This document shows, piece by piece, positions 1 to 64,000 of a stretch of DNA of 64,000 nucleotides. The number at the start of each line of letters is the position of its first letter. Position 1 is the stretch's first letter. The DNA comes from Bacteroidales bacterium (GTDB taxonomy: Bacteria > Bacteroidota > Bacteroidia > Bacteroidales > Marinilabiliaceae). The notes under the pieces are model-generated. The model did not search any database. It was not told the DNA's origin and saw only the letters and a program-made list of their open reading frames with translations. The translations under genes and the position numbers were made by a program. The stretch lies in the NCBI GenBank assembly GCA_024401335.1, contig JAKSLH010000002.1:180232-244231 (forward strand). Direction: 5' to 3'.

Positions 1-663
1 GCCGATGATGACCGCAGGAACTCCTTTGGCTTGAAGCTGATAGAGGTCGTCGATACAGCTTACTCCGCCGCTAGCAACGACCCATAGGTCGGGAATTGCA
101 TCGAGCATTTCACGGTAGAGGTCTACCGCTGGGCCCTGGAGCATTCCGTCGCGACTGATATCTGTGCAGATCACCTTGCGAATGCCTTTTTCGTAGTATG
201 ACTTAACGAAGCTCATCAGTTCTGCATCTGTGTCTTCAAGCCATCCTGTAACAGCTACTTTACGGTCTTTTACGTCGGCACCGAGGATGATCTTCTCAGA
301 ACCATATTTCTCTATCCATCCACTAAATTCCGCTGGATTTTTTACAGCTATGCTGCCTCCTGTGACCATAGATGCTCCGCAATCGAAAGCTATGTTGAGG
401 TCCTCCGTTGTCTTGAGGCCTCCGCCGAAGTCAACAGTGAGTTTTGTTGCCTGAGTTATAGCCTTGAGAGCCGCGTGGTTGACGATATGTCCTGCTTTTG
501 CACCGTCGAGATCGACGAGATGAAGCCTTTTGACGCCGTTGTCTTCGAACATCTTGGCAACCTCTACAGGATTCTCGTTATACACCTTCTTGGTGTCGTA
601 GTCACCCTTGCTCAGACGGACACATTTGCCGCCTATCATATCTATTGCTGGTATTATCTCCAT
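1..663 (-). CDS. hisA: HisA isomerase, 5' part only (cut by window edge)
   Basis: Phosphoribosylformimino-5-aminoimidazole carboxamide ribotide isomerase, the (beta/alpha)8-barrel step of histidine synthesis. I translated it myself: it begins [20 protein letters not shown], where the Asp of the PAID motif is the family's catalytic residue, and continues through [15 protein letters not shown] and DISRDG to VVASGGVSS, all typical HisA phosphate-binding or catalytic loops. 221 codons are present; the C-terminal about 20 residues lie beyond base 1. The next gene upstream on the same strand (acyl ligase fusion) ends 6 bp before the start, so they may share a transcript. It is 7.5 kb from hisCDG and so not in that operon as laid out here. 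Confidence 0.95.
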
Positions 664-668
664 CTTCT

Positions 669-3149
669 TTAACCTACCATCTGGTTCTTTTCTATCTCGC
701 GATATACGTTGTCAGTGAGCTTCTCGTATGTAGAAGTGTTTCGCTTGTTTGGATATATCGGATCAAGGAATTCAACCTGCACCTTATGAGGACGAGGAAC
801 GATAGTGCCCTTTGGCATAGCGTCGAAGGCACCCTTGATAGATACCGGTACAACTGGCACGTTGAGCTCTTTTGAGAGAATAGCGAATGTCTTTTTGAAT
901 TCACCCAACTTGCCGTTGAGAGTACGGGTTCCTTCTGGGAAGATGATGACGTTCTTCTTCTTCTTGAGTGCCTCGGCTAATTTCTGTATAGAATCCTTTA
1001 CATTCGACATGTCGAGGATTATGACGTTATGTCTGTTGGCTATGAACTTGAGCAACGGACGCTTTACGTGCTGCTCCTTGGCGTAGAAGTATGTGTTGCG
1101 AATCATTCTATACTTCAAGAAAGACATTACAAACATACCGTCGAGGAAAGACTGGTGGTTAGGAGCAATGATACATGGACCTTCTGGTATGTTTTCAACA
1201 CCCTTGCCAGTCATCTTGAAGTAGAGCTGGAAGAATAGCTTAGATATCTTTACAAATATGCCACCGGTGAACCATGTTTCAGGGAGTCGTATGTTAGTGT
1301 GCTCCTTAAGAATCTTCTTCCAGTCGATCTTTTCAACCTCGATACGAGTCTTGTAGTCGGACACGTATTCAGCCATGTCGCTGATAGTCTTGAAGCTAGT
1401 GATCTGGTCTGTAGTAATCTCCATGCCGAATGTTGACTGGAGGAATACCTGCAGACCAACCTTGTCGAGTGAGTCGAAAGCCAGGTCGAGTTCGATGTGG
1501 TCGGTAGGCTTTACCTTGCAACGTTTCTCTTCCTGTATGTAATTCTTAATAACTCGGTATTCTTCAAGGTCTGGTTCGACAACAACAGTCTCCTTGTTGT
1601 CGATGGCGTCCTTCTGAGTGAGGAGGGCTGGCAACTTGAATCGCTGCAATTTGTCGAGCTTGGTACGTGGAAGGTCGCCTCTATACACGAAGAGGCTCAT
1701 AAGCTTCTTATATGGAGCGACGGTCTGATTGTATGGTTCGAGTACCTCAAGTTTCAGGGCCTGTTCTACTTCTTCATCACTTAATGAAGCTGCCCATTCC
1801 TTCTGAGGAACAATGATAGCCCTCAGCATGTCGCCATCCTGAATGACGCCAGCTTCTTTTACATACTGCTGATAGTTTTCAAGTTTGAACTCTATCTCGT
1901 TAGGATTTACGTTTTTGCCATTAGAAAGGACAATAATCTCTTTCCTTCTGCCAGTAATCACGAGACGTCCATGGTCGTCAAGATAGCCAAGGTCGCCTGT
2001 ATACAACCATCCGTCCTTCAGTATGTCTGCTGTTTCTTCTGGTCTGTTGTAGTAACCCTGCATTATGTTCTTGCCCTTAGCGCAAACCTCACCGTCGCGT
2101 ATCTCAACTTTGACAGAAGGCATTGGCTGGCCAGAGCATCCTGGGCAGATGTCATCAGGACGGGTAAATGAGATCATAGGAGCAGCCTCTGTCATGCCGT
2201 AACCTTCAAGCACATCAAGGCCAATGGTCTTCAGACCCTCACCGATTTCCTTGTCAAGAGCAGCGCCACCGCTTACGCAGTAAGTAATCTTGCCACCCAT
2301 CTTTGTTCTTACAGACTTGAATATAGTCCTTGACAATGTCCTGCTCCCGACAGCCGCACACAGCTTAAAGAGCATTCTTGTCACAAAGTTGGCGTCGATC
2401 TTGTTTTTAATGCCTTTGTATAAAGTAGACCATAGGCGAGGTACGCCGATGATGATAGCAATCTGGTTGTTTTGTAGAGTGGCCATGATGTCGCCAGCCG
2501 CCATAGAAGGAGCGAATGCTACACCACCACCTGCTACCAAAGGAGCGACAAGTGACCCGACGAGTGGCAGTACATGGTGAAGAGGCAGTAATACCATTGT
2601 CCTGCGTTCTTCATTGAAAATTGGCACCTCCTGTGATACAGCCCTGATGTTGGCATTCATGTTTTCAAATGAAAGCATAACGCCTTTAGGAGAGCCGGTT
2701 GTGCCGGAAGTATAGATGATGAGTGCGGTGTCGTCTGGTTCGAACTTAATGTCGGCCTTTTCACCTTTGAGTTCAACTTGCTCGAAGTCATCGATGATGT
2801 TTATAGGAGTGTCATCTCTTTGAGCTTCGTTCATAGCCTGCTTGGCGAGTTCAAGTTTTTCTCTTGAGACCCAGATGCATTCAGGCTTGCAGTCGTTTAA
2901 TATATAGGCAATATCATGTGCTGTAGAAGCGGCGTCGACAGGTACGGCAATACCTCTGTTGAGCCAGATAGAAAAGAGTGCGTATGCCCAGCCCTCACGG
3001 TTTTCGCTGAGTATGATCGTCTTAGGCTTGTTGTCACCGACTTGTTTTGGTGAAAACTCCGCATACATGCTGATCCTTACAAGCATCTCGGAGTAGCTGA
3101 TCTTACGATCGCCAACGGCCATAGCCGTTTTGTTGAAGTCTTTTATCAT
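669..3149 (-). CDS. AMP-dependent acyl ligase - ACP - PlsC acyltransferase fusion
   Basis: Three-domain cytoplasmic or membrane-associated lipid enzyme of 826 aa. Residues about 1-500 are an AMP-forming acyl-CoA/acyl-ACP synthetase: ATP loop [23 protein letters not shown], and YTGDLGYLD followed by GRRKE. Residues about 540-615 look like an acyl carrier domain with FDSLDKVGL around the phosphopantetheine serine. Residues about 630-826 are a PlsC-type acyltransferase with NHQSFLDG (HX4D) and FPEGTR. It probably activates a free fatty acid, holds it on the ACP and moves it to a lysophospholipid, like E. coli Aas but with the domains in the reverse order and an added ACP. I chose the ATG at 3149; the open frame extends 17 codons upstream, but those overlap the promoter box at 3178-3185 and look non-coding. 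Substrate is inferred. Confidence 0.88.
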
Positions 3150-3177
3150 CTTACACGTTTTAGTGACTATGATAATG

Positions 3178-3185
3178 CAAAGGTA
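3178..3185 (-). promoter_or_regulatory. Bacteroidetes -7 box for the acyl ligase gene
   Basis: TACCTTTG on the minus strand matches TAnnTTTG. It lies 28 bp upstream of the chosen ATG at 3149, which supports that start over the longer frame. No clear TTTG -33 box at the usual spacing. Confidence 0.6.
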
Positions 3186-3547
3186 CAAAAATAATACCAA
3201 GTAGATTGCCTTTTTGTTCCATAAATGCTATTTCATGTTCTACAACATCGTATGTTGATAAGGTTCCTACGGTCAGGGTGTGGAGTGTTCATTGATGAAA
3301 TAGGTGTGTCGCCACTTTTACTGTTTGGCACAGTTGTTGTTCATGGGAAGTTAAAAAGTAGTCTAGAAGACGAAAAAACAAAACCTTTTGGATATAAGGT
3401 CGTAATAATAACCAAAAGATAGCCCCTGCCTATTTTTAGGCAAAGATGACTAAGGGATTAACATCCCATTGTAGTATATGAAGTTTAATAGACGAATAAA
3501 ACAAGCTGGTAAAGTATTGTTTCTGATGTCACAAATGAGTAGATAGG
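3186..3547. other. Intergenic region without a recognisable gene
   Basis: About 360 bp between divergent genes. It holds a 6-bp hairpin (TGCCTA/TAGGCA, 3427-3442) and an unconvincing 65-codon plus-strand frame. I see no tRNA, repeat family or clear -7 box for the downstream gene at 3548. Confidence 0.5.
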
Positions 3548-4057
3548 ATGAAGAAGTTTTTAATCGTAGCATTGTTGGCTCTTGTTGCTAACATCAATAT
3601 GTTTGCACAGGATGACAATAAGATGTATACCGCATTTATCGTGAATGTGGCTCGTAATATTGCGTGGAATGGTCTTGAACAGGATGCTGATTTCATTGTT
3701 AGCGTAATGGGAAATGACAAGCTCTGTGCTTCGTTGTCAGCTAAGCTTAATGATAAGTTCATCGGATTTCATAAGGTGATTGTCAAGAGTGCCTCAACGA
3801 CTTCAGAGGTCAGCTCAAGCAGCATGGTTGTCATGAGCAAATCGGTATATAAGTTGATGCCACAGATTGCTAATGATATAAAGAGTAAGCCATGTGTTAT
3901 CATAGCTTGTTCAAAAGATCAGTGTACTAATGGTGCAGACCTTTCGCTCTACAATGCAGGTGATAAGCTTAGCTTCCAGCTCAGTGACGGACGCATCAAG
4001 CAGCACGGTTTGGCTGTGAGTGCTAAGCTCCGTGATCTTGGTGAGATAGTAGATTAA
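3548..4057 (+). CDS. YfiR-like (DUF4154) secreted protein
   Basis: 169-aa exported protein. A signal peptide (residues 1-20, MKKFLIVALLALVANINMFA) precedes a compact domain with the pattern of DUF4154/YfiR: KMYTAFIVNVARNIAWNG near the N-terminus, FIVSVMGNDKL, and a late strand with LSFQLSDGRIKQHGLAVSAKLR. In Pseudomonas, YfiR is a periplasmic repressor of a diguanylate cyclase; here no cyclase is adjacent, so only the fold is proposed, not the partner. It is the only plus-strand gene in this stretch and is closed by a strong terminator that overlaps the end of the convergent nuclease gene. Confidence 0.72.
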   Translation: MKKFLIVALLALVANINMFAQDDNKMYTAFIVNVARNIAWNGLEQDADFIVSVMGNDKLCASLSAKLNDKFIGFHKVIVKSASTTSEVSSSSMVVMSKSVYKLMPQIANDIKSKPCVIIACSKDQCTNGADLSLYNAGDKLSFQLSDGRIKQHGLAVSAKLRDLGEIVD

Positions 4058-4071
4058 TGTTTTCTGATATA

Positions 4072-4884
4072 TCAATGCCGCATATCTTGGGTATGCGGCT
4101 TTTTTTGTGCCGTAAAGTCATCTCTGTCGCCGTTGGCCTCAATAATATCTTCTATGTCGTCAGGAAGAGCCGGGAAGAAATCATAGCCGGTCATTCTCTC
4201 TATTTCATCAACAGAGTTGATATACATGTCGCGTTTCTTTGGCTGGACAGCTCCTGTGTCGTTCTTGCAGATGAATCCTATTGCGGCAGGCTTGTCGCCA
4301 AGGTGAAGGATGACTTTGAAGAAGGCTGATGGGATAGGCAGGCGGTTAAGGTACTGCTGGTCTTTTCTAGGAAACATGGGGCCGCAGACTACATATACGT
4401 CTCCATAATGTTCTGCCCAACGACGAGTATCCATCTCCATCTGGTTCCATAGACCGGAGTTTAGTCGACCACTTTGTGGACAGCAGTTGGTCAGCAAGAA
4501 AGACTCTCCCATGGCTATAGAGTCCCATTTGCAGTCGCCAGCAGGACACATGTGGCCGCGTGACATCTTTATCTTGCCACAACCTTTGTAGTCTTCGGGT
4601 AATGCTCTTGGAGCTGGAACATCGGTGTCCTCGTGAAACCCATTCCCTTTCCTTTCGTAGGGACCGTTGGTATGGTCGGCGGTAAGGTGCCATGCTACCC
4701 AGTTGGGCTGCATTGTCTCTTTGTTGTAGGATACAATATATCCGCGTCTGAACAATATTTGCTCTGGTATGTCAGCTCGAGGAGCCGGCATCTCGATATA
4801 TTCCGAGTAGCCTTTTGATGTATTGAAAGACAAGCCGATGATGGCGCATACCACCATCAGCATTCCAGCTATTGAGATTCTCAT
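4072..4884 (-). CDS. Secreted DNA/RNA non-specific endonuclease
   Basis: About 270-aa nuclease of the NUC1/Serratia (beta-beta-alpha Me) family. The active-site motif appears as SRGHMCP (DRGH variant, with the general-base His), followed by the metal-binding Asn in LNSGLWNQME and a conserved YVVCGPMF strand. A hydrophobic N-terminus (MRISIAGMLMVVCAIIGLSF) suggests export or membrane anchoring, so it probably degrades extracellular or periplasmic nucleic acid. The ATG at 4884 places the signal segment first; a longer frame to 4914 would overlap pncB. It follows pncB by 11 bp, so the two could be co-transcribed. The final codons run through the convergent gene's terminator. Confidence 0.9.
   Translation of the reverse strand: MRISIAGMLMVVCAIIGLSFNTSKGYSEYIEMPAPRADIPEQILFRRGYIVSYNKETMQPNWVAWHLTADHTNGPYERKGNGFHEDTDVPAPRALPEDYKGCGKIKMSRGHMCPAGDCKWDSIAMGESFLLTNCCPQSGRLNSGLWNQMEMDTRRWAEHYGDVYVVCGPMFPRKDQQYLNRLPIPSAFFKVILHLGDKPAAIGFICKNDTGAVQPKKRDMYINSVDEIERMTGYDFFPALPDDIEDIIEANGDRDDFTAQKKPHTQDMRH
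4077..4106 (+). terminator. Intrinsic terminator of the YfiR-like gene
   Basis: 8-bp perfect stem GCCGCATA/TATGCGGC with a 7-nt loop followed by seven Ts. It lies wholly inside the last codons of the convergent nuclease gene (stop at 4072). Confidence 0.85.
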
Positions 4885-4895
4885 GTTGTTGCCTG

Positions 4896-6173
4896 TTAGT
4901 GTTTCATTCGCCACTCTATGGTGCGCTTGAGGAAGTCGATGTATTCAGGGTTTCTGCACATATTCTTTCCATCGGCATCAGAAAGCTTGGCTACGTCGCT
5001 ACCATTGATTATCGCTGTCTTGGCAACGATGTTGAGAGGCTTTATCCCTTGCGGAGCAGACCACCACGTGCCTATGCCGAAGGCTACTTTAGCTTTGCCT
5101 CTGAAGTATTTGTTGATAGTGGTGGCTGTTTCACCGTTAAGTCCGTCGCTGAAGAGGAGGGTCTTAGTCGTTGGGTCGATCCCCAGTGACTTATAGTGTG
5201 CAATCATCTTGTCACCCCATGCTAAAGGGTCGCCTGAATCATGACGGACACCGCTGAACAGGTTGGAGAAGGTTCGCTGGAAATCCTTCAGGAAGCAGTC
5301 TGTCGTTATAGTGTCAGTAAGTGCTATTCCATTCCATGTGCCATATTCCTTAACCCATGAGTCGAGTGCATATTTGTTGGAATAGGCTGGGTTATACTCG
5401 GGATGTCCTTGGCCTACAGACATGATGAACTCGTGAGCCATTGTTCCTGCGGCATTGAGATTGTGCTTCATGGCAAGATGCACATTGGATGTGCCCATGA
5501 AACCGCTGATGCCAGATTCTTTGAGTTCCTTGATGACATGGTCTTGTGCCTCGTAGCTCAGTCGTCGTCGCGCTCCGAATTCGCTGAATACGCCAATGTC
5601 GTATTTGCCATCCTTTATATCCCTTATCTTACATTGTGTCTCCTCCTTGAATTTGTTGAGAAGGTCGTCGTAGTCATAATGGTTGCGGTAGTATGTCTCG
5701 GCAGTTATCTCAAGAACAGGTATCTCGTAGTAGGAGATATATTCCTGAACACCTGAGAAATGTATTTCGATGCCCGAGTCTCCCTTCTCTTCTAGCTGGA
5801 AGTCCTCTATACGTGGATGCCAGAAAGAGAGGAAGTTGGTGTAATTGTCCTGAATCCAAGGGAATCGGCTGTTCATGAAGGCAAGCTCATCGGCGTCGAA
5901 CCTTAGAGCGCAATAAGCTCGAAGCTGGTTGTATATTTCTTCAAAGTCGGCATGAGTATATGGTTCATGAATCTTGTCATGGCCCACATTGCGTGCCTTA
6001 AAGTCCCAGATGGCATGGTCGCTGGCCCATTGATGGTGATAAACCTGTCCCATACTGAACTTATACAGGTCAGTGTCGATAAGCGACTTCACCATAGGAG
6101 AAAATCTCAGATTAAATGCGCTCTTTACATGCTCTTCATCTCTTGTTGCCTTTCCGTTAATTAACCAACTCAT
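4896..6173 (-). CDS. pncB: Nicotinate phosphoribosyltransferase
   Basis: Converts nicotinate and PRPP to nicotinate mononucleotide in NAD salvage, with ATP hydrolysis. The N-terminal SLIDTDLYKFSMGQ motif, GVFSEFGARRR, the GTMAHEF segment (the phosphorylated His of the family) and SGVRHDSGDP are all present. The frame gives 425 aa; starting at the internal Met at 6095 would give 399 aa, nearly the E. coli PncB length. I kept the upstream start because it sits 22 bp after the preceding gene and the extra residues look coding, but this is not settled. Flanked by a CPBP protease and a nuclease with no functional link that I can show. Confidence 0.93.
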   Translation of the reverse strand: MSWLINGKATRDEEHVKSAFNLRFSPMVKSLIDTDLYKFSMGQVYHHQWASDHAIWDFKARNVGHDKIHEPYTHADFEEIYNQLRAYCALRFDADELAFMNSRFPWIQDNYTNFLSFWHPRIEDFQLEEKGDSGIEIHFSGVQEYISYYEIPVLEITAETYYRNHYDYDDLLNKFKEETQCKIRDIKDGKYDIGVFSEFGARRRLSYEAQDHVIKELKESGISGFMGTSNVHLAMKHNLNAAGTMAHEFIMSVGQGHPEYNPAYSNKYALDSWVKEYGTWNGIALTDTITTDCFLKDFQRTFSNLFSGVRHDSGDPLAWGDKMIAHYKSLGIDPTTKTLLFSDGLNGETATTINKYFRGKAKVAFGIGTWWSAPQGIKPLNIVAKTAIINGSDVAKLSDADGKNMCRNPEYIDFLKRTIEWRMKH

Positions 6174-6195
6174 CTGGATATGTTTTTAGAAGTGA

Positions 6196-6897
6196 TTATT
6201 CTTTATTTGTTGCTGGTCGTTTTGCATACCATAGCCATAACCAATATACGACAGAAAGTACTATTATGGTTATAGAAATCGCATTGCGATCTATATAAGC
6301 ATCTCGCATAAAGAAGTTGAAAAGGATATGGAAGCAGGAAGCCATCATTATGCTTCGGGTGGTTTTCATTATGAAACTTATGCCATAGCAGCCACCTATG
6401 ATGGTAGCAAGCTGGATGATGCTGGACAAGAGTGAAGCGTTGAAGTTAAGATGCCACATCCACCACAAAGGAGCAATTATCAATGGTATGATCCAGTCAT
6501 TGACGCCCATCTTCTCCAGTTCATTCTGCATATATCCTCGCCAGCCAGTCTCCTCAAGAAATCCGTAGGCAAGAAGCACGCACATGCTGATTGTCGCGCT
6601 TATTTCTGGAGCATAGACAATGTCATATATAGCGAACAGAGCGATAGGAGCAGTCCATGAGAGCAGTGACTTCTTCACAGATAATCCTGTGATGCTATAT
6701 TCGGTCTTTCGTCGTAGGATGAAGAAGCAGAACAATGCTCCAATAAATGGGCCTAACCCGCCAGTGAGCCTTATGAGGTGCATATAATAGATGCTTATGC
6801 TCATGCCATCGAGAGAGTCGATGTAAAGCTTATAGGCATATCGCAGTACTACCGCTATGAAATAAAAGATGATTAGTGAGATGATAGACTTCTTCAT
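6196..6897 (-). CDS. CPBP-family intramembrane metalloprotease
   Basis: 233-aa polytopic membrane protein with the CPBP (Abi/Rce1) signature: EETGWRGYM (EExxxR) in a central helix, then WHLNFNAS with the second motif's His, and HILFNFF in the last third. Family members cleave prenylated proteins in eukaryotes or confer bacteriocin immunity in some Gram-positive bacteria; the substrate here is unknown. It lies 11 bp downstream of a small hypothetical ORF and 22 bp upstream of pncB. A second, unrelated-length CPBP gene lies at 7354-8172, so two sit within 2 kb behind the his genes. Confidence 0.85.
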   Translation of the reverse strand: MKKSIISLIIFYFIAVVLRYAYKLYIDSLDGMSISIYYMHLIRLTGGLGPFIGALFCFFILRRKTEYSITGLSVKKSLLSWTAPIALFAIYDIVYAPEISATISMCVLLAYGFLEETGWRGYMQNELEKMGVNDWIIPLIIAPLWWMWHLNFNASLLSSIIQLATIIGGCYGISFIMKTTRSIMMASCFHILFNFFMRDAYIDRNAISITIIVLSVVYWLWLWYAKRPATNKE

Positions 6898-6908
6898 AGA
6901 TTCATAGG

Positions 6909-7223
6909 TTACTCTTGTATGTGTATTTGTTTGATAAACTCCTCGCTCATGATGTGCATGCCTTTCTGCCTTGCCATGTCATTATAGAGAGTGATAAATT
7001 CCGTAGGATTATCAAAAGAGGTCAGCAGCTTGTCTCTCATTCCGCAGGCTGCTATCAGGCGAACTATGTGTCTCCCGTTAGGGTGACCGCCCATAGGAAA
7101 CAGGCCAGATGCCTTGTCGAGATATTCGTCACTACCTAGTTCGTTATTGCCATATAGTATAGTCAGTGAGTCAAGTGTAGCCATCTTTTGTGATGTGTTC
7201 TCTACCGCTTCATTATAGCCCAT
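6909..7223 (-). pseudogene. 3' part of a probably frameshifted small lipoprotein gene
   Basis: A 104-codon frame (starting MGYNEAVENTSQKMATLD) of unknown family. It follows, after 2 bp, a short frame at 7226-7342 that encodes an obvious lipoprotein signal peptide and then stops. A one-base shift near 7230 would join them into a lipoprotein of about 145 aa, of which this would be the mature domain. An AAGGAG sequence 8 bp before the ATG resembles a Shine-Dalgarno, so independent translation cannot be excluded. Possibly an assembly or sequencing error. No function recognised. Confidence 0.5.
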
Positions 7224-7225
7224 TC

Positions 7226-7342
7226 CTATCTCCTTGGGATATTATCAACTGACGTAAGGCTTATCTTGTTGTCTGTGTACTGATGTGTGCACGCAACAAA
7301 AGCAAGTAATGAAGATAATGCGACAACGACAAGGCTTTTCAT
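7226..7342 (-). pseudogene. Lipoprotein signal peptide ORF (5' part of split gene)
   Basis: 38 codons: MKSLVVVALSSLLAFVAC is a textbook lipoprotein signal with lipobox FVAC, followed by about 20 residues (THQYTDNKISLTSVDNIP) and a TAG. A mature chain of 20 residues is too short for a normal lipoprotein. The next frame begins 2 bp later in a different phase, so this is most simply the 5' end of a frameshifted gene shared with 6909-7223. Begins 11 bp after the CPBP gene at 7354. Confidence 0.55.
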
Positions 7343-7353
7343 ATATAGGCGTG

Positions 7354-8172
7354 TTATACTATCTTGTAGTCGAAGAGCTTCTCACCTCTTCTTCGCTTGT
7401 ATATGATCGTTATGATGACAGACAGTATGATGGTCAATACTCGACCGACATTACCGGCGACAGTACCCACAGCACCATAATATTCGTCGCTCAACGGGAA
7501 CAACATCCATGCTAAATCCATAAATGCGTGTAGCGATATTGGCACCCAAAGATTGAAGTTCCATTCGCGATAGAGCCATCCGAAGTAGAAGCTGCCAAAT
7601 GCCGTAACGGCAAAAACCGACAATGCCGACAAGCCTTGTCCGCTCTGATAGAGATGTCCCATACCAAATACTATTGCCGCAGGAAGTGATGCCCATATAT
7701 ATCCCCAATTACACTTGCGATGAAGTTGTCCGAACAGGTAACCTCTGAAGATTATCTCCTCAGATAAGCCTGCCCACAACGACAGCAGCAGATTATCCAT
7801 TGAGAAGACATACGTACCACAAATGGCGTTGGTGATAAACATTGGCACCGTCATCAACAAGCCAACCAACAGTCCAAGTGCAAAACCACTACCTGCGATA
7901 CCCCACTCCTTGAGGACATCCTTAGCTTTGTGGAGAATAAACATCACCACAACAAGTGGTATGGCAGCAATGCTATTTGCCCAAACATTACGAAAAATCT
8001 GACTTTCCTGCCAAATTCCGTCCAATGCATCAGGCAATAAAGTTCCATAAAAAGTATGCAGTTCACCATCTGACCCTGGAATAAACCTGCAATTTATGAG
8101 CACATAATATGCTACATATCCGAGGATTACCAGTAGCGTGTTAGAGTACTTAGATCCCATGATTTTATTCAT
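7354..8172 (-). CDS. CPBP-family intramembrane metalloprotease, larger copy
   Basis: 272-aa polytopic membrane protein. Core motif SEEIIFRGYLFGQL (EExxxR), a second motif in FGMGHLYQSG, and HAFMDLAWML carry the predicted metal-binding and catalytic residues of CPBP proteases. The start at 8172 (MNKIMGSKYSN) lies 17 bp after the hisC stop, so the gene is in line to be transcribed with the his operon. The open frame runs further upstream into hisC, but those residues are not membrane-protein-like; the Met at 8160 is an alternative. It differs in length and sequence from the CPBP protein at 6196-6897, so this is not a recent duplication. Substrate unknown. Confidence 0.85.
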   Translation of the reverse strand: MNKIMGSKYSNTLLVILGYVAYYVLINCRFIPGSDGELHTFYGTLLPDALDGIWQESQIFRNVWANSIAAIPLVVVMFILHKAKDVLKEWGIAGSGFALGLLVGLLMTVPMFITNAICGTYVFSMDNLLLSLWAGLSEEIIFRGYLFGQLHRKCNWGYIWASLPAAIVFGMGHLYQSGQGLSALSVFAVTAFGSFYFGWLYREWNFNLWVPISLHAFMDLAWMLFPLSDEYYGAVGTVAGNVGRVLTIILSVIITIIYKRRRGEKLFDYKIV

Positions 8173-8189
8173 AGATTTTGTAATTAATT

Positions 8190-9221
8190 CTAGATTTCCT
8201 TGAGGCGAGCGAGCAATTCGTCGTTCTCTTCTGCTGTGCCAACAGTTATTCTCAAGCATCCGCCACAGAGCGATACACTATTGCGGTTGCGGACGATGAC
8301 ACCCTTCTCCATTAGGTATTTATATGCTGCATTGGCATCATCAACTTTAACGAGAATGAAGTTGGCATCTGTTGGATATACCTTCTTGATAAGAGGCATT
8401 GAAGAGAACTCCTTTGCCAATCTGTCTCGCTGAGCAAGGAGCATCTTGACCCATTCCTGCTTGCGTGCTTCCTGACTAATCTGCTCGTTGACAAACTGCT
8501 GAGTGAGAAGGTTGATGTTGTAAGGGTATTTAACCTTGTTGAAGTACTCCATTATCTCCTCTGAAGCAAATGCCATGCCGCAACGGACTGCTGCCAATCC
8601 CCAGGCCTTTGAGAATGTCTGAAGGACGATGAGGTTAGGGTGCTGGTTGAGTTCGCTGAGCCATGACTGCTCTGATGCGAAATCGATATATGCTTCATCG
8701 ATAACTACGATGCCGTCAAAGCCGTTTACTACCTTGAGCATCTCCTTGCGATTGAGAAGATTGCCTGTTGGGTTGTTTGGTGAGCAGATGAAAATGACCT
8801 TTGTGTTCTTGTCAACTGCAGCAAGTAGCTTGTCAGCGTCGAGAGTGAAGTCTTCATTTAGAAGCACCTTGCGGTATTCTACATTGTTGACATCGGCACA
8901 TACTTCATACATGCCGTATGAAGGTGCTATGGCTACTATGTTGTCTTCCTTTGGCTCGCAGAAGATGCGGACGATGAGGTCTATAGGTTCGTCGCTGCCG
9001 TTGCCAAGCATTATCTGCTCAACCTTTACGCCCTTCATCTTGGCTATCTTCGCCTTGAGTTCAAGCTGTAGTGGGTCTGGATAACGGTTGTATGGGCCAT
9101 TGAGAGGATTCTCATTGGCGTCAAGGAATACAGATGCCTCACCGGTAAACTCATTGCGTGCGCAAGAGTATGGTTTGAGGACAAATATGTTTGGACGAAC
9201 TAGTTCTTGAAGTTTTTTCAT
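8190..9221 (-). CDS. hisC: Histidinol-phosphate aminotransferase
   Basis: 343-aa PLP enzyme (fold type I) that transaminates imidazole-acetol phosphate to histidinol phosphate. Seen: [20 protein letters not shown], the NNPTGN motif, the IDEAYIDF strand with the PLP-contacting Asp and Tyr, and [13 protein letters not shown] with the Schiff-base Lys. Third gene of the leader-hisG-hisD-hisC operon, 14 bp after hisD. In many Bacteroidales, hisB follows hisC; here a CPBP protease gene follows instead. Confidence 0.96.
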
Positions 9222-9235
9222 GGGTAGAAAGTTTT

Positions 9236-10522
9236 TTAACCCTTAATTGAGTTGATACGCAATGTCATAGCATTCTTGTGGGCAAAGAGACTTTCATTCT
9301 CTGCCATAACCTCAACAATGCGACCAATATTCTTGATACCAGCAGGAGATATCTCCTGGTATGTCATCTTCTTGCGGAAGCTGTCCAGGTTCACACCGCT
9401 ATATGCATGAGCATAGCCGCTTGTAGGCAAAGTGTGATTTGTGCCACTCGCATAGTCACCTGCACTCTCTGGAGTCAGATGGCCAAGGAAGAGCGAACCC
9501 GCGCTATGTATGCGCTCAGCAATCTGCATATAGTCCTTTGTCTGGATGATGAGGTGCTCAGGAGCATATTCGTTCGTGATGTCTATAACTTCTTCAAAGT
9601 CATGAACAACAATGATGCGGCTATGGTCAAGCGACTTCTCTGCCAAGGCCTGGCGAGGGAGTTCTGCCACTTGCTTTTCTACCTCGGCCAATACCTGCTC
9701 GGCAAGTTTCTCACTCGATGTGATGCATATTGCCTGGCTATCGGCACCATGCTCGGCTTGTGAGAGTAGGTCTGCGGCTACAAATGCTGGATTTGCTGTG
9801 TCGTCTGCAATGACTTCAACCTCAGAAGGTCCTGCAGGCATGTCAATGGCTACATCCTTCAGACTTACACATTGCTTGGCTGCTGTGACATATTGGTTAC
9901 CTGGGCCAAATATCTTATATACTTTAGGAACTGACTCTGTGCCGTATGCCATAGCTCCAATTGCCTGCACACCACCGATCTTATATATGCGGTTGACTCC
10001 TGCTACCTTGGCTGCATAGAGTACTGCAGGGTGTACTTCGCCTTCTTTGTTTGGAGGTGTACAGAGTACAATCTCTTTGCATCCAGCGATCTGCGCAGGA
10101 ACAGCAAGCATCAATACTGTAGAGAACAGTGGAGCTGTACCACCAGGAATGTATAGACCAACCTTCTGGATGGCTACTGCCTTCTGCCAGCACTTTACGC
10201 CTTCCATTGTCTCTATGCATGGCAGTGGGGTCTCCTGAGCAGCATGGAATTTAGCTATGTTCTCTTTTGCTTGACGTATAGAGCTCTTTAGTTCGTCATC
10301 AAGTATAGATTCAGCCTTGGCAATTTCTGCATCTGTTACAGCTAGGCTGTTGAGCTCCACTTTGTCAAACTTAAGCTCATATTCCTTGACAGCTACGTCT
10401 CCTCGGCTTTTGATGTCGTTGAGAACACCCTGAACAGTTGCCATAAGGCTGCTGTTGTCAAACGACGGACGCGCAAGGAGTTCTGCCCATTGCTGCTTGT
10501 CTGGATATCTTACTAATTTCAT
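9236..10522 (-). CDS. hisD: Histidinol dehydrogenase
   Basis: 428-aa zinc enzyme carrying out the last two NAD-dependent oxidations to histidine. Motifs: [29 protein letters not shown], the Zn-ligand segment [12 protein letters not shown] (Gln and His), EYAPEHL with the catalytic Glu-His pair, and [13 protein letters not shown]. Full family length. It lies 13 bp after hisG and 14 bp before hisC, as in a tight operon. Confidence 0.97.
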
Positions 10523-10535
10523 GGTAAACTACGAA

Positions 10536-11402
10536 TTATAAAATCATCTTTTCGATAGGCATTACAAGTATGCCTTCTGCGCCAAGCTGCTTGAGCTTGC
10601 CAATGATTTCCCAGAAATGCTTTTCTTCAAGAACCGATGCCAATGATGACCAACCTTCTGTTTCGAGCTTGGTTACTGTTGGCGCCTTCATGCCTGGAAG
10701 AAGTTCAGTAGCGGCAGCAATCTTGTCGTTCGGAATGTTGAGGACGACATATTTCTTGCCTTCTGCGTTCTTGTATGAGTCGAAGCGGAAGAGGAGCTCG
10801 TTGAGGATTTCCTTCTTCTCGGTGCATATGCCCTTGTTGCCAATGAGGACTGCCTCGCTCTTCATGACAATCTCTACCTCCTTGAGGTTGTTGCTGACGA
10901 GGGTAGAGCCTGAACTTACGATGTCAAATATGCAGTCTGCCAAACCAATGCCTGGGGCAATCTCTACAGAACCAGTAATTACGTGAATGTCACTCTTTAT
11001 GCCATTCTTGTCAAGGAACTTCTTGAGAATGCCTGGGTATGAAGTGGCAATCTTCTTGCCATCGAACCACTTGAGTCCCATCTGCTCGTATTCTGGGACC
11101 TTGGCGTTTGGAATAGCGAGTGATATACGGCATTTGCTGAAGTCAAGACGCTTGATGATCTCTGCCTCTTCCTGACGCTCCTCAAATTCATTTTCGCCTA
11201 CAATACCGACATCTGCAATGCCGCTTGCTACGGCCTGTGGAATATCGTCATCACGCAGATAGAGAATCTCTACTGGGAAGTTCTTTGCTGGCACAAGAAG
11301 TGTGCGCTTGCTTGATTCTATCTTGATGCTCGACTCTGAGAGCATTGTCATTGTCTCCTCAAAGAGACGTCCTTTTGCCTGTACTGCAATTCTAAGTAAC
11401 AT
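10536..11402 (-). CDS. hisG: ATP phosphoribosyltransferase, long form
   Basis: 288-aa first enzyme of histidine synthesis, condensing ATP and PRPP. It is the long, HisZ-independent form: the catalytic lobes include GIADVGIVGENEF and the PRPP loop DIVSSGSTLVSNNL, and the C-terminal about 75 residues (ending GILVMPIEKMIL) are the ACT-like regulatory domain that binds histidine in homologues. The ATG at 11402 lies 30 bp after the attenuator terminator, so expression depends on read-through of it. Double control, by feedback and attenuation, is therefore likely. Confidence 0.96.
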   Translation of the reverse strand: MLLRIAVQAKGRLFEETMTMLSESSIKIESSKRTLLVPAKNFPVEILYLRDDDIPQAVASGIADVGIVGENEFEERQEEAEIIKRLDFSKCRISLAIPNAKVPEYEQMGLKWFDGKKIATSYPGILKKFLDKNGIKSDIHVITGSVEIAPGIGLADCIFDIVSSGSTLVSNNLKEVEIVMKSEAVLIGNKGICTEKKEILNELLFRFDSYKNAEGKKYVVLNIPNDKIAAATELLPGMKAPTVTKLETEGWSSLASVLEEKHFWEIIGKLKQLGAEGILVMPIEKMIL

Positions 11403-11431
11403 ATATTTTTATCTTTTTATTTTCTGATAAT

Positions 11432-11461
11432 AAAAAAGGCCTGCCTTTGTGGGCAAGCCTT
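11432..11461 (-). terminator. his attenuator terminator
   Basis: On the minus strand AAGGCTTGCC pairs with GGCAGGCCTT (10 bp, one G-U) around the loop CACAAA and runs into a T-rich tract. Its 5' arm can instead pair with GGGCGG (11502-11507), located directly after the leader peptide stop codon: GGGC/GCCC plus two G-U pairs to UUGCCC at 11451-11456. That is the layout of a terminator/antiterminator switch. Confidence 0.88.
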
Positions 11462-11507
11462 ATGAGTTTATTGTTGATATCTCTGCACAACCTCATCGCA
11501 GCCGCCC

Positions 11508-11552
11508 TTAGTCGTCTGTATGGTGATGATGGTGATGATGCAAAGCGTTCAT
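11508..11552 (-). CDS. hisL: his operon leader peptide, seven His codons in a row
   Basis: 14-codon ORF MNALHHHHHHHTDD followed by TAA, between the promoter (11587-11617) and the terminator (11432-11461) in front of hisG. The His run uses CAT CAT CAC CAT CAT CAC CAT. In known his attenuators, a ribosome starved of charged tRNA-His stalls on such a run and lets an antiterminator form; the GGGCGG antiterminator arm starts right after the stop codon, where a finishing ribosome would cover it. The codon run, the position and the switchable hairpins are seen directly; the mechanism is inferred from the proteobacterial paradigm. Confidence 0.93.
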   Translation of the reverse strand: MNALHHHHHHHTDD

Positions 11553-11586
11553 ATTTCTGTTTGATTATCTGTCTCTATTTCGAGTG

Positions 11587-11617
11587 CAAATATAAACATC
11601 ATGTTATAAATTTCAAA
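11587..11617 (-). promoter_or_regulatory. his operon promoter
   Basis: TTTG (11614-11617), a 19-bp spacer and TATATTTG (11587-11594) on the minus strand match the Bacteroidetes primary-sigma consensus exactly. Transcription would begin near 11580, about 28 nt before the leader ATG. Confidence 0.85.
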
Positions 11618-11673
11618 ACAATTGCATCTCTTTTTCGAATAATTAAGACAGCAATCAGATGCTTTAGGTGTTC

Positions 11674-13848
11674 CTAGTTAGCTACTTCTGAGATGAATTT
11701 GATGCGTACCAGTCTTACCTCATTTTCTGGATATTCGTCTTCGCCAAGCTCCTCAAGCGCAGTGCGTATATCATCGCTCTCAGCCTCCTCGAAATATGTA
11801 TAGACATCATCAATCTGATCGCTATCCATTATTTCTTGCAGGAAATAGTCGATGTTGAGCTTTGTGCCGGAATAGACAATGGCCTCTAGCTCCTTGATGA
11901 GTTCCTCCATGCTGAGGCCTTTGCTGTTCGCAATGTCATCAAGAGGCACCTTGCGGTCTATGCCCTGTATGATGGCTACCTTGTTCTTCGATTTGTTAGC
12001 CACTGTCTTGATCACCGTGTCCATCGGACGATCTATCTCGTTCTCTTCCACATAACGTGATATGAGTTCGATAAATGGCTTTCCGAATTTAGCAGCCTTG
12101 CCCGCTCCTACACCAGGGATGTTCTGAAGTTCCTCCATGGTGATAGGGTAGTATGTACACATCGCGTCAACCGACTGGTCTGAGAAGAGTATGTATGGCG
12201 CCAAATCTCTTTTCTTGGCTTCCGATTTTCTTAGGCCTATGAGCATCTTATATAATGTCTCGTCAAGTGCTGCCGGACCGTTACCTCCCTCTGGCTCTTC
12301 TTCGCTGTCAGTGTACTCCCTGTCAAGGGTGAACATGATGTTGTATGGCTTCTCCTCGAATGATTCTGCATTCTTCCCCGGTTTGATAATGCCATACGAT
12401 TCAATGTCTTTTGCAAGGAATCCGTTGAGTATGGCCTGTCTTACAACTGATGTCCAATAGCGTGAGTCATGGTCATTGCCTTTGCCGAATAACTCATGGT
12501 CTGTATTGTACCCCTTCAAGTTGCGTGTCTTCTCTCCAAGAAGAAAATCAACAATATGCTCTGCCTTGAATTTGCCGTTAAAGTCCTTTATGAGTTCAAG
12601 CACAAGAAGCACATCTTCCTTGGCGTTGAAACGTTCCTTGGGGTTGAGACAGTTGTCACATGCCCCACATCCACCTGTAGGTATTGTATATGGCTCTCCA
12701 AAATAGTTTAGAAGCATCTTTCTGCGACATTCGCCGCTTTCTGCATAAGCAATAGTTTCTTGTATCAGCTGCTTGCCTATCTCCTGCTCTGCTACAGGCT
12801 TGCCTTGCATGAACTTCTCAAGCTTCTGTATGTCTTTGTAGCTGTAGAATGTGATACAGCGACCTTCGCCTCCGTCACGCCCAGCTCGACCTGTCTCCTG
12901 ATAATACCCTTCAAGGCTCTTTGGTATGTCATAGTGGATCACAAGTCTTACATCTGGCTTGTCTATGCCCATGCCGAACGCTATTGTTGCACAGATGACA
13001 TCAACATCTTCCTTTAGGAATTTGTCCTGATTGTCTGCTCTGGTCTGCGCGTCAAGGCCTGCATGATATGCTAGCGCCTTGATGCCGTTTACGCAAAGCG
13101 TTTCTGCCATCTCTTCCACTTTCTTGCGGCTTAGGCAATATACGATGGCCGATTTGCCAGGATTGGCCTTTAATATCTTAATGATGTCTTTAGTCGCATC
13201 ATTCTTCTGTCTTACCTCATAATAGAGGTTTGGTCGGTTGAATGATGACTTGAAGACTGTAGCGTTGAGCATGCCGAGATTCTTCTGGATGTCGTGTTGC
13301 ACCTTTGGTGTAGCTGTCGCTGTGAGAGCTATGAGTGGTGCCTTGCCTATCTCATTTATTATCGGCCTTATTCTGCGGTATTCTGGTCTGAAGTCATGTC
13401 CCCATTCAGAGATACAGTGAGCTTCATCTACCGCATAGAATGATATCTTGACATTCTTGAGGAATGCTACGTTCTCCTCCTTGGTAAGCGACTCAGGGGC
13501 TACATATAGCAGCTTTGTCTTGCCCGCAGCTACGTCGTCTTTTACTTGTGTGATGGCTTGCTTGTTGAGCGACGAATTAAGGAAGTGGGCTATGCCGTTG
13601 TCTTCGCTGTATCCGCGTACTGCGTCAACCTGATTTTTCATCAATGCAATGAGAGGTGATATGATGATCGCAGTTCCCTCTTGTATGAGTGCGGGTAACT
13701 GGTAGCAAAGAGACTTGCCTCCACCTGTAGGCATGAGTACAAATGTGTCCTTGCCTTCCAATATGTTGCGTATGATGGCCTCTTGACCTCCTTTGAAGGT
13801 GTCAAAGCCAAAGTACTGTTTCAGTTGGGAATTCAAATCTGTATGCAT
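11674..13848 (-). CDS. recQ: RecQ-family DNA helicase
   Basis: 724-aa 3'-5' helicase. Walker A MPTGGGKSLCYQLPA, DEAH box AVDEAHCISEWGHDFRPEY, helicase motif VI ETGRAGRDGG, the zinc-binding cysteines (ECRRKMLLNYFGE ... CGACDNC) of the RQC region, and a C-terminal HRDC domain (about residues 515-600, with ELQNIPGVGAGKAAKFG). About 110 acidic residues follow HRDC, ending in a stretch rich in Glu and Asp. The start at 13848 (MHTDLNSQLKQYFGF) gives the usual RecQ N-terminus; nine more codons are open upstream. It lies 270 bp upstream of hisG, before the his promoter, and is not obviously linked to it. Confidence 0.95.
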   Translation of the reverse strand: MHTDLNSQLKQYFGFDTFKGGQEAIIRNILEGKDTFVLMPTGGGKSLCYQLPALIQEGTAIIISPLIALMKNQVDAVRGYSEDNGIAHFLNSSLNKQAITQVKDDVAAGKTKLLYVAPESLTKEENVAFLKNVKISFYAVDEAHCISEWGHDFRPEYRRIRPIINEIGKAPLIALTATATPKVQHDIQKNLGMLNATVFKSSFNRPNLYYEVRQKNDATKDIIKILKANPGKSAIVYCLSRKKVEEMAETLCVNGIKALAYHAGLDAQTRADNQDKFLKEDVDVICATIAFGMGIDKPDVRLVIHYDIPKSLEGYYQETGRAGRDGGEGRCITFYSYKDIQKLEKFMQGKPVAEQEIGKQLIQETIAYAESGECRRKMLLNYFGEPYTIPTGGCGACDNCLNPKERFNAKEDVLLVLELIKDFNGKFKAEHIVDFLLGEKTRNLKGYNTDHELFGKGNDHDSRYWTSVVRQAILNGFLAKDIESYGIIKPGKNAESFEEKPYNIMFTLDREYTDSEEEPEGGNGPAALDETLYKMLIGLRKSEAKKRDLAPYILFSDQSVDAMCTYYPITMEELQNIPGVGAGKAAKFGKPFIELISRYVEENEIDRPMDTVIKTVANKSKNKVAIIQGIDRKVPLDDIANSKGLSMEELIKELEAIVYSGTKLNIDYFLQEIMDSDQIDDVYTYFEEAESDDIRTALEELGEDEYPENEVRLVRIKFISEVAN

Positions 13849-14030
13849 ATCTTTTCCTCCATTTATAGTTGGCATACAACTATGAGTCTACAGTTGTATT
13901 GAAAAAATCACATTAGCAATTCTAAAGATATAGAATTTCAGTTATAAAACAACACGTCAATATAATTATTTACAAAAAATTATACTCTATTGTTCACTCA
14001 TTGCCACTTCTGCCTGCATTATCCTCCAAC

Positions 14031-14065
14031 AAAAAAGGTGTGCCACCACAATGGGTGACACACCT
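14031..14065 (-). terminator. Terminator downstream of pgi
   Basis: Minus strand AGGTGTGTCACC pairs with GGTGGCACACCT (12 bp, one G-U) followed by TTTTTT. It ends the lysS-gpsA-pgi unit. Confidence 0.88.
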
Positions 14066-14096
14066 CGTATTTATAACCCTATAGGGCTTCTTTTTA

Positions 14097-15440
14097 TTAC
14101 AAACGTGCCTTGATAGCCTTTGTTGCCTCTTCGTAACCTGGCTTCTCAAGAAGAGCAAACATGTTCTTCTTGTATGCCTCAACACCTGGCTGGTTGAATG
14201 GGTTTACATCAAGAATGTAACCGCTGATGCCACAAGCCTTTTCGAAGAAATAGATGAGCTGGCCGAGATAGTACTCGTTGAGTTCTGGTATCTCTACACG
14301 GAAGTTAGGTACACCACCATCTGTATGAGCAATAAGTGTTCCGAGTTCTGCCATCTTGTTCACTTCGTCAATGCGCTTGCCTGCGAGGAAGTTGAGTGAG
14401 TCAAGGTTAGCCTCATCTGAAGGTATAACACACTTGCGGTTAGGGTTCTTTACTGATACTACAGTTTCGAAGATGTTGCGGACACCTTCCTGAATCCACT
14501 GACCCATTGAGTGAAGGTCTGTTGTGAAGTCTACACCTGCAGGGAAGATACCCTTGCCGTCCTTACCTTCGCTCTCACCGAAGAGCTGCTTCCACCATTC
14601 TGTGAAGTAGTGAAGCTTTGGCTGGTAGTTTACAAGAATCTCAATCTCCTTGCCCTTGCGGTTGAGGATGTTACGAGTTGCTGCGTAAATAGCTGATGGG
14701 TTCTGCTCGAAAGGAACATTCTCGCCTGTTGCAACTTCCATATCCTTTGCACCAGCAACGAGCTTGCGGATGTCAAAGCCTGCGATTGCGATAGGTACAA
14801 GACCTACTGGAGTGAGAACTGAGAAACGACCACCTACATTGTCTGGAATAACAAATGTCTTGTAGCCTTCCTGTGTAGCCAATGTGCGGAGCGCACCCTT
14901 AGCCTTATCTGTAACTGCGATAATCTTCTTCTGGGCTGCTGCCTTGCCATCTTTCTTCTCGATGAGTTCCTTGAGAAGACGGAATGCGATAGCTGGCTCT
15001 GTTGTTGTGCCCGACTTAGAGATTACTACAATACCAAATGACTTGTCCTGAAGGAATTCGAGGAGGTCTGCTGTGTAGTCCTCGCCAATGTTCTGACCAG
15101 CAAAGAGCATAACTGGGTTCTTGCGGTCACGTATGAGGTAATCGAAACTGTTAGAAAGGCCATCGATAACAGCACGAGCTCCAAGGTAGCTACCACCGAT
15201 ACCAACAACTACTACGTAATCTGCTACTTCACGCATCTGCTTTGCAGCTGCTTCAATATCAGCAAATTCTGCTTCTGTAATAGAACTTGGCAAGTTAAGC
15301 CATCCAAGGAAGTCATTTCCAAGACCGTTGCCTGCATGAAGCTTCTTGAGTCCTGCTTCTGCATCTGCCTTGATTGCCTTCAAGTCTGCGTCTGATGCCA
15401 AAGCCTTGACGCGAGCTGTGTCCAATTTCAAATTTTCCAT
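14097..15440 (-). CDS. pgi: Glucose-6-phosphate isomerase
   Basis: 447-aa cytoplasmic glycolytic enzyme interconverting glucose-6-P and fructose-6-P. Seen: [19 protein letters not shown] (sugar-phosphate loop), [33 protein letters not shown] (PGI signature), [13 protein letters not shown], and [16 protein letters not shown] with the C-terminal catalytic-loop Lys. The length fits the short bacterial PGI type (about 445 aa) found in Firmicutes and Bacteroidetes. It is 32 bp downstream of gpsA and is followed by a terminator, so it is the last gene of a lysS-gpsA-pgi transcript. Confidence 0.96.
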
Positions 15441-15472
15441 TTTCTTATTGTTTCTTTATAATGGTTTGTGTT

Positions 15473-16492
15473 TTATCTGAGTTGATCTGTCAATAGCATG
15501 CATTCAATCATTGGTGATACCTTGCCATAGATTATGTTATACACACAATCTGTGATCGGCATGCTGACCTGATACTTCTCGTTGATTTCGTGTATCGATT
15601 TGACGGCATAATAACCTTCTGCTACCATCAACATCTCCATCTGTGCTGATTTTACCGAATAACCTTTCCCGAGCATGGCTCCAAATGTACGGTTACGGCT
15701 AAACTGCGAATAACAGGTGACAAGTAGGTCGCCCAAATATGCAGAGCTCTTGATGTCGCGGCTTATCGGATGTACGGTGTCAACGAATCTTTTCATCTCC
15801 TGTATCGCATTGGAAATCAATACAGCCTGGAAGTTGTCGCCATATCCCAACCCATGGAATACACCGGACGCTATTGCCATGATGTTCTTCAATACAGCAG
15901 CATACTCTGTTCCGTATATGTCATCGGTAACCGTTGTCTTTATAAACTGGCATCCGATGATATTGGTATACTCACGGGCCAACTTTACATTTTGACATGC
16001 TATTGTAAGGTATGACAATCTTTCCAACGACACCTCTTCTGCGTGACAAGGTCCGCTTATCACACCGATGTTCTCAATAGGCACCTTAAGTGTCTTGTTG
16101 ATCCAGCTGCCTACTATCATGTTCTCATCTGGAATGAGACCTTTGATAGCCGAAATGACATACTTCTTGCTCATGTCTTCCGTAAGTGAAGTCATGGCCG
16201 ACTTGAGGAATGCTGATGGTATGGCGAAAATCAATACGTCCGATCGGCGTACTATTTCGTTGATGTCATCAGAGAAGAATATCTTTGATACATCAAACTT
16301 GACTGAAGTCAGATACTTAGGATTGCTTCCAGTAATGCGAAACGTTTCAATGTCTTTCGTGCTTCGCACATACCAGTTGAGTTGTGACTTGTTGCACATC
16401 ACCATCTTGGCTATCGCTGTTGCCCAGCTGCCACTTCCGATGATGCCGACAGTGAATCCTTCTCTAAGTATGTTGTTCTCTTCTTGTGCCAT
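15473..16492 (-). CDS. gpsA: NAD(P)-dependent glycerol-3-phosphate dehydrogenase
   Basis: 339-aa enzyme making sn-glycerol-3-phosphate for phospholipids from dihydroxyacetone phosphate. Rossmann motif VGIIGSGSWATAIAKM, then VISAIKGL, ISGPCHAEEV, and the catalytic Lys in AAVLKNIMAIASG. The start at 16492 is set by a TAATG overlap with the lysS stop codon, which implies translational coupling; a frame four codons longer exists but would overlap lysS further. Family length is about 330-340 aa. Confidence 0.95.
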   Translation of the reverse strand: MAQEENNILREGFTVGIIGSGSWATAIAKMVMCNKSQLNWYVRSTKDIETFRITGSNPKYLTSVKFDVSKIFFSDDINEIVRRSDVLIFAIPSAFLKSAMTSLTEDMSKKYVISAIKGLIPDENMIVGSWINKTLKVPIENIGVISGPCHAEEVSLERLSYLTIACQNVKLAREYTNIIGCQFIKTTVTDDIYGTEYAAVLKNIMAIASGVFHGLGYGDNFQAVLISNAIQEMKRFVDTVHPISRDIKSSAYLGDLLVTCYSQFSRNRTFGAMLGKGYSVKSAQMEMLMVAEGYYAVKSIHEINEKYQVSMPITDCVYNIIYGKVSPMIECMLLTDQLR

Positions 16493-18213
16493 TACTCTGT
16501 CCAAGATTTTACAAGGTCTTGCGATGGATTAGCAAGTCCAAGCTTAAGCTTCTTGTTCTGGCCACAAAGGTCCTGGAACAACTTGCCTGGGTTAAGGCCT
16601 TTCATGTCGGCTACTTTGTTGATGCCCATCTTGTAGAGCACTCCAATCCATTCTGTTGGTACTCCTGCCTCGTTGAAAGCCTGCTCGCCATCGCGTTCTT
16701 TCTTCTTCTCTGGCTTCATCTGAGGGAAGAGAAGTACTTCCTGTATTGTTGTCTGTCCTGTCATGAGCATGCAGAGACGGTCGATGCCGATACCGATACC
16801 AGATGTAGGAGGCATACCATACTGAAGCGCACGGAGGAAGTCCTGATCTATAATCATTGCTTCGTCATCACCCTTGTCTGCAAGCTTCATCTGGTCGATG
16901 AATCGCTGCTCCTGATCGATAGGGTCGTTGAGCTCTGAATATGCGTTTGCAAGCTCCTTGCCGTTTACCATGAGTTCGAAACGCTCTGTAAGACCTGGCT
17001 TGCTACGGTGCATCTTTGTGAGTGGAGACATCTCAACAGGGTAGTCGGTTATGAACGTTGGCTGGATGAATGTGCCTTCGCATGTCTCGCCGAAAATCTC
17101 GTCGATAAGCTTGCCCTTGCCCATAGTGTCGTCAACTTCTACGCCACATTTCTTGGCAACTTCCTTCATCTCCTCCTCACTCATGCCGTTGAGGTCATAG
17201 CCTGTCTTCTCCTTGATGGCGTCAAGAATAGGAAGACGACGATAAGGAGCCTTAAATGATATGATGTTGTCGCCTACCTTTGCCTCTGTAGAGCCATTTA
17301 CTGCAACGCAGATTGTCTCGAGAAGCTTCTCTGTGAACGACATCATCCAGTTGTAGTCCTTATACTGAACATACAGCTCCATACATGTGAACTCTGGATT
17401 GTGGTTGCGGTCCATACCTTCGTTACGGAAGTTCTTTCCTATCTCGTATACACCTTCGAAGCCACCAACAATGAGTCTCTTCAAGTAAAGCTCTGTTGCG
17501 ATACGCATATACATGTCGATATCAAGTGCATTGAAGTGTGTGATGAATGGACGCGCTGATGCACCACCTGCAATAGCTTGAAGAGTTGGTGTTTCAACTT
17601 CTGTGTAGCCGGCTCCGTCAAGTACGTTGCGGAGTGTCTTCAAAACTGTTGCGCGCTTCAAGAATGTGTCCTTTACACCATCGTTGACTACAAGGTCAAC
17701 ATAGCGCTGGCGGAAACGTAGCTCTGGATCATCAAACTTGTCGTATGCTACACCATCCTTATATTTTACCACTGGAAGTGGCTTGATTGACTTCGCCAAT
17801 ACAGTGAGTTCTTTGCAATGAACTGATATCTCACCTGTCTGTGTGCGGAATACAAAACCCTTGACGCCGATAAAGTCACCAAGGTCGAGCAACTTCTTGA
17901 ATACTGTATTGTAGAGCTCTTTGTCCTCTCCTGGACATAACTCGTCACGAGAAATATATACCTGTATACGACCCTTAGAGTCCTGTATCTCTACGAATGA
18001 AGCCTTGCCCATTACACGGCGGCTCATCATACGGCCAGCTATGCATACTTCACGCTGTTCTGCGTCGTCCTTGAATTCTGCAATGATGTCTGTTGAAAAT
18101 GCATTTGTTGGATATTCTGCTGCTGGATATGGGTCTATTCCCATGTCACGCAATGCCTGCAGATTGTTTCTGCGGTTAATCTCCTGTTCGCTGAGGTCTT
18201 CTATTAGGCTCAT
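16492..18213 (-). CDS. lysS: Lysyl-tRNA synthetase, class II
   Basis: 573-aa class II synthetase. The N-terminal OB-fold anticodon domain (residues about 55-165, AGRMMSRRVMGKASFVEIQD) precedes the class II core: motif 1 around RATVLKTLRNVLDGAGYTEVETP, motif 2 FRNEGMDRNHNPEFTCMELY, motif 3 GIGIGIDRLCMLMTG. The C-terminal about 70 residues after motif 3 form an extension (EWIGVLYKMGINKVADMKGL) often seen in Bacteroidetes LysS. First gene of the lysS-gpsA-pgi unit, with a TATCTTTG box about 42 bp upstream. Confidence 0.97.
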   Translation of the reverse strand: MSLIEDLSEQEINRRNNLQALRDMGIDPYPAAEYPTNAFSTDIIAEFKDDAEQREVCIAGRMMSRRVMGKASFVEIQDSKGRIQVYISRDELCPGEDKELYNTVFKKLLDLGDFIGVKGFVFRTQTGEISVHCKELTVLAKSIKPLPVVKYKDGVAYDKFDDPELRFRQRYVDLVVNDGVKDTFLKRATVLKTLRNVLDGAGYTEVETPTLQAIAGGASARPFITHFNALDIDMYMRIATELYLKRLIVGGFEGVYEIGKNFRNEGMDRNHNPEFTCMELYVQYKDYNWMMSFTEKLLETICVAVNGSTEAKVGDNIISFKAPYRRLPILDAIKEKTGYDLNGMSEEEMKEVAKKCGVEVDDTMGKGKLIDEIFGETCEGTFIQPTFITDYPVEMSPLTKMHRSKPGLTERFELMVNGKELANAYSELNDPIDQEQRFIDQMKLADKGDDEAMIIDQDFLRALQYGMPPTSGIGIGIDRLCMLMTGQTTIQEVLLFPQMKPEKKKERDGEQAFNEAGVPTEWIGVLYKMGINKVADMKGLNPGKLFQDLCGQNKKLKLGLANPSQDLVKSWTE

Positions 18214-18254
18214 ATATGTTTTCTACGTTTGATTACAAAAGACAATAATTGACG

Positions 18255-18262
18255 CAAAGATA
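18255..18262 (-). promoter_or_regulatory. -7 box for lysS
   Basis: TATCTTTG on the minus strand fits TAnnTTTG and lies 42 bp before the lysS ATG. No good -33 TTTG at the standard distance. Confidence 0.5.
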
Positions 18263-18283
18263 AGAATTATAACTCTTTTGTGG

Positions 18284-19087
18284 CTATAATTTATGTAAAA
18301 ATGCTGATGTGGTATGTGCCGTTATGTTTAGGCGTCTCTCTTCTGTCCAGTTGTGGAGTGTCAGCTCACCATTTGACGCTACGGCATATGTATACATGTT
18401 CATCCATTCGCCCAGTACAAGAAGGCGTGATGCTGAAGGTGTCAGTGTATAGTCGGCTAGCACGTGTCTGTGCCCGAAGACAAAATAATCGATGTTGTTG
18501 CCTTTCTGCAGGTAATCTCTGGCAAACATTACCTGGTGTTCCTCCTCACCTCTGAAGACGTGGAACTTTGTGTTTTTGTTGTCTCTCTTTCTACTTGAAT
18601 GACTCCATGTCTTGGCTATCCATCCGGCAAGGTCTGGATGAAGGCATGAATAGCACGCCTGGGCTACCTTCCATTCAAATATCCACTTCAGCAATCCATA
18701 GCCTTTGTCATAATTGCCAAGTCCGTCGCCATGGCCTACAAAGAAGGTCTTGCCGTCTGCGATGAATGTATAGTGCTCGTGATGTACCGTTACTCCACAT
18801 TCCTGTGGCAGATAATCCCACATCCATACATCATGGTTGCCTGTGAAGATATGTACTTTGATCCCTTTGTCGGTAAGTTCACATAGCTTTCCAAGGAATC
18901 TTACAAAGCCTTTGGGTACTACTGTGGTATATTCATACCAATAATCAAAAATGTCGCCGAGGAGATAAATCTCATCGGCGTCATCTTTTATCTTGTCGAG
19001 CCATCCGATGAAGTTCATTTCATGCGCACGATGATCGGTAATGCTTGGGGCACCAAGATGAACATCGGATGCGAAATATATCTTCAT
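18284..19087 (-). CDS. lpxH: UDP-2,3-diacylglucosamine diphosphatase-like phosphoesterase
   Basis: 267-aa calcineurin-fold metallophosphoesterase. The metal-ligand motifs are in order: SDVHLG, GDIFDYWYEY, GNHDVWMWDY, FVGHGDGLG and FGHRH. The sequence pattern matches the Bacteroidetes LpxH-type enzymes that hydrolyse UDP-2,3-diacylglucosamine to lipid X on the inner face of the cytoplasmic membrane in lipid A synthesis. The gene symbol rests on family resemblance; other UDP-lipid phosphoesterases would look alike. It is 34 bp downstream of the thioredoxin-fold lipoprotein gene and probably shares its promoter. Confidence 0.82.
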   Translation of the reverse strand: MKIYFASDVHLGAPSITDHRAHEMNFIGWLDKIKDDADEIYLLGDIFDYWYEYTTVVPKGFVRFLGKLCELTDKGIKVHIFTGNHDVWMWDYLPQECGVTVHHEHYTFIADGKTFFVGHGDGLGNYDKGYGLLKWIFEWKVAQACYSCLHPDLAGWIAKTWSHSSRKRDNKNTKFHVFRGEEEHQVMFARDYLQKGNNIDYFVFGHRHVLADYTLTPSASRLLVLGEWMNMYTYAVASNGELTLHNWTEERRLNITAHTTSAFLHKL

Positions 19088-19121
19088 CTGCTCTACTTTT
19101 TTGTCTGTATATGGTCAGCTG

Positions 19122-20282
19122 CTATTTAAACAGCTCTGCCATGCGGTTGTCAAGGCGAGTTCCTACGAGGTCCTTGCCTATAAGTGAACCGTCACGGTCA
19201 ATAATGTAGTTGGAAGGTATTGATGTGATGTTATATACTCTAACGGCAGTAGAGTTTACACCATAAAAGTCACAAACATTTGTCCAAGTGAGTTTGTCTG
19301 ACTCGACAGCACTTTCCCAAAGGAGCTTACTTGTATCTACTGATACCTGGAAAATCTCAAGACCCTTGCTGTGATACTTCTCATATATCTTTACAAGCTG
19401 ACGGTTGAGCTTTCTTGATTCCTCACTTTGTGAACCCCAGAACTGAAGCAATACAATCTTGCCCTTCAAGTCGCTGAGCTTATGGATGTTGCCGTCTTTG
19501 TCGGCTGCGAAAATGTCTGGTGAGTTGACCTCTGTAGCATCCTTAAGCAATGCCTCTGTCTTCTGCTGCTGCTTTTGCATTGCTCTTATCTGGAGCACAT
19601 AGTCACAAAGATGCTTTACTCTGTCATTCTCTGGATATGCTATTCTGAGGCTTGTCGCTACAGTGTTGAACAATACAATATCATCCTTGCTCATGATGTC
19701 GAATACGGGCATGTCAATGACAGTCTGGAAGAGAGCGAAGTAGCTTACAAATGAACGAGGCTTGTCAAAGATAAGGCTCGTTACGTATGTCTTGTGCTCG
19801 TCGATCTTCTTCAGAAGCTCTGCCGATGATGTCTGCTTTTGTTCTTCTGTTAATGTCTTGTCCGATGCAATGGAAACAAGATTCGACTGAATTTCGTCTA
19901 CACGGCTGATGAGGTCAGCGAGTGCCTGCGACTCCTCAGAGTTGGTGAACTTGATACTGCTTGTCCAGTTTGCAGCCTGAGCATCAGCTGTGAAGTTGAT
20001 GCTTTCTGTAAGCGAGTCTGCCAATATTGTGATCTGCTTCTTTTTGTCTGATAATTGTGTTAGGAAGAATGTAGGCTCTTTTGTTTTTGGAGCGTTAAGA
20101 CTGAACGATCCGTCTGCCTTTATCTCTGCTGAATCAACTATAAATGTCTTGTCAAGATTCATCTGCGACAGATATATCATCTGTCCTTCTGCATTGTCTA
20201 TAGAGCCGCTAACTTCAATGCCGCTCTTGTTACATGATGCCATAGCTACAACAGCTAAGGCTGATATTATTAATTTTTTCAT
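19122..20282 (-). CDS. DUF4369 / TlpA-like lipoprotein lacking the CxxC
   Basis: 386-aa lipoprotein. A signal peptide with lipobox VAMASC (Cys16) is followed by a DUF4369 beta domain (residues about 20-120, VSGSIDNAEGQMIYLSQ), a helical linker, and a C-terminal AhpC/TSA-thioredoxin fold (about 255-386). In place of the CxxC, the fold reads LQFWGSQSEESRKL, so both redox cysteines are absent and thiol oxidoreductase activity is unlikely. The cis-Pro loop survives (TSIPSNYIIDRDG). This family is abundant in Bacteroidetes; a binding or sensing role is possible but not shown. Upstream of lpxH. Confidence 0.85.
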   Translation of the reverse strand: MKKLIISALAVVAMASCNKSGIEVSGSIDNAEGQMIYLSQMNLDKTFIVDSAEIKADGSFSLNAPKTKEPTFFLTQLSDKKKQITILADSLTESINFTADAQAANWTSSIKFTNSEESQALADLISRVDEIQSNLVSIASDKTLTEEQKQTSSAELLKKIDEHKTYVTSLIFDKPRSFVSYFALFQTVIDMPVFDIMSKDDIVLFNTVATSLRIAYPENDRVKHLCDYVLQIRAMQKQQQKTEALLKDATEVNSPDIFAADKDGNIHKLSDLKGKIVLLQFWGSQSEESRKLNRQLVKIYEKYHSKGLEIFQVSVDTSKLLWESAVESDKLTWTNVCDFYGVNSTAVRVYNITSIPSNYIIDRDGSLIGKDLVGTRLDNRMAELFK

Positions 20283-20313
20283 AAGTAGTTATAATCATTC
20301 TCACTAGAACGTG

Positions 20314-20321
20314 CAAATATA
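20314..20321 (-). promoter_or_regulatory. -7 box for the thioredoxin-fold lipoprotein gene
   Basis: TATATTTG on the minus strand, 31 bp upstream of the ATG at 20282. The -33 position 19 bp further up reads TTAC, a partial match only. Confidence 0.6.
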
Positions 20322-20384
20322 GACAATTTTATTAATATATGTAAATGGCTAATTTATTTATTAAGAATACGATTTCATATTTAA

Positions 20385-21347
20385 TCAATGTTGTTTTTGA
20401 TATACTCCAAATATAAAATCACTCTGATGTGTTTCTAAGTATTTGTCTTCGTATCCAAATAGACATTGCAACATTTTCTCAGAGCACTCATCACGGAAAT
20501 TATGGGCAATGTCTTTTATTAATGGCATCAATATGTTCCCGCCATATTTTTTCTCTTCTAATACATTGAACAGCCTTCTAAGCGTTGGTAAAATGCTTTC
20601 AGAATCAACACATTCTGACGGGTCAGATATTATCATTCGCAGGATTCCTGATCCGTAATACCTGTTTTTGTGTAAATTACATCTATAGATTTTTTTGTAT
20701 GATGAAGGTAATCTTACAAGTCCGTCGTTTATTGCTGATATCTGTTCCTTCGTATATTGTAGTCTGTTCTTCCCGACATATTCGTTTATTACAATTAGTC
20801 CATCGGCTTTCATTGCTGACTTTATCCGTTTTAAAAACGAAGGAATGTTTTTGAAATGGTGTAGTGAAGCATGGAAAAATACTACATCGTAATACTCTTG
20901 CCGAAGGGGCGTTTTATATATGTCACCATGGGTGAATATGACGTTCTTTATCGACTTCTCATCTGCAATGAGTGATGCTTTTTGTAGCAGTTTGTCAGCA
21001 AAGTCTATACATGTTATTTCGCTGCTGGGATTTAGTTGGGCTAATGCTAATTCATGACTGCAAATACCTGAACCAATGGAAAGTATCCTGATTTTTTTGT
21101 TTTTTAAGTACTTCTCTGTTAGATACTCCTCATATGTAGTGTCCTCGTCACCAGTGATGATATAATTCCATCTCTTCCGTACCATTGGCAATTCGTGCCA
21201 GTATGCTACTTCTAATGTTGAGTCGTTAAAACTACTTTTGGTCCTTTCTGCCGCAGAAAAACTAAACTTTTTTAGCAAAAAGGATACTCCTCTTTGCATG
21301 GCTTTTATATATATATCTCGAATATCTTCTAATGAAACAAGTCTCAT
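20385..21347 (-). CDS. Class I SAM-dependent methyltransferase
   Basis: 320-aa protein with a methyltransferase core at about residues 90-210: motif I RILSIGSGICSHELALA, the acidic ribose-binding residue in ITCIDFADKLLQKAS, motif II-like YDVVFFHASLHHFKN, and a post-II strand GLIVINEYVGKNR. The first about 85 residues and last about 100 are not recognised. Codon use and base composition are visibly more AT-rich than in the flanking housekeeping genes, which suggests acquisition. It is divergent from a flippase gene and next to a glycosyltransferase cluster, so it may modify a sugar or an envelope glycan; the substrate is unknown. Confidence 0.78.
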   Translation of the reverse strand: MRLVSLEDIRDIYIKAMQRGVSFLLKKFSFSAAERTKSSFNDSTLEVAYWHELPMVRKRWNYIITGDEDTTYEEYLTEKYLKNKKIRILSIGSGICSHELALAQLNPSSEITCIDFADKLLQKASLIADEKSIKNVIFTHGDIYKTPLRQEYYDVVFFHASLHHFKNIPSFLKRIKSAMKADGLIVINEYVGKNRLQYTKEQISAINDGLVRLPSSYKKIYRCNLHKNRYYGSGILRMIISDPSECVDSESILPTLRRLFNVLEEKKYGGNILMPLIKDIAHNFRDECSEKMLQCLFGYEDKYLETHQSDFIFGVYQKQH

Positions 21348-21493
21348 AAATACTTTTGTATAGACAATGTTGGCAAAAATATAATAAAATCGCTAATCTG
21401 TATAGTTGAGTGCTGGTTTAATGGGCAACATTATCTGTCTTGTCTTGTATTAATGTGTTTGTTTGTCTATTTTTGTTTCAATTAAATCACGCT

Positions 21494-22753
21494 ATGCAGT
21501 CGGAATTACTCAAGAATTTCATAAAACTGTTTTCTGCCAATGCAGTGGCTCAGTTAATAGGTATCATTGTCTATCCTATTCTGTGTCGCATATATTTGCC
21601 TGAAGATTTCGGTCTGCTTAATATATTTCTCTCTATCGGAGGCGTTTTGGTGATTTTGGCCACGGCTGAATACCAAAATGCTGTGTTGTTGCCTAAAACT
21701 GAGAATATGGCGGTGGCGTGCGTATATGTCGGATCTATTGTCGCCCTGTCTCTTTCTGCCCTTTTGGCTTTGACAATTCCTTTGGGCGACTACCTTGAGT
21801 CGTGTTTCGAAGTGCATGGACTCTCTCTCTGTCTTGTTTTTCTACCTGCCTATGTGTTGTTCATGGCATTGTGGAATATGCTTAATATGTGGTATACCCG
21901 ACAGGGCGCCTTTGATGCTGTGTGCGGATACCAGTTGTCAAAAAGTTCGTTGAGCGCATTTTTGAAATGGCTGTTTAGCTTTGCTTTTGTCCCTCAAGTA
22001 GCTCTTATCTTTGCCTCTGTTGCCGGTGCAGCCATCCCGTTTGCCGGTAATATATTTGTTCATAAGAAACATAATGTCAGCTTGTTGTCCTGTAGATGGA
22101 ATGATATAAAACAGGCTGCTCGTGACTATTCTAATTTCCCTAAGTTTACACTGCCTCAGACTCTTGTGAACTACATAAGTGGCAATGTCGCTATTTTTGT
22201 CTTGTCTCCCTATTTTAGCCTGGCTGAAGTGGGGTTCTATTCTATGGCGCAGACTTTGGCGTTTCAGCCTATTAGCATGATATCTGCCTCTGTCTATCAG
22301 GTGCTTTTCAATAAAATCACTCTGATGAAGAGGGCATCACAGTCTCTCGCTCCATTTGTTCTGAGGTTTGTTGCCCGTCTTTCGTGTATCGTTGTACCGG
22401 TCTTTATAGCTCTTTTCTTTGTTGTCCAGCCGTTGTGCTCTTTTTTGCTCGGTGATATTTGGATAAGGTCTGGGGTGTTTATTCAGGTTATGTTGCCTTG
22501 GATTGCAATGTCGTTGATTACAGGATGTCTATCCTTTATTCCTGATCTGTATGGTTTTCAGAAAAAGGCTATGGTTATTGAAGTCGCTTATTTCATATTG
22601 CGTTTATTGGCCTTAGCCTATGGCGTTATGTGCGACAATATTGTTCTGGCTGTCGGACTTAATAGCGCGGTTGCGTCTGTGGTTTTTGCTTATCAGGTCT
22701 TTTGGTACTATTCTATCTGCAAGTCCGAAGATGCTAAATGCCTAGATGCTTGA
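21494..22753 (+). CDS. Wzx-type polysaccharide/lipid-linked glycan flippase
   Basis: About 419-aa membrane protein with 12 or so hydrophobic segments and the start typical of O-antigen flippases: LLKNFIKLFSANAVAQLIGIIVYPILCRIYLPEDFGLLNIFLS. The MATE/MVF-fold Wzx family moves undecaprenyl-linked oligosaccharides across the inner membrane. The start at 21494 (MQSELLKNF) matches the family; 18 further open codons upstream look non-coding. Its 3' end overlaps the convergent asparagine-synthetase-like gene by 20 bp. It is the only surface-glycan exporter in the window. Confidence 0.85.
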   Translation: MQSELLKNFIKLFSANAVAQLIGIIVYPILCRIYLPEDFGLLNIFLSIGGVLVILATAEYQNAVLLPKTENMAVACVYVGSIVALSLSALLALTIPLGDYLESCFEVHGLSLCLVFLPAYVLFMALWNMLNMWYTRQGAFDAVCGYQLSKSSLSAFLKWLFSFAFVPQVALIFASVAGAAIPFAGNIFVHKKHNVSLLSCRWNDIKQAARDYSNFPKFTLPQTLVNYISGNVAIFVLSPYFSLAEVGFYSMAQTLAFQPISMISASVYQVLFNKITLMKRASQSLAPFVLRFVARLSCIVVPVFIALFFVVQPLCSFLLGDIWIRSGVFIQVMLPWIAMSLITGCLSFIPDLYGFQKKAMVIEVAYFILRLLALAYGVMCDNIVLAVGLNSAVASVVFAYQVFWYYSICKSEDAKCLDA

Positions 22754-24482
22754 TGGCTGCTATTAAGGTTATTGCCTGTAGCTTGTCGCTCGACAACCCG
22801 TTGTCATATACATTGTTTGTGTCTTCCTTGAGTCTCACGTCTTTTAGGCAACCTATGTTTTCATCTTTGTAGCTTTTCATGAATTGCGACATTGATGGTT
22901 CCTCTATCCAAGTGTCTGTTGGCTCCATAACCGACCCTTGCTCTGCTTTGTCATAGTTGTATATCCCTGTTCTCTTGGCGACATACATCATCCCTCTTTT
23001 GACTACATCATTAATCTTCATGTTTCTGCCGAAGATTGTGATATATCTAGCCTTGTCTCCAATTTGTCTGTCCCCATTATGTTTCCATTGGGCCGCTTGC
23101 GGATATTTCTGCAATATCCACTTGTCATTGATGTTATATCCCGACCTGTGTTTATATGGAATGGAACATGTGAATTCAAGAAAATCTACATCGTGGAATG
23201 GTGAGATTGTTTCCGTGATGTTTTGAAATGCCAATGGGGAACCCATGTTGTGATGGTAGAAATTGCCTACGTATATGTTTTGAATCTCTCTGTTTGGGTA
23301 TTCTGTTACATGTCCCTTGCTTATCTGTCTGTCATATTTCTTTGCTGCAGATTTGTTGTTGGCGTCTTTATATAATAATGGCTTGTCATTAGGCCCACTT
23401 ACGTATAGATATATTCGCATTACATCTCCAGATATTCCCGTTGCTATAATGCCTATGTTCTGGTCTTTATATCTGTTTGTTACTTTGCGTGCAATTGAGC
23501 AGCTGTCATAGCAGTTTATGCCATCTGTTTGTCCTATGGTTATGTCAATGTCTTTCAGATGCTCTCCTCCGTCAAGTGGTGTGAAATGCCATTCATGACC
23601 TAATGCGTGGGCAATTTCTTGGGGTATGGTCTCATCATAGAAGCCCGATTGAGAGTATGTGAAGTTTACAATCGGTTCGCTGGTCATCTCTCGGGCAATC
23701 CAGACTACCATTCTGGAGTCAAGGCCTGCACTCAGTGGCATGATGTTTTTATAACCATATTCTGAGTTCTTGTCTGTTATACGCTTTACTCCTTGTCTGA
23801 ACAGCAGATCCATCTTTTCTATGTTGTCTTCTTCAGATAGATCATTGGCTTTGTTGCTGAACTGATGGTATCTTATGATTTGGCTCTCGTTTCCTGTAAT
23901 CTTCAAATAATGACCACCTAACAGCCTCTTTACTCCGTTGACGTATGTCGTGTCGTCTTGCATGAATCCGAAGGACAGCATGTTATAGGCTGCTTCACGG
24001 CAAAGGGTGGCTTCTATGTTGTTGTTTTGTAGCGTCTGGACCATCACTTTTAAGTCGGAAGCGATGTATGTGCCTTTATCTGTGTTTATGTAATATATGA
24101 GTTTGTCCCCTATATGGTCATTATATACATACATTGTTTCTGATGCCTTGTCATATAATAACCCGCAAAACGATCCTCTGAATTCGTTGAAGAACTCATG
24201 TCCTGAAGTTGCATACATCGCGTTTACAAGTTCTGACATGCAACTCACATGGTACTTCTCATATAGCTCGTGGTTGTTTACTATTACTCCCTCTACAACA
24301 GCTATAATGCTGTCATTCTCAAACAGGCACTTGTCATTGATGAACTTGTTGAGGGTGACATGGTGAATGCTCAGTCGCGCTGATGAATAGTTGCTGCAAA
24401 TGTATTGACTATTCTCGAAACACGACAGATTGAAATCTACACTCTTTTCTTTTGTGTTATATATACAAAATAAACCGTGCAT
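22734..24482 (-). CDS. Asparagine synthetase-like protein with inactive glutaminase half
   Basis: 582 aa with the AsnB two-domain layout. The N-terminal Ntn-type half starts MHGLFCIYN where active enzymes start MCGI, so the catalytic Cys2 is His; FRGSFCGLLYD and YVYNDHIGDKLIYY still follow the family pattern. The C-terminal half has the ATP-pyrophosphatase loop LSAGLDSRMV (SGGxDS variant) and YDETIPQEIAHALGHEWHF. Such proteins in capsule or exopolysaccharide clusters are thought to amidate sugar acids, probably with free ammonia if the glutaminase is dead. The start codon overlaps the stop of the preceding glycosyltransferase gene (TAATG). Function is inferred. Confidence 0.8.
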   Translation of the reverse strand: MHGLFCIYNTKEKSVDFNLSCFENSQYICSNYSSARLSIHHVTLNKFINDKCLFENDSIIAVVEGVIVNNHELYEKYHVSCMSELVNAMYATSGHEFFNEFRGSFCGLLYDKASETMYVYNDHIGDKLIYYINTDKGTYIASDLKVMVQTLQNNNIEATLCREAAYNMLSFGFMQDDTTYVNGVKRLLGGHYLKITGNESQIIRYHQFSNKANDLSEEDNIEKMDLLFRQGVKRITDKNSEYGYKNIMPLSAGLDSRMVVWIAREMTSEPIVNFTYSQSGFYDETIPQEIAHALGHEWHFTPLDGGEHLKDIDITIGQTDGINCYDSCSIARKVTNRYKDQNIGIIATGISGDVMRIYLYVSGPNDKPLLYKDANNKSAAKKYDRQISKGHVTEYPNREIQNIYVGNFYHHNMGSPLAFQNITETISPFHDVDFLEFTCSIPYKHRSGYNINDKWILQKYPQAAQWKHNGDRQIGDKARYITIFGRNMKINDVVKRGMMYVAKRTGIYNYDKAEQGSVMEPTDTWIEEPSMSQFMKSYKDENIGCLKDVRLKEDTNNVYDNGLSSDKLQAITLIAAIKHLGI

Positions 24483-25654
24483 TACTTCGCTGTTGTTTGT
24501 CCCGTCCTACTATATATGTCAGCCAAGTATATTCCTACATTGGTCTGATTATACTTTTCTGCTAATCTCTTAATCGTGTCTGACTCATATCTGTGTCTGT
24601 TTTCTATCATCCACAGCATTTTTTCTGCCAAGTCTTCTACGTCATCGTTTTTCACCCTTATTCCATTCTCGTCTGTCATGACATCTGGCACAATGCCGAC
24701 TTCAGTGCTTATCACTGGCAGTCCACTCGCCCAGGCTTCACTAATGACTACGCCATGTGTTTCATATCTTGAAAACATCACTAGGCAATCACTTTCAGCC
24801 ATATATTGACACACCTCCTTGGGCTTTTTTTCACCGGTAAATATGACGTTGTTTGGTGTCAATCCTAGCTCTTTTGCATATTCTGTTGCCGTCTCCCAGT
24901 CTTTCCCGGTTCCAACAAGTGTGAGTGCTACGTCCTGACGTATATCCAATACTTTTTTGAATGCTCTCAGTATCCCGCACACGTTCTTCGGACGTTCGTC
25001 AAAGCATGATACATGCAGAAATCTGAATGGTCCGCTATGAGCGACTCTCTCGGTTCGGTAGAAGATGTCGTCAACTACGTTGTTTATCAGTCCAAAGTTA
25101 TCGTTGTCCAGCCCATGTTCTCTCATGGCGTCTCGAAGATGTGCACTTACGGCCATCACAGCCGATGCTTCCCTGACAACCTTCTCTGTTAGTCGCTTTC
25201 TGAAAAATCCTTTGTAGTTGAAATTCTGTGGCAGATATCTACTCCAATGTTCTACGACTACGTATGGTATCCCATATTTTTTACAGAGCAGCCACGACAA
25301 TACTCCGCTTCTTGTCAATACATTCGCCTGCGTCACGTTTGGCCTGCCGAATGTCTCTTCTACTCTCTTATATCCTTTGTGGAAAGCTCTGGCGTAGTTG
25401 ATAGCTTTTGTCGCCTGTCTAAATAGTCCTCTGTCAACAAACGGATAGTAGACATATATCTCTTTTACACCATCTGTCTCTTGCTCTACAATCTCAAAAT
25501 CGTTTGCTTCTTCATCCGCGTGCAGATATAACACACAGACATCGCATAACCGGGCAACTGCTTGGGCGTGCTTCCTGACAAACAGTCCTGACATGGCATC
25601 GTATCTGTGCGGATACCATGCCGAGAAATACAAGACCTTTATTCTGTCTGCCAT
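24482..25654 (-). CDS. GT4-family glycosyltransferase
   Basis: 390-aa GT-B fold enzyme. The N-terminal half begins RIKVLYFSAWYPHRYDAMSGLFVRK, typical of GT4. The C-terminal donor domain has RFLHVSCFDERPKNV and the GT4 signature MFSRYETHGVVISEAWASGLPVIST with the conserved E-x7-E pair (ETHGVVISE). Likely a retaining transferase building a surface glycan in the cytoplasm. It is linked by TAATG overlaps both to the SpoIIE phosphatase upstream and to the asparagine-synthetase-like gene downstream, so the three are probably translated together. Donor and acceptor sugars are unknown. Confidence 0.88.
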   Translation of the reverse strand: MADRIKVLYFSAWYPHRYDAMSGLFVRKHAQAVARLCDVCVLYLHADEEANDFEIVEQETDGVKEIYVYYPFVDRGLFRQATKAINYARAFHKGYKRVEETFGRPNVTQANVLTRSGVLSWLLCKKYGIPYVVVEHWSRYLPQNFNYKGFFRKRLTEKVVREASAVMAVSAHLRDAMREHGLDNDNFGLINNVVDDIFYRTERVAHSGPFRFLHVSCFDERPKNVCGILRAFKKVLDIRQDVALTLVGTGKDWETATEYAKELGLTPNNVIFTGEKKPKEVCQYMAESDCLVMFSRYETHGVVISEAWASGLPVISTEVGIVPDVMTDENGIRVKNDDVEDLAEKMLWMIENRHRYESDTIKRLAEKYNQTNVGIYLADIYSRTGQTTAK

Positions 25655-27834
25655 TAGAATCTAACTCCAACCAATGAGATGTCATCAAGCTGCGGACATG
25701 TACCTCGCCACTCCCAGTAGAGCTTCTCTGCCATGTCTCGCTGCTTTGTGATGTCTTCCTGGCATATCCTTTGAAGCATTCGCTTTAGACCACCCGACAT
25801 GAGGCGTTTGCCGTTAGGACCATGCTGCTCCTGACCACCAAACTGGTCGCCAAGACCATCAGAACACATATATAGTGTGTCGCCTGGCTGCACTTCAAAC
25901 TCCAATGTCTCAAATGTCTTGGCACGGCTCATCTCATCTGTGTCGCCAATGCTTCGTTTGGTTCCCTTGAATTCTTCTAGCGTGCCGTCTGCGTGTATCA
26001 GATATACAGGACGCTTGGCGCCGGCTGCTTTTACCTTGTGTGTGCTCGGATTATACGACATGAGCGCTATGTCCATGCCGTCACGAGCTTCACCACCACT
26101 CTGGCCAAGTACCTTGAACACGTTCTTGTCTAGCTCCTCAAGCATCTCTCCTGGCTCAAGAAGCACCGGATTCGACGAAATCTCGTTCAAACTTGTCGAA
26201 CCTATCATCGAAACGAACGCTCCCGGTACACCGTGTCCCGTGCAGTCAGAACATGCTATGACTATGTTGTCGCCATGTCGAGTCGCCCAATAGAAGTCAC
26301 CACTTACAATGTTACATGGTATGAAGAATGCAAACGCACCTTCTATGCCGTAGTTCTTATATTGTTCTAGGTCTGGCAATATTGAGCTCTGGATTCTTTG
26401 AGCATAGTTGATGCTGTCAGTGATGTCTCTGTTCTTTTGCTCAATCTCGTTCTTCTGCTCTCTCAACTCCGATGTCTGACGTGCTACTTCGGCCTCGAGC
26501 AACTCTTTCTGTTGGCTCAATATCTTCTGCTTTTCCTGACCTTTCCTGTAGTTCAGGTAGATGATCACTATCAATGCCAGCAAGACTACGGTTGCCGATA
26601 TGGCGAGTGCAAGCTGTCTCTGTGCCGCTAGTGTCTTCTTCTCGTTGTTCAGCTTGTCTACATTCATGATAGTGCCCATTTCCTCTATCTGCGAATTCGA
26701 CTGCTGTATGTATAGTGAGTCACTAAGGTGCATTATGCGTCTCGAGACATCATACTCGTCCTGATACATCTTCGCATTATGCATCGCGTCGAGCTTGATC
26801 TTTAATATCTCTACCTCTACGCTTGGTTTCAACATCTGCTGGAAAAACATAGCAGCACTATCGGCATACATCACTGCCATTTGGTTCTGTGATATCAAGG
26901 AGTAGTATTTTGCCTTGGCTGTATACAACTCCGCCATAGAATCATCCTCGTGCAGGTCATACTCGTCCATGACTCTCTGCGCTGCCTCCAGATGTTCCCG
27001 GGCTGCCTGGGTGTTTTCTAGCTTGCAGTATGCATCAACATACCATACATGCATCTGCAACTGATACGACCCTGTGCTTATAGATGCAAAACTTACTGTC
27101 TTGCTCTTGTCTTCTTCAAATTGGTCTATCTCTTTCTTGAATTCATCGAGTATCTTCAGCGATTGTTTCTTGTCATCAAAGCTTTGGGCTGCCTCCATCT
27201 TATACGACTGTACGTCCATCATTATTGGAAGCATGATGCTTTTGTTTTGCCTGCATATCTCAATGCATTCGTCAAAATATTCTATGGCTTTGTCTGTCTG
27301 ACCCATGGCTCTGTTGGCTAGACCGAGACATGTTAAGGCGTTGCATCTGTTCCTTATATACTGGGGAATGCTGTCGTCATCCTCTTCCTCTTCTGCTCCC
27401 TCGTTCTTGCTGTCGTCATACAATTTCTTGGCTTCCTGTATGGCAAGTTTATATTTCCCTTGTTCAATGAATGACAGGGTTTTCAGATATGTCATGTAGT
27501 AGTAGAAGTAAGGATACTCTGCCTTCATGTCATACTCACTGTCTATGCTGTCTATGTATGCATTCAAGGTCTTATATTCCGCCAAAGTACTGTATATGGT
27601 CATCTTTGTGGTGATGCCATAGTACATGTGCATCCTGTCTCCTGCTTCTCTTGCTGTGACTATCACCTCCTCTGCGGCGTCAAGACCCTCTACGGTCAAT
27701 GAACTCTCCTCCATCTGGTCCATGAGCGAATTGATCTTTTCTTCATATTCCTCAGAGAACACAGGCTCCTCTTCCGCCCTCACGTTTAAGGCAGATATGA
27801 GCATTAATAATGATAATATATAATGTTTGAACAT
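25654..27834 (-). CDS. Membrane TPR protein with SpoIIE-type phosphatase domain
   Basis: 726 aa. Signal peptide (1-20), a periplasmic helical region with TPR-like repeats (about 30-390), a single transmembrane helix (about 405-425, LALAISATVVLLALIVIIYL), a coiled coil (about 430-470) and a C-terminal PP2C/SpoIIE phosphatase domain: IVSGDFYWATRHGDNIVIACSDCTGHGVPGAFVSM, with metal-binding Asp in GDFYW and DCTGHG, and MCSDGLGDQFGG. The architecture suggests that a periplasmic signal controls a cytoplasmic Ser/Thr phosphatase, a partner-switching output, but no anti-sigma factor or antagonist gene is nearby. First gene of a TAATG-coupled trio with the glycosyltransferase and the asparagine-synthetase-like protein. 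Confidence 0.88.
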   Translation of the reverse strand: MFKHYILSLLMLISALNVRAEEEPVFSEEYEEKINSLMDQMEESSLTVEGLDAAEEVIVTAREAGDRMHMYYGITTKMTIYSTLAEYKTLNAYIDSIDSEYDMKAEYPYFYYYMTYLKTLSFIEQGKYKLAIQEAKKLYDDSKNEGAEEEEDDDSIPQYIRNRCNALTCLGLANRAMGQTDKAIEYFDECIEICRQNKSIMLPIMMDVQSYKMEAAQSFDDKKQSLKILDEFKKEIDQFEEDKSKTVSFASISTGSYQLQMHVWYVDAYCKLENTQAAREHLEAAQRVMDEYDLHEDDSMAELYTAKAKYYSLISQNQMAVMYADSAAMFFQQMLKPSVEVEILKIKLDAMHNAKMYQDEYDVSRRIMHLSDSLYIQQSNSQIEEMGTIMNVDKLNNEKKTLAAQRQLALAISATVVLLALIVIIYLNYRKGQEKQKILSQQKELLEAEVARQTSELREQKNEIEQKNRDITDSINYAQRIQSSILPDLEQYKNYGIEGAFAFFIPCNIVSGDFYWATRHGDNIVIACSDCTGHGVPGAFVSMIGSTSLNEISSNPVLLEPGEMLEELDKNVFKVLGQSGGEARDGMDIALMSYNPSTHKVKAAGAKRPVYLIHADGTLEEFKGTKRSIGDTDEMSRAKTFETLEFEVQPGDTLYMCSDGLGDQFGGQEQHGPNGKRLMSGGLKRMLQRICQEDITKQRDMAEKLYWEWRGTCPQLDDISLVGVRF

Positions 27835-27860
27835 GATAGTCGCTGTTGCGGTTGTTTTCG

Positions 27861-27868
27861 CAAAAATA
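27861..27868 (-). promoter_or_regulatory. -7 box for the SpoIIE phosphatase operon
   Basis: TATTTTTG on the minus strand, 27 bp before the ATG at 27834; no strong -33 box. Confidence 0.5.
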
Positions 27869-27918
27869 TCGATTTATTTCCCAAAACTACACTTTGATGT
27901 CAAAAATCTTCCTTTCTC

Positions 27919-27951
27919 TTTGTCATATATGCCTTTTTGACACTACTTTTG
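27919..27951 (+). promoter_or_regulatory. Promoter of the lipoprotein gene at 27974
   Basis: TTTG (27919-27922), 21-bp spacer, TACTTTTG (27944-27951), 22 bp before the ATG. It is divergent from the SpoIIE operon promoter within about 80 bp. Confidence 0.6.
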
Positions 27952-27973
27952 CACCAAATTAAAATGCTTCGTT

Positions 27974-28969
27974 ATGCGCTATATTTCTGCCGCTTTTATT
28001 GCAGCTGTCTTGGTCGGATGCTCTTCTGGTGAAAACAACTCACGCAGTCTTCTTGTCGATTTTAATGGAACTGTTGAGTCCCCTCTCTATGCGTATGCTT
28101 CTCTCGATTCTTCCTCTCCTGTTGATACTGCTATCCTTGTTGACGGACAATATCGTTTCCATACGGACTCATGGAGCGATGGTTTCTATCGTATAGCTTC
28201 TGATCCCGACAATTCATTCGAGATATTCATTGGCGATGTCGATAATGTGCTTATCAACGCTCGTCGTAATCACCTCGACGAATCGACTACAAATAGTTAT
28301 CAGACTCGTATGCTCTGGCAGGTCAACAATCTCGCCTCTCGTATGGCTCTGCTCGCCGATTCGGTGATGCCTCCTTCGCTGCAGGATTCTCTTTTCTCGG
28401 TGTTCCGTAAACAGGCTGATGATATTCGCATACATGCCGATACTGCCATGGCTTCACTCTCTCTTCTTCAGTTGTCATTCCATGGCAAACCTCTCTATGA
28501 CATGGTCGCCGATCATCTTGTCTTTGAGAACTCCATTGAATATCTTAACCGTAAAATGCCTTCTGATGTCGCTGTCCAGCAGCTCTCTGCCAAAGTTGAC
28601 AGTACACGCGAAGTGGCTTCTTTCCTCGCTCGATATGCTAAAGGACGTAAAGCGCCTCAATTCCATATGACAACGGTCAATAACCAGCGGATAACGAATG
28701 ATGATCTCGTTGGTGTCCCTTATGTCTTCTATCTGACTAACGACACTACGTCTTCTTCTGAGTCTAAATGGCTTCAGGTCGCTCTCAATCGTTTCAACGG
28801 CATGAAGGTGGTTGCAGCTATTCCTTCCTCTCTTTCTCGTATCCACAACCTCAATGTCCTCCAGGGATCTATATTGCCCTCCGAGGCTAACGCGTTATTA
28901 CGCCATCAGCCTTTGACAATCTTTGTTGATGAGGGTGGTTTGATAACTTCTATGACTATTGACAAATAA
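27974..28969 (+). CDS. DUF4369/thioredoxin-fold-like lipoprotein, degenerate
   Basis: 331-aa lipoprotein with lipobox VLVGC (Cys16). Residues about 25-95 resemble the DUF4369 beta domain (VDFNGTVESPLYAYASLDSS ... YRFHTDSWSDGFYRI), followed by a helical middle and a short C-terminal region that looks like a reduced thioredoxin fold (GRKAPQFHMTTVNNQRITNDDLVGVPYVFYL, then PLTIFVDEGG). No CxxC is present. The GRKAPQF start of the fold and the order of domains recall the TlpA-like lipoprotein at 19122-20282, but sequence identity is low. Function unknown. It ends at a bidirectional terminator. Confidence 0.65.
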   Translation: MRYISAAFIAAVLVGCSSGENNSRSLLVDFNGTVESPLYAYASLDSSSPVDTAILVDGQYRFHTDSWSDGFYRIASDPDNSFEIFIGDVDNVLINARRNHLDESTTNSYQTRMLWQVNNLASRMALLADSVMPPSLQDSLFSVFRKQADDIRIHADTAMASLSLLQLSFHGKPLYDMVADHLVFENSIEYLNRKMPSDVAVQQLSAKVDSTREVASFLARYAKGRKAPQFHMTTVNNQRITNDDLVGVPYVFYLTNDTTSSSESKWLQVALNRFNGMKVVAAIPSSLSRIHNLNVLQGSILPSEANALLRHQPLTIFVDEGGLITSMTIDK

Positions 28970-28971
28970 AA

Positions 28972-29003
28972 AACTTCGCCATCGGTTTCCCGATGGCGAA
29001 GTT
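28972..29003. terminator. Bidirectional terminator
   Basis: Perfect 14-bp stem AACTTCGCCATCGG/CCGATGGCGAAGTT with a TTTC loop, between convergent genes ending at 28969 (+) and 29035 (-). An A-tract on the left serves as the U-tract for the minus strand. Confidence 0.9.
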
Positions 29004-29034
29004 CAATATATGAAAGTTTGTGTTGCTTCTGCTA

Positions 29035-30084
29035 TTAGAACAAGCCTAACAAGCTACGACCCTCGAATGTGATCTTGTCAACAAGTACGTAGTTCAACAA
29101 AGAGTAGTCACCTTCTGTGCCAAGGTAGTCTGTCTCTGCTGTCTTGCCAGTCTTCTTGTCGATTACACGGATGTAGATCTCACCCATATATGTCTTCTTG
29201 CCAAACTTGATAGTCTCCCACTTGTCGCACACCTTTGTAACCTTGCCGTTCTCGTCTGTTTCGATAAGTGTTACAGCACCTTCTTCTATGCCACCTGCAG
29301 CTACACCACTTGCAGCACCCTTCAATGCCTTGAGTGCATCAGAAAGCTTCTTGATGCTGAAGCTCTCTACATAGCCATATGCTACAGCCTCAATGCGAAT
29401 GTTTGCAGGAAGTGTTGTTGGCATTGACCATGCTTCCAATGTCTCTGTATCATTCTTCGCATAGCTGTTATAGATAACAGGTGCCTGAACACTGACAGAC
29501 ATGATCTTCTTCAATGTCGCATTGGCCATTATGCTTGAGAAATTCTTTGTGAAGAGTGCCTTGCATACCATACCTGGATTTGCAAGCAAGCAGTTGAAGT
29601 TGTTTGCGTATGTTCCATCGATAGGTGTTGTAAAGTCTGCCGCATCCTCCTCGCCAACTTTAGCGCCCCATGTTGGTGTGAAGCCACCATAGAAGTAGTT
29701 TCCTGTCGATTCTTCATATAGGTTAGGGAAATCGCTTGATGAAAGAGCTGTCTTTTCTACAGCTACACTTTCGTCACCGCTGTCCTCACCTTCTGTTACT
29801 GTCGAACCAGTTGCAAAGAAGCTGTTGTAAACAGGGTTGTTCTCTGGTTCTCCTGTTGTATAGTGGAATACCTGAATGTTTCCATCCGACAACATATATG
29901 GTACAACGCCAGTTGAACTTACATACTGAACCATCATGCTAGGGAATGTTGCAACTGATACGTTATCAGCAAAATTACTTGTTACGTTGCCGTCGCCATC
30001 TTCGTCACCATTATCATCATGACAAGCTGTGAAACATGTTGCAGCACATGCTATTCCAAGTGCAAATAATAAATGCTTCTTCAT
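29035..30084 (-). CDS. Surface lipoprotein, possibly DUF4465-like
   Basis: About 349 aa. Signal peptide MKKHLLFALGIACAATCFTAC with lipobox FTAC, then an acidic Gly/Asp/Asn-rich linker (HDDNGDEDGDGN) typical of exported Bacteroidetes lipoproteins. The mature part is beta-rich; segments such as YFYGGFTPTWGAKVG and DGTYANNFNCLLANPGMVCKAL recall DUF4465 surface proteins, but I cannot confirm this. The start at 30084 puts the signal first; 12 open codons upstream are probably untranslated. Single gene with its own terminator; expression and function unknown. Confidence 0.6.
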   Translation of the reverse strand: MKKHLLFALGIACAATCFTACHDDNGDEDGDGNVTSNFADNVSVATFPSMMVQYVSSTGVVPYMLSDGNIQVFHYTTGEPENNPVYNSFFATGSTVTEGEDSGDESVAVEKTALSSSDFPNLYEESTGNYFYGGFTPTWGAKVGEEDAADFTTPIDGTYANNFNCLLANPGMVCKALFTKNFSSIMANATLKKIMSVSVQAPVIYNSYAKNDTETLEAWSMPTTLPANIRIEAVAYGYVESFSIKKLSDALKALKGAASGVAAGGIEEGAVTLIETDENGKVTKVCDKWETIKFGKKTYMGEIYIRVIDKKTGKTAETDYLGTEGDYSLLNYVLVDKITFEGRSLLGLF

Positions 30085-30299
30085 TTTATTGAAATTTATT
30101 TTAGTAATTATTCTTTTCACATTTCATGACTATTTTACGTCATCCAAAACTAGATGTTGCAAAATCTATCTACTTTTTCTGCTTATGGAATATAAGTCGT
30201 TGGTTGTCTGTGCCGTTTCGTATGTCTTGCCAGAGTCATAGGAATGCACATAGTTTTAGGTTGCATCCAATAAACAATATGATATTTACCTAAAAAGAG

Positions 30300-30307
30300 T
30301 ATCTTTG
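30300..30307 (+). promoter_or_regulatory. -7 box for rdgB-porZ
   Basis: TATCTTTG on the plus strand, 20 bp before the rdgB ATG at 30328; the -33 region reads ATAT and is weak. Confidence 0.55.
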
Positions 30308-30327
30308 CATAAACAATATCATTGACA

Positions 30328-30912
30328 ATGAAGCAGCTCATTTTTGCCTCTCACAACAAGCATAAGGCGTCTGAAATCAACGCGTTGCTCAATCCCGACT
30401 TCCAGGTCTCTATCCTCGATGAAGTGGGAATCTCTGATGATATCCCTGAAACAGCTGATACTCTCGCTGGTAATGCCTTGATTAAGGCTCGTTTCACTTT
30501 CGAGAAGACTGGTAAGTCTTGTTTCGCCGACGATACTGGTCTCGAAGTCGATGCTCTCAATGGTGCCCCTGGCGTCTATTCGGCTCGTTTCGCCGGACCT
30601 GAATGCAACTCCGACAACAACATCGATAAGCTGCTTTCTCTTCTTCAGGGCTCTGCTAATCGTTCTGCCCGCTTCCGTACAGTCATAGCATATATCACCG
30701 ATGATGGTAAGGAGCATATGTTCGAAGGTATCGTTAATGGTAAGATAACTTCCCAACGAATGGGCACTGAAGGTTTTGGATATGATCCTGTGTTTATGCC
30801 CGATGAGGCAAATGGCTTAACTTTTGCTCAGATGCCTCTTTCTTCTAAAAACACCATCAGCCATCGCGGACGTGCTATCGCTCAGTTCGTGCACTATCTC
30901 AAGAATAATTAA
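30328..30912 (+). CDS. rdgB: dITP/XTP pyrophosphatase
   Basis: 194-aa HAM1/RdgB house-cleaning enzyme that hydrolyses non-canonical purine triphosphates (dITP, XTP) to monophosphates. Diagnostic motifs: LIFASHNKHKASEI, CFADDTGLEVDALNGAPGVYSARFAG and GTEGFGYDPVFMPDE, then LPLSSKNTISHRGRA-like C-terminus. I chose the third-codon Met (30328), which places the beta-strand start immediately; the frame begins two codons earlier. It lies 11 bp before porZ, so the two are likely co-transcribed. Confidence 0.96.
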   Translation: MKQLIFASHNKHKASEINALLNPDFQVSILDEVGISDDIPETADTLAGNALIKARFTFEKTGKSCFADDTGLEVDALNGAPGVYSARFAGPECNSDNNIDKLLSLLQGSANRSARFRTVIAYITDDGKEHMFEGIVNGKITSQRMGTEGFGYDPVFMPDEANGLTFAQMPLSSKNTISHRGRAIAQFVHYLKNN

Positions 30913-30923
30913 TCTATCGCCTT

Positions 30924-33254
30924 ATGCGTAACTTGCTGATATCTCTGTTGGCCCTTTGCTCAATGCCTCTGGGCGCCTTTGCTCAGTGGACTAGCCACCT
31001 GTCTCTAAAGTCTTGTTCTTTTGTGGCTATGACTGGCAGAGGACCTGTGGCGGGTAATAGCAGCGGCTTTTTCATATACGACACATCTGAAGGCTATCTT
31101 CACTCCTTCACTAAGGCTAATCACCTTTCTGATATAGGGATTACTGCTCTCTTTGCAGATGGTAATAATGTTTATGTTGGCTATAAGAATGGTAATATTG
31201 ACGTTGTCAATGTCCTCGATTATACCACAATCAACATCCCTGAATATAAGAACTACAAGGTTATAGAGGATAAGACCATAAATGGTTTTTATCGTATGGG
31301 GACTTCGCTTTACTGCTCTACCAATGGTGGCGTACTCCATGTCGATCTCCGCAAGCACGAAATAAAGTCTCGCTACCAGATTGATTTCCAGTCTTTGCCT
31401 AAGGTAAATGCATTGGCTGCATTCAACGACTCTCTCTACGCGGCGACTAACGTTGGTTTATACCGTGCCTACGCTAAGAGCTCACTGCTCGAGAACAATG
31501 AGGAATGGAAGCTGTGTTCTGATTCGACGGCTAATGTGAGTTCTATAGCTGTCTTCAATGATTCTATAGTGGTTTCTATTGGCTCGGTTTCTTCTGAGAA
31601 TATTATATGTGCTTATTCTAATGGGGTGTTCTGCCCTCATTTGTCTGTCCCTAAGTTCCGCTCAATGACTACCTCGTCCGACGCTAAGTCTCTTGTTGTT
31701 GCTTCGTCTTCTATGGTTAGCCTTTATGATGAGTCATTCAATGTTTTGAATTCTTTCGGTTCATACTCTTTGGGACAGAGCGTTAGAACTGCATATGCGA
31801 TGTCTGCTATTAAGATCGGCGAGAGTCTTTATATTGCTGATTCTGGTAGCGGACTGGTAAAGGTTAACAGTTCTTCTTCTGTCTGCTATTCTCCTGATGG
31901 ACCGTCCAATAACTATGTTTATCGTATCATAGCAACAAAAAATGGTGTGTTCTGCACTGGCGGCGGTGTCAATCGTGACTATAACAATCTGAACAGGAAT
32001 ATATACATTCATTCTTATGTCGGCGGCAAATGGGCTACCGTAGCTGGTGGCGCCCGTGATCCGCTGAATATTGTTTATGACCGTAATTGTGTGGATTCTA
32101 TATATTTCTCAACTTGGGGCACCGGCATTTATAAGTATGATGCGATTAATAAAAAACTGGGGTTCCATTACACTGCAGCAAACTCTCCTTTACAAGATAT
32201 CTTTGGAGGAAGCAATTATACTAGGTCTGGAGCTATTGCGTATGATGATAAGTCTAATCTGTATGTTGCTCAAGCGGAGGTTGCCCCTGGTATCGTTGTG
32301 AAGAATCCGGCAAATGAATGGTATGAGTTGTCTTATCCTATAAGCGATGATTTGCACTCTTCTCATAAAATGATTTTCACAAGCAATGGCAATGGCTGGG
32401 TCTCGACTCTTACGTCTAATAGGTGCGGTGTGTTCGTCTTTAACACCAACGGCACTCTTGAAGATGATTCTGATGATATGTTTAGAGGTGCTGTCAGTGA
32501 TAGCTCTGATCCTCGCGATAAAGGTCAGTTGCTGGTGTCTGATGCTTATGGTGAACGTATTACAGAAAATGTCTATGACATCGTCGAAGATCATAATGGT
32601 ATATTGTGGCTGGCAACCGATCAGGGCATACTGACATTCGCTGATGACAAGACGGTATTCTCTAATCCGACTCCAGTGTTTAGCCATATCAAAGTTCCGC
32701 GCAACGATGGAACGAATAGTGCCGATTACCTCTTGGACGGCGTTAGTGTCTCGTCGATAGCTGTCGATGGCGCTAATCGCAAATGGATAGGTACCTCTTC
32801 TAATGGTGTCTATCTGTTGAGTGCTGATGGCTTGGAGACTATACATGCCTTTAATGTCGATAACAGCCCGCTTATCTCCAATGAGATAAATTCCATAGCT
32901 GTTCATCCTGCTACTGGTGAAGTTTTTTTTGCTACTCCTCTTGGTATCATGTCATACGCAGGCGATGCTACAGAGCCTGAAGAGGCCCTGACTGACATTA
33001 AGGTGTGGCCAAACCCTGTAAAGTCTTCGTTTACTGGAGATGTCAAGATGTTTGGTTTCTCTGAAGGATGCAGCGTCCGCATAACCGACATGGAAGGACG
33101 TATAGTCTATGCTACGACGTCAATAGGTGGCCTCGCTAAATGGAACTGCAAGAACCTTGACGGTCATCGCGTCTCAACAGGAGTCTATCTGATATGGGCT
33201 ATCGACACAGAGGGAACGGAAAAACTTGTGTCAAAGATAATGGTGATAAAATAG
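30924..33254 (+). CDS. porZ: PorZ-like T9SS beta-propeller protein
   Basis: 776-aa secreted protein with signal peptide (1-20, cut near AFAQ), then two beta-propeller-like domains (about 25-680) and a C-terminal T9SS sorting domain (about 690-776: IKVWPNPVKSSFTG ... GVYLIWAIDTEGTEKLVSKIMVIK). The N-terminus QWTSHLSLKSCSFVAM and the two-component-propeller motif IVEDHNGILWLATDQGI match PorZ, the attachment-complex protein that in Porphyromonas delivers anionic LPS to the sortase. Together with the other T9SS cargo in the window, it indicates that the organism has the system. The symbol rests on architecture. Confidence 0.82.
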   Translation: MRNLLISLLALCSMPLGAFAQWTSHLSLKSCSFVAMTGRGPVAGNSSGFFIYDTSEGYLHSFTKANHLSDIGITALFADGNNVYVGYKNGNIDVVNVLDYTTINIPEYKNYKVIEDKTINGFYRMGTSLYCSTNGGVLHVDLRKHEIKSRYQIDFQSLPKVNALAAFNDSLYAATNVGLYRAYAKSSLLENNEEWKLCSDSTANVSSIAVFNDSIVVSIGSVSSENIICAYSNGVFCPHLSVPKFRSMTTSSDAKSLVVASSSMVSLYDESFNVLNSFGSYSLGQSVRTAYAMSAIKIGESLYIADSGSGLVKVNSSSSVCYSPDGPSNNYVYRIIATKNGVFCTGGGVNRDYNNLNRNIYIHSYVGGKWATVAGGARDPLNIVYDRNCVDSIYFSTWGTGIYKYDAINKKLGFHYTAANSPLQDIFGGSNYTRSGAIAYDDKSNLYVAQAEVAPGIVVKNPANEWYELSYPISDDLHSSHKMIFTSNGNGWVSTLTSNRCGVFVFNTNGTLEDDSDDMFRGAVSDSSDPRDKGQLLVSDAYGERITENVYDIVEDHNGILWLATDQGILTFADDKTVFSNPTPVFSHIKVPRNDGTNSADYLLDGVSVSSIAVDGANRKWIGTSSNGVYLLSADGLETIHAFNVDNSPLISNEINSIAVHPATGEVFFATPLGIMSYAGDATEPEEALTDIKVWPNPVKSSFTGDVKMFGFSEGCSVRITDMEGRIVYATTSIGGLAKWNCKNLDGHRVSTGVYLIWAIDTEGTEKLVSKIMVIK

Positions 33255-33264
33255 GGTAGCGGTA

Positions 33265-33816
33265 CTAGGCAAGCAACATCAAAACCTCATTGCTTAGAAT
33301 GTTGTCATGGTTTGGATCCTGGTCATGCCACTTGTTGTTGTCTATAAGCGTCTTCTTGAGGAATAGGAATTGTGTGATAGGAAATTCATCTTTCTGCCAC
33401 TTTTGTGCATAGTTAAGCAGACCGATAACCTTGATGAATTTGTCAAGCTCAGATATGATGCAATAGATAAAATCGTGGAATGAACACTCCAGCTCCAGAA
33501 GCTCACTCTCTGTGTCGTCACCAAAGAAATCAACAGATTCTGTGACTTTTACATGGCACATGATGTCATCAACGTGCGTTATTGTCCAATTATATGTCGA
33601 TGAATCTCCATACCATATCACACGACAAACATTCTCCTCACCCCACATGTGTGAAGGCGTGGTTATCATGGTAACCAGTCCTTCAAGGAGGTCACCTAGT
33701 GGATTGCTCACATTTGTCAGCTCAAATTCAACCTCTTCGCCATTTGCTTTAAATGTCGCTGTTGCTGAACCTGGCTCTCGCAATTCGTAGATAAATGAAG
33801 GCTGTTCGTGTTGCAT
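33265..33816 (-). CDS. Hypothetical cytoplasmic protein, 183 aa
   Basis: No signal peptide or membrane segment. The first half alternates beta-strand patterns (ATATFKANGEEVEFELTNVSN, CRVIWYGDSSTYNWTIT), the second half is helical (FHDFIYCIISELDKFIKVIGLLNYAQKW). I do not recognise a family. It is convergent with porZ, 10 bp away, and 93 bp downstream of the response regulator gene. The normal codon pattern and the presence of a continuous frame support a real gene. Confidence 0.6.
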   Translation of the reverse strand: MQHEQPSFIYELREPGSATATFKANGEEVEFELTNVSNPLGDLLEGLVTMITTPSHMWGEENVCRVIWYGDSSTYNWTITHVDDIMCHVKVTESVDFFGDDTESELLELECSFHDFIYCIISELDKFIKVIGLLNYAQKWQKDEFPITQFLFLKKTLIDNNKWHDQDPNHDNILSNEVLMLLA

Positions 33817-33909
33817 TTGGAGGTTTAAAACAAGCCAAAGTTATCAAATAAATGCAGATTAACACAAAAAATCATGTATTTTTTTGAATGTGCCACTTTT
33901 TTCTTTCAT

Positions 33910-35076
33910 CTAGGCAATTGGACGGGCGTATGCTTTTACATCCTCAGATGTGATTGTCGCATCATTGGTTAATATGGCTAATCGCTCAATCACATTTCTG
34001 AACTCTCTTATGTTACCTGTCCAGTTTATCTTCTGAAGCTCTTCTATAGCCTCTTTGTTTATGCTCTTGTTTGGTATGTTAAGCTCCTGACGAACTAGCT
34101 CTAGGAAGTACTCTGCAAGTGCAGGTATGTCGTCCTTTCTGTCATTTAACGATGGCACATTGATTATTATGACACTCAGACGGTGATATAGGTCTTCACG
34201 GAAATTGCCTGCCTTGATCTCGTCTGCAAGGTTCTTGTTCGTCGCTGCAAGTACTCTGACGTCAACTTTGATGTCTTTGTCACTGCCTACACGTGTGATG
34301 GTGCTCTCTTGCAAGGCACGAAGTACTTTCGCCTGAGCTGGAAGACTCATGTCTCCTATTTCGTCGAGGAATATAGTTCCTCCATTGGCTTGCTCGAATT
34401 TACCTATACGCTGCTTTATTGCCGAGGTGAACGCCCCCTTCTCATGTCCGAAGAGCTCGCTTTCTATCAGTTCTGATGGTATAGCTGCACAGTTCACTTC
34501 TACAAATGGACCCTGAGCTCGTCTGCTTCCCTCGTGCATGGCTCTGGCTACAAGTTCCTTGCCTGTACCGTTGCTTCCGAGAATGAGTACTCTGGCATCG
34601 GTAGGGGCTACTTTGTCTATCATCTCACGCATCTTCATCATAGGTTCTGAATCTCCTATCATGTCAAATGTGCGGTTGACTTTCTTTTTTAATGCCTTGG
34701 TCTCTACAACAAGGTTTGTGCGTTCTGTGGCGTTTTTGACTGTTATGAGAAGACGGTTGAGGTCAAGTGGCTTCTCGATGAAGTCGTATGCTCCTTTTTT
34801 TATCGACTCTACTGCCGTGTCAATGTCACCATGACCGCTTATCATTATCACTGCGGTGTCTGGCTTTGTCTCCATTATCTTGGATAGCACTTCCATGCCA
34901 TCCATCTCAGGCATCTTGATGTCTGTAATAACCATGTCAAAGTTATCCGCAGAGAATTTGCTCACTCCTTCTGCGCCGTTTTCTGCAAGTTCAATAGTGT
35001 GCCCCTCAAGCTCAAGGATGTCTTTGAGTGATGTGCGTATTGCACGCTGGTCATCTATTACTAGTATCTTTGCCAT
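33910..35076 (-). CDS. Sigma-54-dependent response regulator without DNA-binding domain
   Basis: 388 aa: receiver domain (1-120; phospho-Asp in [13 protein letters not shown]), linker, and a sigma-54 AAA+ domain (about 140-375) with Walker A GSNGTGKE, the contact loop reading GAFTSA instead of GAFTGA, Walker [11 protein letters not shown] and the arginine-finger region. The chain ends at [10 protein letters not shown], where NtrC proteins would have a Fis-type HTH, so it cannot bind an enhancer in the usual way. Such HTH-less forms (like FlgR in Helicobacter) are known. No histidine kinase gene adjoins it. The GAFTSA variant should still contact sigma-54 but may do so differently. Confidence 0.92.
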
Positions 35077-35098
35077 GGTGTTGGTGTTTTATGCCTAA

Positions 35099-36028
35099 TT
35101 AAAGTTTGTTGTTGATGAACTGATATACAGCTCCTTGCTTCAACGCATATCCGCATTGGAATATATGCTCTATGCGCATCTCTCTTACCACAAAGTTGAT
35201 AAACAGGCTCCCGACAACTATCAGGTCTATCCTGCTTGGATCCATCTGCTTCATCTCACTGCGTTGCGCCGCTGTCGATGAGATGATCTTTCTATGTACC
35301 TCCTCAAAGTTTGGTACTCTGATGTTATATGATGTTGAGAGCTTTACATTCAGATGCGGATGTTTGATCGCCGCAACGATAGTGGCAATCGTATCAAATG
35401 ATCCCGATGTTCCTATGAGTGTTGTGGTAGGGTAATTGTGCAACGCTTCATACAGAGGTGTCATCTCCTGGCGAAGATACATCTCTATCGACTTTATCTC
35501 TTGTGGCGTTATAGGGTCTGATGGAGTGAACTTGTCCAGCAGTCGCGCCATTCCTAGCTCAAAGCTGTGCTTCCATATTATGCCGTCTTTGTTGGCTAGT
35601 ATAAACTCGCAGCTTCCTCCGCCTATGTCGAGGATCAATACTCTGTCTGAACCGATAGGCATGACCTGCTTTACGCCGTCATATATCATCTGCGCCTCGT
35701 CTTCGCCCGAGATGATCTTTACTTCTATTCCATATTTGTCCTTTACCATGTTGGCAAAATCTACGCCATTACTGCAGTTGCGCAGCGCTGATGTGCCTAT
35801 TGCTATGGTCTTGTCCACCTTGAACATGTTGATTGTGTCCATGTGGTGTCCAATGGCTGTCATGCCTCGCTCTATCGCTTCTGGTGTTATCTTGCCTTCG
35901 TTGATGCCACCTTTGCCCATCTTGGCGGCTTCTTTCCCTGAATAGATTATCTGATACTGGTCTCCTTCTACAGAGGCAATGGCTAGGTTGATGGTGTTCG
36001 TACCTATGTCTATTATTCCTAAATGCAT
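35099..36028 (-). CDS. Ppx/GppA family phosphatase
   Basis: 309-aa ASKHA-fold enzyme. The first phosphate loop is IIDIGTNTINLAIA, the second LILDIGGGSCEFILAN, with catalytic-region GEDEAQMIYDGV. Exopolyphosphatases and guanosine pentaphosphate phosphatases share this core; at 309 aa, it lacks the C-terminal HD domain of E. coli Ppx, as is usual in Bacteroidetes. It lies 22 bp upstream of the sigma-54 regulator gene and 19 bp downstream of the Xaa-Pro aminopeptidase gene, forming a run of minus-strand genes. Confidence 0.9.
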   Translation of the reverse strand: MHLGIIDIGTNTINLAIASVEGDQYQIIYSGKEAAKMGKGGINEGKITPEAIERGMTAIGHHMDTINMFKVDKTIAIGTSALRNCSNGVDFANMVKDKYGIEVKIISGEDEAQMIYDGVKQVMPIGSDRVLILDIGGGSCEFILANKDGIIWKHSFELGMARLLDKFTPSDPITPQEIKSIEMYLRQEMTPLYEALHNYPTTTLIGTSGSFDTIATIVAAIKHPHLNVKLSTSYNIRVPNFEEVHRKIISSTAAQRSEMKQMDPSRIDLIVVGSLFINFVVREMRIEHIFQCGYALKQGAVYQFINNKL

Positions 36029-36047
36029 AAGTGTTTAAGATGAGTCC

Positions 36048-37427
36048 TTAGTTCTGTATGTTTTCTACTTCGTCTATTGTTATTGGTATTCTTTGGCCAA
36101 GAATGCGACATCCGTTCTCTGTTATGAGAAGGTCGTCCTCCAACCTTATACCGCCGAAATCTCTATATTGTTTCAACTTGTCGTAGTTGATGATGTCTTT
36201 GAATTTGCCTTCTGCCTCCCATTTGTCCATCAACTCTGGTATGAAATATATGCCTGGCTCGTCTGTTACGACAAATCCTGGCTTTAGTCTTCTTCCAAGT
36301 CTCAATGATGAAAGCCCGAATTCTTTACTCTTCTTCACTTCGTCATCATATCCTACGTAAAGCTCATTGTAGCTTTCCATGTCATGTACGTCAAGACCCA
36401 TCATGTGACCTATACCGTGTGGGAAGAACATCGCATGTGCTCCCCGGGCTACTATGTCTTCGGCCGATCCTTTCATTATGCCTACTCCGATAAGTCCCTC
36501 TGCTATGGTGCGTGCCGCTAACAGATGCATGTCGAGATACTTGATCCCTGGCGCACTCTTTTCGATGACGGCATTGTTGGCATTCAACACAATCTGATAG
36601 ATGTCTTTTTGTTTTTGTGTGAACTTGCCTCCAACTGGTGTCGTGCGTGTGTTGTCTGTCGCATAGTGTAGGGGTGAATCACTGCCTGCATCTACTAGCA
36701 GTAACTGCCCTCTCTTCAATATGCCGTTGTATGTGTGATTGTGCAATGTCTGTCCACTTACACTGCATATCGTAGGAAATGCTACCTGACCTCCTCCTAG
36801 CATCGACTGGTAGTCTATCGCCGCATGTATCTCCTGCTCTGTCTTGCCCTCAACGGCCATCTTCATCGCTGTTACATGCATGTTGTATCCATATGCCATG
36901 TGACGCTCTATCTCCTCTATCTCACAGGTCTCTTTCTGCGAACGGAGCGCAATCATGGCGTCTATGAGTTTCCTCGATGCACTCTCTTTTACCTTGCCGT
37001 TCGGTATGCCCGTGAGCTCTGATAGTTCGATGATCGTCTCTCCACGATAGGGTGGCACAAAGTGTACGGCTCTGTTTTGTGATAGTGCCGTGGCTACGTC
37101 ATTTATAAGGGCTCTCCTTGGTTTGGTCTTTGTAATACCAACCTCACTGGCCTTGTCTGCAACGCTCTTCTGCGGACCCATCCAGATGATGTCGTCCATA
37201 GTGACGTCGTCTGCATATATCGTCGTCTCCCCATCTGCTATCACTGCAGCATAGTCGGGCTCATCTATTCCAAAAAGATAAAGGAATGTACTGTCTTGGC
37301 GAAATGCATATTCGTTACTTTCGTAGTTGAATGCAGATTGTCTGTTTCCAAGGAATAGTAGGAAATCGCCATTTGTGAATTCAGCAAGTCGCTTGCGGCG
37401 ACTCTGATAAACTTCTTTAGAAAACAT
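36048..37427 (-). CDS. pepP: Xaa-Pro aminopeptidase
   Basis: 459-aa metalloaminopeptidase that removes N-terminal residues preceding proline. AMP_N domain (about 1-135) and M24 pita-bread domain (about 170-445). The five metal ligands are visible: Asp in LLVDAGSD and ATDNTRT, His in FFPHGIGHMMGLDVHD, Glu in VTDEPGIYF and Glu in GIRLEDDLLI. Cytoplasmic, no signal. It is separated from recJ by 17 bp. Full length for the family. Confidence 0.93.
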   Translation of the reverse strand: MFSKEVYQSRRKRLAEFTNGDFLLFLGNRQSAFNYESNEYAFRQDSTFLYLFGIDEPDYAAVIADGETTIYADDVTMDDIIWMGPQKSVADKASEVGITKTKPRRALINDVATALSQNRAVHFVPPYRGETIIELSELTGIPNGKVKESASRKLIDAMIALRSQKETCEIEEIERHMAYGYNMHVTAMKMAVEGKTEQEIHAAIDYQSMLGGGQVAFPTICSVSGQTLHNHTYNGILKRGQLLLVDAGSDSPLHYATDNTRTTPVGGKFTQKQKDIYQIVLNANNAVIEKSAPGIKYLDMHLLAARTIAEGLIGVGIMKGSAEDIVARGAHAMFFPHGIGHMMGLDVHDMESYNELYVGYDDEVKKSKEFGLSSLRLGRRLKPGFVVTDEPGIYFIPELMDKWEAEGKFKDIINYDKLKQYRDFGGIRLEDDLLITENGCRILGQRIPITIDEVENIQN

Positions 37428-37444
37428 TGGGTGTCTTGTGTGGT

Positions 37445-39208
37445 TTAAAGCGCGGAAGGGGCATTGTCTGTGTGTATGTCCTTTACCATTAGTTGTATGT
37501 TTCTGTAGCCTCTAAACTCGTTCATCTCTATGGTATAGCATAGGTTGAACGGCTTGCCGCTTTTAAGGTGGTCAATCATGTGGCCCATGCTAAAGGCTAC
37601 TCCTTGCATCGTGCCTCTAGAATGTGGGTCTGTAACTTCTAGTTTCAAGTGCTTTCTCGACTTGTCTATGTCTGCATCTTTGTCCTTGCCAACAAGTTTC
37701 GATGTGCCATAGTCAAATACGTTGTTGGTCACAAATACTGGCTTGGTGTTACCTGGCCCAAATGGTTCAAATTGAATTAAGGTGTTATAGAACGATTGGT
37801 CTATGTCCGAAAGTATAAGCTCCGAGTCAACCTCTATCTGTGGCACCATCTGCTCTGGGAGTATGTTCTCTGCAACATTCTCTTCAAAGCGTCTGATAAA
37901 CTCATCAACATTCTCTCGTTTCATGGTCAATCCTGCAGCATACATATGACCTCCGAAGTTCTCCAATAGGTCTGAGCATGAGTCAATGGCCTTATATAGG
38001 TCAAATCCATCAACAGATCGCGCACTTCCTGTCGCAAAGCCGTTCGACTCCGTGAGTATGATTGTAGGCCTGTAATATGTCTCTGTCAGTCTCGATGCTA
38101 CAATGCCGACAACACCCTTGTGCCATTCCGGATTAAAGAGTACGGTCGACTTTCTATGCTTCATCTCTTCACTGCTCTCTATCATGTCAAGAGCCTCCTG
38201 CGTAATCGACCTGTCAAGGTCTTTGCGCTCTTCATTCGAGACATCAATGCTTTTGCTTATCTGGTCTGCCTCTGTCTTGTCGTTGCTTGTCAGTAGTCTG
38301 ACGGCTTCTATGCCCGACTTCATTCGACCTGCAGCGTTGATTCTTGGACCTATCTTGAACACTATGTCACTGATGGTTATCTCTTTGTCCTCGAGACTTG
38401 AAACCTCTATTATCGATTGAAGACCTATTGACGGATTCTCGTTGATCTTCTTCAATCCATGGTATGCAAGTATTCGGTTCTCGCCAATCATAGGAACTAT
38501 GTCCGATGCAATACTTACTGCCAATATGTCAAGGTATCTAAGGAGGTCATCCTCCTTGTAGTCGTTGTTTCTGCCAAAGGCCTGCATGAGCTTGAAGCCT
38601 ACTCCGCAGCCTGAAAGGTTTTTGTCTGGATATGTACAGTCTTCTCTCTTCGGGTCGAGACATGCTACAGCATCTGGCAACACTTCTCCCGGTGTGTGGT
38701 GGTCGCAGATGATGAAGTCTATGCCTTGGCTCTTGGCGTATGCCACTTTCTCAACTGCTTTTATTCCACAGTCAAGGGCTATGACAAGTGTTACACCATT
38801 CGCCGCTGCATAGTCAATGCCTTTATATGAGATGCCATAACCCTCATTATATCGGTCCGGCACATAATAATCTATGTTGCCCTCTCCCACATGTGGCTTT
38901 AGATAGCTATAGACGAGCGCTACAGCTGTTGTTCCGTCCACGTCGTAGTCTCCGTAGATCAACAGTTTCTCGCCACTATCTATGGCTTTGTTCACACGCG
39001 CAACAGCAGCCTCCATTCCTGTCATGAGAAATGGATTGTGCATGTTGAGAAGATTTGGATGGAAAAACGAACGAGCCTCTTCTGGCGTCTTTATACCTCG
39101 TTGTAGAAGGAGCTTTGCAAACACTGGATTAATGTTGCCTAGTGCTTTGGATAGGTTGAGCATATCCATAGCATCCGGACTAGGTTTTATATTCCAATGT
39201 TTTATCAT
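37445..39208 (-). CDS. recJ: Single-stranded-DNA exonuclease RecJ
   Basis: 587-aa 5'-3' exonuclease of the DHH family. DHH core motifs: LLIYGDYDVDGTTAVAL, the FIICDHHTPGEVLPDA motif, and GCGVGFKLMQAF; then DHHA1 with NFGGHMYAAGLTMKRE and a C-terminal OB domain. Length fits RecJ (about 570 aa). Start at MIKHWNIKPSP is typical. It acts in recombination and mismatch repair; with recQ 24 kb away, both RecFOR-pathway end-processing proteins are in this window. Confidence 0.95.
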   Translation of the reverse strand: MIKHWNIKPSPDAMDMLNLSKALGNINPVFAKLLLQRGIKTPEEARSFFHPNLLNMHNPFLMTGMEAAVARVNKAIDSGEKLLIYGDYDVDGTTAVALVYSYLKPHVGEGNIDYYVPDRYNEGYGISYKGIDYAAANGVTLVIALDCGIKAVEKVAYAKSQGIDFIICDHHTPGEVLPDAVACLDPKREDCTYPDKNLSGCGVGFKLMQAFGRNNDYKEDDLLRYLDILAVSIASDIVPMIGENRILAYHGLKKINENPSIGLQSIIEVSSLEDKEITISDIVFKIGPRINAAGRMKSGIEAVRLLTSNDKTEADQISKSIDVSNEERKDLDRSITQEALDMIESSEEMKHRKSTVLFNPEWHKGVVGIVASRLTETYYRPTIILTESNGFATGSARSVDGFDLYKAIDSCSDLLENFGGHMYAAGLTMKRENVDEFIRRFEENVAENILPEQMVPQIEVDSELILSDIDQSFYNTLIQFEPFGPGNTKPVFVTNNVFDYGTSKLVGKDKDADIDKSRKHLKLEVTDPHSRGTMQGVAFSMGHMIDHLKSGKPFNLCYTIEMNEFRGYRNIQLMVKDIHTDNAPSAL

Positions 39209-39370
39209 TTGCTTTTTTGTGTGTTGCGGGACTTCCGTCGCCTACTATTCAATTTGCAATATTAGTTAAAAAAAGTGTAGTAGGCAATACCTATTGCTAA
39301 TTATATATGGTCACTTTTGTCTTGTGATAAATGCTCCTGCGTCTAATTGTATCATTGACAACGTAAAACA

Positions 39371-39402
39371 ACCGCCTGCAAATCATCCGACTTGCAAGCG
39401 GT
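39371..39402 (-). terminator. Terminator of the aminotransferase-like gene
   Basis: Minus strand ACCGCTTGCAA pairs with TTGCAGGCGGT (11 bp, one G-U), followed by TGTTTT. About 30 bp downstream of the 39432 stop. Confidence 0.75.
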
Positions 39403-39431
39403 CTCTATAAAAAGTTGAATGTGGATATTTC

Positions 39432-40013
39432 TTAGCAGGCCATAGGCTCAAGTGTCGCTCTTCTCATGCTCATGTTGTTCTGCCACATCGCATAGATGTC
39501 GTGGCATGCACGACGAGCGTTGCCTTCTGTCTGAACAAGTCTGCTCCTGCGGGCTACTATGAGTGTCTCGCAGTTCTCTTCAGCAGTGATGAGGAAATCT
39601 ATTCCGTATGCGTTCATGTTGTTTGTGTCAATGCCGTCATTGGCGTTGTCAACGATCAATGATTTCTTATACTCCTTTACCATCGATCCTATGAGCGACA
39701 TACTTTCTGTCGAACGCTCACTGCTGCATATCACGTGTGTGATACGCTTGTTACTGTTCATTACTGCCTCTAAGGCGTTCTTGAGGTTGTCCTCTGTGTC
39801 TTGGCCGTCAATGACCGACACATTTATAGAGAGATTGTGGCATATGTGACGCCATGTTGTGCAGATGTCACTGTTGCCGATTATAAGTAACTCTCCGTCA
39901 AAGGGCATAACAGACGAAATCACAGCCTCACTTGTTGCCAATCGGCTGCCATCAATGTAGAGTTCTTCAAAGCCTGTCCTGTAGAAATCTGTATGTGTGT
40001 TCGCTGTTTTCAT
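39432..40013 (-). CDS. PLP-aminotransferase-V-like protein without the PLP lysine
   Basis: 193 aa. By eye it aligns with the central half of 2-aminoethylphosphonate-pyruvate transaminases: MPFDGELLIIGNS matches the strand entering the large domain, ALEAVMNSNKRITHVICSSERST the ITHV-x-CE segment, SLIVDNAND the PLP-ring Asp strand, and GIDFLITAEENCETLIVARRSRL the segment that normally carries the Schiff-base Lys in a NKC motif. Here the lysine is replaced (ENC), and the N-terminal and C-terminal parts are missing, so catalysis is unlikely. The frame is intact, which suggests selection. No phosphonate genes nearby. The homology is my reading, not a search result. Confidence 0.55.
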   Translation of the reverse strand: MKTANTHTDFYRTGFEELYIDGSRLATSEAVISSVMPFDGELLIIGNSDICTTWRHICHNLSINVSVIDGQDTEDNLKNALEAVMNSNKRITHVICSSERSTESMSLIGSMVKEYKKSLIVDNANDGIDTNNMNAYGIDFLITAEENCETLIVARRSRLVQTEGNARRACHDIYAMWQNNMSMRRATLEPMAC

Positions 40014-40095
40014 AAGCCCTGATTTTTACTTGTTTCACTCTCATGACACCTATGTCGCTCTTTACACGTATCCGAAAATCAGAAAAAATTAAAAA

Positions 40096-40124
40096 AAGCA
40101 GTGGTTTTCTCTTCCACTGCTTTT
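40096..40124 (-). terminator. Terminator of the DUF2795 gene
   Basis: Perfect stem AAGCAGTGG/CCACTGCTT flanked by A- and T-runs, 9-nt loop; it works in both directions in principle. It lies 26 bp after the 40150 stop. Confidence 0.85.
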
Positions 40125-40149
40125 TCTATTTTGACTTGTTTAAAATCAA

Positions 40150-40371
40150 TTAGTATTCTTCCTCATCAAAGAAGAAATCTTCCTTGCTTGGGTAATCTGG
40201 CCATATATCTTCGATGCTTTCAAAGATATCGCCTTCATCTTCAATCTCCTGAAGATTCTCTATTACCTCAAGTGGAGCACCAGAACGTGATGCATAATCT
40301 ATAAGCTCGTCCTTAGTTGCTGGCCATGGCGCATCTTCGAGCTTAGAGGCCAATTCCAAAGTCCAATACAT
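40150..40371 (-). CDS. DUF2795 domain protein
   Basis: 73-aa acidic protein: MYWTLELASKLEDAPWPATK followed by ELIDYASRSGAPLEVIENLQEIED matches the short helical DUF2795 pattern (L-x-D-x-x-W/F-P-A-x-K-x-E-L). It ends with a very acidic tail (FFFDEEEY). Common as a single small gene in Bacteroidetes; function unknown. Own terminator; monocistronic. Confidence 0.8.
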   Translation of the reverse strand: MYWTLELASKLEDAPWPATKDELIDYASRSGAPLEVIENLQEIEDEGDIFESIEDIWPDYPSKEDFFFDEEEY

Positions 40372-40465
40372 ATTCTGATCGTTTGTTTATCTTGTTAATC
40401 CTTTTTTCTGAATGGCGCGAATATATAAAAAAAATATATTGCACGAACTATTTTTGAAAAAAAGT

Positions 40466-42058
40466 TTATTCACCTAACTCGTCGAACGTGAATCCTTCAT
40501 ATATTTCCTCTTTCACAATCATCTCCTCTGCTATCTCCATTGGAAGGAATATCTCGTCCTTGTTGTGTGGCCTGTATTGCTCCAACCACATGAAACCTGG
40601 TAACTTGCCATCCTTCTCTCCGAAGAGGAATGGCGGATTCATATTGCCCGATGGCGACACTCGCATCGTGATGTTCGATATCTTCCTCTCATCAAGCCAT
40701 AGCGTCATGTTGCTGCTCTCGGCTCTGTTGATGCCTATGATCACTTCGTCGTCTTTCGGATAATATAGTGTCTGACCATTGCCGTCCACATCTATCTTGT
40801 ATATGTCGTTGTTGCGTATATAGCCGGTCATCTTCTTGCCCTTTATCTGGTTGTAGCCTATCGAGTCTTCCGGTGATATTACAAACGCTGCTTCAAGTAA
40901 CTCGGCCTTGTATAATGCCTGGTTTCTGGTGTATAGCTTGATCTCGTTGGCTGTCATCTGGTTGCCTTGTGCCCAGACAACAGGTGTTTTATACATCGTC
41001 GATATCGAATCACGGAAGTCGAATATGAGCGAGTCACAACGGCCTTGCATGTCCTCTCTGAAAAACTTTACTTTGTGATATGCCTTCAGTATTCTGCTGG
41101 TGTCTTCGGGTAATGGAACGACCTGAAAGGTGTCTGCGTGCATGTAGATGGTGTCTTCACCGTATGTCTGTATGACCTGCGCGCGCAATGTCGCAAACGC
41201 ATCTCCTGTTATCTGGTTGTAGAAGCCGTAGTCACCGCATATCTTCATGTTGTTTACGGTGTCTGTCAAGACCATGTCATTCCATACTGTCCCTAGACCT
41301 TTGTTGCGCTCATAGAAGATGGTTTTGCCTTCTATGGTCTGCTGACCTGCATAGATGATGTTGTTCTTCAGTAGCTTGGCTTCATTCGACTGTGTGTTAT
41401 ACCATCCGTTTTCGCTCTTTATGATGGTAGAGTCGCTGTTGATGATTGTTGTCGGACCGAGTATCGTGATGATCTCCGTTTTGGTGTTGAACTTCATCGT
41501 GTCACTGTCAAGATGATACTTGGGCGATACCCCGACTACATGGTCCTTGAAATATACGTCATTTGATACAGGGAAATACAGACCATTGTCCGATGTGAGC
41601 GTGTTGTCTCCGTTGACAACTTTCCCTCCGTTATAGAAATATGCCTTGTCCTGCACTCTGTCATAGTCCAGATATTCTGTGTATAGCCAGGTCTCCCCTT
41701 TGTTGGCTCTTACGTCCTCTCTTACCTTGGCAAGATTCTGATTGCCATAGTAGGTCATCCTGTTACCATAGAGATGTATGGAGTCGTTCTGTATGACATG
41801 CACATTGCCGTATGCAATGACGACATTTGAGTCGTTATACATATACGCACTGTCGCAGTGCAAAAAGGTTCTTACATGCGACAATATGACGTTGCCGTTA
41901 AGCGATTGTGTGTTCTTTCCTATCTTGTCATCATGACGAAGCACATCTGCACGCTCTATCTTGATGCGTACGTTCTGCTGTCGTTGTGCAAGGGCACGAG
42001 AAGGACATAACATCACCAACAATAGCCCTATGATGAGATATGTGCTAATGTCCTTCAT
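40466..42058 (-). CDS. OstA-like (LptA-type) envelope protein
   Basis: 530-aa exported protein (signal peptide about 1-24, ending ALAQ). The beta-jellyroll OstA/LptA domain occupies much of the chain, recognisable by repeated strands such as LNGNVILSHVRTFLHCDSAYMY, VVIAYGNVHVIQNDSIHLYG and NEIKLYTRNQALYK. Probably a periplasmic part of lipopolysaccharide transport; it is longer than E. coli LptA and lacks the LptD barrel. It follows two parvulin/SurA-like genes, which suggests an outer-membrane biogenesis cluster. Confidence 0.82.
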   Translation of the reverse strand: MKDISTYLIIGLLLVMLCPSRALAQRQQNVRIKIERADVLRHDDKIGKNTQSLNGNVILSHVRTFLHCDSAYMYNDSNVVIAYGNVHVIQNDSIHLYGNRMTYYGNQNLAKVREDVRANKGETWLYTEYLDYDRVQDKAYFYNGGKVVNGDNTLTSDNGLYFPVSNDVYFKDHVVGVSPKYHLDSDTMKFNTKTEIITILGPTTIINSDSTIIKSENGWYNTQSNEAKLLKNNIIYAGQQTIEGKTIFYERNKGLGTVWNDMVLTDTVNNMKICGDYGFYNQITGDAFATLRAQVIQTYGEDTIYMHADTFQVVPLPEDTSRILKAYHKVKFFREDMQGRCDSLIFDFRDSISTMYKTPVVWAQGNQMTANEIKLYTRNQALYKAELLEAAFVISPEDSIGYNQIKGKKMTGYIRNNDIYKIDVDGNGQTLYYPKDDEVIIGINRAESSNMTLWLDERKISNITMRVSPSGNMNPPFLFGEKDGKLPGFMWLEQYRPHNKDEIFLPMEIAEEMIVKEEIYEGFTFDELGE

Positions 42059-42087
42059 GTTGTTGTCCGTTGTCTGTCCGCGATGGC

Positions 42088-43446
42088 TTATTTCACCCAG
42101 CCTTTATACTCAAATTCGCTGTTGCGCCACTCTGGTGATATGTTCACATATATCTCCGACTGGCGTTTGCGTATCCATTTGTCAACAGCCTCTTTGCATT
42201 TGCGGTCTTCCATGAGCTGCTGGAGCATGCTGTAGTCATCTCGCATATTGGCCTTGTGTGGCTCATGGCGCTTCCTGATCATCACAATGCGGTATGTCTC
42301 CTTGCCTCGTCGCTCGTCAATCATCTGGAATGGCTTTGATATCTTGCCTACCTCAAGCCCCTGTATCGCTTTCGCTATCTCCGCTGGTATCTCGCTGAGC
42401 TGGAACTTGACAGCACCGTCTTGTGGATTAATCATAAGTCCACCTGTCGAACGCGTGTCTTTGTCCATCGAAAAACGCATGGCTGCCTCTTCAAACGTCA
42501 TACGTTCGTTGTTGATGAATCCTGCTATGGTGTCGAGATATTCTGTAGCTTTCTTGCGGTTGTCTGCGCTTACCTTTGGCTTCATGAGGATATGACGGCA
42601 GTTGATGCGGTCTCCCTTGCGGTCTATAAGTTGTATGATGTGATAGCCGAATTCTGTCTCTACTATCTTCGATACTTTGCCTTTCTCTGTCAGGTTGAAT
42701 GCTGCAGCAGAGAACTCTGGAACAAAGCCCGATTTTGAATACCAGCCTAAGTCACCACCTCTTGAGGCACTGCCTTTGTCTTCTGAATAGAGCACGGCTA
42801 ATGTGGCAAAGTCGCGTCCCTCCGACACTTGCTTCTGGAAGTCACGGAGCTTGCCTTTCACTCTGTCTATCTCTTTCTGGTCAACGGCTGGATATACCAC
42901 AATCTGCTGCAACTCATATTGTGCAGGTATGTTTGGTATGCTGTCTGGCGATACCTTGTCAAAGTAGCTGCGTATCTCCGATGGTGTGATCTTTATGTCT
43001 TTGGTTATCTCTTCCTGCATACGCTGCATGATCATCTGTGTGCGCATGAACTCCATCTGCTCTACTCTGAACTGTATAAGTGGCTTGTTGGTGTACTCTT
43101 CAAGTTTGTCTTGTCCGCCAAGCTGCTGGATAAACTGGTTTACACGGGCGTCAACCTGACCAATTATCTCGCTGTCTTTTACTATGATACTGTCGATGTT
43201 CGCCTGGTTGAGCATCAACTTCTGTATGAGGAGCTGCTCTAGTATGTGGCTCTTCATGTCTCCGCTGTAGTTGACTCCGTCAATCAAGGCCTGCTGATAC
43301 TGCGCCTCGATATCTGAGTGTAATATGGCCTCGTCGCCTACTATTGCTACGACATCGTCGATAAGTGTCTTCTGGGCGTATGTTACATTGGCACAAAATA
43401 ATGCCACGATTATAAGCAGTATGTTTCTCACAACTCTTCTATTCAT
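42088..43446 (-). CDS. surA: SurA-like periplasmic peptidyl-prolyl isomerase
   Basis: 452 aa with signal peptide (1-24, cut near TYAQ). SurA_N chaperone region (about 28-165, LIDDVVAIVGDEAILHSDIE), then a clear parvulin domain (about 175-280: SRGGDLGWYSKSGFVPEFSAAAFNL and EFGYHIIQLID) and a second parvulin-like domain (about 285-390, INCRHILMKPK). Assists outer-membrane protein folding. The gene overlaps the end of the upstream lipoprotein gene by 8 bp. The symbol is given by architecture; Bacteroidales usually have more than one such paralogue. Confidence 0.85.
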   Translation of the reverse strand: MNRRVVRNILLIIVALFCANVTYAQKTLIDDVVAIVGDEAILHSDIEAQYQQALIDGVNYSGDMKSHILEQLLIQKLMLNQANIDSIIVKDSEIIGQVDARVNQFIQQLGGQDKLEEYTNKPLIQFRVEQMEFMRTQMIMQRMQEEITKDIKITPSEIRSYFDKVSPDSIPNIPAQYELQQIVVYPAVDQKEIDRVKGKLRDFQKQVSEGRDFATLAVLYSEDKGSASRGGDLGWYSKSGFVPEFSAAAFNLTEKGKVSKIVETEFGYHIIQLIDRKGDRINCRHILMKPKVSADNRKKATEYLDTIAGFINNERMTFEEAAMRFSMDKDTRSTGGLMINPQDGAVKFQLSEIPAEIAKAIQGLEVGKISKPFQMIDERRGKETYRIVMIRKRHEPHKANMRDDYSMLQQLMEDRKCKEAVDKWIRKRQSEIYVNISPEWRNSEFEYKGWVK

Positions 43447-44293
43447 TAGTGTAGTAATACTTTATTTTGTTGTTTTTCATTGCCTCATTGTAAAGGTCGG
43501 CATTCATCTGCTTGATGAAGGCTATCTTCTTCTTGTTAAGCAATACTGTGAATATCTTGTCTTTGATATATTCCATAGGTGCTGGCTCGTCTGCCAGTTT
43601 GATGTCTGTTACTAGTAGGTAGTAGTTGTTGTCGTCGTCACTCATCTCAAATAGCTTCTTCTGCTGTAGTGCACGGTCGTCTGGCTGCTGCTCAAGTGGA
43701 AGGAATTTCTTGAGTGAGGATACTGTCACCCATTTGTCCAGGGCTAGCTCGTAGTTCTTTGAGAATTCAAACAGATACTGTTCCACTGTTGCATAGTCCT
43801 CGTCGTTCTGGAATTGCAACGCCTTGGCAAATGTCCTGATCTCTGGAGCGTCTTTAGGAATGACTCCCATAACTCCCTTCATGATGGCTTCGTTGAGACG
43901 GAAGTTCTCCTTCATCTGCTCATAGTACCTCTCAATGTCTGCATCACTTATCTCTGGATTGAATTTCTGATCGACAACTTTCTGCTGATATCTCTCTACA
44001 ATAAGTGCTCTGCGGTACTCCTCTATCGCATTCTCAATGTCTATCTCCTCGTCGCTAAGGTTCAGCTCCGCCTTCTGTAGCATTACCTGCTGATTGACCC
44101 ATCTGCGCACTATCTCGTCAGCAATTATCGCACTGTCAACCGATGAGATGCTCGAAGGGAAGGCTGCTATGAGCTCCGAGCGTGTAAACACGGCTTCACC
44201 GACCGAGGCAATAGGTGTCTCCACCTTCTCGTTTATATTGCATGCTGTCAGTAATACGATACTGACCATATATGTTAGCTTGCTAAGCTTCAT
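43439..44293 (-). CDS. SurA-N-like lipoprotein (parvulin-related chaperone)
   Basis: About 284-aa lipoprotein with lipobox VLLTAC (MKLSKLTYMVSIVLLTAC). The mature part has a SurA-type N-terminal helical pattern: VGEAVFTRSELIAAFPSS, EEIDIENAIEEYRRALIVERYQQK and IERYYEQMKENFRLNEAI, as in PPIC-family chaperones, but I see no complete parvulin domain. The start at 44293 puts the signal first; the frame is open 27 codons further, past the promoter box. It is the first of three envelope-biogenesis genes read toward 40466, overlapping the SurA-like gene by 8 bp. Confidence 0.75.
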   Translation of the reverse strand: MKLSKLTYMVSIVLLTACNINEKVETPIASVGEAVFTRSELIAAFPSSISSVDSAIIADEIVRRWVNQQVMLQKAELNLSDEEIDIENAIEEYRRALIVERYQQKVVDQKFNPEISDADIERYYEQMKENFRLNEAIMKGVMGVIPKDAPEIRTFAKALQFQNDEDYATVEQYLFEFSKNYELALDKWVTVSSLKKFLPLEQQPDDRALQQKKLFEMSDDDNNYYLLVTDIKLADEPAPMEYIKDKIFTVLLNKKKIAFIKQMNADLYNEAMKNNKIKYYYTNE

Positions 44294-44311
44294 GTGTGAC
44301 ATATTTCGGTG

Positions 44312-44319
44312 CAAATATA
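44312..44319 (-). promoter_or_regulatory. Promoter of the envelope chaperone operon
   Basis: TATATTTG on the minus strand, with GTTG 20 bp further upstream as a -33 candidate; 19 bp before the ATG at 44293, which excludes the longer upstream start. Confidence 0.7.
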
Positions 44320-44363
44320 CAAGTTTTATACCGAAATAACAACATGACGTTTGAGCAACGAAA

Positions 44364-44396
44364 ATGAGAGACATAGAACTGTATCTATGCCTCTCA
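44364..44396 (-). terminator. Terminator downstream of trpA
   Basis: Stem ATGAGAGGCATAGA paired with TCTATGTCTCTCAT (one G-U) on the minus strand followed by TTTTC; it separates trpBA from the envelope chaperone operon. Confidence 0.75.
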
Positions 44397-44421
44397 TCTG
44401 TATGCGGCTCTCGCCTGGTTG

Positions 44422-45192
44422 TTATCTGATCGAACCGACGAATTTCTTTATCGCTTCTTCACTGGTGCCGTTCTCTTTGACATAGTTTACAAATGCTGTT
44501 CCTATGATCGCACCGTCTGCATGCTCACATGCATGTTTGTACGACGCATTGTCTTTGATGCCGAAGCCTATGACGGCTTTGTTGCGGAGCTTCAGGTTGC
44601 GTATGCGCTCAAAGTATGCCGTGCGGTAATCTACACTTGTCTTGATGTTGCCTGTTATGCCGGCAGATGCCACTGTGTAGATGAATCCTTCTGCAAGCGA
44701 ATCAATATGTCGTATTCTCTCGTCTGGACTCTGTGGCGCAATGAGTGGTATGAAATGCAATTTGTGACTGTCAAACATCTCCTTGTATTTCTCTACATAT
44801 TCGTCAAATGGCAAGTCTGGCAGAATGACTCCATCTACACCTGCCGACTCCGCATCCTGGGCAAACTTCTCTATGCCGTAGTGCATCACTGGATTGATAT
44901 AGCCCATCAGTATCACTGGCATCGTTATCTCTTTGCGCATCTCTTTTATCTGCTCCATGAGCTTCTTGATACACATGCCGTTGTTTAGCGCGTCTATGCT
45001 AGCAAGCTGTATTACCGGCCCATCTGCTAGAGGGTCGCTGAATGGCATACCTATTTCTACAAAGTCAACTCCTGACTTCTCTAAGCCTCTGAGCACTGGC
45101 ATCGTGTCTTCCAGTTTCGGAAATCCTGCCGTGAAGTATATTGAGAGAAGATTCTGTTTCTTCTCAAACATCTCGTCTATTCTGTTTTTCAT
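44422..45192 (-). CDS. trpA: Tryptophan synthase alpha chain
   Basis: 256-aa TIM barrel cleaving indole-3-glycerol phosphate to indole and glyceraldehyde-3-P, channelled to TrpB. The catalytic Glu and Asp are in FVEIGMPFSDPLADGP; the loop GVDGVILPDLPFDE and the phosphate site VIGFGIKD also fit. It is 24 bp downstream of trpB and followed by a terminator: a two-gene trpBA unit, separate from the other trp genes. Confidence 0.96.
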   Translation of the reverse strand: MKNRIDEMFEKKQNLLSIYFTAGFPKLEDTMPVLRGLEKSGVDFVEIGMPFSDPLADGPVIQLASIDALNNGMCIKKLMEQIKEMRKEITMPVILMGYINPVMHYGIEKFAQDAESAGVDGVILPDLPFDEYVEKYKEMFDSHKLHFIPLIAPQSPDERIRHIDSLAEGFIYTVASAGITGNIKTSVDYRTAYFERIRNLKLRNKAVIGFGIKDNASYKHACEHADGAIIGTAFVNYVKENGTSEEAIKKFVGSIR

Positions 45193-45216
45193 GGTGCTTA
45201 CTTGTTTCTTTGCAAC

Positions 45217-46416
45217 TTATTCGCATTCTGGCATAAGGCGGTGGATGTATGTTGCCATGTCTTTGTCGCCTCGTCCTGAAATGGTTACGATAACATTGTC
45301 TGTTGGTTTGAACTTGTCCTTAAGCATTGGCAGGGCAGCGAGTGCATGCGCACTTTCGAGAGCTGGAATGATGCCCTCTTCTCTGGTCAAAAGACTTGCT
45401 GCCTCAAGTGCCTGCTGGTCTGTAGCGGCAAGAACTGTCTCGCGTCCTATCTCGTTGAGGTATGAATGCCATGGCCCTACACCTGGGTAGTCAAGACCTG
45501 CTGATATCGAATATGGTTCTGTTATCTGGCCGTCATCTGTCTGCATGAGCATTGTCCTGCTTCCATGTATGATGCCTTCTGTGCCTCGTGCCATTGATGC
45601 GGCTGTCTCTCCCGAATCAAGACCAAGACCTGCCGCCTCTACTGCGATGAGTTTTACTGATTCCTCATCAACGAAGTTATAGAACGAACCGGCTGCGTTT
45701 GAACCACCACCGATACATGCAACTACATAGTCAGGAAGTGCCTTGCCTGTGTGCTCGGTAAACTGCCACTTCATCTCTTCGCTGATGATCGACTGCAGAC
45801 GGGCTACCATGTCTGGATATGGGTGTGGACCTACCGCTGAACCAATGATATAGAAGGTGTCGTCTGGGTTTGAAATCCAGTCACGAAGTGCCTCGTTTGT
45901 TGCGTCTTTCAATGTGCGGTTGCCACTAAGCGCTGGAACAACTTCTGCACCGAGCATACGCATACGTGCTACGTTTGGAGCCTGACGTTTGATGTCGACT
46001 TCTCCCATATAAACTCGGCATTTCAAGCCTAAAAGCGCACAGGCTGTTGCTGTGGCTACACCATGCTGACCTGCTCCTGTCTCTGCTATGATACGGTTCT
46101 TGCCCATCTTTATGGCAATGAGTGCCTGGCCTATCGCATTGTTTATCTTATGTGCTCCCGTATGGGCTAGGTCCTCGCGCTTGAGGTATATGTTCGCTCC
46201 GAATATCTTCGAGAGCTTCGATGCATAGAACAATGGGGTAGGACGTCCTACGTAATCTACCATCAGTCGCTTAAACTCTTTCTGGAACTCTTCCGAATTG
46301 ATGATGTCGAGATATACTGCCTTCAGATTCTCTACGTTTGGATAGAGCATCTCTGGCACATACGCGCCTCCAAAACGACCGTATAATCCTTTCTCGTTTA
46401 CTTGATATTTTGACAT
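45217..46416 (-). CDS. trpB: Tryptophan synthase beta chain
   Basis: 399-aa PLP enzyme of the TrpB1 type condensing indole with serine. Seen: [10 protein letters not shown] at the N-terminus, [15 protein letters not shown] with the PLP lysine, [15 protein letters not shown], and the phosphate-binding GGGSNAAG. Full length. A TAAATTTG box is 30 bp upstream; no leader peptide or terminator like that of trpD is present here. Confidence 0.97.
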
Positions 46417-46445
46417 GGTTGTTCTTTTTTCTACTTTATCTGACG

Positions 46446-46453
46446 CAAATTTA
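46446..46453 (-). promoter_or_regulatory. -7 box for trpBA
   Basis: TAAATTTG on the minus strand, 29 bp upstream of the trpB ATG. A GTTG candidate -33 box sits 21 bp further up. Confidence 0.55.
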
Positions 46454-46544
46454 TAAATATTATTTCAAATAATGCAACAGCGGTTACAATAAATATTGCG
46501 CCCCTCTGTCGCTTTTTCGCATAGCGATAATGTATGGCTATTGG

Positions 46545-46574
46545 TTTGTTGTAAGAAAAAAGTGTTTACCTTTG
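46545..46574 (+). promoter_or_regulatory. Promoter of the T9SS cargo / SusD-like genes
   Basis: TTTG (46545-46548), 18-bp spacer, TACCTTTG (46567-46574) on the plus strand. The ATG is at 46693, leaving a 5' UTR of about 110 nt in which I see no clear hairpin. Confidence 0.7.
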
Positions 46575-46692
46575 CACTATCCACTGACACAAACGGTTTA
46601 TTTCTCAATCTCTAAGCTTATTAATTTTGTATTTCCACCTATGCGGTCCTTTGATTGCATACTAGGTGAAGTACGTAACATATATTATAACT

Positions 46693-47178
46693 ATGAGGAA
46701 AATACTATTCCTTTTTGCACTATGCTGCCTTTCTTGCATCTGCAGCATGGCCGAAGAACAGAAATTGACCATCGTCTATCTCGATGGCTCAACCAAGGCA
46801 GAAGCGTTGGCTAACGTGGCTCGTATCGAAATCGTCAATACTAGCTACAAGATTATCTCAAAGGCCGATTATAAGACCGTGCTATTTGAGGGCGACGTGT
46901 TTGAATTGCATCGCATATCTTTTGTGAAAGATAACATCGTCGATCCTGTCGCTGTTTCAGACATCAAACGTCAAATTTCTGTAACAGCCTATCCTAATCC
47001 AACTAGCGACGTGCTTCATATCGACGGCAAGCCTGACAATGCACTCGTAACATTGTTCTCTATCAACGGTAGCATGGTTTTGTCTACAAAAGAGACTGAG
47101 ATAAACATGGGCGGCATGCAGCCTGGCGTTTATATGCTTCAATGCGGCACAGACATTATTAAGATAATCAAGAAATAA
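46693..47178 (+). CDS. Small secreted protein with T9SS sorting domain
   Basis: 161 aa: signal peptide (1-19, ending CSMA), a short beta module (LTIVYLDGSTKAEALANVARIEIVN) of the kind often found after the signal in Bacteroidales exported proteins, and a type A T9SS C-terminal domain (about 95-161: AYPNPTSDVLHIDG ... GVYMLQCGTDIIKIIKK). Apart from the sorting tail, little is left, so the cargo is very small. It lies 8 bp upstream of the SusD-like gene and shares its promoter. Role unknown. Confidence 0.75.
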   Translation: MRKILFLFALCCLSCICSMAEEQKLTIVYLDGSTKAEALANVARIEIVNTSYKIISKADYKTVLFEGDVFELHRISFVKDNIVDPVAVSDIKRQISVTAYPNPTSDVLHIDGKPDNALVTLFSINGSMVLSTKETEINMGGMQPGVYMLQCGTDIIKIIKK

Positions 47179-47186
47179 TTCGAATC

Positions 47187-49976
47187 ATGAAAAAGATTAT
47201 AATAGCAGCTGTTGCTTTCGTTGCCAGCTGTGCAACATCTGCGGCGCAGATATATCTGTGGAACGGAGGTGAAATTGAAAAGGGCTTCGAAACGCCGAAC
47301 TACATTGATAGCTTGACTTTCGAGCACAAAGAGAAATGGTATGAGGCTTGGTATGGTCCAGATGATATAAGACAAAGTACTGGTGAATGGAACGAGATGT
47401 ATTTGTGGAAAAACAACTCTATTCTGTTCACTTCTTGGCCAGACAGTGTGTCGTTCTCTTACATTGATCTCGACAAATACTCAACGCCTACTACCAGCGA
47501 CTTGGTCAATAAGTATGAAAGTGTTTACGACCCTATGTACTGGTATGATTGGAATGGCTCTCAATACAATCCATTAAACGTCATCAGCGGCATAATGACC
47601 AACGATTTCTATGTAGGAGGAGCATTCAAAAATGACATGCAGAATTGGAATAAGATGGCAGGTCTGTCAGCCGATGCTGTCAACAATATCAGTTCTGTAT
47701 GGGATATATCATACGAAGGCATAATGAGAGCCAATGTCATCGAACGACTGGTCGATGACGAAGACTACGAACTGACAGATGACGAAAGAATGCTATATAA
47801 GGCTGAGGCTAACTTCTTGAGGAACTTCTACTACTCAATAATATGGAAGTGGTGGGGTAACATACCATATAGCAAGACGGCTACGAGCAATGAGACATTG
47901 TACAATGCGCCACAATGTGACGCGACAACAGTGGGCGACAATATTGCTGCCGATCTTGAAACGATAATTGAGTCGGACGTACTTCCTATGCGATGGGAAA
48001 ATGCCAAGAGCGGGCGCATATCGAAAGCCGCTGCCATAATGCTTTATACAGACGTTATAATGTATAACACAGCATCGGAGAAATTTGCAGAAAACAAGAA
48101 GAAGGCGAAGGATTATCTGTTGCAGATAGTCAACAGCGGAGAGTATAGTTTGAACCCAGACTATGCAGCATTGTGGGAAGAGTCGGGAGAATGGTGCGCA
48201 GAATCGATATTTGAAGTGAATTACGATGACAATAATGAAAGAGGATGGGGCAGTCCACTTGCTAAAGGAGGTACTGTTTTACCTAAACTCATATCACCCA
48301 CAGATATAGGCTACTATGCTGATAGTGGATGGGGCTTCTTCCCAATGCGTGTTTCTACTCTGAATATGTACAAGCTCAGCGACGCGCGCCGCGATGCGAC
48401 ATGCTGGGACGTGCAAGGCGTTGAATACCAGGAGCGCTATCAGGACACTCATGTATGGCTCAAGAAGTATCGTGCTCAATCAGCTAACAACGTTTGTACC
48501 AGAGGGGACTCCGAAATGAACTACAACAACAATCTTAGAATCTACAGATATGCCGAGACATTGTTGTGGCTATCGGAGCTGACAGGCGACGCGAAGTATA
48601 TGAACATGGTCAGGAACCGCGCTGGATTGGCTGACACAGAGTATTCGCTTGAAGCCGTGATAGAGGAACGTCATCTTGAATTTGTCGGCGAGAACAAGCG
48701 TTACTGGGACTTGATAAGAACCGGCATGGCAGCAACTGAACTCAAGGCCAATGTGGACGATATAGACGATAGAGAGTACGATTGGACAGAGCAAGACAAC
48801 AAATATCTGCTCATCCCAGAGAGCGCTATGGAGACAGCCAAGATATATGGCAATCCGCTGAAGCAAAACAACCCATGTCCGTATGACATGTCGAAAATAT
48901 TGGAAGGCTCATCGTTTAATGTCACAAAAGACAATTCATTAATCATATTATCTGCTGATTGCTCGCCACTGAACGAGAGATACTACATCGTGGATAAAGA
49001 TGGCAACGAAACACTGGTCGCTGATGGTCAATATCTCTGCCCTGAAGCAGGCAAGTACACCTTCAGATTATATGCCAACTACAGAGACATTATTAATAGC
49101 GAAGATTATGTCGAGAGAAGCATTGTCTTATCTGAAGCTGATATCGAGGCCGATGCTATTTATGCTAAAGACTATGAGGATGTTATCAAGGTAAGCAAAA
49201 AATACAATCAAATCACCGCAGAATGTAGCGACGAGAGCGTTACAGTTATGCTTTATAAAGATGATTATGATTATAACTACGGAAGTAGTTTGACTCTGTC
49301 TCGAGGAGAACATACCATAAAGGTATACGTCAGCTCTAGCAAAGGAGTCGTAAGCAAGGATTACCTTGAGTATGAGTTCACTGTAAGCCAAGAAGATTTG
49401 TTAGCGGATGACATCGATAGATACATGGACAGACTCGCTAACAAAACATGGCGCATAGACAACCAAGAATATGGACACCTTGGTTGCGGACCGTCTGGCA
49501 CCGATGGAATGGAATGGTGGTCTGCGGAAGACAATGATAAAGCTGATTATGGTGTTTATGACGACCGTATCACATTTGAGCGTGGAGACCAGTTTGATGA
49601 AGGTGCGTTCACTTACGACCCAGGTGCAGGCGGTACAGTATATGTAAACCATGGTTGTCAAGATGCACTCTTTGCCGAAGCGACAGGGAACGGAACAGCA
49701 TATGAAGACGTAATGGTAGAGGTAGAAAAACAGACTTCAACGTTTGCTATTGTAACTGGCCTGTATCGAGGCGAGACTCATCTTTATTTGCAATTAGCGC
49801 CAAATACGCTTATGCCATATATTTCAGGCGACGAAGCGTATAACAATCCATTATACAGAATAGAGTCGCTCACAAACCAAAGGTTGGAACTTGTTTGCGA
49901 CTATGGAGAAGTGGCATGGAGAATGGTGTTTACAAGCGAAGAGCCAGAAGAGGATATTGAATGGGGACTACGATAG
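47187..49976 (+). CDS. SusD/RagB-like lipoprotein with C-terminal extension, frameshifted end
   Basis: 929 aa. Signal peptide with a possible lipobox VASC (Cys15). Residues about 20-95 hold two short beta modules (IYLWNGGEIEKGF; MYLWKNNSILFTSWPDSVSF), then a SusD/RagB fold (about 100-600), including AVIEERHLEFVGENKRYWDLIRTG and the helical DVIMYNTA region, which binds glycans with a SusC porin. After residue 600 come PKD-like and unassigned beta regions. No SusC gene adjoins it. The frame stops at 49976 after a GGGG run (49963-49966); with one G fewer, it would continue into the adjacent relic (see that entry). The end is probably damaged. Confidence 0.8.
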   Translation: MKKIIIAAVAFVASCATSAAQIYLWNGGEIEKGFETPNYIDSLTFEHKEKWYEAWYGPDDIRQSTGEWNEMYLWKNNSILFTSWPDSVSFSYIDLDKYSTPTTSDLVNKYESVYDPMYWYDWNGSQYNPLNVISGIMTNDFYVGGAFKNDMQNWNKMAGLSADAVNNISSVWDISYEGIMRANVIERLVDDEDYELTDDERMLYKAEANFLRNFYYSIIWKWWGNIPYSKTATSNETLYNAPQCDATTVGDNIAADLETIIESDVLPMRWENAKSGRISKAAAIMLYTDVIMYNTASEKFAENKKKAKDYLLQIVNSGEYSLNPDYAALWEESGEWCAESIFEVNYDDNNERGWGSPLAKGGTVLPKLISPTDIGYYADSGWGFFPMRVSTLNMYKLSDARRDATCWDVQGVEYQERYQDTHVWLKKYRAQSANNVCTRGDSEMNYNNNLRIYRYAETLLWLSELTGDAKYMNMVRNRAGLADTEYSLEAVIEERHLEFVGENKRYWDLIRTGMAATELKANVDDIDDREYDWTEQDNKYLLIPESAMETAKIYGNPLKQNNPCPYDMSKILEGSSFNVTKDNSLIILSADCSPLNERYYIVDKDGNETLVADGQYLCPEAGKYTFRLYANYRDIINSEDYVERSIVLSEADIEADAIYAKDYEDVIKVSKKYNQITAECSDESVTVMLYKDDYDYNYGSSLTLSRGEHTIKVYVSSSKGVVSKDYLEYEFTVSQEDLLADDIDRYMDRLANKTWRIDNQEYGHLGCGPSGTDGMEWWSAEDNDKADYGVYDDRITFERGDQFDEGAFTYDPGAGGTVYVNHGCQDALFAEATGNGTAYEDVMVEVEKQTSTFAIVTGLYRGETHLYLQLAPNTLMPYISGDEAYNNPLYRIESLTNQRLELVCDYGEVAWRMVFTSEEPEEDIEWGLR

Positions 49977-50103
49977 CTCTGATAACCTCTGGAAGTCAAC
50001 AACTCCAACACTTTATGCATTGATGATCGTATTTGACTTCGGTGGTAACCCAGAAAACTTCGAAGTTGAAATCTCTGAAATCATTATAATGGAGGCTAGG
50101 TAA
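49960..50103 (+). pseudogene. Out-of-frame relic of the SusD-like protein's C-terminal domain
   Basis: 47 codons in the +1 phase relative to the SusD-like gene, DYDSSDNLWKST followed by VFDFGGNPENFEVEISEIII, ending MEAR and a stop. The two pieces match the beginning and the end of a carbohydrate-binding-like domain seen in Bacteroidales surface proteins (...NLWKS...; ...DFGGNP-x-TEV-x-IS-x-I), with the roughly 100 residues between them missing. So both a frameshift and an internal deletion are suggested. Family assignment is from memory. Confidence 0.55.
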
Positions 50104-50136
50104 TCTAGTCAAGTCCATTATATAGAAATGAAAATG

Positions 50137-50166
50137 GAGGCTGTCACTTAAGAAAGTGGCAGCCTC
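50137..50166 (+). terminator. Terminator after the SusD-like gene
   Basis: GAGGCTGTCACTT pairs with AAGTGGCAGCCTC (13 bp, one G-U) around AAGA, followed by TTGTTTTGTTT. The position after the relic (50103), not after the 49976 stop, supports the idea that the gene once ended at 50103. Confidence 0.88.
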
Positions 50167-50317
50167 TTGTTTTGTTTGAGCAGATTGTATTTATTGTGAG
50201 GTATTAAAACATACACCCAAAGTGAGCATACATTCCTGCGATCTGTACATAATAAGAAAGCCGAGAGAAAAATCAGCGTTTCCTACGCTTAAAGTAGAGT
50301 TTTACAAAAAAATAACT

Positions 50318-50325
50318 TAGCTTTG
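50318..50325 (+). promoter_or_regulatory. -7 box for the rhamnosidase gene
   Basis: TAGCTTTG on the plus strand, 43 bp before the chosen ATG at 50369. Confidence 0.45.
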
Positions 50326-50368
50326 AAAAAAATGCAGTTGGTTGTTTGTTAAAATGAGTCGACTAAAT

Positions 50369-53308
50369 ATGAAATCGTTTATCAATCTTACTTTCGCAGG
50401 TCTTTTGCTATCCTGCTCTTCTGAATCTCAATCTGATCTCGAAGGTGCTCAATGGATTGGCACCGATGAAGTGGTGCTCAACGCTCAGTACCTCGCCGAA
50501 TTTTCGGTATCATACGATGTTTCGTTACAGGATGCTGAGAAATCTGTATTCTACTTTGGTGGTAACGATGAGCGACTGATGAACCGCAACCTGAATCACA
50601 TGGGTGTGGAAAACAGGGCAGGGGAGATTTACTTTGCTCTTACTCTCGCTCAAGATGAGGTCTCTCTATCGCGTCGTGGCTATGATGGTGATGGCAAGGT
50701 GCGTGAGTTGCAAACCATTGCCTTGCCCGCAGAATGGAAAGGTTCGACACTTCACGTCAAGGCTGAAATAGAGCTTGGCGTAATGCATCTGGCTGTCAAC
50801 GATTCGTTGCTGGGTGATATCAAGATCACTCCTAATGAACATACAGGTGGTGACTATATTGCTTATCCTGTTTTGGGAGAGATTGGCTGTAGTGGAGTAA
50901 TCAAGAATGTAGAGGTGCGCAACCTACGTTCGCCATATACCTTATATTTTAATGCAGAAGCATGGAAGGATCAGGAACTGTTCGATCCGTCTAACTTGGG
51001 AATGCCTGTTCTACAAAGTGTCCTGACCCTGAAGGACAAGCCTATCGCAAGTGCTACCCTCTATGCCACCGCTCGTGGCATCTATGATGTTTATCTCAAC
51101 GACCAGAAGGTGGGCGAGGACTACTTTGCACCTGGTGTCTCACAGTACAACATGACTCATTACTATCAGACCTACGACATCACTAAGATGCTCTCTGCCG
51201 GAGAAAACCGTGTGACCGCTCTGCTTGGCGAAGGATGGTGGATGGGGCCTATCGGATTCTGGAGTCGTGGCATCAATCACTTCGGCGATCAGCTCTCTTT
51301 TTTGGCTCGCCTTGTAGTTCGCTATGCTGACGGAGAAGAGCAGGTGCTGGTGACCAACGACAAGGATTGGATGGTGGCAACGGATGACGAAATACGCTTT
51401 GCTTCGCGCTTCCATGGTGAGATAATCGATGGCCGATGCAAGGCGGAGAACTGGAAACCCGCACAGGTCTTGACGCTCGATGGACATCTCCCATCTGAGT
51501 CGGCTGTCAACATGCCTGCAGTTGATGACTATTCGCAGTTCCAGCTCTTGCCACAAACCGACGAGGGCGTCAAGCAACGTCATCTGCTTACTGCTCAAAG
51601 CATGGAACAGGTCCGTCCTGGTGTCTTTGTCTATGACATGGGTCAGAATATGGCTGGTTTGCCGATTGTCACCTTCCACGGTTTGAAGGCTGGTCAGAAG
51701 GTGCGTATGCGCTATGCCGAGGTCAAGTATCCTGATATGAAGGAATATGCTTTGAACAAAGGTATGGTGATGATGGAGAATATCCGCGCCGCCTTCGCTC
51801 AAGATATCTATTACGCAGGTGGCCGAGAGACCGAAACTTTTGCGCCTCACTTCACACTCCATGGCTACCGATATGTGGAGATATCTGGTATTGACGAACC
51901 TCTTCCTCTTGCTGATGTGCAGGGACGCGTCCTGAGCAGCATTCAGCTGGCTAGCGGATTCGAATGCAGCAATCCGCTCGTCAACCGCCTGTGGCAGAAC
52001 ATACAGTGGTCAACGCTCGGCAATTTCATATCTATCCCTACCGATTGCCCGCAGCGTAACGAACGTCTTGGTTGGGGTGGCGACATCAATGTCTTCTCAC
52101 GTACATCTACGTTCATTGCCAACAACTACGACTTCCTGCGTCGCCACATGCGTAATATACGCGACCTGCAAGACGCGAATGGCATGTTCCCTGATATCGC
52201 TCCGGTCAACGGTGGCTTCGGCGGTTTCCTTTGGGGTAGCTCTGGCATTACCATCCCTTACGAGGCTTGGAGACAGTCCGGACGTACCGAGATTCTTGAG
52301 GAGAATTACGATGCAATGAAGCGATACATGGAGTTCGTCAATCAGAACTATATCGAGGAGTCTACGGGTCTTCTCATCCAGTCTCGCCTCTGGGGTGGAC
52401 TGGGCGACTGGCTCAACCTCGAATATGGCAAGCTTGACAACTCGGCGCAATATGAGTGCTACTACATCTTCGAACTGCAATGTATGGCAGAAATGGCCGA
52501 CGCGCTTGGTCGTGCCCAAGATGCTGCTCTCTACCGTCAGAAGTCACAGGAGCGTAAGGCATTCTATGTAGAGCATTATGTTGACAAGGAGACGGGCAAG
52601 ACTCTCTATTCAAACTTCGATACGGCTCGTGATGGTCAGATTTGTGACTATCAGGCTATGTATGTGCTGCCACTTGCCTTTGGTGTGATTGATGATGACG
52701 ACCTCCGTCAGAAGATGGCCGACAACTTTGTGGCAACCATCGAGCGTACCAATACTACCGATCAAGGTGTCATCTGTCCTGCCTATTCGCTTATGACTGG
52801 CTTTGTGTCTACCGCTTGGATATGTCAGGCATTGAGCGAGAATGGCCGTGCAGATGTGGCTTATCGCCTGCTTCAGACAACCACCTATCCTTCTTGGCTC
52901 TATCCTGTGACTCAGGGTGCTACCACCATCTGGGAACGTCTTAACTCATATAACGACTTCGAGGGCTTCGGAGGTAACAACTCCATGAATTCCTTCAACC
53001 ATTACAGTTTCGGAGCTGTGGGTCAATGGATGATGACTCGTGTTGTGGGTATCGACCGTGATCCTGCCTCAGCTGGTTTCCGTCACTTCACACTGCATCC
53101 TGTGCCTGATCCTACACATCAGATGACATACGCTCATGGTTGGTACGACTCTCCATACGGCACTATTCGCGCTCGCTGGGAGCTTCAGGATGATAAGTTC
53201 ATCTATAGGTTCACCATCCCACATGGCTGTTCGGCTACTCTCATCGTCGAAGGTCAGGAACCAAAAGAATATGGTGCAGGAAGCTATGAAACAGAGATTC
53301 AGCTATAA
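50369..53308 (+). CDS. Alpha-L-rhamnosidase, GH78
   Basis: About 979-aa exported enzyme (lipobox LLLSC; MKSFINLTFAGLLLSC) releasing terminal L-rhamnose from glycans such as pectin side chains or plant glycosides. An N-terminal beta-sandwich is followed by the Bac_rhamnosid domains (about 225-560: ATARGIYDVYLNDQKVGEDYFAPGVS) and the (alpha/alpha)6 catalytic barrel with TDCPQRNERLGWGGDINVF carrying conserved acidic residues, then WLYPVTQGATTIWERLNSY and the C-terminal beta domain. The start at 50369 puts the signal first; two upstream Mets are open. It is a single gene beside the SusD-like gene, a minimal glycan-use locus. Confidence 0.92.
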   Translation: MKSFINLTFAGLLLSCSSESQSDLEGAQWIGTDEVVLNAQYLAEFSVSYDVSLQDAEKSVFYFGGNDERLMNRNLNHMGVENRAGEIYFALTLAQDEVSLSRRGYDGDGKVRELQTIALPAEWKGSTLHVKAEIELGVMHLAVNDSLLGDIKITPNEHTGGDYIAYPVLGEIGCSGVIKNVEVRNLRSPYTLYFNAEAWKDQELFDPSNLGMPVLQSVLTLKDKPIASATLYATARGIYDVYLNDQKVGEDYFAPGVSQYNMTHYYQTYDITKMLSAGENRVTALLGEGWWMGPIGFWSRGINHFGDQLSFLARLVVRYADGEEQVLVTNDKDWMVATDDEIRFASRFHGEIIDGRCKAENWKPAQVLTLDGHLPSESAVNMPAVDDYSQFQLLPQTDEGVKQRHLLTAQSMEQVRPGVFVYDMGQNMAGLPIVTFHGLKAGQKVRMRYAEVKYPDMKEYALNKGMVMMENIRAAFAQDIYYAGGRETETFAPHFTLHGYRYVEISGIDEPLPLADVQGRVLSSIQLASGFECSNPLVNRLWQNIQWSTLGNFISIPTDCPQRNERLGWGGDINVFSRTSTFIANNYDFLRRHMRNIRDLQDANGMFPDIAPVNGGFGGFLWGSSGITIPYEAWRQSGRTEILEENYDAMKRYMEFVNQNYIEESTGLLIQSRLWGGLGDWLNLEYGKLDNSAQYECYYIFELQCMAEMADALGRAQDAALYRQKSQERKAFYVEHYVDKETGKTLYSNFDTARDGQICDYQAMYVLPLAFGVIDDDDLRQKMADNFVATIERTNTTDQGVICPAYSLMTGFVSTAWICQALSENGRADVAYRLLQTTTYPSWLYPVTQGATTIWERLNSYNDFEGFGGNNSMNSFNHYSFGAVGQWMMTRVVGIDRDPASAGFRHFTLHPVPDPTHQMTYAHGWYDSPYGTIRARWELQDDKFIYRFTIPHGCSATLIVEGQEPKEYGAGSYETEIQL

Positions 53309-53394
53309 ATAGGTAGGTGTTCAATGGTGATTGATGTCCTCTATATCATCGATCCTCAATATGCAGTGATTTTACAGAGCATATCGCGCGACCT

Positions 53395-54855
53395 TTATTG
53401 TTGCGGAATTATAAGTTCCCAATGACCGCCTTTTTTTGGTCCTACTCGTTTGATAACACCTCGCTCTAGCATAGCTTTCAAACGATTCGCTACGGCTCTA
53501 GGTGTAATGTTCAATTTCACAGACATCTCGTGTTGAGTTATGTCTGGCTTTTCTGCTACCAACTCTGCTATTTCACGTTCTTTTTTCTGCAAGTTCGCTA
53601 TGAACATTTGCAGTGTTTCTTCTGAAGTTTTTATGAAGTTTTTATGAAGTTCATTTGAAGTTTCTTCACTTGAAATACCCACAGAAGGCCTTTTGAAAGT
53701 AATTGTAACAGTTCCATTGCCAGTTGTCCACTCAGGTTCGGCAACACCTTGCTCTCTACAAAGTTCAATCATACGATTAGCACCAGTTCCCCATTTCTCA
53801 AGGTTCTTCGTCAGGTAAAGAACCTGCGCAATCTTCTTATTGTATGGGTACGACTCATGACTCATCCTGATTGTGTCTGTCGTGAGTTGTGGAGGAAATT
53901 TGCCTGGGTTCACTATTTCAACTCTGTCGTCGTATATGGCAAGGCTTACGCTTGCGCTAGTTCGTTCGTATTGACGATGGCAAAGAGCATTAGTCAGTGC
54001 CTCTCGTAAAGCTTCTATCGGAATTTCCAACTTTTCTTCTCTGAGAAGGCCTTTGACCTCTCCGCTAATGCGTAAGTTACGGAAAAGGAAAGCTATTCCA
54101 GCATCAAGAAGTTCAAAGAAGTTGCCCTGCTCCATTTTGTTGTCAATGAAGATCATTCTGTTGTTACCCTTGAAGTAACCCATCTTCAACTCCATCTCTG
54201 GGTAGTTGCTCGTGTCTTTCGCAAAGAGTGCGACCGCAGCATTCGTTGGCTTGCCGTTGTTGAGAAGATCAAGTTTGGCAAGCACTTCAATAGTGCTCTC
54301 ATCTTCGGCATCGGGATTCATGCGGCCACTTCTGACACCTTTAGTCACTGCTGTACGAATTCTCTTTTCATCAAGGTCATCAACAGACATGTTGTTGGCG
54401 GTCATAGAGTCCCAACGGAATTTGTCTGCATCACGAACGCGAAGCATATCCTCATACATCTGTTGAGGCATAGCCATAGTTGTGCTTTCAAGCTTATAGT
54501 ACGGCTTGCCATCAAACACGTATGGAGCTGCACTGAAAAGGTTCTTATCTGCGTGCAAAACAACAAGCTGCTTCCCTTCTGAATCTGGGACATCGACATA
54601 CTCGACTGCCATGTTCACGACAGGTTCTAACTTGCGTATCTCGCGAGCTATTTCCTGACGGGTGTTATCTGTTACTACCTGTCCGATTATTTTCAATGAT
54701 GTAGGAGCGATACCAATAATGACATAACCTCCGTCACTATTGAGCATGGCGCAGACTGAATGCATGGCATCTTTCAGTTCGCCAGTTGTCTTCTTCAACT
54801 CAACCGTGCGTGTTTCATCTATTTTGATAAGCTCTTGTATATCTTGTATCGTCAT
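53395..54855 (-). CDS. AlbA_2/schlafen-type putative regulator with ATPase-like and wHTH domains
   Basis: 486 aa. The N-terminal AlbA_2 domain (about 1-130) has VELKKTTGELKDAMHSVCAMLNSDGGYVIIG; then a GHKL-like region (about 270-385: IPIEALREALTNALCHRQYER and IYDDRVEIVNPGKFPP) and a C-terminal winged helix (about 425-480: PDITQHEMSVKLNITPRAVANRLKAML). Family members are putative transcriptional regulators. The linker before the winged helix is encoded by four tandem 11-bp units (53623-53666), so a change in copy number would shift the frame and remove or restore the DNA-binding end. Confidence 0.85.
   Translation of the reverse strand: MTIQDIQELIKIDETRTVELKKTTGELKDAMHSVCAMLNSDGGYVIIGIAPTSLKIIGQVVTDNTRQEIAREIRKLEPVVNMAVEYVDVPDSEGKQLVVLHADKNLFSAAPYVFDGKPYYKLESTTMAMPQQMYEDMLRVRDADKFRWDSMTANNMSVDDLDEKRIRTAVTKGVRSGRMNPDAEDESTIEVLAKLDLLNNGKPTNAAVALFAKDTSNYPEMELKMGYFKGNNRMIFIDNKMEQGNFFELLDAGIAFLFRNLRISGEVKGLLREEKLEIPIEALREALTNALCHRQYERTSASVSLAIYDDRVEIVNPGKFPPQLTTDTIRMSHESYPYNKKIAQVLYLTKNLEKWGTGANRMIELCREQGVAEPEWTTGNGTVTITFKRPSVGISSEETSNELHKNFIKTSEETLQMFIANLQKKEREIAELVAEKPDITQHEMSVKLNITPRAVANRLKAMLERGVIKRVGPKKGGHWELIIPQQ
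53623..53666. repeat. Tandem 11-bp repeat inside the AlbA_2 gene
   Basis: Four consecutive units on the plus strand: tgaagttttta twice, then tgaagttcatt and tgaagtttctt. Unit length is not a multiple of three. It encodes the linker before the winged-helix domain. Confidence 0.85.
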
Positions 54856-54895
54856 AATCCAAAACTATGCTATTGTATAACGTTATTTTGACGTT

Positions 54896-56209
54896 TCACA
54901 TGTCTTTGGTCCCAAGTATGCGTATGTCGTACGTATATTGCGGCTGCATATCTGTCAGGATGGTGGCTCGTGCTTTCAGCTCGTCAAGATCGGCCTGCTG
55001 GCTATTGAATAGGCAGTTGGCTATGACGCAATGTTGTTTCTCTTTGTCGACGGCTATCAGGTCAATGCTGTTTTCGCCTCCTTTCTCCCAGTAGTCGACC
55101 ACTATGTCATATTCTCCCGATTCGCGATAGAGCTGTCGGAAGTATTTCTTGAGCATCGTCTCGCTATATGCACTATAGTCTTCGTTTATCTTCTGCATGA
55201 CATAGCTGTAGTCACCAAACTCTACTGCACTGCGATGGCGATAGATATATCTGAACCAGAACGATAGGAAATTGTCTCTCAGCCCATAACGCACATTGCG
55301 TGTGTTGTCGGGTTGCAGATATGGACGGTGGCGACGTATCAGGCCGTATATGCGTTCGAGTTTGTCAAGATAACCTCCGCATTCCACACCGATGGCGCTT
55401 GTTATTTCGTTGCGCGTGGCCTTGCCTTCCGATATGGCATAGAGAATGGAGAAATAGGTCTGCGAATCACGACCGAGCTCCTCTATGAGCATGTCGCGCC
55501 CTTCGGTGATGAACATCGAGCCGTCTGATAGGACCGTCCGAAATATGTCGTCGCGCGTGAAGGCGTTATTGCCGACGAGCTCTCTGACATAGCTAGCTAC
55601 GCCTCCGGTTATCATGGCAAATGCTAGCAGGTCGTCTGTTGAGTACGACGGATTGTGCTCGGCGAGTATTTGCTTGAGCGTTGTTATCGGGAATGGTGCA
55701 AGATGGATGCGGTGGTCAATGAGCGTGGCGAAAGGTGCACTGTCGTCATCGAATATTTTCGTCATCTGCGAATGGTTTGATCCGCATAGGATGAGGTTTA
55801 TCTTTTTACCGTTTTTGTTTGCTCTCCAGATGTCGGCTATCTGGTCAAAGATGCCGGCATTGATCGATAGCAGATTCTGGCATTCGTCTATGATGAGGGT
55901 GTAGTTGATGCTGGCTGCTTGGTCAATGAGCTGACCTAGCAAATCTGCAAAAGAGCTTGATGCCTGCAAATCGACGTTGAGCCAGCTGCTGGCTATTCTC
56001 ATCACGTCATTGCAGAGCAGATGCTCGTTTTTGCGTTCTACAAAGAAATATACGACGGGTATGATACGTCCACCCAATGCGTCGCGCAGTAGTGCCGTCT
56101 TGCCTATGCGTTTGCGTCCGCTTATCACGGTCAGCTGCGGCTCTGTGGCTGATAGCCTCTCAATGCTACGTAGCTGTTCGGTCTCTTTGTCTCTTTGGTA
56201 GAATGACAT
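54896..56209 (-). CDS. AAA ATPase with C-terminal nuclease-like (DUF234-type) domain
   Basis: 437 aa. Walker A in LTVISGRKRIGKTALLRDAL, Walker B TLIIDECQNL, sensor LILCGSNHSQM, then a winged-helix region (RNEITSAIGVECGGYLDKLERI) and a C-terminal DUF234-type segment: DYWEKGGENSIDLIAVDKEKQH, resembling a PD-(D/E)xK core (E...D-x-I...). The family is widespread, function poorly defined, possibly linked to mobile or toxin-like elements. It follows trpF by 21 bp and precedes the AlbA_2 gene by 40 bp. Confidence 0.85.
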   Translation of the reverse strand: MSFYQRDKETEQLRSIERLSATEPQLTVISGRKRIGKTALLRDALGGRIIPVVYFFVERKNEHLLCNDVMRIASSWLNVDLQASSSFADLLGQLIDQAASINYTLIIDECQNLLSINAGIFDQIADIWRANKNGKKINLILCGSNHSQMTKIFDDDSAPFATLIDHRIHLAPFPITTLKQILAEHNPSYSTDDLLAFAMITGGVASYVRELVGNNAFTRDDIFRTVLSDGSMFITEGRDMLIEELGRDSQTYFSILYAISEGKATRNEITSAIGVECGGYLDKLERIYGLIRRHRPYLQPDNTRNVRYGLRDNFLSFWFRYIYRHRSAVEFGDYSYVMQKINEDYSAYSETMLKKYFRQLYRESGEYDIVVDYWEKGGENSIDLIAVDKEKQHCVIANCLFNSQQADLDELKARATILTDMQPQYTYDIRILGTKDM

Positions 56210-56230
56210 GTCGTTTAATGGGCTTCACTC

Positions 56231-56860
56231 CTATTTCTGTCCTCTTATGGAAGAAAGCGCGTCTGAGAGTTTGTCATAGTCCTTCATGCCAGGTGCCGTC
56301 TCAAACTTACTGTTGAGGTCGAGCACTGCCGCTCCCGTCTGCGCCGCTGCCGCAATGTTATCGTTGCTTATGCCTCCCGATAAGAACCATGGCTTTCTGA
56401 TTGGCTGACGCAATATCAACTGCCAGTCAAACTCCTGCCCGCTGCCTCCATAACCCGGCGTCTTGGTGTCAAAGAGGAAGTAATCTACATGCTCTGTATA
56501 TTCCCACACCTTTTCAAAGTCTTGCTCGCTCTCTATGCTGAAGGCCTTGATCACCTCAAAGCCTTCTTCTCTCAGACGCTTGCATACGGTGGGCTTCTCT
56601 TCTCCATGTAGCTGTATCACCTTGAGGCCATACGTGCTGGCTGTCTGACGCATCTCGGCTTCACTGCTGTTGACAAAGACACCTACTCGCTTTACACTCT
56701 CTGGTATGATGCTGAGCATCTCGGGCTTGAGCTTGCCTACAACATATCTTGGCGACTTGGGATAGAATATGAAACCGAGGAAATCGGGTTCCAGAAATAA
56801 TATCTTGCTGATATTGTCAATATCAGTCATTCCGCATATCTTGATCAGTGGATGTTGCAT
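56231..56860 (-). CDS. trpF: Phosphoribosylanthranilate isomerase
   Basis: 209-aa TIM barrel catalysing the Amadori rearrangement in tryptophan synthesis. Catalytic Cys in IKICGMTD and Asp in FLFDTKTPGYGGSGQEFDW; phosphate loop LSGGISNDN. The first gene upstream on the same strand, a DUF5041-like gene, ends 9 bp before; trpC lies beyond that, so trpC and trpF are likely in one transcript with a foreign gene between them. Confidence 0.95.
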   Translation of the reverse strand: MQHPLIKICGMTDIDNISKILFLEPDFLGFIFYPKSPRYVVGKLKPEMLSIIPESVKRVGVFVNSSEAEMRQTASTYGLKVIQLHGEEKPTVCKRLREEGFEVIKAFSIESEQDFEKVWEYTEHVDYFLFDTKTPGYGGSGQEFDWQLILRQPIRKPWFLSGGISNDNIAAAAQTGAAVLDLNSKFETAPGMKDYDKLSDALSSIRGQK

Positions 56861-56869
56861 GACGTTTAT

Positions 56870-57481
56870 TTAGTGTATGGTGATGCCTATCAAATAATAG
56901 TGTGGTGACGACTCCGCTAGATCCTTGAATGAACCGCAGAACTTATAGTTTGTATAATCATCCTGAACTATCTTGTACGCTGAGCCGAATAGACAAAGCG
57001 GAACAAATTTGTTCTTTTTTACAGATAACTCTCCTTCGTTACCGACCATCGAATAGAAATAATAAGGTTCTCTGGTGCCACCTGTGTCAAAATCAGTGTC
57101 ATCTGTAATCTTGAAGGTGTATGGGAATGGCATCGAAACACTTGCGCCCCAGTTCATGCTTATCATCCTGGCACTGTCGCCTTTTTGTTCGGGCAATATA
57201 CCAATCATTATCTCTGGAGAGTCTGCACTGAACGAGAAACCATCAAAGATTTGCGCCATAAAGCTCTCCTTAACCTCTTGGCCTCCATTATACTCTTTGA
57301 TAGTGAAAGATGCCCAGCTGCCAACAAATTCCTCAGGTATAGTGAAGCAATACGCATTATATCCAGCTCCATTAAGCAGCTTGATGTAATCATCCGCACT
57401 TGCGTTACGACTCTTTACTGTCTGGGCGCTAGCCAATGCTGTGATTAGGGTAAAGATAAACAGCAAAATCGATCTGTTCAT
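56870..57481 (-). CDS. Exported hypothetical protein (DUF5041-like)
   Basis: About 203 aa with a signal peptide (MNRSILLFIFTLITALASAQ). The rest is a mixed beta protein (FTIPEEFVGSWASFTIKEY, DSPEIMIGILPEQKGDS, PYYFYSMVGNEGELSVKK), matching what I recall of DUF5041, a Bacteroidetes family of unknown function. The start at 57481 lies 26 bp after the trpC stop; a frame open 24 codons further overlaps trpC. It sits between trpC and trpF, where no extra gene is normally found. Confidence 0.6.
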   Translation of the reverse strand: MNRSILLFIFTLITALASAQTVKSRNASADDYIKLLNGAGYNAYCFTIPEEFVGSWASFTIKEYNGGQEVKESFMAQIFDGFSFSADSPEIMIGILPEQKGDSARMISMNWGASVSMPFPYTFKITDDTDFDTGGTREPYYFYSMVGNEGELSVKKNKFVPLCLFGSAYKIVQDDYTNYKFCGSFKDLAESSPHYYLIGITIH

Positions 57482-57507
57482 ATTGTGTGGTTTTGCTTGC
57501 TTGATTA

Positions 57508-58302
57508 TTATTTGCCCAATGACTCTGCATACTGCTTGCAGAAGTCTATGCACGCTGCTCCTGGCTTCTCGTTCTTCATGAAGTTCTCGCCTATCAAAAA
57601 GCCGTCAAAGCCGCCTTCTCTCAACATAAGCATGTCGTCTATGGTGCGTATGCCGCTTTCCGATATCTTCGGTAGCTCGTCTGGCAACATATGTGCCATC
57701 TTTATCGAATGATGCAGGTCGACTACAAATGTCCTGAGGTCTCTGTTGTTGATGCCGGCTACGGTCACTCCCGGAAGTATATAGCCAAACTCATCTTCGT
57801 TATGAAGCTCCATCAACACCTCCAACCCTATCTCCTTTGCCAATCCTGCAAGGTCTTCTGCCTGGTTCCTCTCCAATACTGCCGCAATGAGCAGCATGGC
57901 CGAAGCTCCATTGGCTCTAGCCTCATATACCTGATATGGGTCGTTGATGAACTCTTTGCGGAGGATTGGTATGTTGACCAGCGAACTTGCCTCTCTCACG
58001 TCGGCTATCGTGCCGCCAAAGAACTCCTCGTCTGTCAATACCGATACGGCACTCACTCCTGCCTCTTCATAATATGGCACGACTTCCCTAGGCCAGATGT
58101 CGCCATGTATCAGCCCTTTTGAAGGTGACTGCCTTTTGAATTCGGCTATGATGCCATTCTTCTCTCGTATGCTCTTGGCGAATGGAATAGATGGACGTGC
58201 ATCTGCACACATCGATTTGACATCGGTTAGCGACACTTTACGCTTCGCTGTCGCAACGCATTCGGCCTTCGTGGCCATTATTTTGTCGAGGTAGTTTCCC
58301 AT
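57508..58302 (-). CDS. trpC: Indole-3-glycerol phosphate synthase
   Basis: 264-aa TIM barrel closing the indole ring. Seen: NGIIAEFKRQSPSKG (catalytic Glu and Lys), SVLTDEEFFGGTIADVR, PILRKEFI, and ISESGIRTIDD near the C-terminus. It directly abuts the stop codon of the small membrane protein gene upstream (58303), so it is probably co-translated with that gene; the promoter-like TACATTTG box (58681) lies above both. Confidence 0.95.
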   Translation of the reverse strand: MGNYLDKIMATKAECVATAKRKVSLTDVKSMCADARPSIPFAKSIREKNGIIAEFKRQSPSKGLIHGDIWPREVVPYYEEAGVSAVSVLTDEEFFGGTIADVREASSLVNIPILRKEFINDPYQVYEARANGASAMLLIAAVLERNQAEDLAGLAKEIGLEVLMELHNEDEFGYILPGVTVAGINNRDLRTFVVDLHHSIKMAHMLPDELPKISESGIRTIDDMLMLREGGFDGFLIGENFMKNEKPGAACIDFCKQYAESLGK

Positions 58303-58656
58303 TTAATCCTTATATACTATGCAATATTCGGCAGAACCGTTGTTGTGAACGAATTTCGTTACTTTATATTTACGGTTTCGGTTCCTCTGTATTCTATATA
58401 CCATCACACCGACACTCAACACCAATATCACAGCATAGAATGCTACAAGCCCCATGTCGTCATGACGCGAGTAGTTCCACATGTTGGTGGCCGACATGCC
58501 GATAAAAGCACCCATAATGCCCCAATGGTAGTCTTGTGTCTTGGTTTCGAGCTTGTCAAGCTTATCTCTCATCTCACCATTGCCGGCTACTATCACGTGA
58601 TGGCGTCCTTTCAAAGCGTCCTGCAACTCTTGGTCGGTGTTTACTGTGACACTCAT
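58303..58656 (-). CDS. Small membrane protein upstream of trpC
   Basis: 117 aa. A soluble N-terminal segment (MSVTVNTDQELQDALKGRHH, then VIVAGNGEMRDKLDKL) and two adjacent hydrophobic helices (WGIMGAFIGMSATNMW; GLVAFYAVILVLSVGVMVY), then a basic tail. The opening resembles a small Bacteroidetes family of unknown function that starts with V-x-V-x-T-x-x-E-L-x-x-A-L. Its stop codon abuts the trpC start, so the two are coupled. I do not recognise a function. Confidence 0.65.
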   Translation of the reverse strand: MSVTVNTDQELQDALKGRHHVIVAGNGEMRDKLDKLETKTQDYHWGIMGAFIGMSATNMWNYSRHDDMGLVAFYAVILVLSVGVMVYRIQRNRNRKYKVTKFVHNNGSAEYCIVYKD

Positions 58657-58680
58657 TTACTTCTGTTTCGGTTATATATG

Positions 58681-58688
58681 CAAATGTA
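58681..58688 (-). promoter_or_regulatory. -7 box for the trpC-containing operon
   Basis: TACATTTG on the minus strand, 25 bp upstream of the 58656 ATG. The -33 region is a weak match. Confidence 0.55.
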
Positions 58689-58732
58689 GTAACTTTTTCG
58701 GTAACCGAGCGCTTGGGGGCGTTTATACAAAC

Positions 58733-58759
58733 AAAAAAAGGACAAGCAGATGCTTGTCC
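58733..58759 (-). terminator. Terminator of the lipoprotein gene at 58786
   Basis: Stem GGACAAGCA/TGCTTGTCC with a 2-nt loop followed by seven Ts on the minus strand; 27 bp past the stop. Confidence 0.88.
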
Positions 58760-58785
58760 CTTCAAAATATATTTATGCGTAATTG

Positions 58786-59247
58786 TTAGTTTGCTGGTGG
58801 AGGATTGACAGCCTTGTACTCTTCGTATGCTGTCTCGTAATAAGTGTCCCAAGCAGGAACTGTTGGTAAGGTGCTTGCTAATTCAGAAGATACCGACCAT
58901 ACTGTTTCTGTTTTGTCTTCGAGTTTGTATGGAGCGTACTTGTAGGTTGTTTTGGTTATGATATAGAAGCCTTCCGTGTCCTGTCCAATCTTATATTCTT
59001 CCCACTCTGTATTCTTGAAGTTGTTTATCTTCTCGTTGGCCAAAGCTGCCGATTTTTCGATAGCCGCAGCTTTCTCCTTGTTATATTTTGCTTTGAGTTC
59101 AGCATAGTTGTTAGAGATAGTTTCGTACATCTCTGTTTTCCAAGTGATGTATTCTTCCGACGTTTCCTTTAATCCGTACGATTTGTCGTCGTCTTCGCAG
59201 CTGCACATGAACAACGCTGTCGCAAAAACTATAAATAATTTTTTCAT
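58786..59247 (-). CDS. Small hypothetical lipoprotein
   Basis: 153 aa. Signal peptide MKKLFIVFATALFMCSC with lipobox MCSC, then an acidic start (EDDDKSYGL), an Ala/Glu/Lys-rich helical stretch (NYAELKAKYNKEKAAAIEKS), a short beta region and a Pro-rich end. No family recognised. The start at 59247 places the signal first; the frame is open nine codons further. It has its own -7 box and terminator, so it is monocistronic. Confidence 0.7.
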   Translation of the reverse strand: MKKLFIVFATALFMCSCEDDDKSYGLKETSEEYITWKTEMYETISNNYAELKAKYNKEKAAAIEKSAALANEKINNFKNTEWEEYKIGQDTEGFYIITKTTYKYAPYKLEDKTETVWSVSSELASTLPTVPAWDTYYETAYEEYKAVNPPPAN

Positions 59248-59271
59248 TTTTAATGAGGTTTGTTTTGCATG

Positions 59272-59279
59272 CAAAGGTA
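59272..59279 (-). promoter_or_regulatory. -7 box for the small lipoprotein gene
   Basis: TACCTTTG on the minus strand, 25 bp before the ATG at 59247. Confidence 0.6.
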
Positions 59280-59347
59280 GTTGGCTAAATTAAATAGGTC
59301 AACAGCGTGATGTTGAATGGTTTTTTACATAAGTGTATAAAATTATT

Positions 59348-59584
59348 TTACATATCCGACTCGGATTTACTGATTTCAGAATCGGTGTCGTTGGCAAGAT
59401 AGGAGAGAAAGTTAACTTTTAAAACTATTGAAATTCGCTTCAGAAGATTACAATCGATGCTTTCGCTTTTTAGGATGTGGTATACGTTTGCACGAGTGCA
59501 ACATATCTGGTTGGCAAACCATACCTTGCCCCTGTTCTGCTTTTTAAGCTCTTGCTCTATAAGTTTCCCGATATGTACAGCCAT
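59348..59584 (-). CDS. XRE-family HTH regulator
   Basis: 78 aa. After MAVHIGKLIEQELKKQNRG comes a helix-turn-helix: VWFANQICCTRANVYHILKS, with the recognition helix around ANVYHILK, then LLKRISIVLKVNFLSYL. This fits a small family common in Bacteroidales (HIGKLI-x-x-EL, followed by an HTH and a short acidic tail) of unknown targets. It has a long 5' leader of about 340 nt from the -7 box at 59929, with a palindrome at the start. Self-regulation through that palindrome is plausible but not shown. Confidence 0.8.
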   Translation of the reverse strand: MAVHIGKLIEQELKKQNRGKVWFANQICCTRANVYHILKSESIDCNLLKRISIVLKVNFLSYLANDTDSEISKSESDM

Positions 59585-59902
59585 GACGAAAACGTATTTG
59601 GCTGCTTCCTGTGCCTGATGAGTTGCGTGTGAAACAGAAAAGCGTGGAAGCTAATCGTTGCTTACCATGCTCTCCAAGGCATTTCCACGTGCCACTTCTC
59701 TCATAGTAAGCAACGTGAAAGCCCACGCCAATATGCATATTCTCACTAAGCGCTTTATAGGTATGAAAACCCACAAAGTGCTGATATGGATATACACATC
59801 ACGCAGACGTCATCGTTGCATTATCTGAGAGAAGATTCAGGTGTGGAAATTTTTGAAGAGCCTCTTAGATAAACGCCGATACGTCTATTCTGATATTTCA
59901 AT
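59585..59902 (-). ncRNA. Structured 5' leader or RNA of the XRE regulator (candidate)
   Basis: About 320 nt without a credible gene, between the operator-like palindrome and the XRE ATG. It contains two crossing inverted repeats: CGTGGAA (59643-59649) with TTCCACG (59683-59689), and CGTTGCTTAC (59656-59665) with GTAAGCAACG (59706-59715). Their order a-b-a'-b' is that of a pseudoknot. A further small hairpin CGTG/CACG is at 59714-59727. Structural reading by eye only. Confidence 0.4.
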
Positions 59903-59921
59903 TTGGTGTTACGAACACCAA
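59903..59921. promoter_or_regulatory. 19-bp perfect palindrome at the XRE promoter
   Basis: TTGGTGTT ACG AACACCAA, 8-bp perfect arms, ends 7 bp from the minus-strand -7 box (59929-59936), so it covers the expected start site: a typical operator position. Confidence 0.65.
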
Positions 59922-59928
59922 TTTTTCA

Positions 59929-59936
59929 CAAAGATA
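59929..59936 (-). promoter_or_regulatory. -7 box of the XRE regulator transcript
   Basis: TATCTTTG on the minus strand; the transcript would start near the palindrome at 59903-59921. Confidence 0.6.
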
Positions 59937-59959
59937 CTTTATTTATTGAAAAACAAAAA

Positions 59960-59991
59960 CAGAGGAGATATAAAAAGCTATACCCCCTCTG
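59960..59991 (-). terminator. Terminator of trpD
   Basis: CAGAGG/CCTCTG stem extended by G-U and A-T pairs on the minus strand, followed by TTTTTG; 31 bp after the trpD stop. It makes trpD a single-gene transcript. Confidence 0.75.
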
Positions 59992-60021
59992 CTCACGAAA
60001 ATTAAGTCTCTTACCTGTCGC

Positions 60022-61023
60022 TTACGAGTTGAGTGCAACGTATTTCTTCAACACCTCAAGCGCCTTCTTCGATTCAAGCGATTCACGTGCTATCGCTATA
60101 CACTCTTCTAGCGTCTTCTCTGGCTCGATGATGTTTATCGCAAACGCCGCATTGGCTACTACCACGTCGGCCTGGCTCTTTGTTCCCTTGCCTTCGAGGA
60201 TGTTGTCAAACACCTTCTTCGCATCATCTACTGTCTGATACGACATGCCACTGAGGTCAGCTACATTGGCGTTCTCGAAGCCAAGGTCCGATGGTCGGTA
60301 TACCTTCTCCTCTTTCTTGGTCGTTACCTTGAAGTCTGATGTGAGCGATATCTCATCATACCCGTCGGTAGAATTGACAATGCCATAGCCTATGCCGAGC
60401 TTCTGATATACATTGCTGTAGAGACGCATCTGGTTGAGGTTGGCTACACCGAGCATCTGATACGCCGGACGACATGGGTTGACAATCGGACCAAGAAGGT
60501 TGAAGCATGTTGGTACCTTTAGCGCCTTGCGTATTGGAGCCACAAACTTCATCGCTCTGGCAAACAATGGCGCATGCAGATATACAAAGCCTGTCTCCTC
60601 GATGCTCTTCTTGAGCTTGTCGTTGTCGTTGGTGAACTTCACACCATGGCCTTCAATGACGTTGCTGGCTCCACTTACCGATGTCGCAGCATAGTTGCCG
60701 TGCTTCGCTACCTTATAGCCTGCTCCGGCGACTACGAAACATGCACATGTCGAGATGTTGAAGGTGTTCTTGCCGTCACCTCCTGTTCCTACTATGTCTA
60801 TTGGCTTATATGGCGACAAATCTACTGGTACACCTGTCTTCAATATGCCACTGCGCAAACCTAACAACTCATCTACCGAGATGCCTCGCATCTGCAATCC
60901 CATGATGAATGCTGTAATCTGTTCCTGAGGATACGCCTCTTTCGTGATGTTGATGAGAATCTCTTCTGTCTCTGCTGCCGTAAGCTCGTCATGAGCTATG
61001 AGGCGTGAAAGGATGTTCTGCAT
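60022..61023 (-). CDS. trpD: Anthranilate phosphoribosyltransferase
   Basis: 333 aa. Transfers ribose phosphate from PRPP to anthranilate. Seen: IDIVGTGGDGKNTFNIST (PRPP loop), KHGNYAATSVSGASNVIEGHG and the conserved Arg region FVAPIRKAL. Full length. It is preceded by a Trp leader peptide and attenuator (61060-61176) and closed by its own terminator (59960-59991), so it is expressed alone, away from trpC, trpF and trpBA. No TrpG domain is fused. Confidence 0.96.
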   Translation of the reverse strand: MQNILSRLIAHDELTAAETEEILINITKEAYPQEQITAFIMGLQMRGISVDELLGLRSGILKTGVPVDLSPYKPIDIVGTGGDGKNTFNISTCACFVVAGAGYKVAKHGNYAATSVSGASNVIEGHGVKFTNDNDKLKKSIEETGFVYLHAPLFARAMKFVAPIRKALKVPTCFNLLGPIVNPCRPAYQMLGVANLNQMRLYSNVYQKLGIGYGIVNSTDGYDEISLTSDFKVTTKKEEKVYRPSDLGFENANVADLSGMSYQTVDDAKKVFDNILEGKGTKSQADVVVANAAFAINIIEPEKTLEECIAIARESLESKKALEVLKKYVALNS

Positions 61024-61059
61024 AGTATTATGTTTTTATATTTTCCTCTATAAAAATTA

Positions 61060-61086
61060 AAGGCCCACCGGAGTTCGGCAGGCCTT
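61060..61086 (-). terminator. trp attenuator terminator
   Basis: Minus strand AAGGCCTGCCG pairs with CGGTGGGCCTT-type arm (11 bp, two G-U) around an AACTC loop, then TTAATTTTT. The segment ACTCCGGT (61067-61074) in the loop and 3' arm is perfectly complementary to ACCGGAGT (61122-61129) in the last codons of the leader peptide, an alternative antiterminator pairing. Confidence 0.88.
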
Positions 61087-61119
61087 GTTTATCGTTGTTT
61101 TGCTACAATAGGGCAGTGC

Positions 61120-61176
61120 TTACTCCGGTTTAATCGTGTAAGGTCGCCACCACCATATGTTGCTAATAACTTTCAT
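61120..61176 (-). CDS. trpL: trp leader peptide with three consecutive Trp codons
   Basis: 18-codon ORF MKVISNIWWWRPYTIKPE followed by TAA, 97 bp upstream of trpD and followed by an intrinsic terminator. Three TGG codons in a row are the hallmark of Trp attenuation. The 8-nt antiterminator arm ACCGGAGT overlaps its last codons and stop: a ribosome stalled on the TGG run would leave it free to pair with the terminator, a ribosome at the stop codon would cover it. ORF and pairing are seen; mechanism is inferred. Confidence 0.93.
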   Translation of the reverse strand: MKVISNIWWWRPYTIKPE

Positions 61177-61193
61177 TTCTTAATTATTGTTTG

Positions 61194-61225
61194 CAAATAT
61201 GAAGAGTTTTTTTGAAAAATCCAAC
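61194..61225 (-). promoter_or_regulatory. Promoter of the trp leader-trpD transcript
   Basis: CATATTTG (61194-61201; one mismatch to TAnnTTTG) with GTTG 20 bp upstream (61222-61225) on the minus strand; start expected near 61188, 12 nt before the leader ATG. It lies close to the end of the GH3 gene. Confidence 0.65.
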
Positions 61226-61259
61226 AGTTTGCTTTTGATTTTTGTTTGCGCCGCATCTG

Positions 61260-63542
61260 CTAATACTTGTAATCGACTTTCTGCAGATCCTTGCTGTCCG
61301 ATGAACTGCCTATATACAATTCATACTCTCCATGCATCGGCACCATGTCCTGCTTCTCCTCACTCCACCATGTGAATGTCTCTGATGTGAGAGGGAAGCT
61401 TACGCTTACTGCCTTGCCGTTTGCTGGTACCAATACGCGCTTGAATGCTCGCAATGTCTTTAACGGACCGTTTTCATCGCCTTTCTTTCTTACGTATAGC
61501 TGCACTACTTCTGTGCCTTCTTTCTTGCTCTTGCTCTTGACATCTACTGTTATCTCTCCGTTCTTGACCTTTGGCTTGCTATATGCGAATGTGGTATAGC
61601 TCAATCCGTAGCCGAATGGATAGAGTGGCTCTCCCTTGAAGTAACGGTATGTGTGGCCTGCTAAATTGTAGTCTTCTACCTCTGGCAACTGGTCCACATT
61701 CTTGTAGAAGGTCACTGGTAATTTGCCCGATGGCACTACATCACCATACAGTATGTCTGCTATGGCTGTTCCGCCCTCCTGACCAGGATACCACGCCTGC
61801 AATATGGCGTCGCAGTTCGCTGTCTCTGGCTCAAGTCCCATGGCTGCTCCCGAGAAGTTTACTAGCACTACCTTCTTGCCTGCTGCCTTCAAGGCCTTTA
61901 TCAATCGGCGCTGTACGTCTGGCAACTCTATGTCTGTGCGGTCTCCTCCATCAAAACCTGGCACTTTCACTGGCATCTCCTCTCCCTCCAGGCGTGGCGA
62001 TATGCCTCCGGCAAATATCACGATGTCTACTCCCTTGAGCTGACCTATCACATCTTCTTCGTTGAGCTCTGGTAAGAAGCTTGCCTTCATCTGCTCGTCT
62101 CGCTTCATATACATCTTGATGTCCTCGATGCCTATGGCATATTTCTGCGCTATCTCTTTCATCTGCTCCTCTGTCAAGTTGAGGAAGGCTGCTGTCCTTG
62201 GGTTTGGACCTGGTGTGTATTTTGAGTCAACTATGCCACAGCCTCGCGTGTAGATGAGGTCCTGGTTGCGCTTCTTCAGCGCTTGCAACAGGGTTACTGT
62301 CTCTTGTGGTACTGGGTTGTAGTTGCCCCAGAGCATCTCCGCATCGTCTGCGTTCGGACCGACAAGCGCGATCTTGCTGCCTGGCTTGAGTGGCAAGATG
62401 CCGTTGTTCTTGAGTAATACCATCGACTCGTGGGCCATCTCCAACGACATGGCTTTGTGCTCCTTGCCTTCTACTAACGCCGGATCAAGATCATCCCATG
62501 GCGATACTCCGTCCATCTCTCCTAGTCTGAATCGCTCTGTCAAGACTCGCATTAGGTTGCGGTCAAGGTCTTTCTCGTCTAGCAAGCCTTCTCTTACAGC
62601 GTCTGGTATCTTAGCAAATGAACTGCCACACTCTACATCAAGACCGTTGCTTACAGCTACAGCAGCTGCCTTTGTCTCGTTCTCTGTGTATCCATGATGA
62701 CCCTCTTCAAAGAAGTCTGGTATGGCCCAGCAGTCTGAAACAACAAGTCCCTCATATCCCCACTCTCCACGCAAAATGTCTCTCACGAGATACTCCGATG
62801 CCGCACATGGCACTCCGCGGAATCTGTTATATGCTGTCATGACTTCCTTGACTTTGGCCTTGGTCACTAGGTCCTTGAACGCTGGAAGATATGTCTCGCG
62901 AAGATCTCTCTCCGATACCTGGGCGTCAAATGAATGTCTGTTCGACTCAAGGCCAGAATGTACCGCATAATGTTTCGCACAGGCGTGGGTCTTGAGCACT
63001 GGAGCATTGGGGTCTCCCTGCAAACCTCTGACTACTGCCATGCCTAGCTGACCTGTCAAGTATGGGTCCTCACCGTATGTCTCCATGCCTCGACCCCAAC
63101 GTGGGTCGCGGAAGATGTTGATGTTTGGTGTCCAGAAGGTCAGACCTTGATACTGCTTCACCATGTTGCTTTTAAGTGCTATCGCATTCTTGATGCGCGC
63201 CTCGTCTGAAATGGCCGAGAAGACTTTCTCTATCATCACTGTGTCAAACGACGATGCCATGCCTATGGCCTGTGGAAATACTGTCGCCGAACCGTTTCGC
63301 GCTACACCATGCAACGCCTCGTTCCACCAGTTATATGCCTTTATTCCTAATCTGTCTATGCCCTTTGATGAATTGACTACCAGGCTCGCTTTCTCTTCTA
63401 GGGTGAGCTGCTTGAGTAGGTCGGCTGCTCTCTCCTCTGGCGTGAGCGAGGTGTCTTTGTAACTCTGTGTGCATTCCTGCGCATTGAGCGTCAGGGCATT
63501 GGCTGTCAGCAACAATGCCGTAAAGATTGCGGTTGTTTTCAT
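61260..63542 (-). CDS. GH3 family beta-glycosidase (xylosidase/glucosidase type)
   Basis: 760-aa exported enzyme (signal peptide 1-21, ending TLNAQ). TIM-barrel domain (about 30-330) with the GH3 signature GYEGLVVSDCWAIPDFF, whose Asp is the nucleophile; alpha/beta sandwich (about 365-600) from MVLLKNNGILPLKPGSKIALVGPNAD, and a C-terminal fibronectin III-like domain (VVQLYVRKKGDENGPLKTLRAFKRV). The SDC motif and the TRGCGIVDS region fit the beta-xylosidase branch of GH3, but beta-glucosidase activity cannot be excluded. Monocistronic with a strong own promoter. Confidence 0.9.
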   Translation of the reverse strand: MKTTAIFTALLLTANALTLNAQECTQSYKDTSLTPEERAADLLKQLTLEEKASLVVNSSKGIDRLGIKAYNWWNEALHGVARNGSATVFPQAIGMASSFDTVMIEKVFSAISDEARIKNAIALKSNMVKQYQGLTFWTPNINIFRDPRWGRGMETYGEDPYLTGQLGMAVVRGLQGDPNAPVLKTHACAKHYAVHSGLESNRHSFDAQVSERDLRETYLPAFKDLVTKAKVKEVMTAYNRFRGVPCAASEYLVRDILRGEWGYEGLVVSDCWAIPDFFEEGHHGYTENETKAAAVAVSNGLDVECGSSFAKIPDAVREGLLDEKDLDRNLMRVLTERFRLGEMDGVSPWDDLDPALVEGKEHKAMSLEMAHESMVLLKNNGILPLKPGSKIALVGPNADDAEMLWGNYNPVPQETVTLLQALKKRNQDLIYTRGCGIVDSKYTPGPNPRTAAFLNLTEEQMKEIAQKYAIGIEDIKMYMKRDEQMKASFLPELNEEDVIGQLKGVDIVIFAGGISPRLEGEEMPVKVPGFDGGDRTDIELPDVQRRLIKALKAAGKKVVLVNFSGAAMGLEPETANCDAILQAWYPGQEGGTAIADILYGDVVPSGKLPVTFYKNVDQLPEVEDYNLAGHTYRYFKGEPLYPFGYGLSYTTFAYSKPKVKNGEITVDVKSKSKKEGTEVVQLYVRKKGDENGPLKTLRAFKRVLVPANGKAVSVSFPLTSETFTWWSEEKQDMVPMHGEYELYIGSSSDSKDLQKVDYKY

Positions 63543-63610
63543 GTGTTATGATATTTTGGTGGAACTCGCTGTCCCTTGTTTTTGTTTTGCCTTTATGGCT
63601 GTTATTTCTA

Positions 63611-63641
63611 CAAAAATAGAACAATTTCCTATTCCTGCAAA
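63611..63641 (-). promoter_or_regulatory. Promoter of the GH3 gene
   Basis: TTTG (63638-63641), 19-bp spacer, TATTTTTG (63611-63618) on the minus strand: perfect Bacteroidetes spacing. The 5' UTR is about 60 nt. Confidence 0.8.
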
Positions 63642-64000
63642 CTTATGTTTTCAATTGATTTGCGTTTCTGATGTCTATTATGCCACCATAACTCCGAAAC
63701 ATGTACCCTCACTATACGATCAGCAACCCTGGCAGCCCCAAAGTACATGTCTGAGCGAAGCGAGTTTGCATCGCGTAGCTTACGGCAACCAATTCTTAGC
63801 GAAAGAACAAGGTCGATGGACAGACTATAACTGAAAAATGTTTACCTTTGCTTGACATCAGCGGTTTCCTTCTGGGCTCCGCCCTTCAGTCAACTGCATT
63901 CCGGGATAAGACAAAAACAAGTCAACCTAATTTAGGAAAGTACAATTATAAATTACTGAACTAATGTTGAATACCAAGGTATATTTGCACATATTGCTAG
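63642..64000 (+). other. Non-coding window edge with two plus-strand -7 boxes
   Basis: About 360 bp with no credible gene. TACCTTTG (63843-63850) and TATATTTG (63980-63987) on the plus strand suggest that a rightward gene begins beyond the window. No hairpin terminator or tRNA seen. Confidence 0.5.

Follow-up and report, generated by a model that had tools for sequence, protein, structure and literature searches.

A probable tryptophan attenuator before trpD in a Bacteroidales genome, with a likely antiterminator on the terminator loop and 3' arm

Background

The closest described relative of the leader studied here is the Bacteroid-trp motif, Rfam family RF01692, which is listed in a table of Weinberg et al. 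2010 (PMC2864571). Like that motif, our leader combines a reading frame with Trp codons, a hairpin (P1), the start of a terminator and a trp gene downstream, here trpD. RF01692 is the best Rfam match to the leader in the window, by which we mean the whole 64-kb stretch of DNA that was analyzed; it aligns over its full length (1-131) with 34.3 bits and an E-value of 0.026 in 401 bases. The gathering score of 49 bits is reached neither by this leader nor by its counterpart before trpE in the same genome (39.8 bits). L170, a relative at the level of the class, gets 88.5 bits from the model. Judged by its sequence, the leader in the window looks like a divergent relative of RF01692. The model ends at GGCUUGUC in the 5' arm of the terminator, and thus includes neither a target in the loop and 3' arm nor an antiterminator.

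The textbook comparison is the trpL leader of Escherichia coli, whose regions are assigned here partly from general knowledge. Its antiterminator takes the 5' arm of the terminator, whereas the pairing considered here takes the loop and the 3' arm. To our knowledge, antiterminators elsewhere usually take the 5' side of the terminator, the strand made first. The leader in the window has the tandem cognate codons, the terminator and the 1:2 hairpin of the E. coli type, but not the antiterminator pairing with the 5' arm. The two systems share a leader peptide with Trp codons, a 1:2-like hairpin, and an antiterminator and intrinsic terminator that exclude each other (PMC1183508). The theory of Elf and Ehrenberg (2005, PMC1183508) deals with 2:3 antiterminators of the E. 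coli type, and the passages of that paper available to us name no case from the Bacteroidota. The authors of a 2010 paper (PMC2965389) knew of no leader-peptide system outside the Proteobacteria and Actinobacteria, ermC excepted, before their own case in the Firmicutes.

Among the matches listed, the titles and abstract openings of papers on Bacteroidetes attenuation or on terminator-loop antiterminators gave no description of a topology using the loop and 3' arm. A 2010 paper by Lopatovskaya et al., cited in PMC4833913, may predict attenuators in the Bacteroidetes. Relative to the literature accessible to us, what is new is the target in the loop and 3' arm, the fact that it covaries in several families, and the differing topology of the His leaders in the family of the window.

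The leader before trpD

The initial annotation described an 18-codon leader with three successive TGG codons and a terminator, and we find both on the minus strand, at 61176-61120 and 61086-61060, placed between a glycoside hydrolase family 3 gene (63542-61260, minus) and trpD. The features are:

61194..61201, minus strand: candidate promoter element CATATTTG, one base off TAnnTTTG
61120..61176, minus strand: leader reading frame from ATG to TAA, 18 sense codons, peptide MKVISNIWWWRPYTIKPE
61147..61155, minus strand: three regulatory Trp codons (TGG, three times)
61122..61129, minus strand: likely antiterminator arm ACCGGAGT, from covariation across relatives
61103..61121, minus strand: post-arm strand of P1, extent approximate, from the ribosome-free fold and the covariation of P1 over 95 leaders
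61060..61086, minus strand: intrinsic terminator stem-loop, 11 pairs and a 5-nt loop, then TAATTTTTAT
61067..61074, minus strand: target of the arm, ACTCCGGT, four loop bases and the top four bases of the terminator 3' arm
60022..61023, minus strand: trpD, anthranilate phosphoribosyltransferase (PF00591 and PF02885), the gene controlled in the proposed scheme

The terminator stem-loop has a computed energy of -18.3 kcal/mol, and none of 200 shuffles of the stretch 61050-61118 folded equally well (z -3.42). The octamer complementarity that had been reported is exact and lies at the coordinates given in the initial annotation, ACCGGAGT at 61129-61122 against ACTCCGGT at 61074-61067. The arm starts 20 nt past the first base of the last TGG and ends on the first base of the stop codon. 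The pairing score of this leader is 21.0 on the loop and 3' arm against 10.0 on the 5' side. By itself the 8-nt match is only moderately unlikely, since 103 of 20000 shuffled versions of the arm stretch score as high, and so the case rests on comparison across leaders. On that comparison, given below, the element is real and probably a functional Trp attenuator, with the octamer pair as its likely antiterminator.

The promoter-like copy upstream of the leader, CATATTTG, is an inexact match, differing in one base from TAnnTTTG, which we take to be the Bacteroidota promoter consensus. Of the 140 leaders whose upstream sequence is long enough, 74 carry an exact TANNTTTG no more than 60 nt before the ATG of the leader; the rate in shuffles is 4.3%. 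A sigma-70 promoter was considered and set aside, since the scan around the leader gives one site where shuffles give 1.3. A T-box or riboswitch was set aside too, as no Rfam family matches at gathering score anywhere in the 64-kb window.

Covariation of arm and target

Leaders were collected with a finder that takes a tandem TGG inside an ATG reading frame together with a terminator, which yielded 141 distinct leaders, the one in the window included. The finder leaves out some leaders, such as that before trpE in genome G014, which is plain by eye, and the 141 include a second candidate at locus L211 that is probably spurious. Three peptides judged not to be leaders, one of them antisense to the leader of L044, were left out of the scoring by name. 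The score is the best uninterrupted pairing of the stretch after the Trp codons with either the terminator loop and 3' arm or the 5' arm. Own pairs were compared with pairs permuted between loci, the permuted pairs being given the same best-match search.

The covariation on which the initial annotation had staked its antiterminator is present. In 70 distinct leaders, gathered before any grouping and including that of the window, the average score on the loop and 3' arm is 17.28 when pairs are a leader's own and 12.55 when they are permuted (z 13.6, 0 of 20000 permutations), and the 5' arm gives z -1.0. This set holds 52 distinct arm/target pairs, for example ACCGAGAGTT/AACTCTCGGT, GTCGTAAG/CTTACGAC, TCGTGAGT/ACTCACGA and TCGGGGT/ACCCCGG. 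Typically about half of the target lies in the 3' arm, and every well-scoring target is partly terminator loop.

An enlarged set of eight groups (n = 125, again with the leader of the window) gives z 17.3 on the loop and 3' arm, and z 11.1 (n = 57) and 7.2 (n = 26) when thinned, each with 0 of 10000 permutations. On the terminator 5' arm the same sets show no excess of own over swapped pairs (z -1.9, -1.6 and -0.7 for n = 125, 57 and 26). Within the family of the window alone (f1), the loop and 3' arm give z 10.6 (n = 45) and, thinned, z 5.7 (n = 17), each with 0 of 10000. The textbook antiterminator on the 5' arm was tried and rejected for the trp leaders of this family, where it gives no signal (z -0.5, n = 45).

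Leader by leader, a fixed criterion assigns 88 of the 125 to the loop type, with the 5' arm better in 9 and neither in 28. The 5' arm scores better than the loop side in L026 and in two leaders from the genus of the window, L142 and L148. In the latter two (genomes G001 and G004) the pairing with the 5' arm is TCTCGG/CCGAGA; the topology may have changed recently within the genus. RNAalifold on a MAFFT alignment of the leaders found only the terminator and not the antiterminator, as expected if the antiterminator is an alternative fold and the arms are misaligned.

Leaders with the textbook topology

The same scoring gives E. coli K-12 trpL 15.0 on the 5' arm and 9.5 on the loop and 3' arm. 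Sixteen leaders of four other families (f4, f25, f5 and f6) give z 4.6 on the 5' arm and -1.9 on the loop and 3' arm; taken singly, 14 are of the 5'-arm type and 2 of neither. These four families were grouped as textbook after the scores had been seen, although the tests on the 70 leaders and within f1 are independent of the grouping. In f4, trpD is the first gene in 7 of 8 leaders, so a leader before trpD is not peculiar to the window, and 6 of the 8 are of the 5'-arm type.

The His leaders of the window's family offer a closer comparison, having the same design of leader peptide and terminator. In 51 stretches around hisG (30, another 20 loci, and the window), at least one candidate was found in 39, for 41 distinct candidates in total; candidate L275 was left out of the test. 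As a group their arms pair with the 5' arm, giving z 6.1 there and z 1.2 on the loop and 3' arm, with z 4.3 and -0.5 when thinned to 16 and z 2.4 (204 of 10000) and -0.2 when thinned to 7. The window has one such leader, at 11552-11434 on the minus strand, before a hisG called from a PF01634 match at 10782-11255. Its peptide is MNALHHHHHHHTDD, its terminator lies at 11463-11434, and the GGGCGG right after its stop codon pairs with the terminator 5' arm, though narrowly (13.0 against 12.0).

Because the E. coli, four-family and His controls all show pairing with the 5' arm, the test is able to detect either topology. Arms of the Trp family covary with the loop and 3' arm whereas those of the controls fit the 5' arm, from which it follows that the antiterminator has another topology, and that trp and his differ within the family of the window. 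The Trp and His leaders of one family thus form a natural matched pair for the comparison of topologies.

The arm, the stop codon and the P1 hairpin

We call a leader well paired when its score is at least 15, as in 95 of the 125. In these the arm starts at a median of 21 nt past the first base of the last TGG (5-95% range 19.7-26). It overlaps the stop codon in 58, lies wholly inside the reading frame in 25 and wholly after it in 12. The position of the stop codon wanders, and the distance from arm to Trp codons is steady. An arm inside the leader coding sequence had been put forward as the key feature of the trpD leader; this does not hold up, as the trpE leader of the same genome has an identical arm directly behind the stop.

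For a ribosome whose A site holds the last Trp codon, the arm lies beyond the assumed +13 edge in all 95 leaders, which is weak evidence taken alone because the search began at +9. A ribosome at the stop codon would have the arm inside its assumed footprint (-17 to +13) in 82 leaders and outside it in 13. The reading frame continues 17-31 nt beyond the arm in L033, L048, L081, L093, L098 and L101. In L093, L101, L098 and L081 a ribosome at the stop codon would miss the arm, which may reflect sequence errors or a relaxed design.

The arm of E. coli trpL begins 5 nt downstream of the first stop-codon base, unlike leaders of the present type, in which the stop is often in or after the arm. Passages of Elf and Ehrenberg (PMC1183508) put forward the idea that the position of the stop codon sets basal read-through; in the leaders described here the stop is in or after the arm in 83 of 95. 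The trpD leader, whose stop coincides with the end of the arm, and the trpE leader, whose stop precedes the arm, would be a matched pair for examining this idea.

P1, made of the strand with the Trp codons and the post-arm strand, covaries as well (z 13.9 for n = 95, and z 8.9 for n = 42 after thinning). Whether the leader does without a separate region 2, as had been said of it, comes down to terminology; the arm corresponds to region 2, and the hairpin equivalent to 1:2 is the covarying P1. In the ribosome-free fold of the leader in the window, bases 61116-61109 are the partners of the Trp codons, and P1 takes up half of the octamer arm, leaving its other four bases unpaired.

Computed folds

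Both alternatives were folded in silico, a check suggested in the initial annotation. For the leader in the window the antiterminator is lower with a ribosome stalled on any of the three Trp codons (-23.9 against -23.4 for the terminator), and the terminator is lower without a ribosome (-40.1 against -31.8). Over the 95 leaders, stalling moves the balance toward the antiterminator by a median of 10.8 kcal/mol, yet the stalled equilibrium still has the terminator lower by a median of 5.9 kcal/mol. With the terminator favored at equilibrium in most stalled leaders, the switch must be kinetic, if it works, and a short helix would have to withstand branch migration.

We also followed the folds as the RNA emerges. 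If exposure stops at the last target base, 92 of 95 leaders have the antiterminator as their best fold when a ribosome occupies the last Trp codon, and 42 of 95 when there is none. In the leader of the window with a stalled ribosome, the antiterminator leads while the RNA is exposed as far as 61071-61062, and the terminator takes over at 61061; a ribosome at the stop covers the arm, and the antiterminator then never appears during emergence. Without a ribosome the antiterminator also leads transiently, with RNA exposed to 61070-61064, and for this reason the race separates the stalled from the ribosome-free case less cleanly than the final energies do, which slightly lowers our confidence in the mechanism proposed below.

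The trpE leader and the split operon

The attenuator had been said to control trpD alone. The attenuator anatomy is there and trpD is isolated by anatomy; trpE has its own leader, though, so trpD would not be the only gene controlled. That leader precedes trpE-trpG at G000:C30:44748-44880 (L017, L021), in the genome of the window (G000), and encodes the peptide MKMNTNIWWWRPSL. It has the same octamer arm/target pair as the trpD leader, with the arm beginning directly behind the stop. R1, a covariance model built from 42 leaders, has matches above 31 bits in this genome only before trpE and trpD. Of the weak R1 matches inspected, those at G008:C9 and G000:C31 showed no Trp leader, and that at G014:C178 is a His leader.

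Two terminator-like hairpins lie between trpD and trpC:

59957..59994, minus strand: terminator-like hairpin directly after trpD, before trpC
58763-58736, minus strand: second terminator-like hairpin between trpD and trpC

They are not proof of isolation, because 6 such sites occur on both strands of 4 kb against 3.2 in shuffles. Two small reading frames between trpD and trpC (59274-58786 and 58656-58303, minus) have no Pfam match. After trpD come trpC, trpF and trpB in the same direction, with inserted genes among them.

Genome G014 has the order leader-trpD-X-trpC-F-B, with a separate trpE leader. G008 has leader-trpE-G-D and G009 leader-trpE-G-x-D, and G003 and G001 have an unsplit leader-trpEGDCFBA. 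Comparison of these layouts indicates that the trpD leader belongs to a split operon, both parts of which have kept or gained a leader. A tree of TrpE+G+D places G014 outside G000, G009 and G008 (support 0.80). Together with the leader identities, it fits either two independent acquisitions of the trpD leaders of G000 and G014 or one acquisition and a later loss.

A proposed mechanism

We consider it likely, with good confidence, that the element is a ribosome-mediated transcription attenuator that would turn trpD on when charged tRNA-Trp is scarce. To the anatomy, the two covarying pairings, the geometry and the computed folds described above we add ribosome stalling, a kinetic order of folding, steric exclusion and control of trpD in vivo, which we infer. 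With Trp ample, a ribosome would reach the stop codon and cover the arm (61129-61122), the terminator (61086-61060) would fold, and transcription would end before trpD. With Trp scarce, a ribosome would stall on the TGG codons (61155-61147), opening P1, and the arm 20 nt downstream would stay free. The free arm could then capture the loop and the upper 3' arm of the terminator while these are emerging from RNA polymerase and the stem is still open. The two helices would be unable to form fully together, and the polymerase would read through; the arm helix and the terminator stem should be mutually exclusive because there is no linker between the target and the lower 3' arm. Without a ribosome, P1 would hold part of the arm, and the terminator would be favored. 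If this is correct, capture of the loop and the last-made strand in several families would put the choice in the last few nucleotides before release, making for a tighter kinetic race. The proposed antiterminator would also complete RF01692, whose model stops short of the switch itself.

The trpD leader could instead be a textbook attenuator of the E. coli type, an upstream strand pairing with the terminator 5' arm and the match to the loop and 3' arm being incidental. This is the arrangement seen in E. coli, in the His leaders and in the 16 leaders of the other four families (14 of them by the fixed criterion), and in the genus of the window L142 and L148 also score higher with it. We nevertheless think it unlikely here, as the family of the window gives z -0.5 on the 5' arm against 10.6 on the loop and 3' arm (n = 45), and its own leader 10.0 against 21.0. 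Still less probable, we believe, is that the arm makes a loop-loop contact, from the apical loop of P1 to that of the terminator, which would stabilize the terminator or pause the polymerase. The arm of L029 does lie in the P1 apical loop by eye, four of the eight arm bases in the window are unpaired in the ribosome-free fold, and the terminator loop contributes to every well-scoring target. About half of a typical target, however, is in the 3' arm and not the loop, the other four arm bases in the window are paired inside P1, and such a contact alone would not couple the Trp codons to read-through; of the readings considered we give it the least credence.

The leader could also be a relic that was duplicated or retained as the operon split and has ceased to regulate trpD. 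It falls under the Rfam cut-off, and trpC, trpF and trpB, oriented the same way, come only after terminator-like hairpins and inserted genes. On the other hand, none of its parts (arm, target, Trp codons and terminator) is damaged, and the identical 8-nt pair recurs before trpD in G014 and before trpE in both G000 and G009, so that we regard a relic as very improbable, only a shade less so than the loop-loop contact. The ribosome-mediated attenuator with its target in the loop and 3' arm thus remains our preferred reading.

Distribution of the leaders

The first trp match within 1.5 kb downstream of the 141 leaders is trpE in 92, trpB in 38, trpD in 9, and trpC and trpF in 1 each, although for the 36 leaders gathered through TrpD the association with a trp gene is not independent. 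Sources of the leaders gathered through TrpD include Bacteroides, Phocaeicola, Tannerella and Coprobacter. At E <= 0.1 and with strict filters, RF01692 is matched in 30 of 71 genomes of the window's family. R1 has matches in all 15 genomes of the genus, each including one of at least 50 bits. In a sample of the phylum, R1 matched 212 of 395 genomes at E <= 0.001, many of the weak matches probably being plain terminators; 29 new loci and 40 stretches from this search were inspected by reading. We lean toward the view that many trp operons of the Bacteroidota use a second leader-peptide topology, in which the arm, often bearing the stop codon, would take the emerging loop and 3' side of the terminator, with his leaders of the textbook kind in genomes of the same family.

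In genome G005 (L055, at 2106 and 5903), leaders stand before both trpB and trpE of one locus and are identical at 132 of 137 positions, which suggests a recent duplication or conversion. The same genome has, at L164 (G005:C48), a leader with the peptide MTNTNKYWWWWQILS close to a divergent trpB-like gene (31% identity), which may point to a second trpB under regulation.
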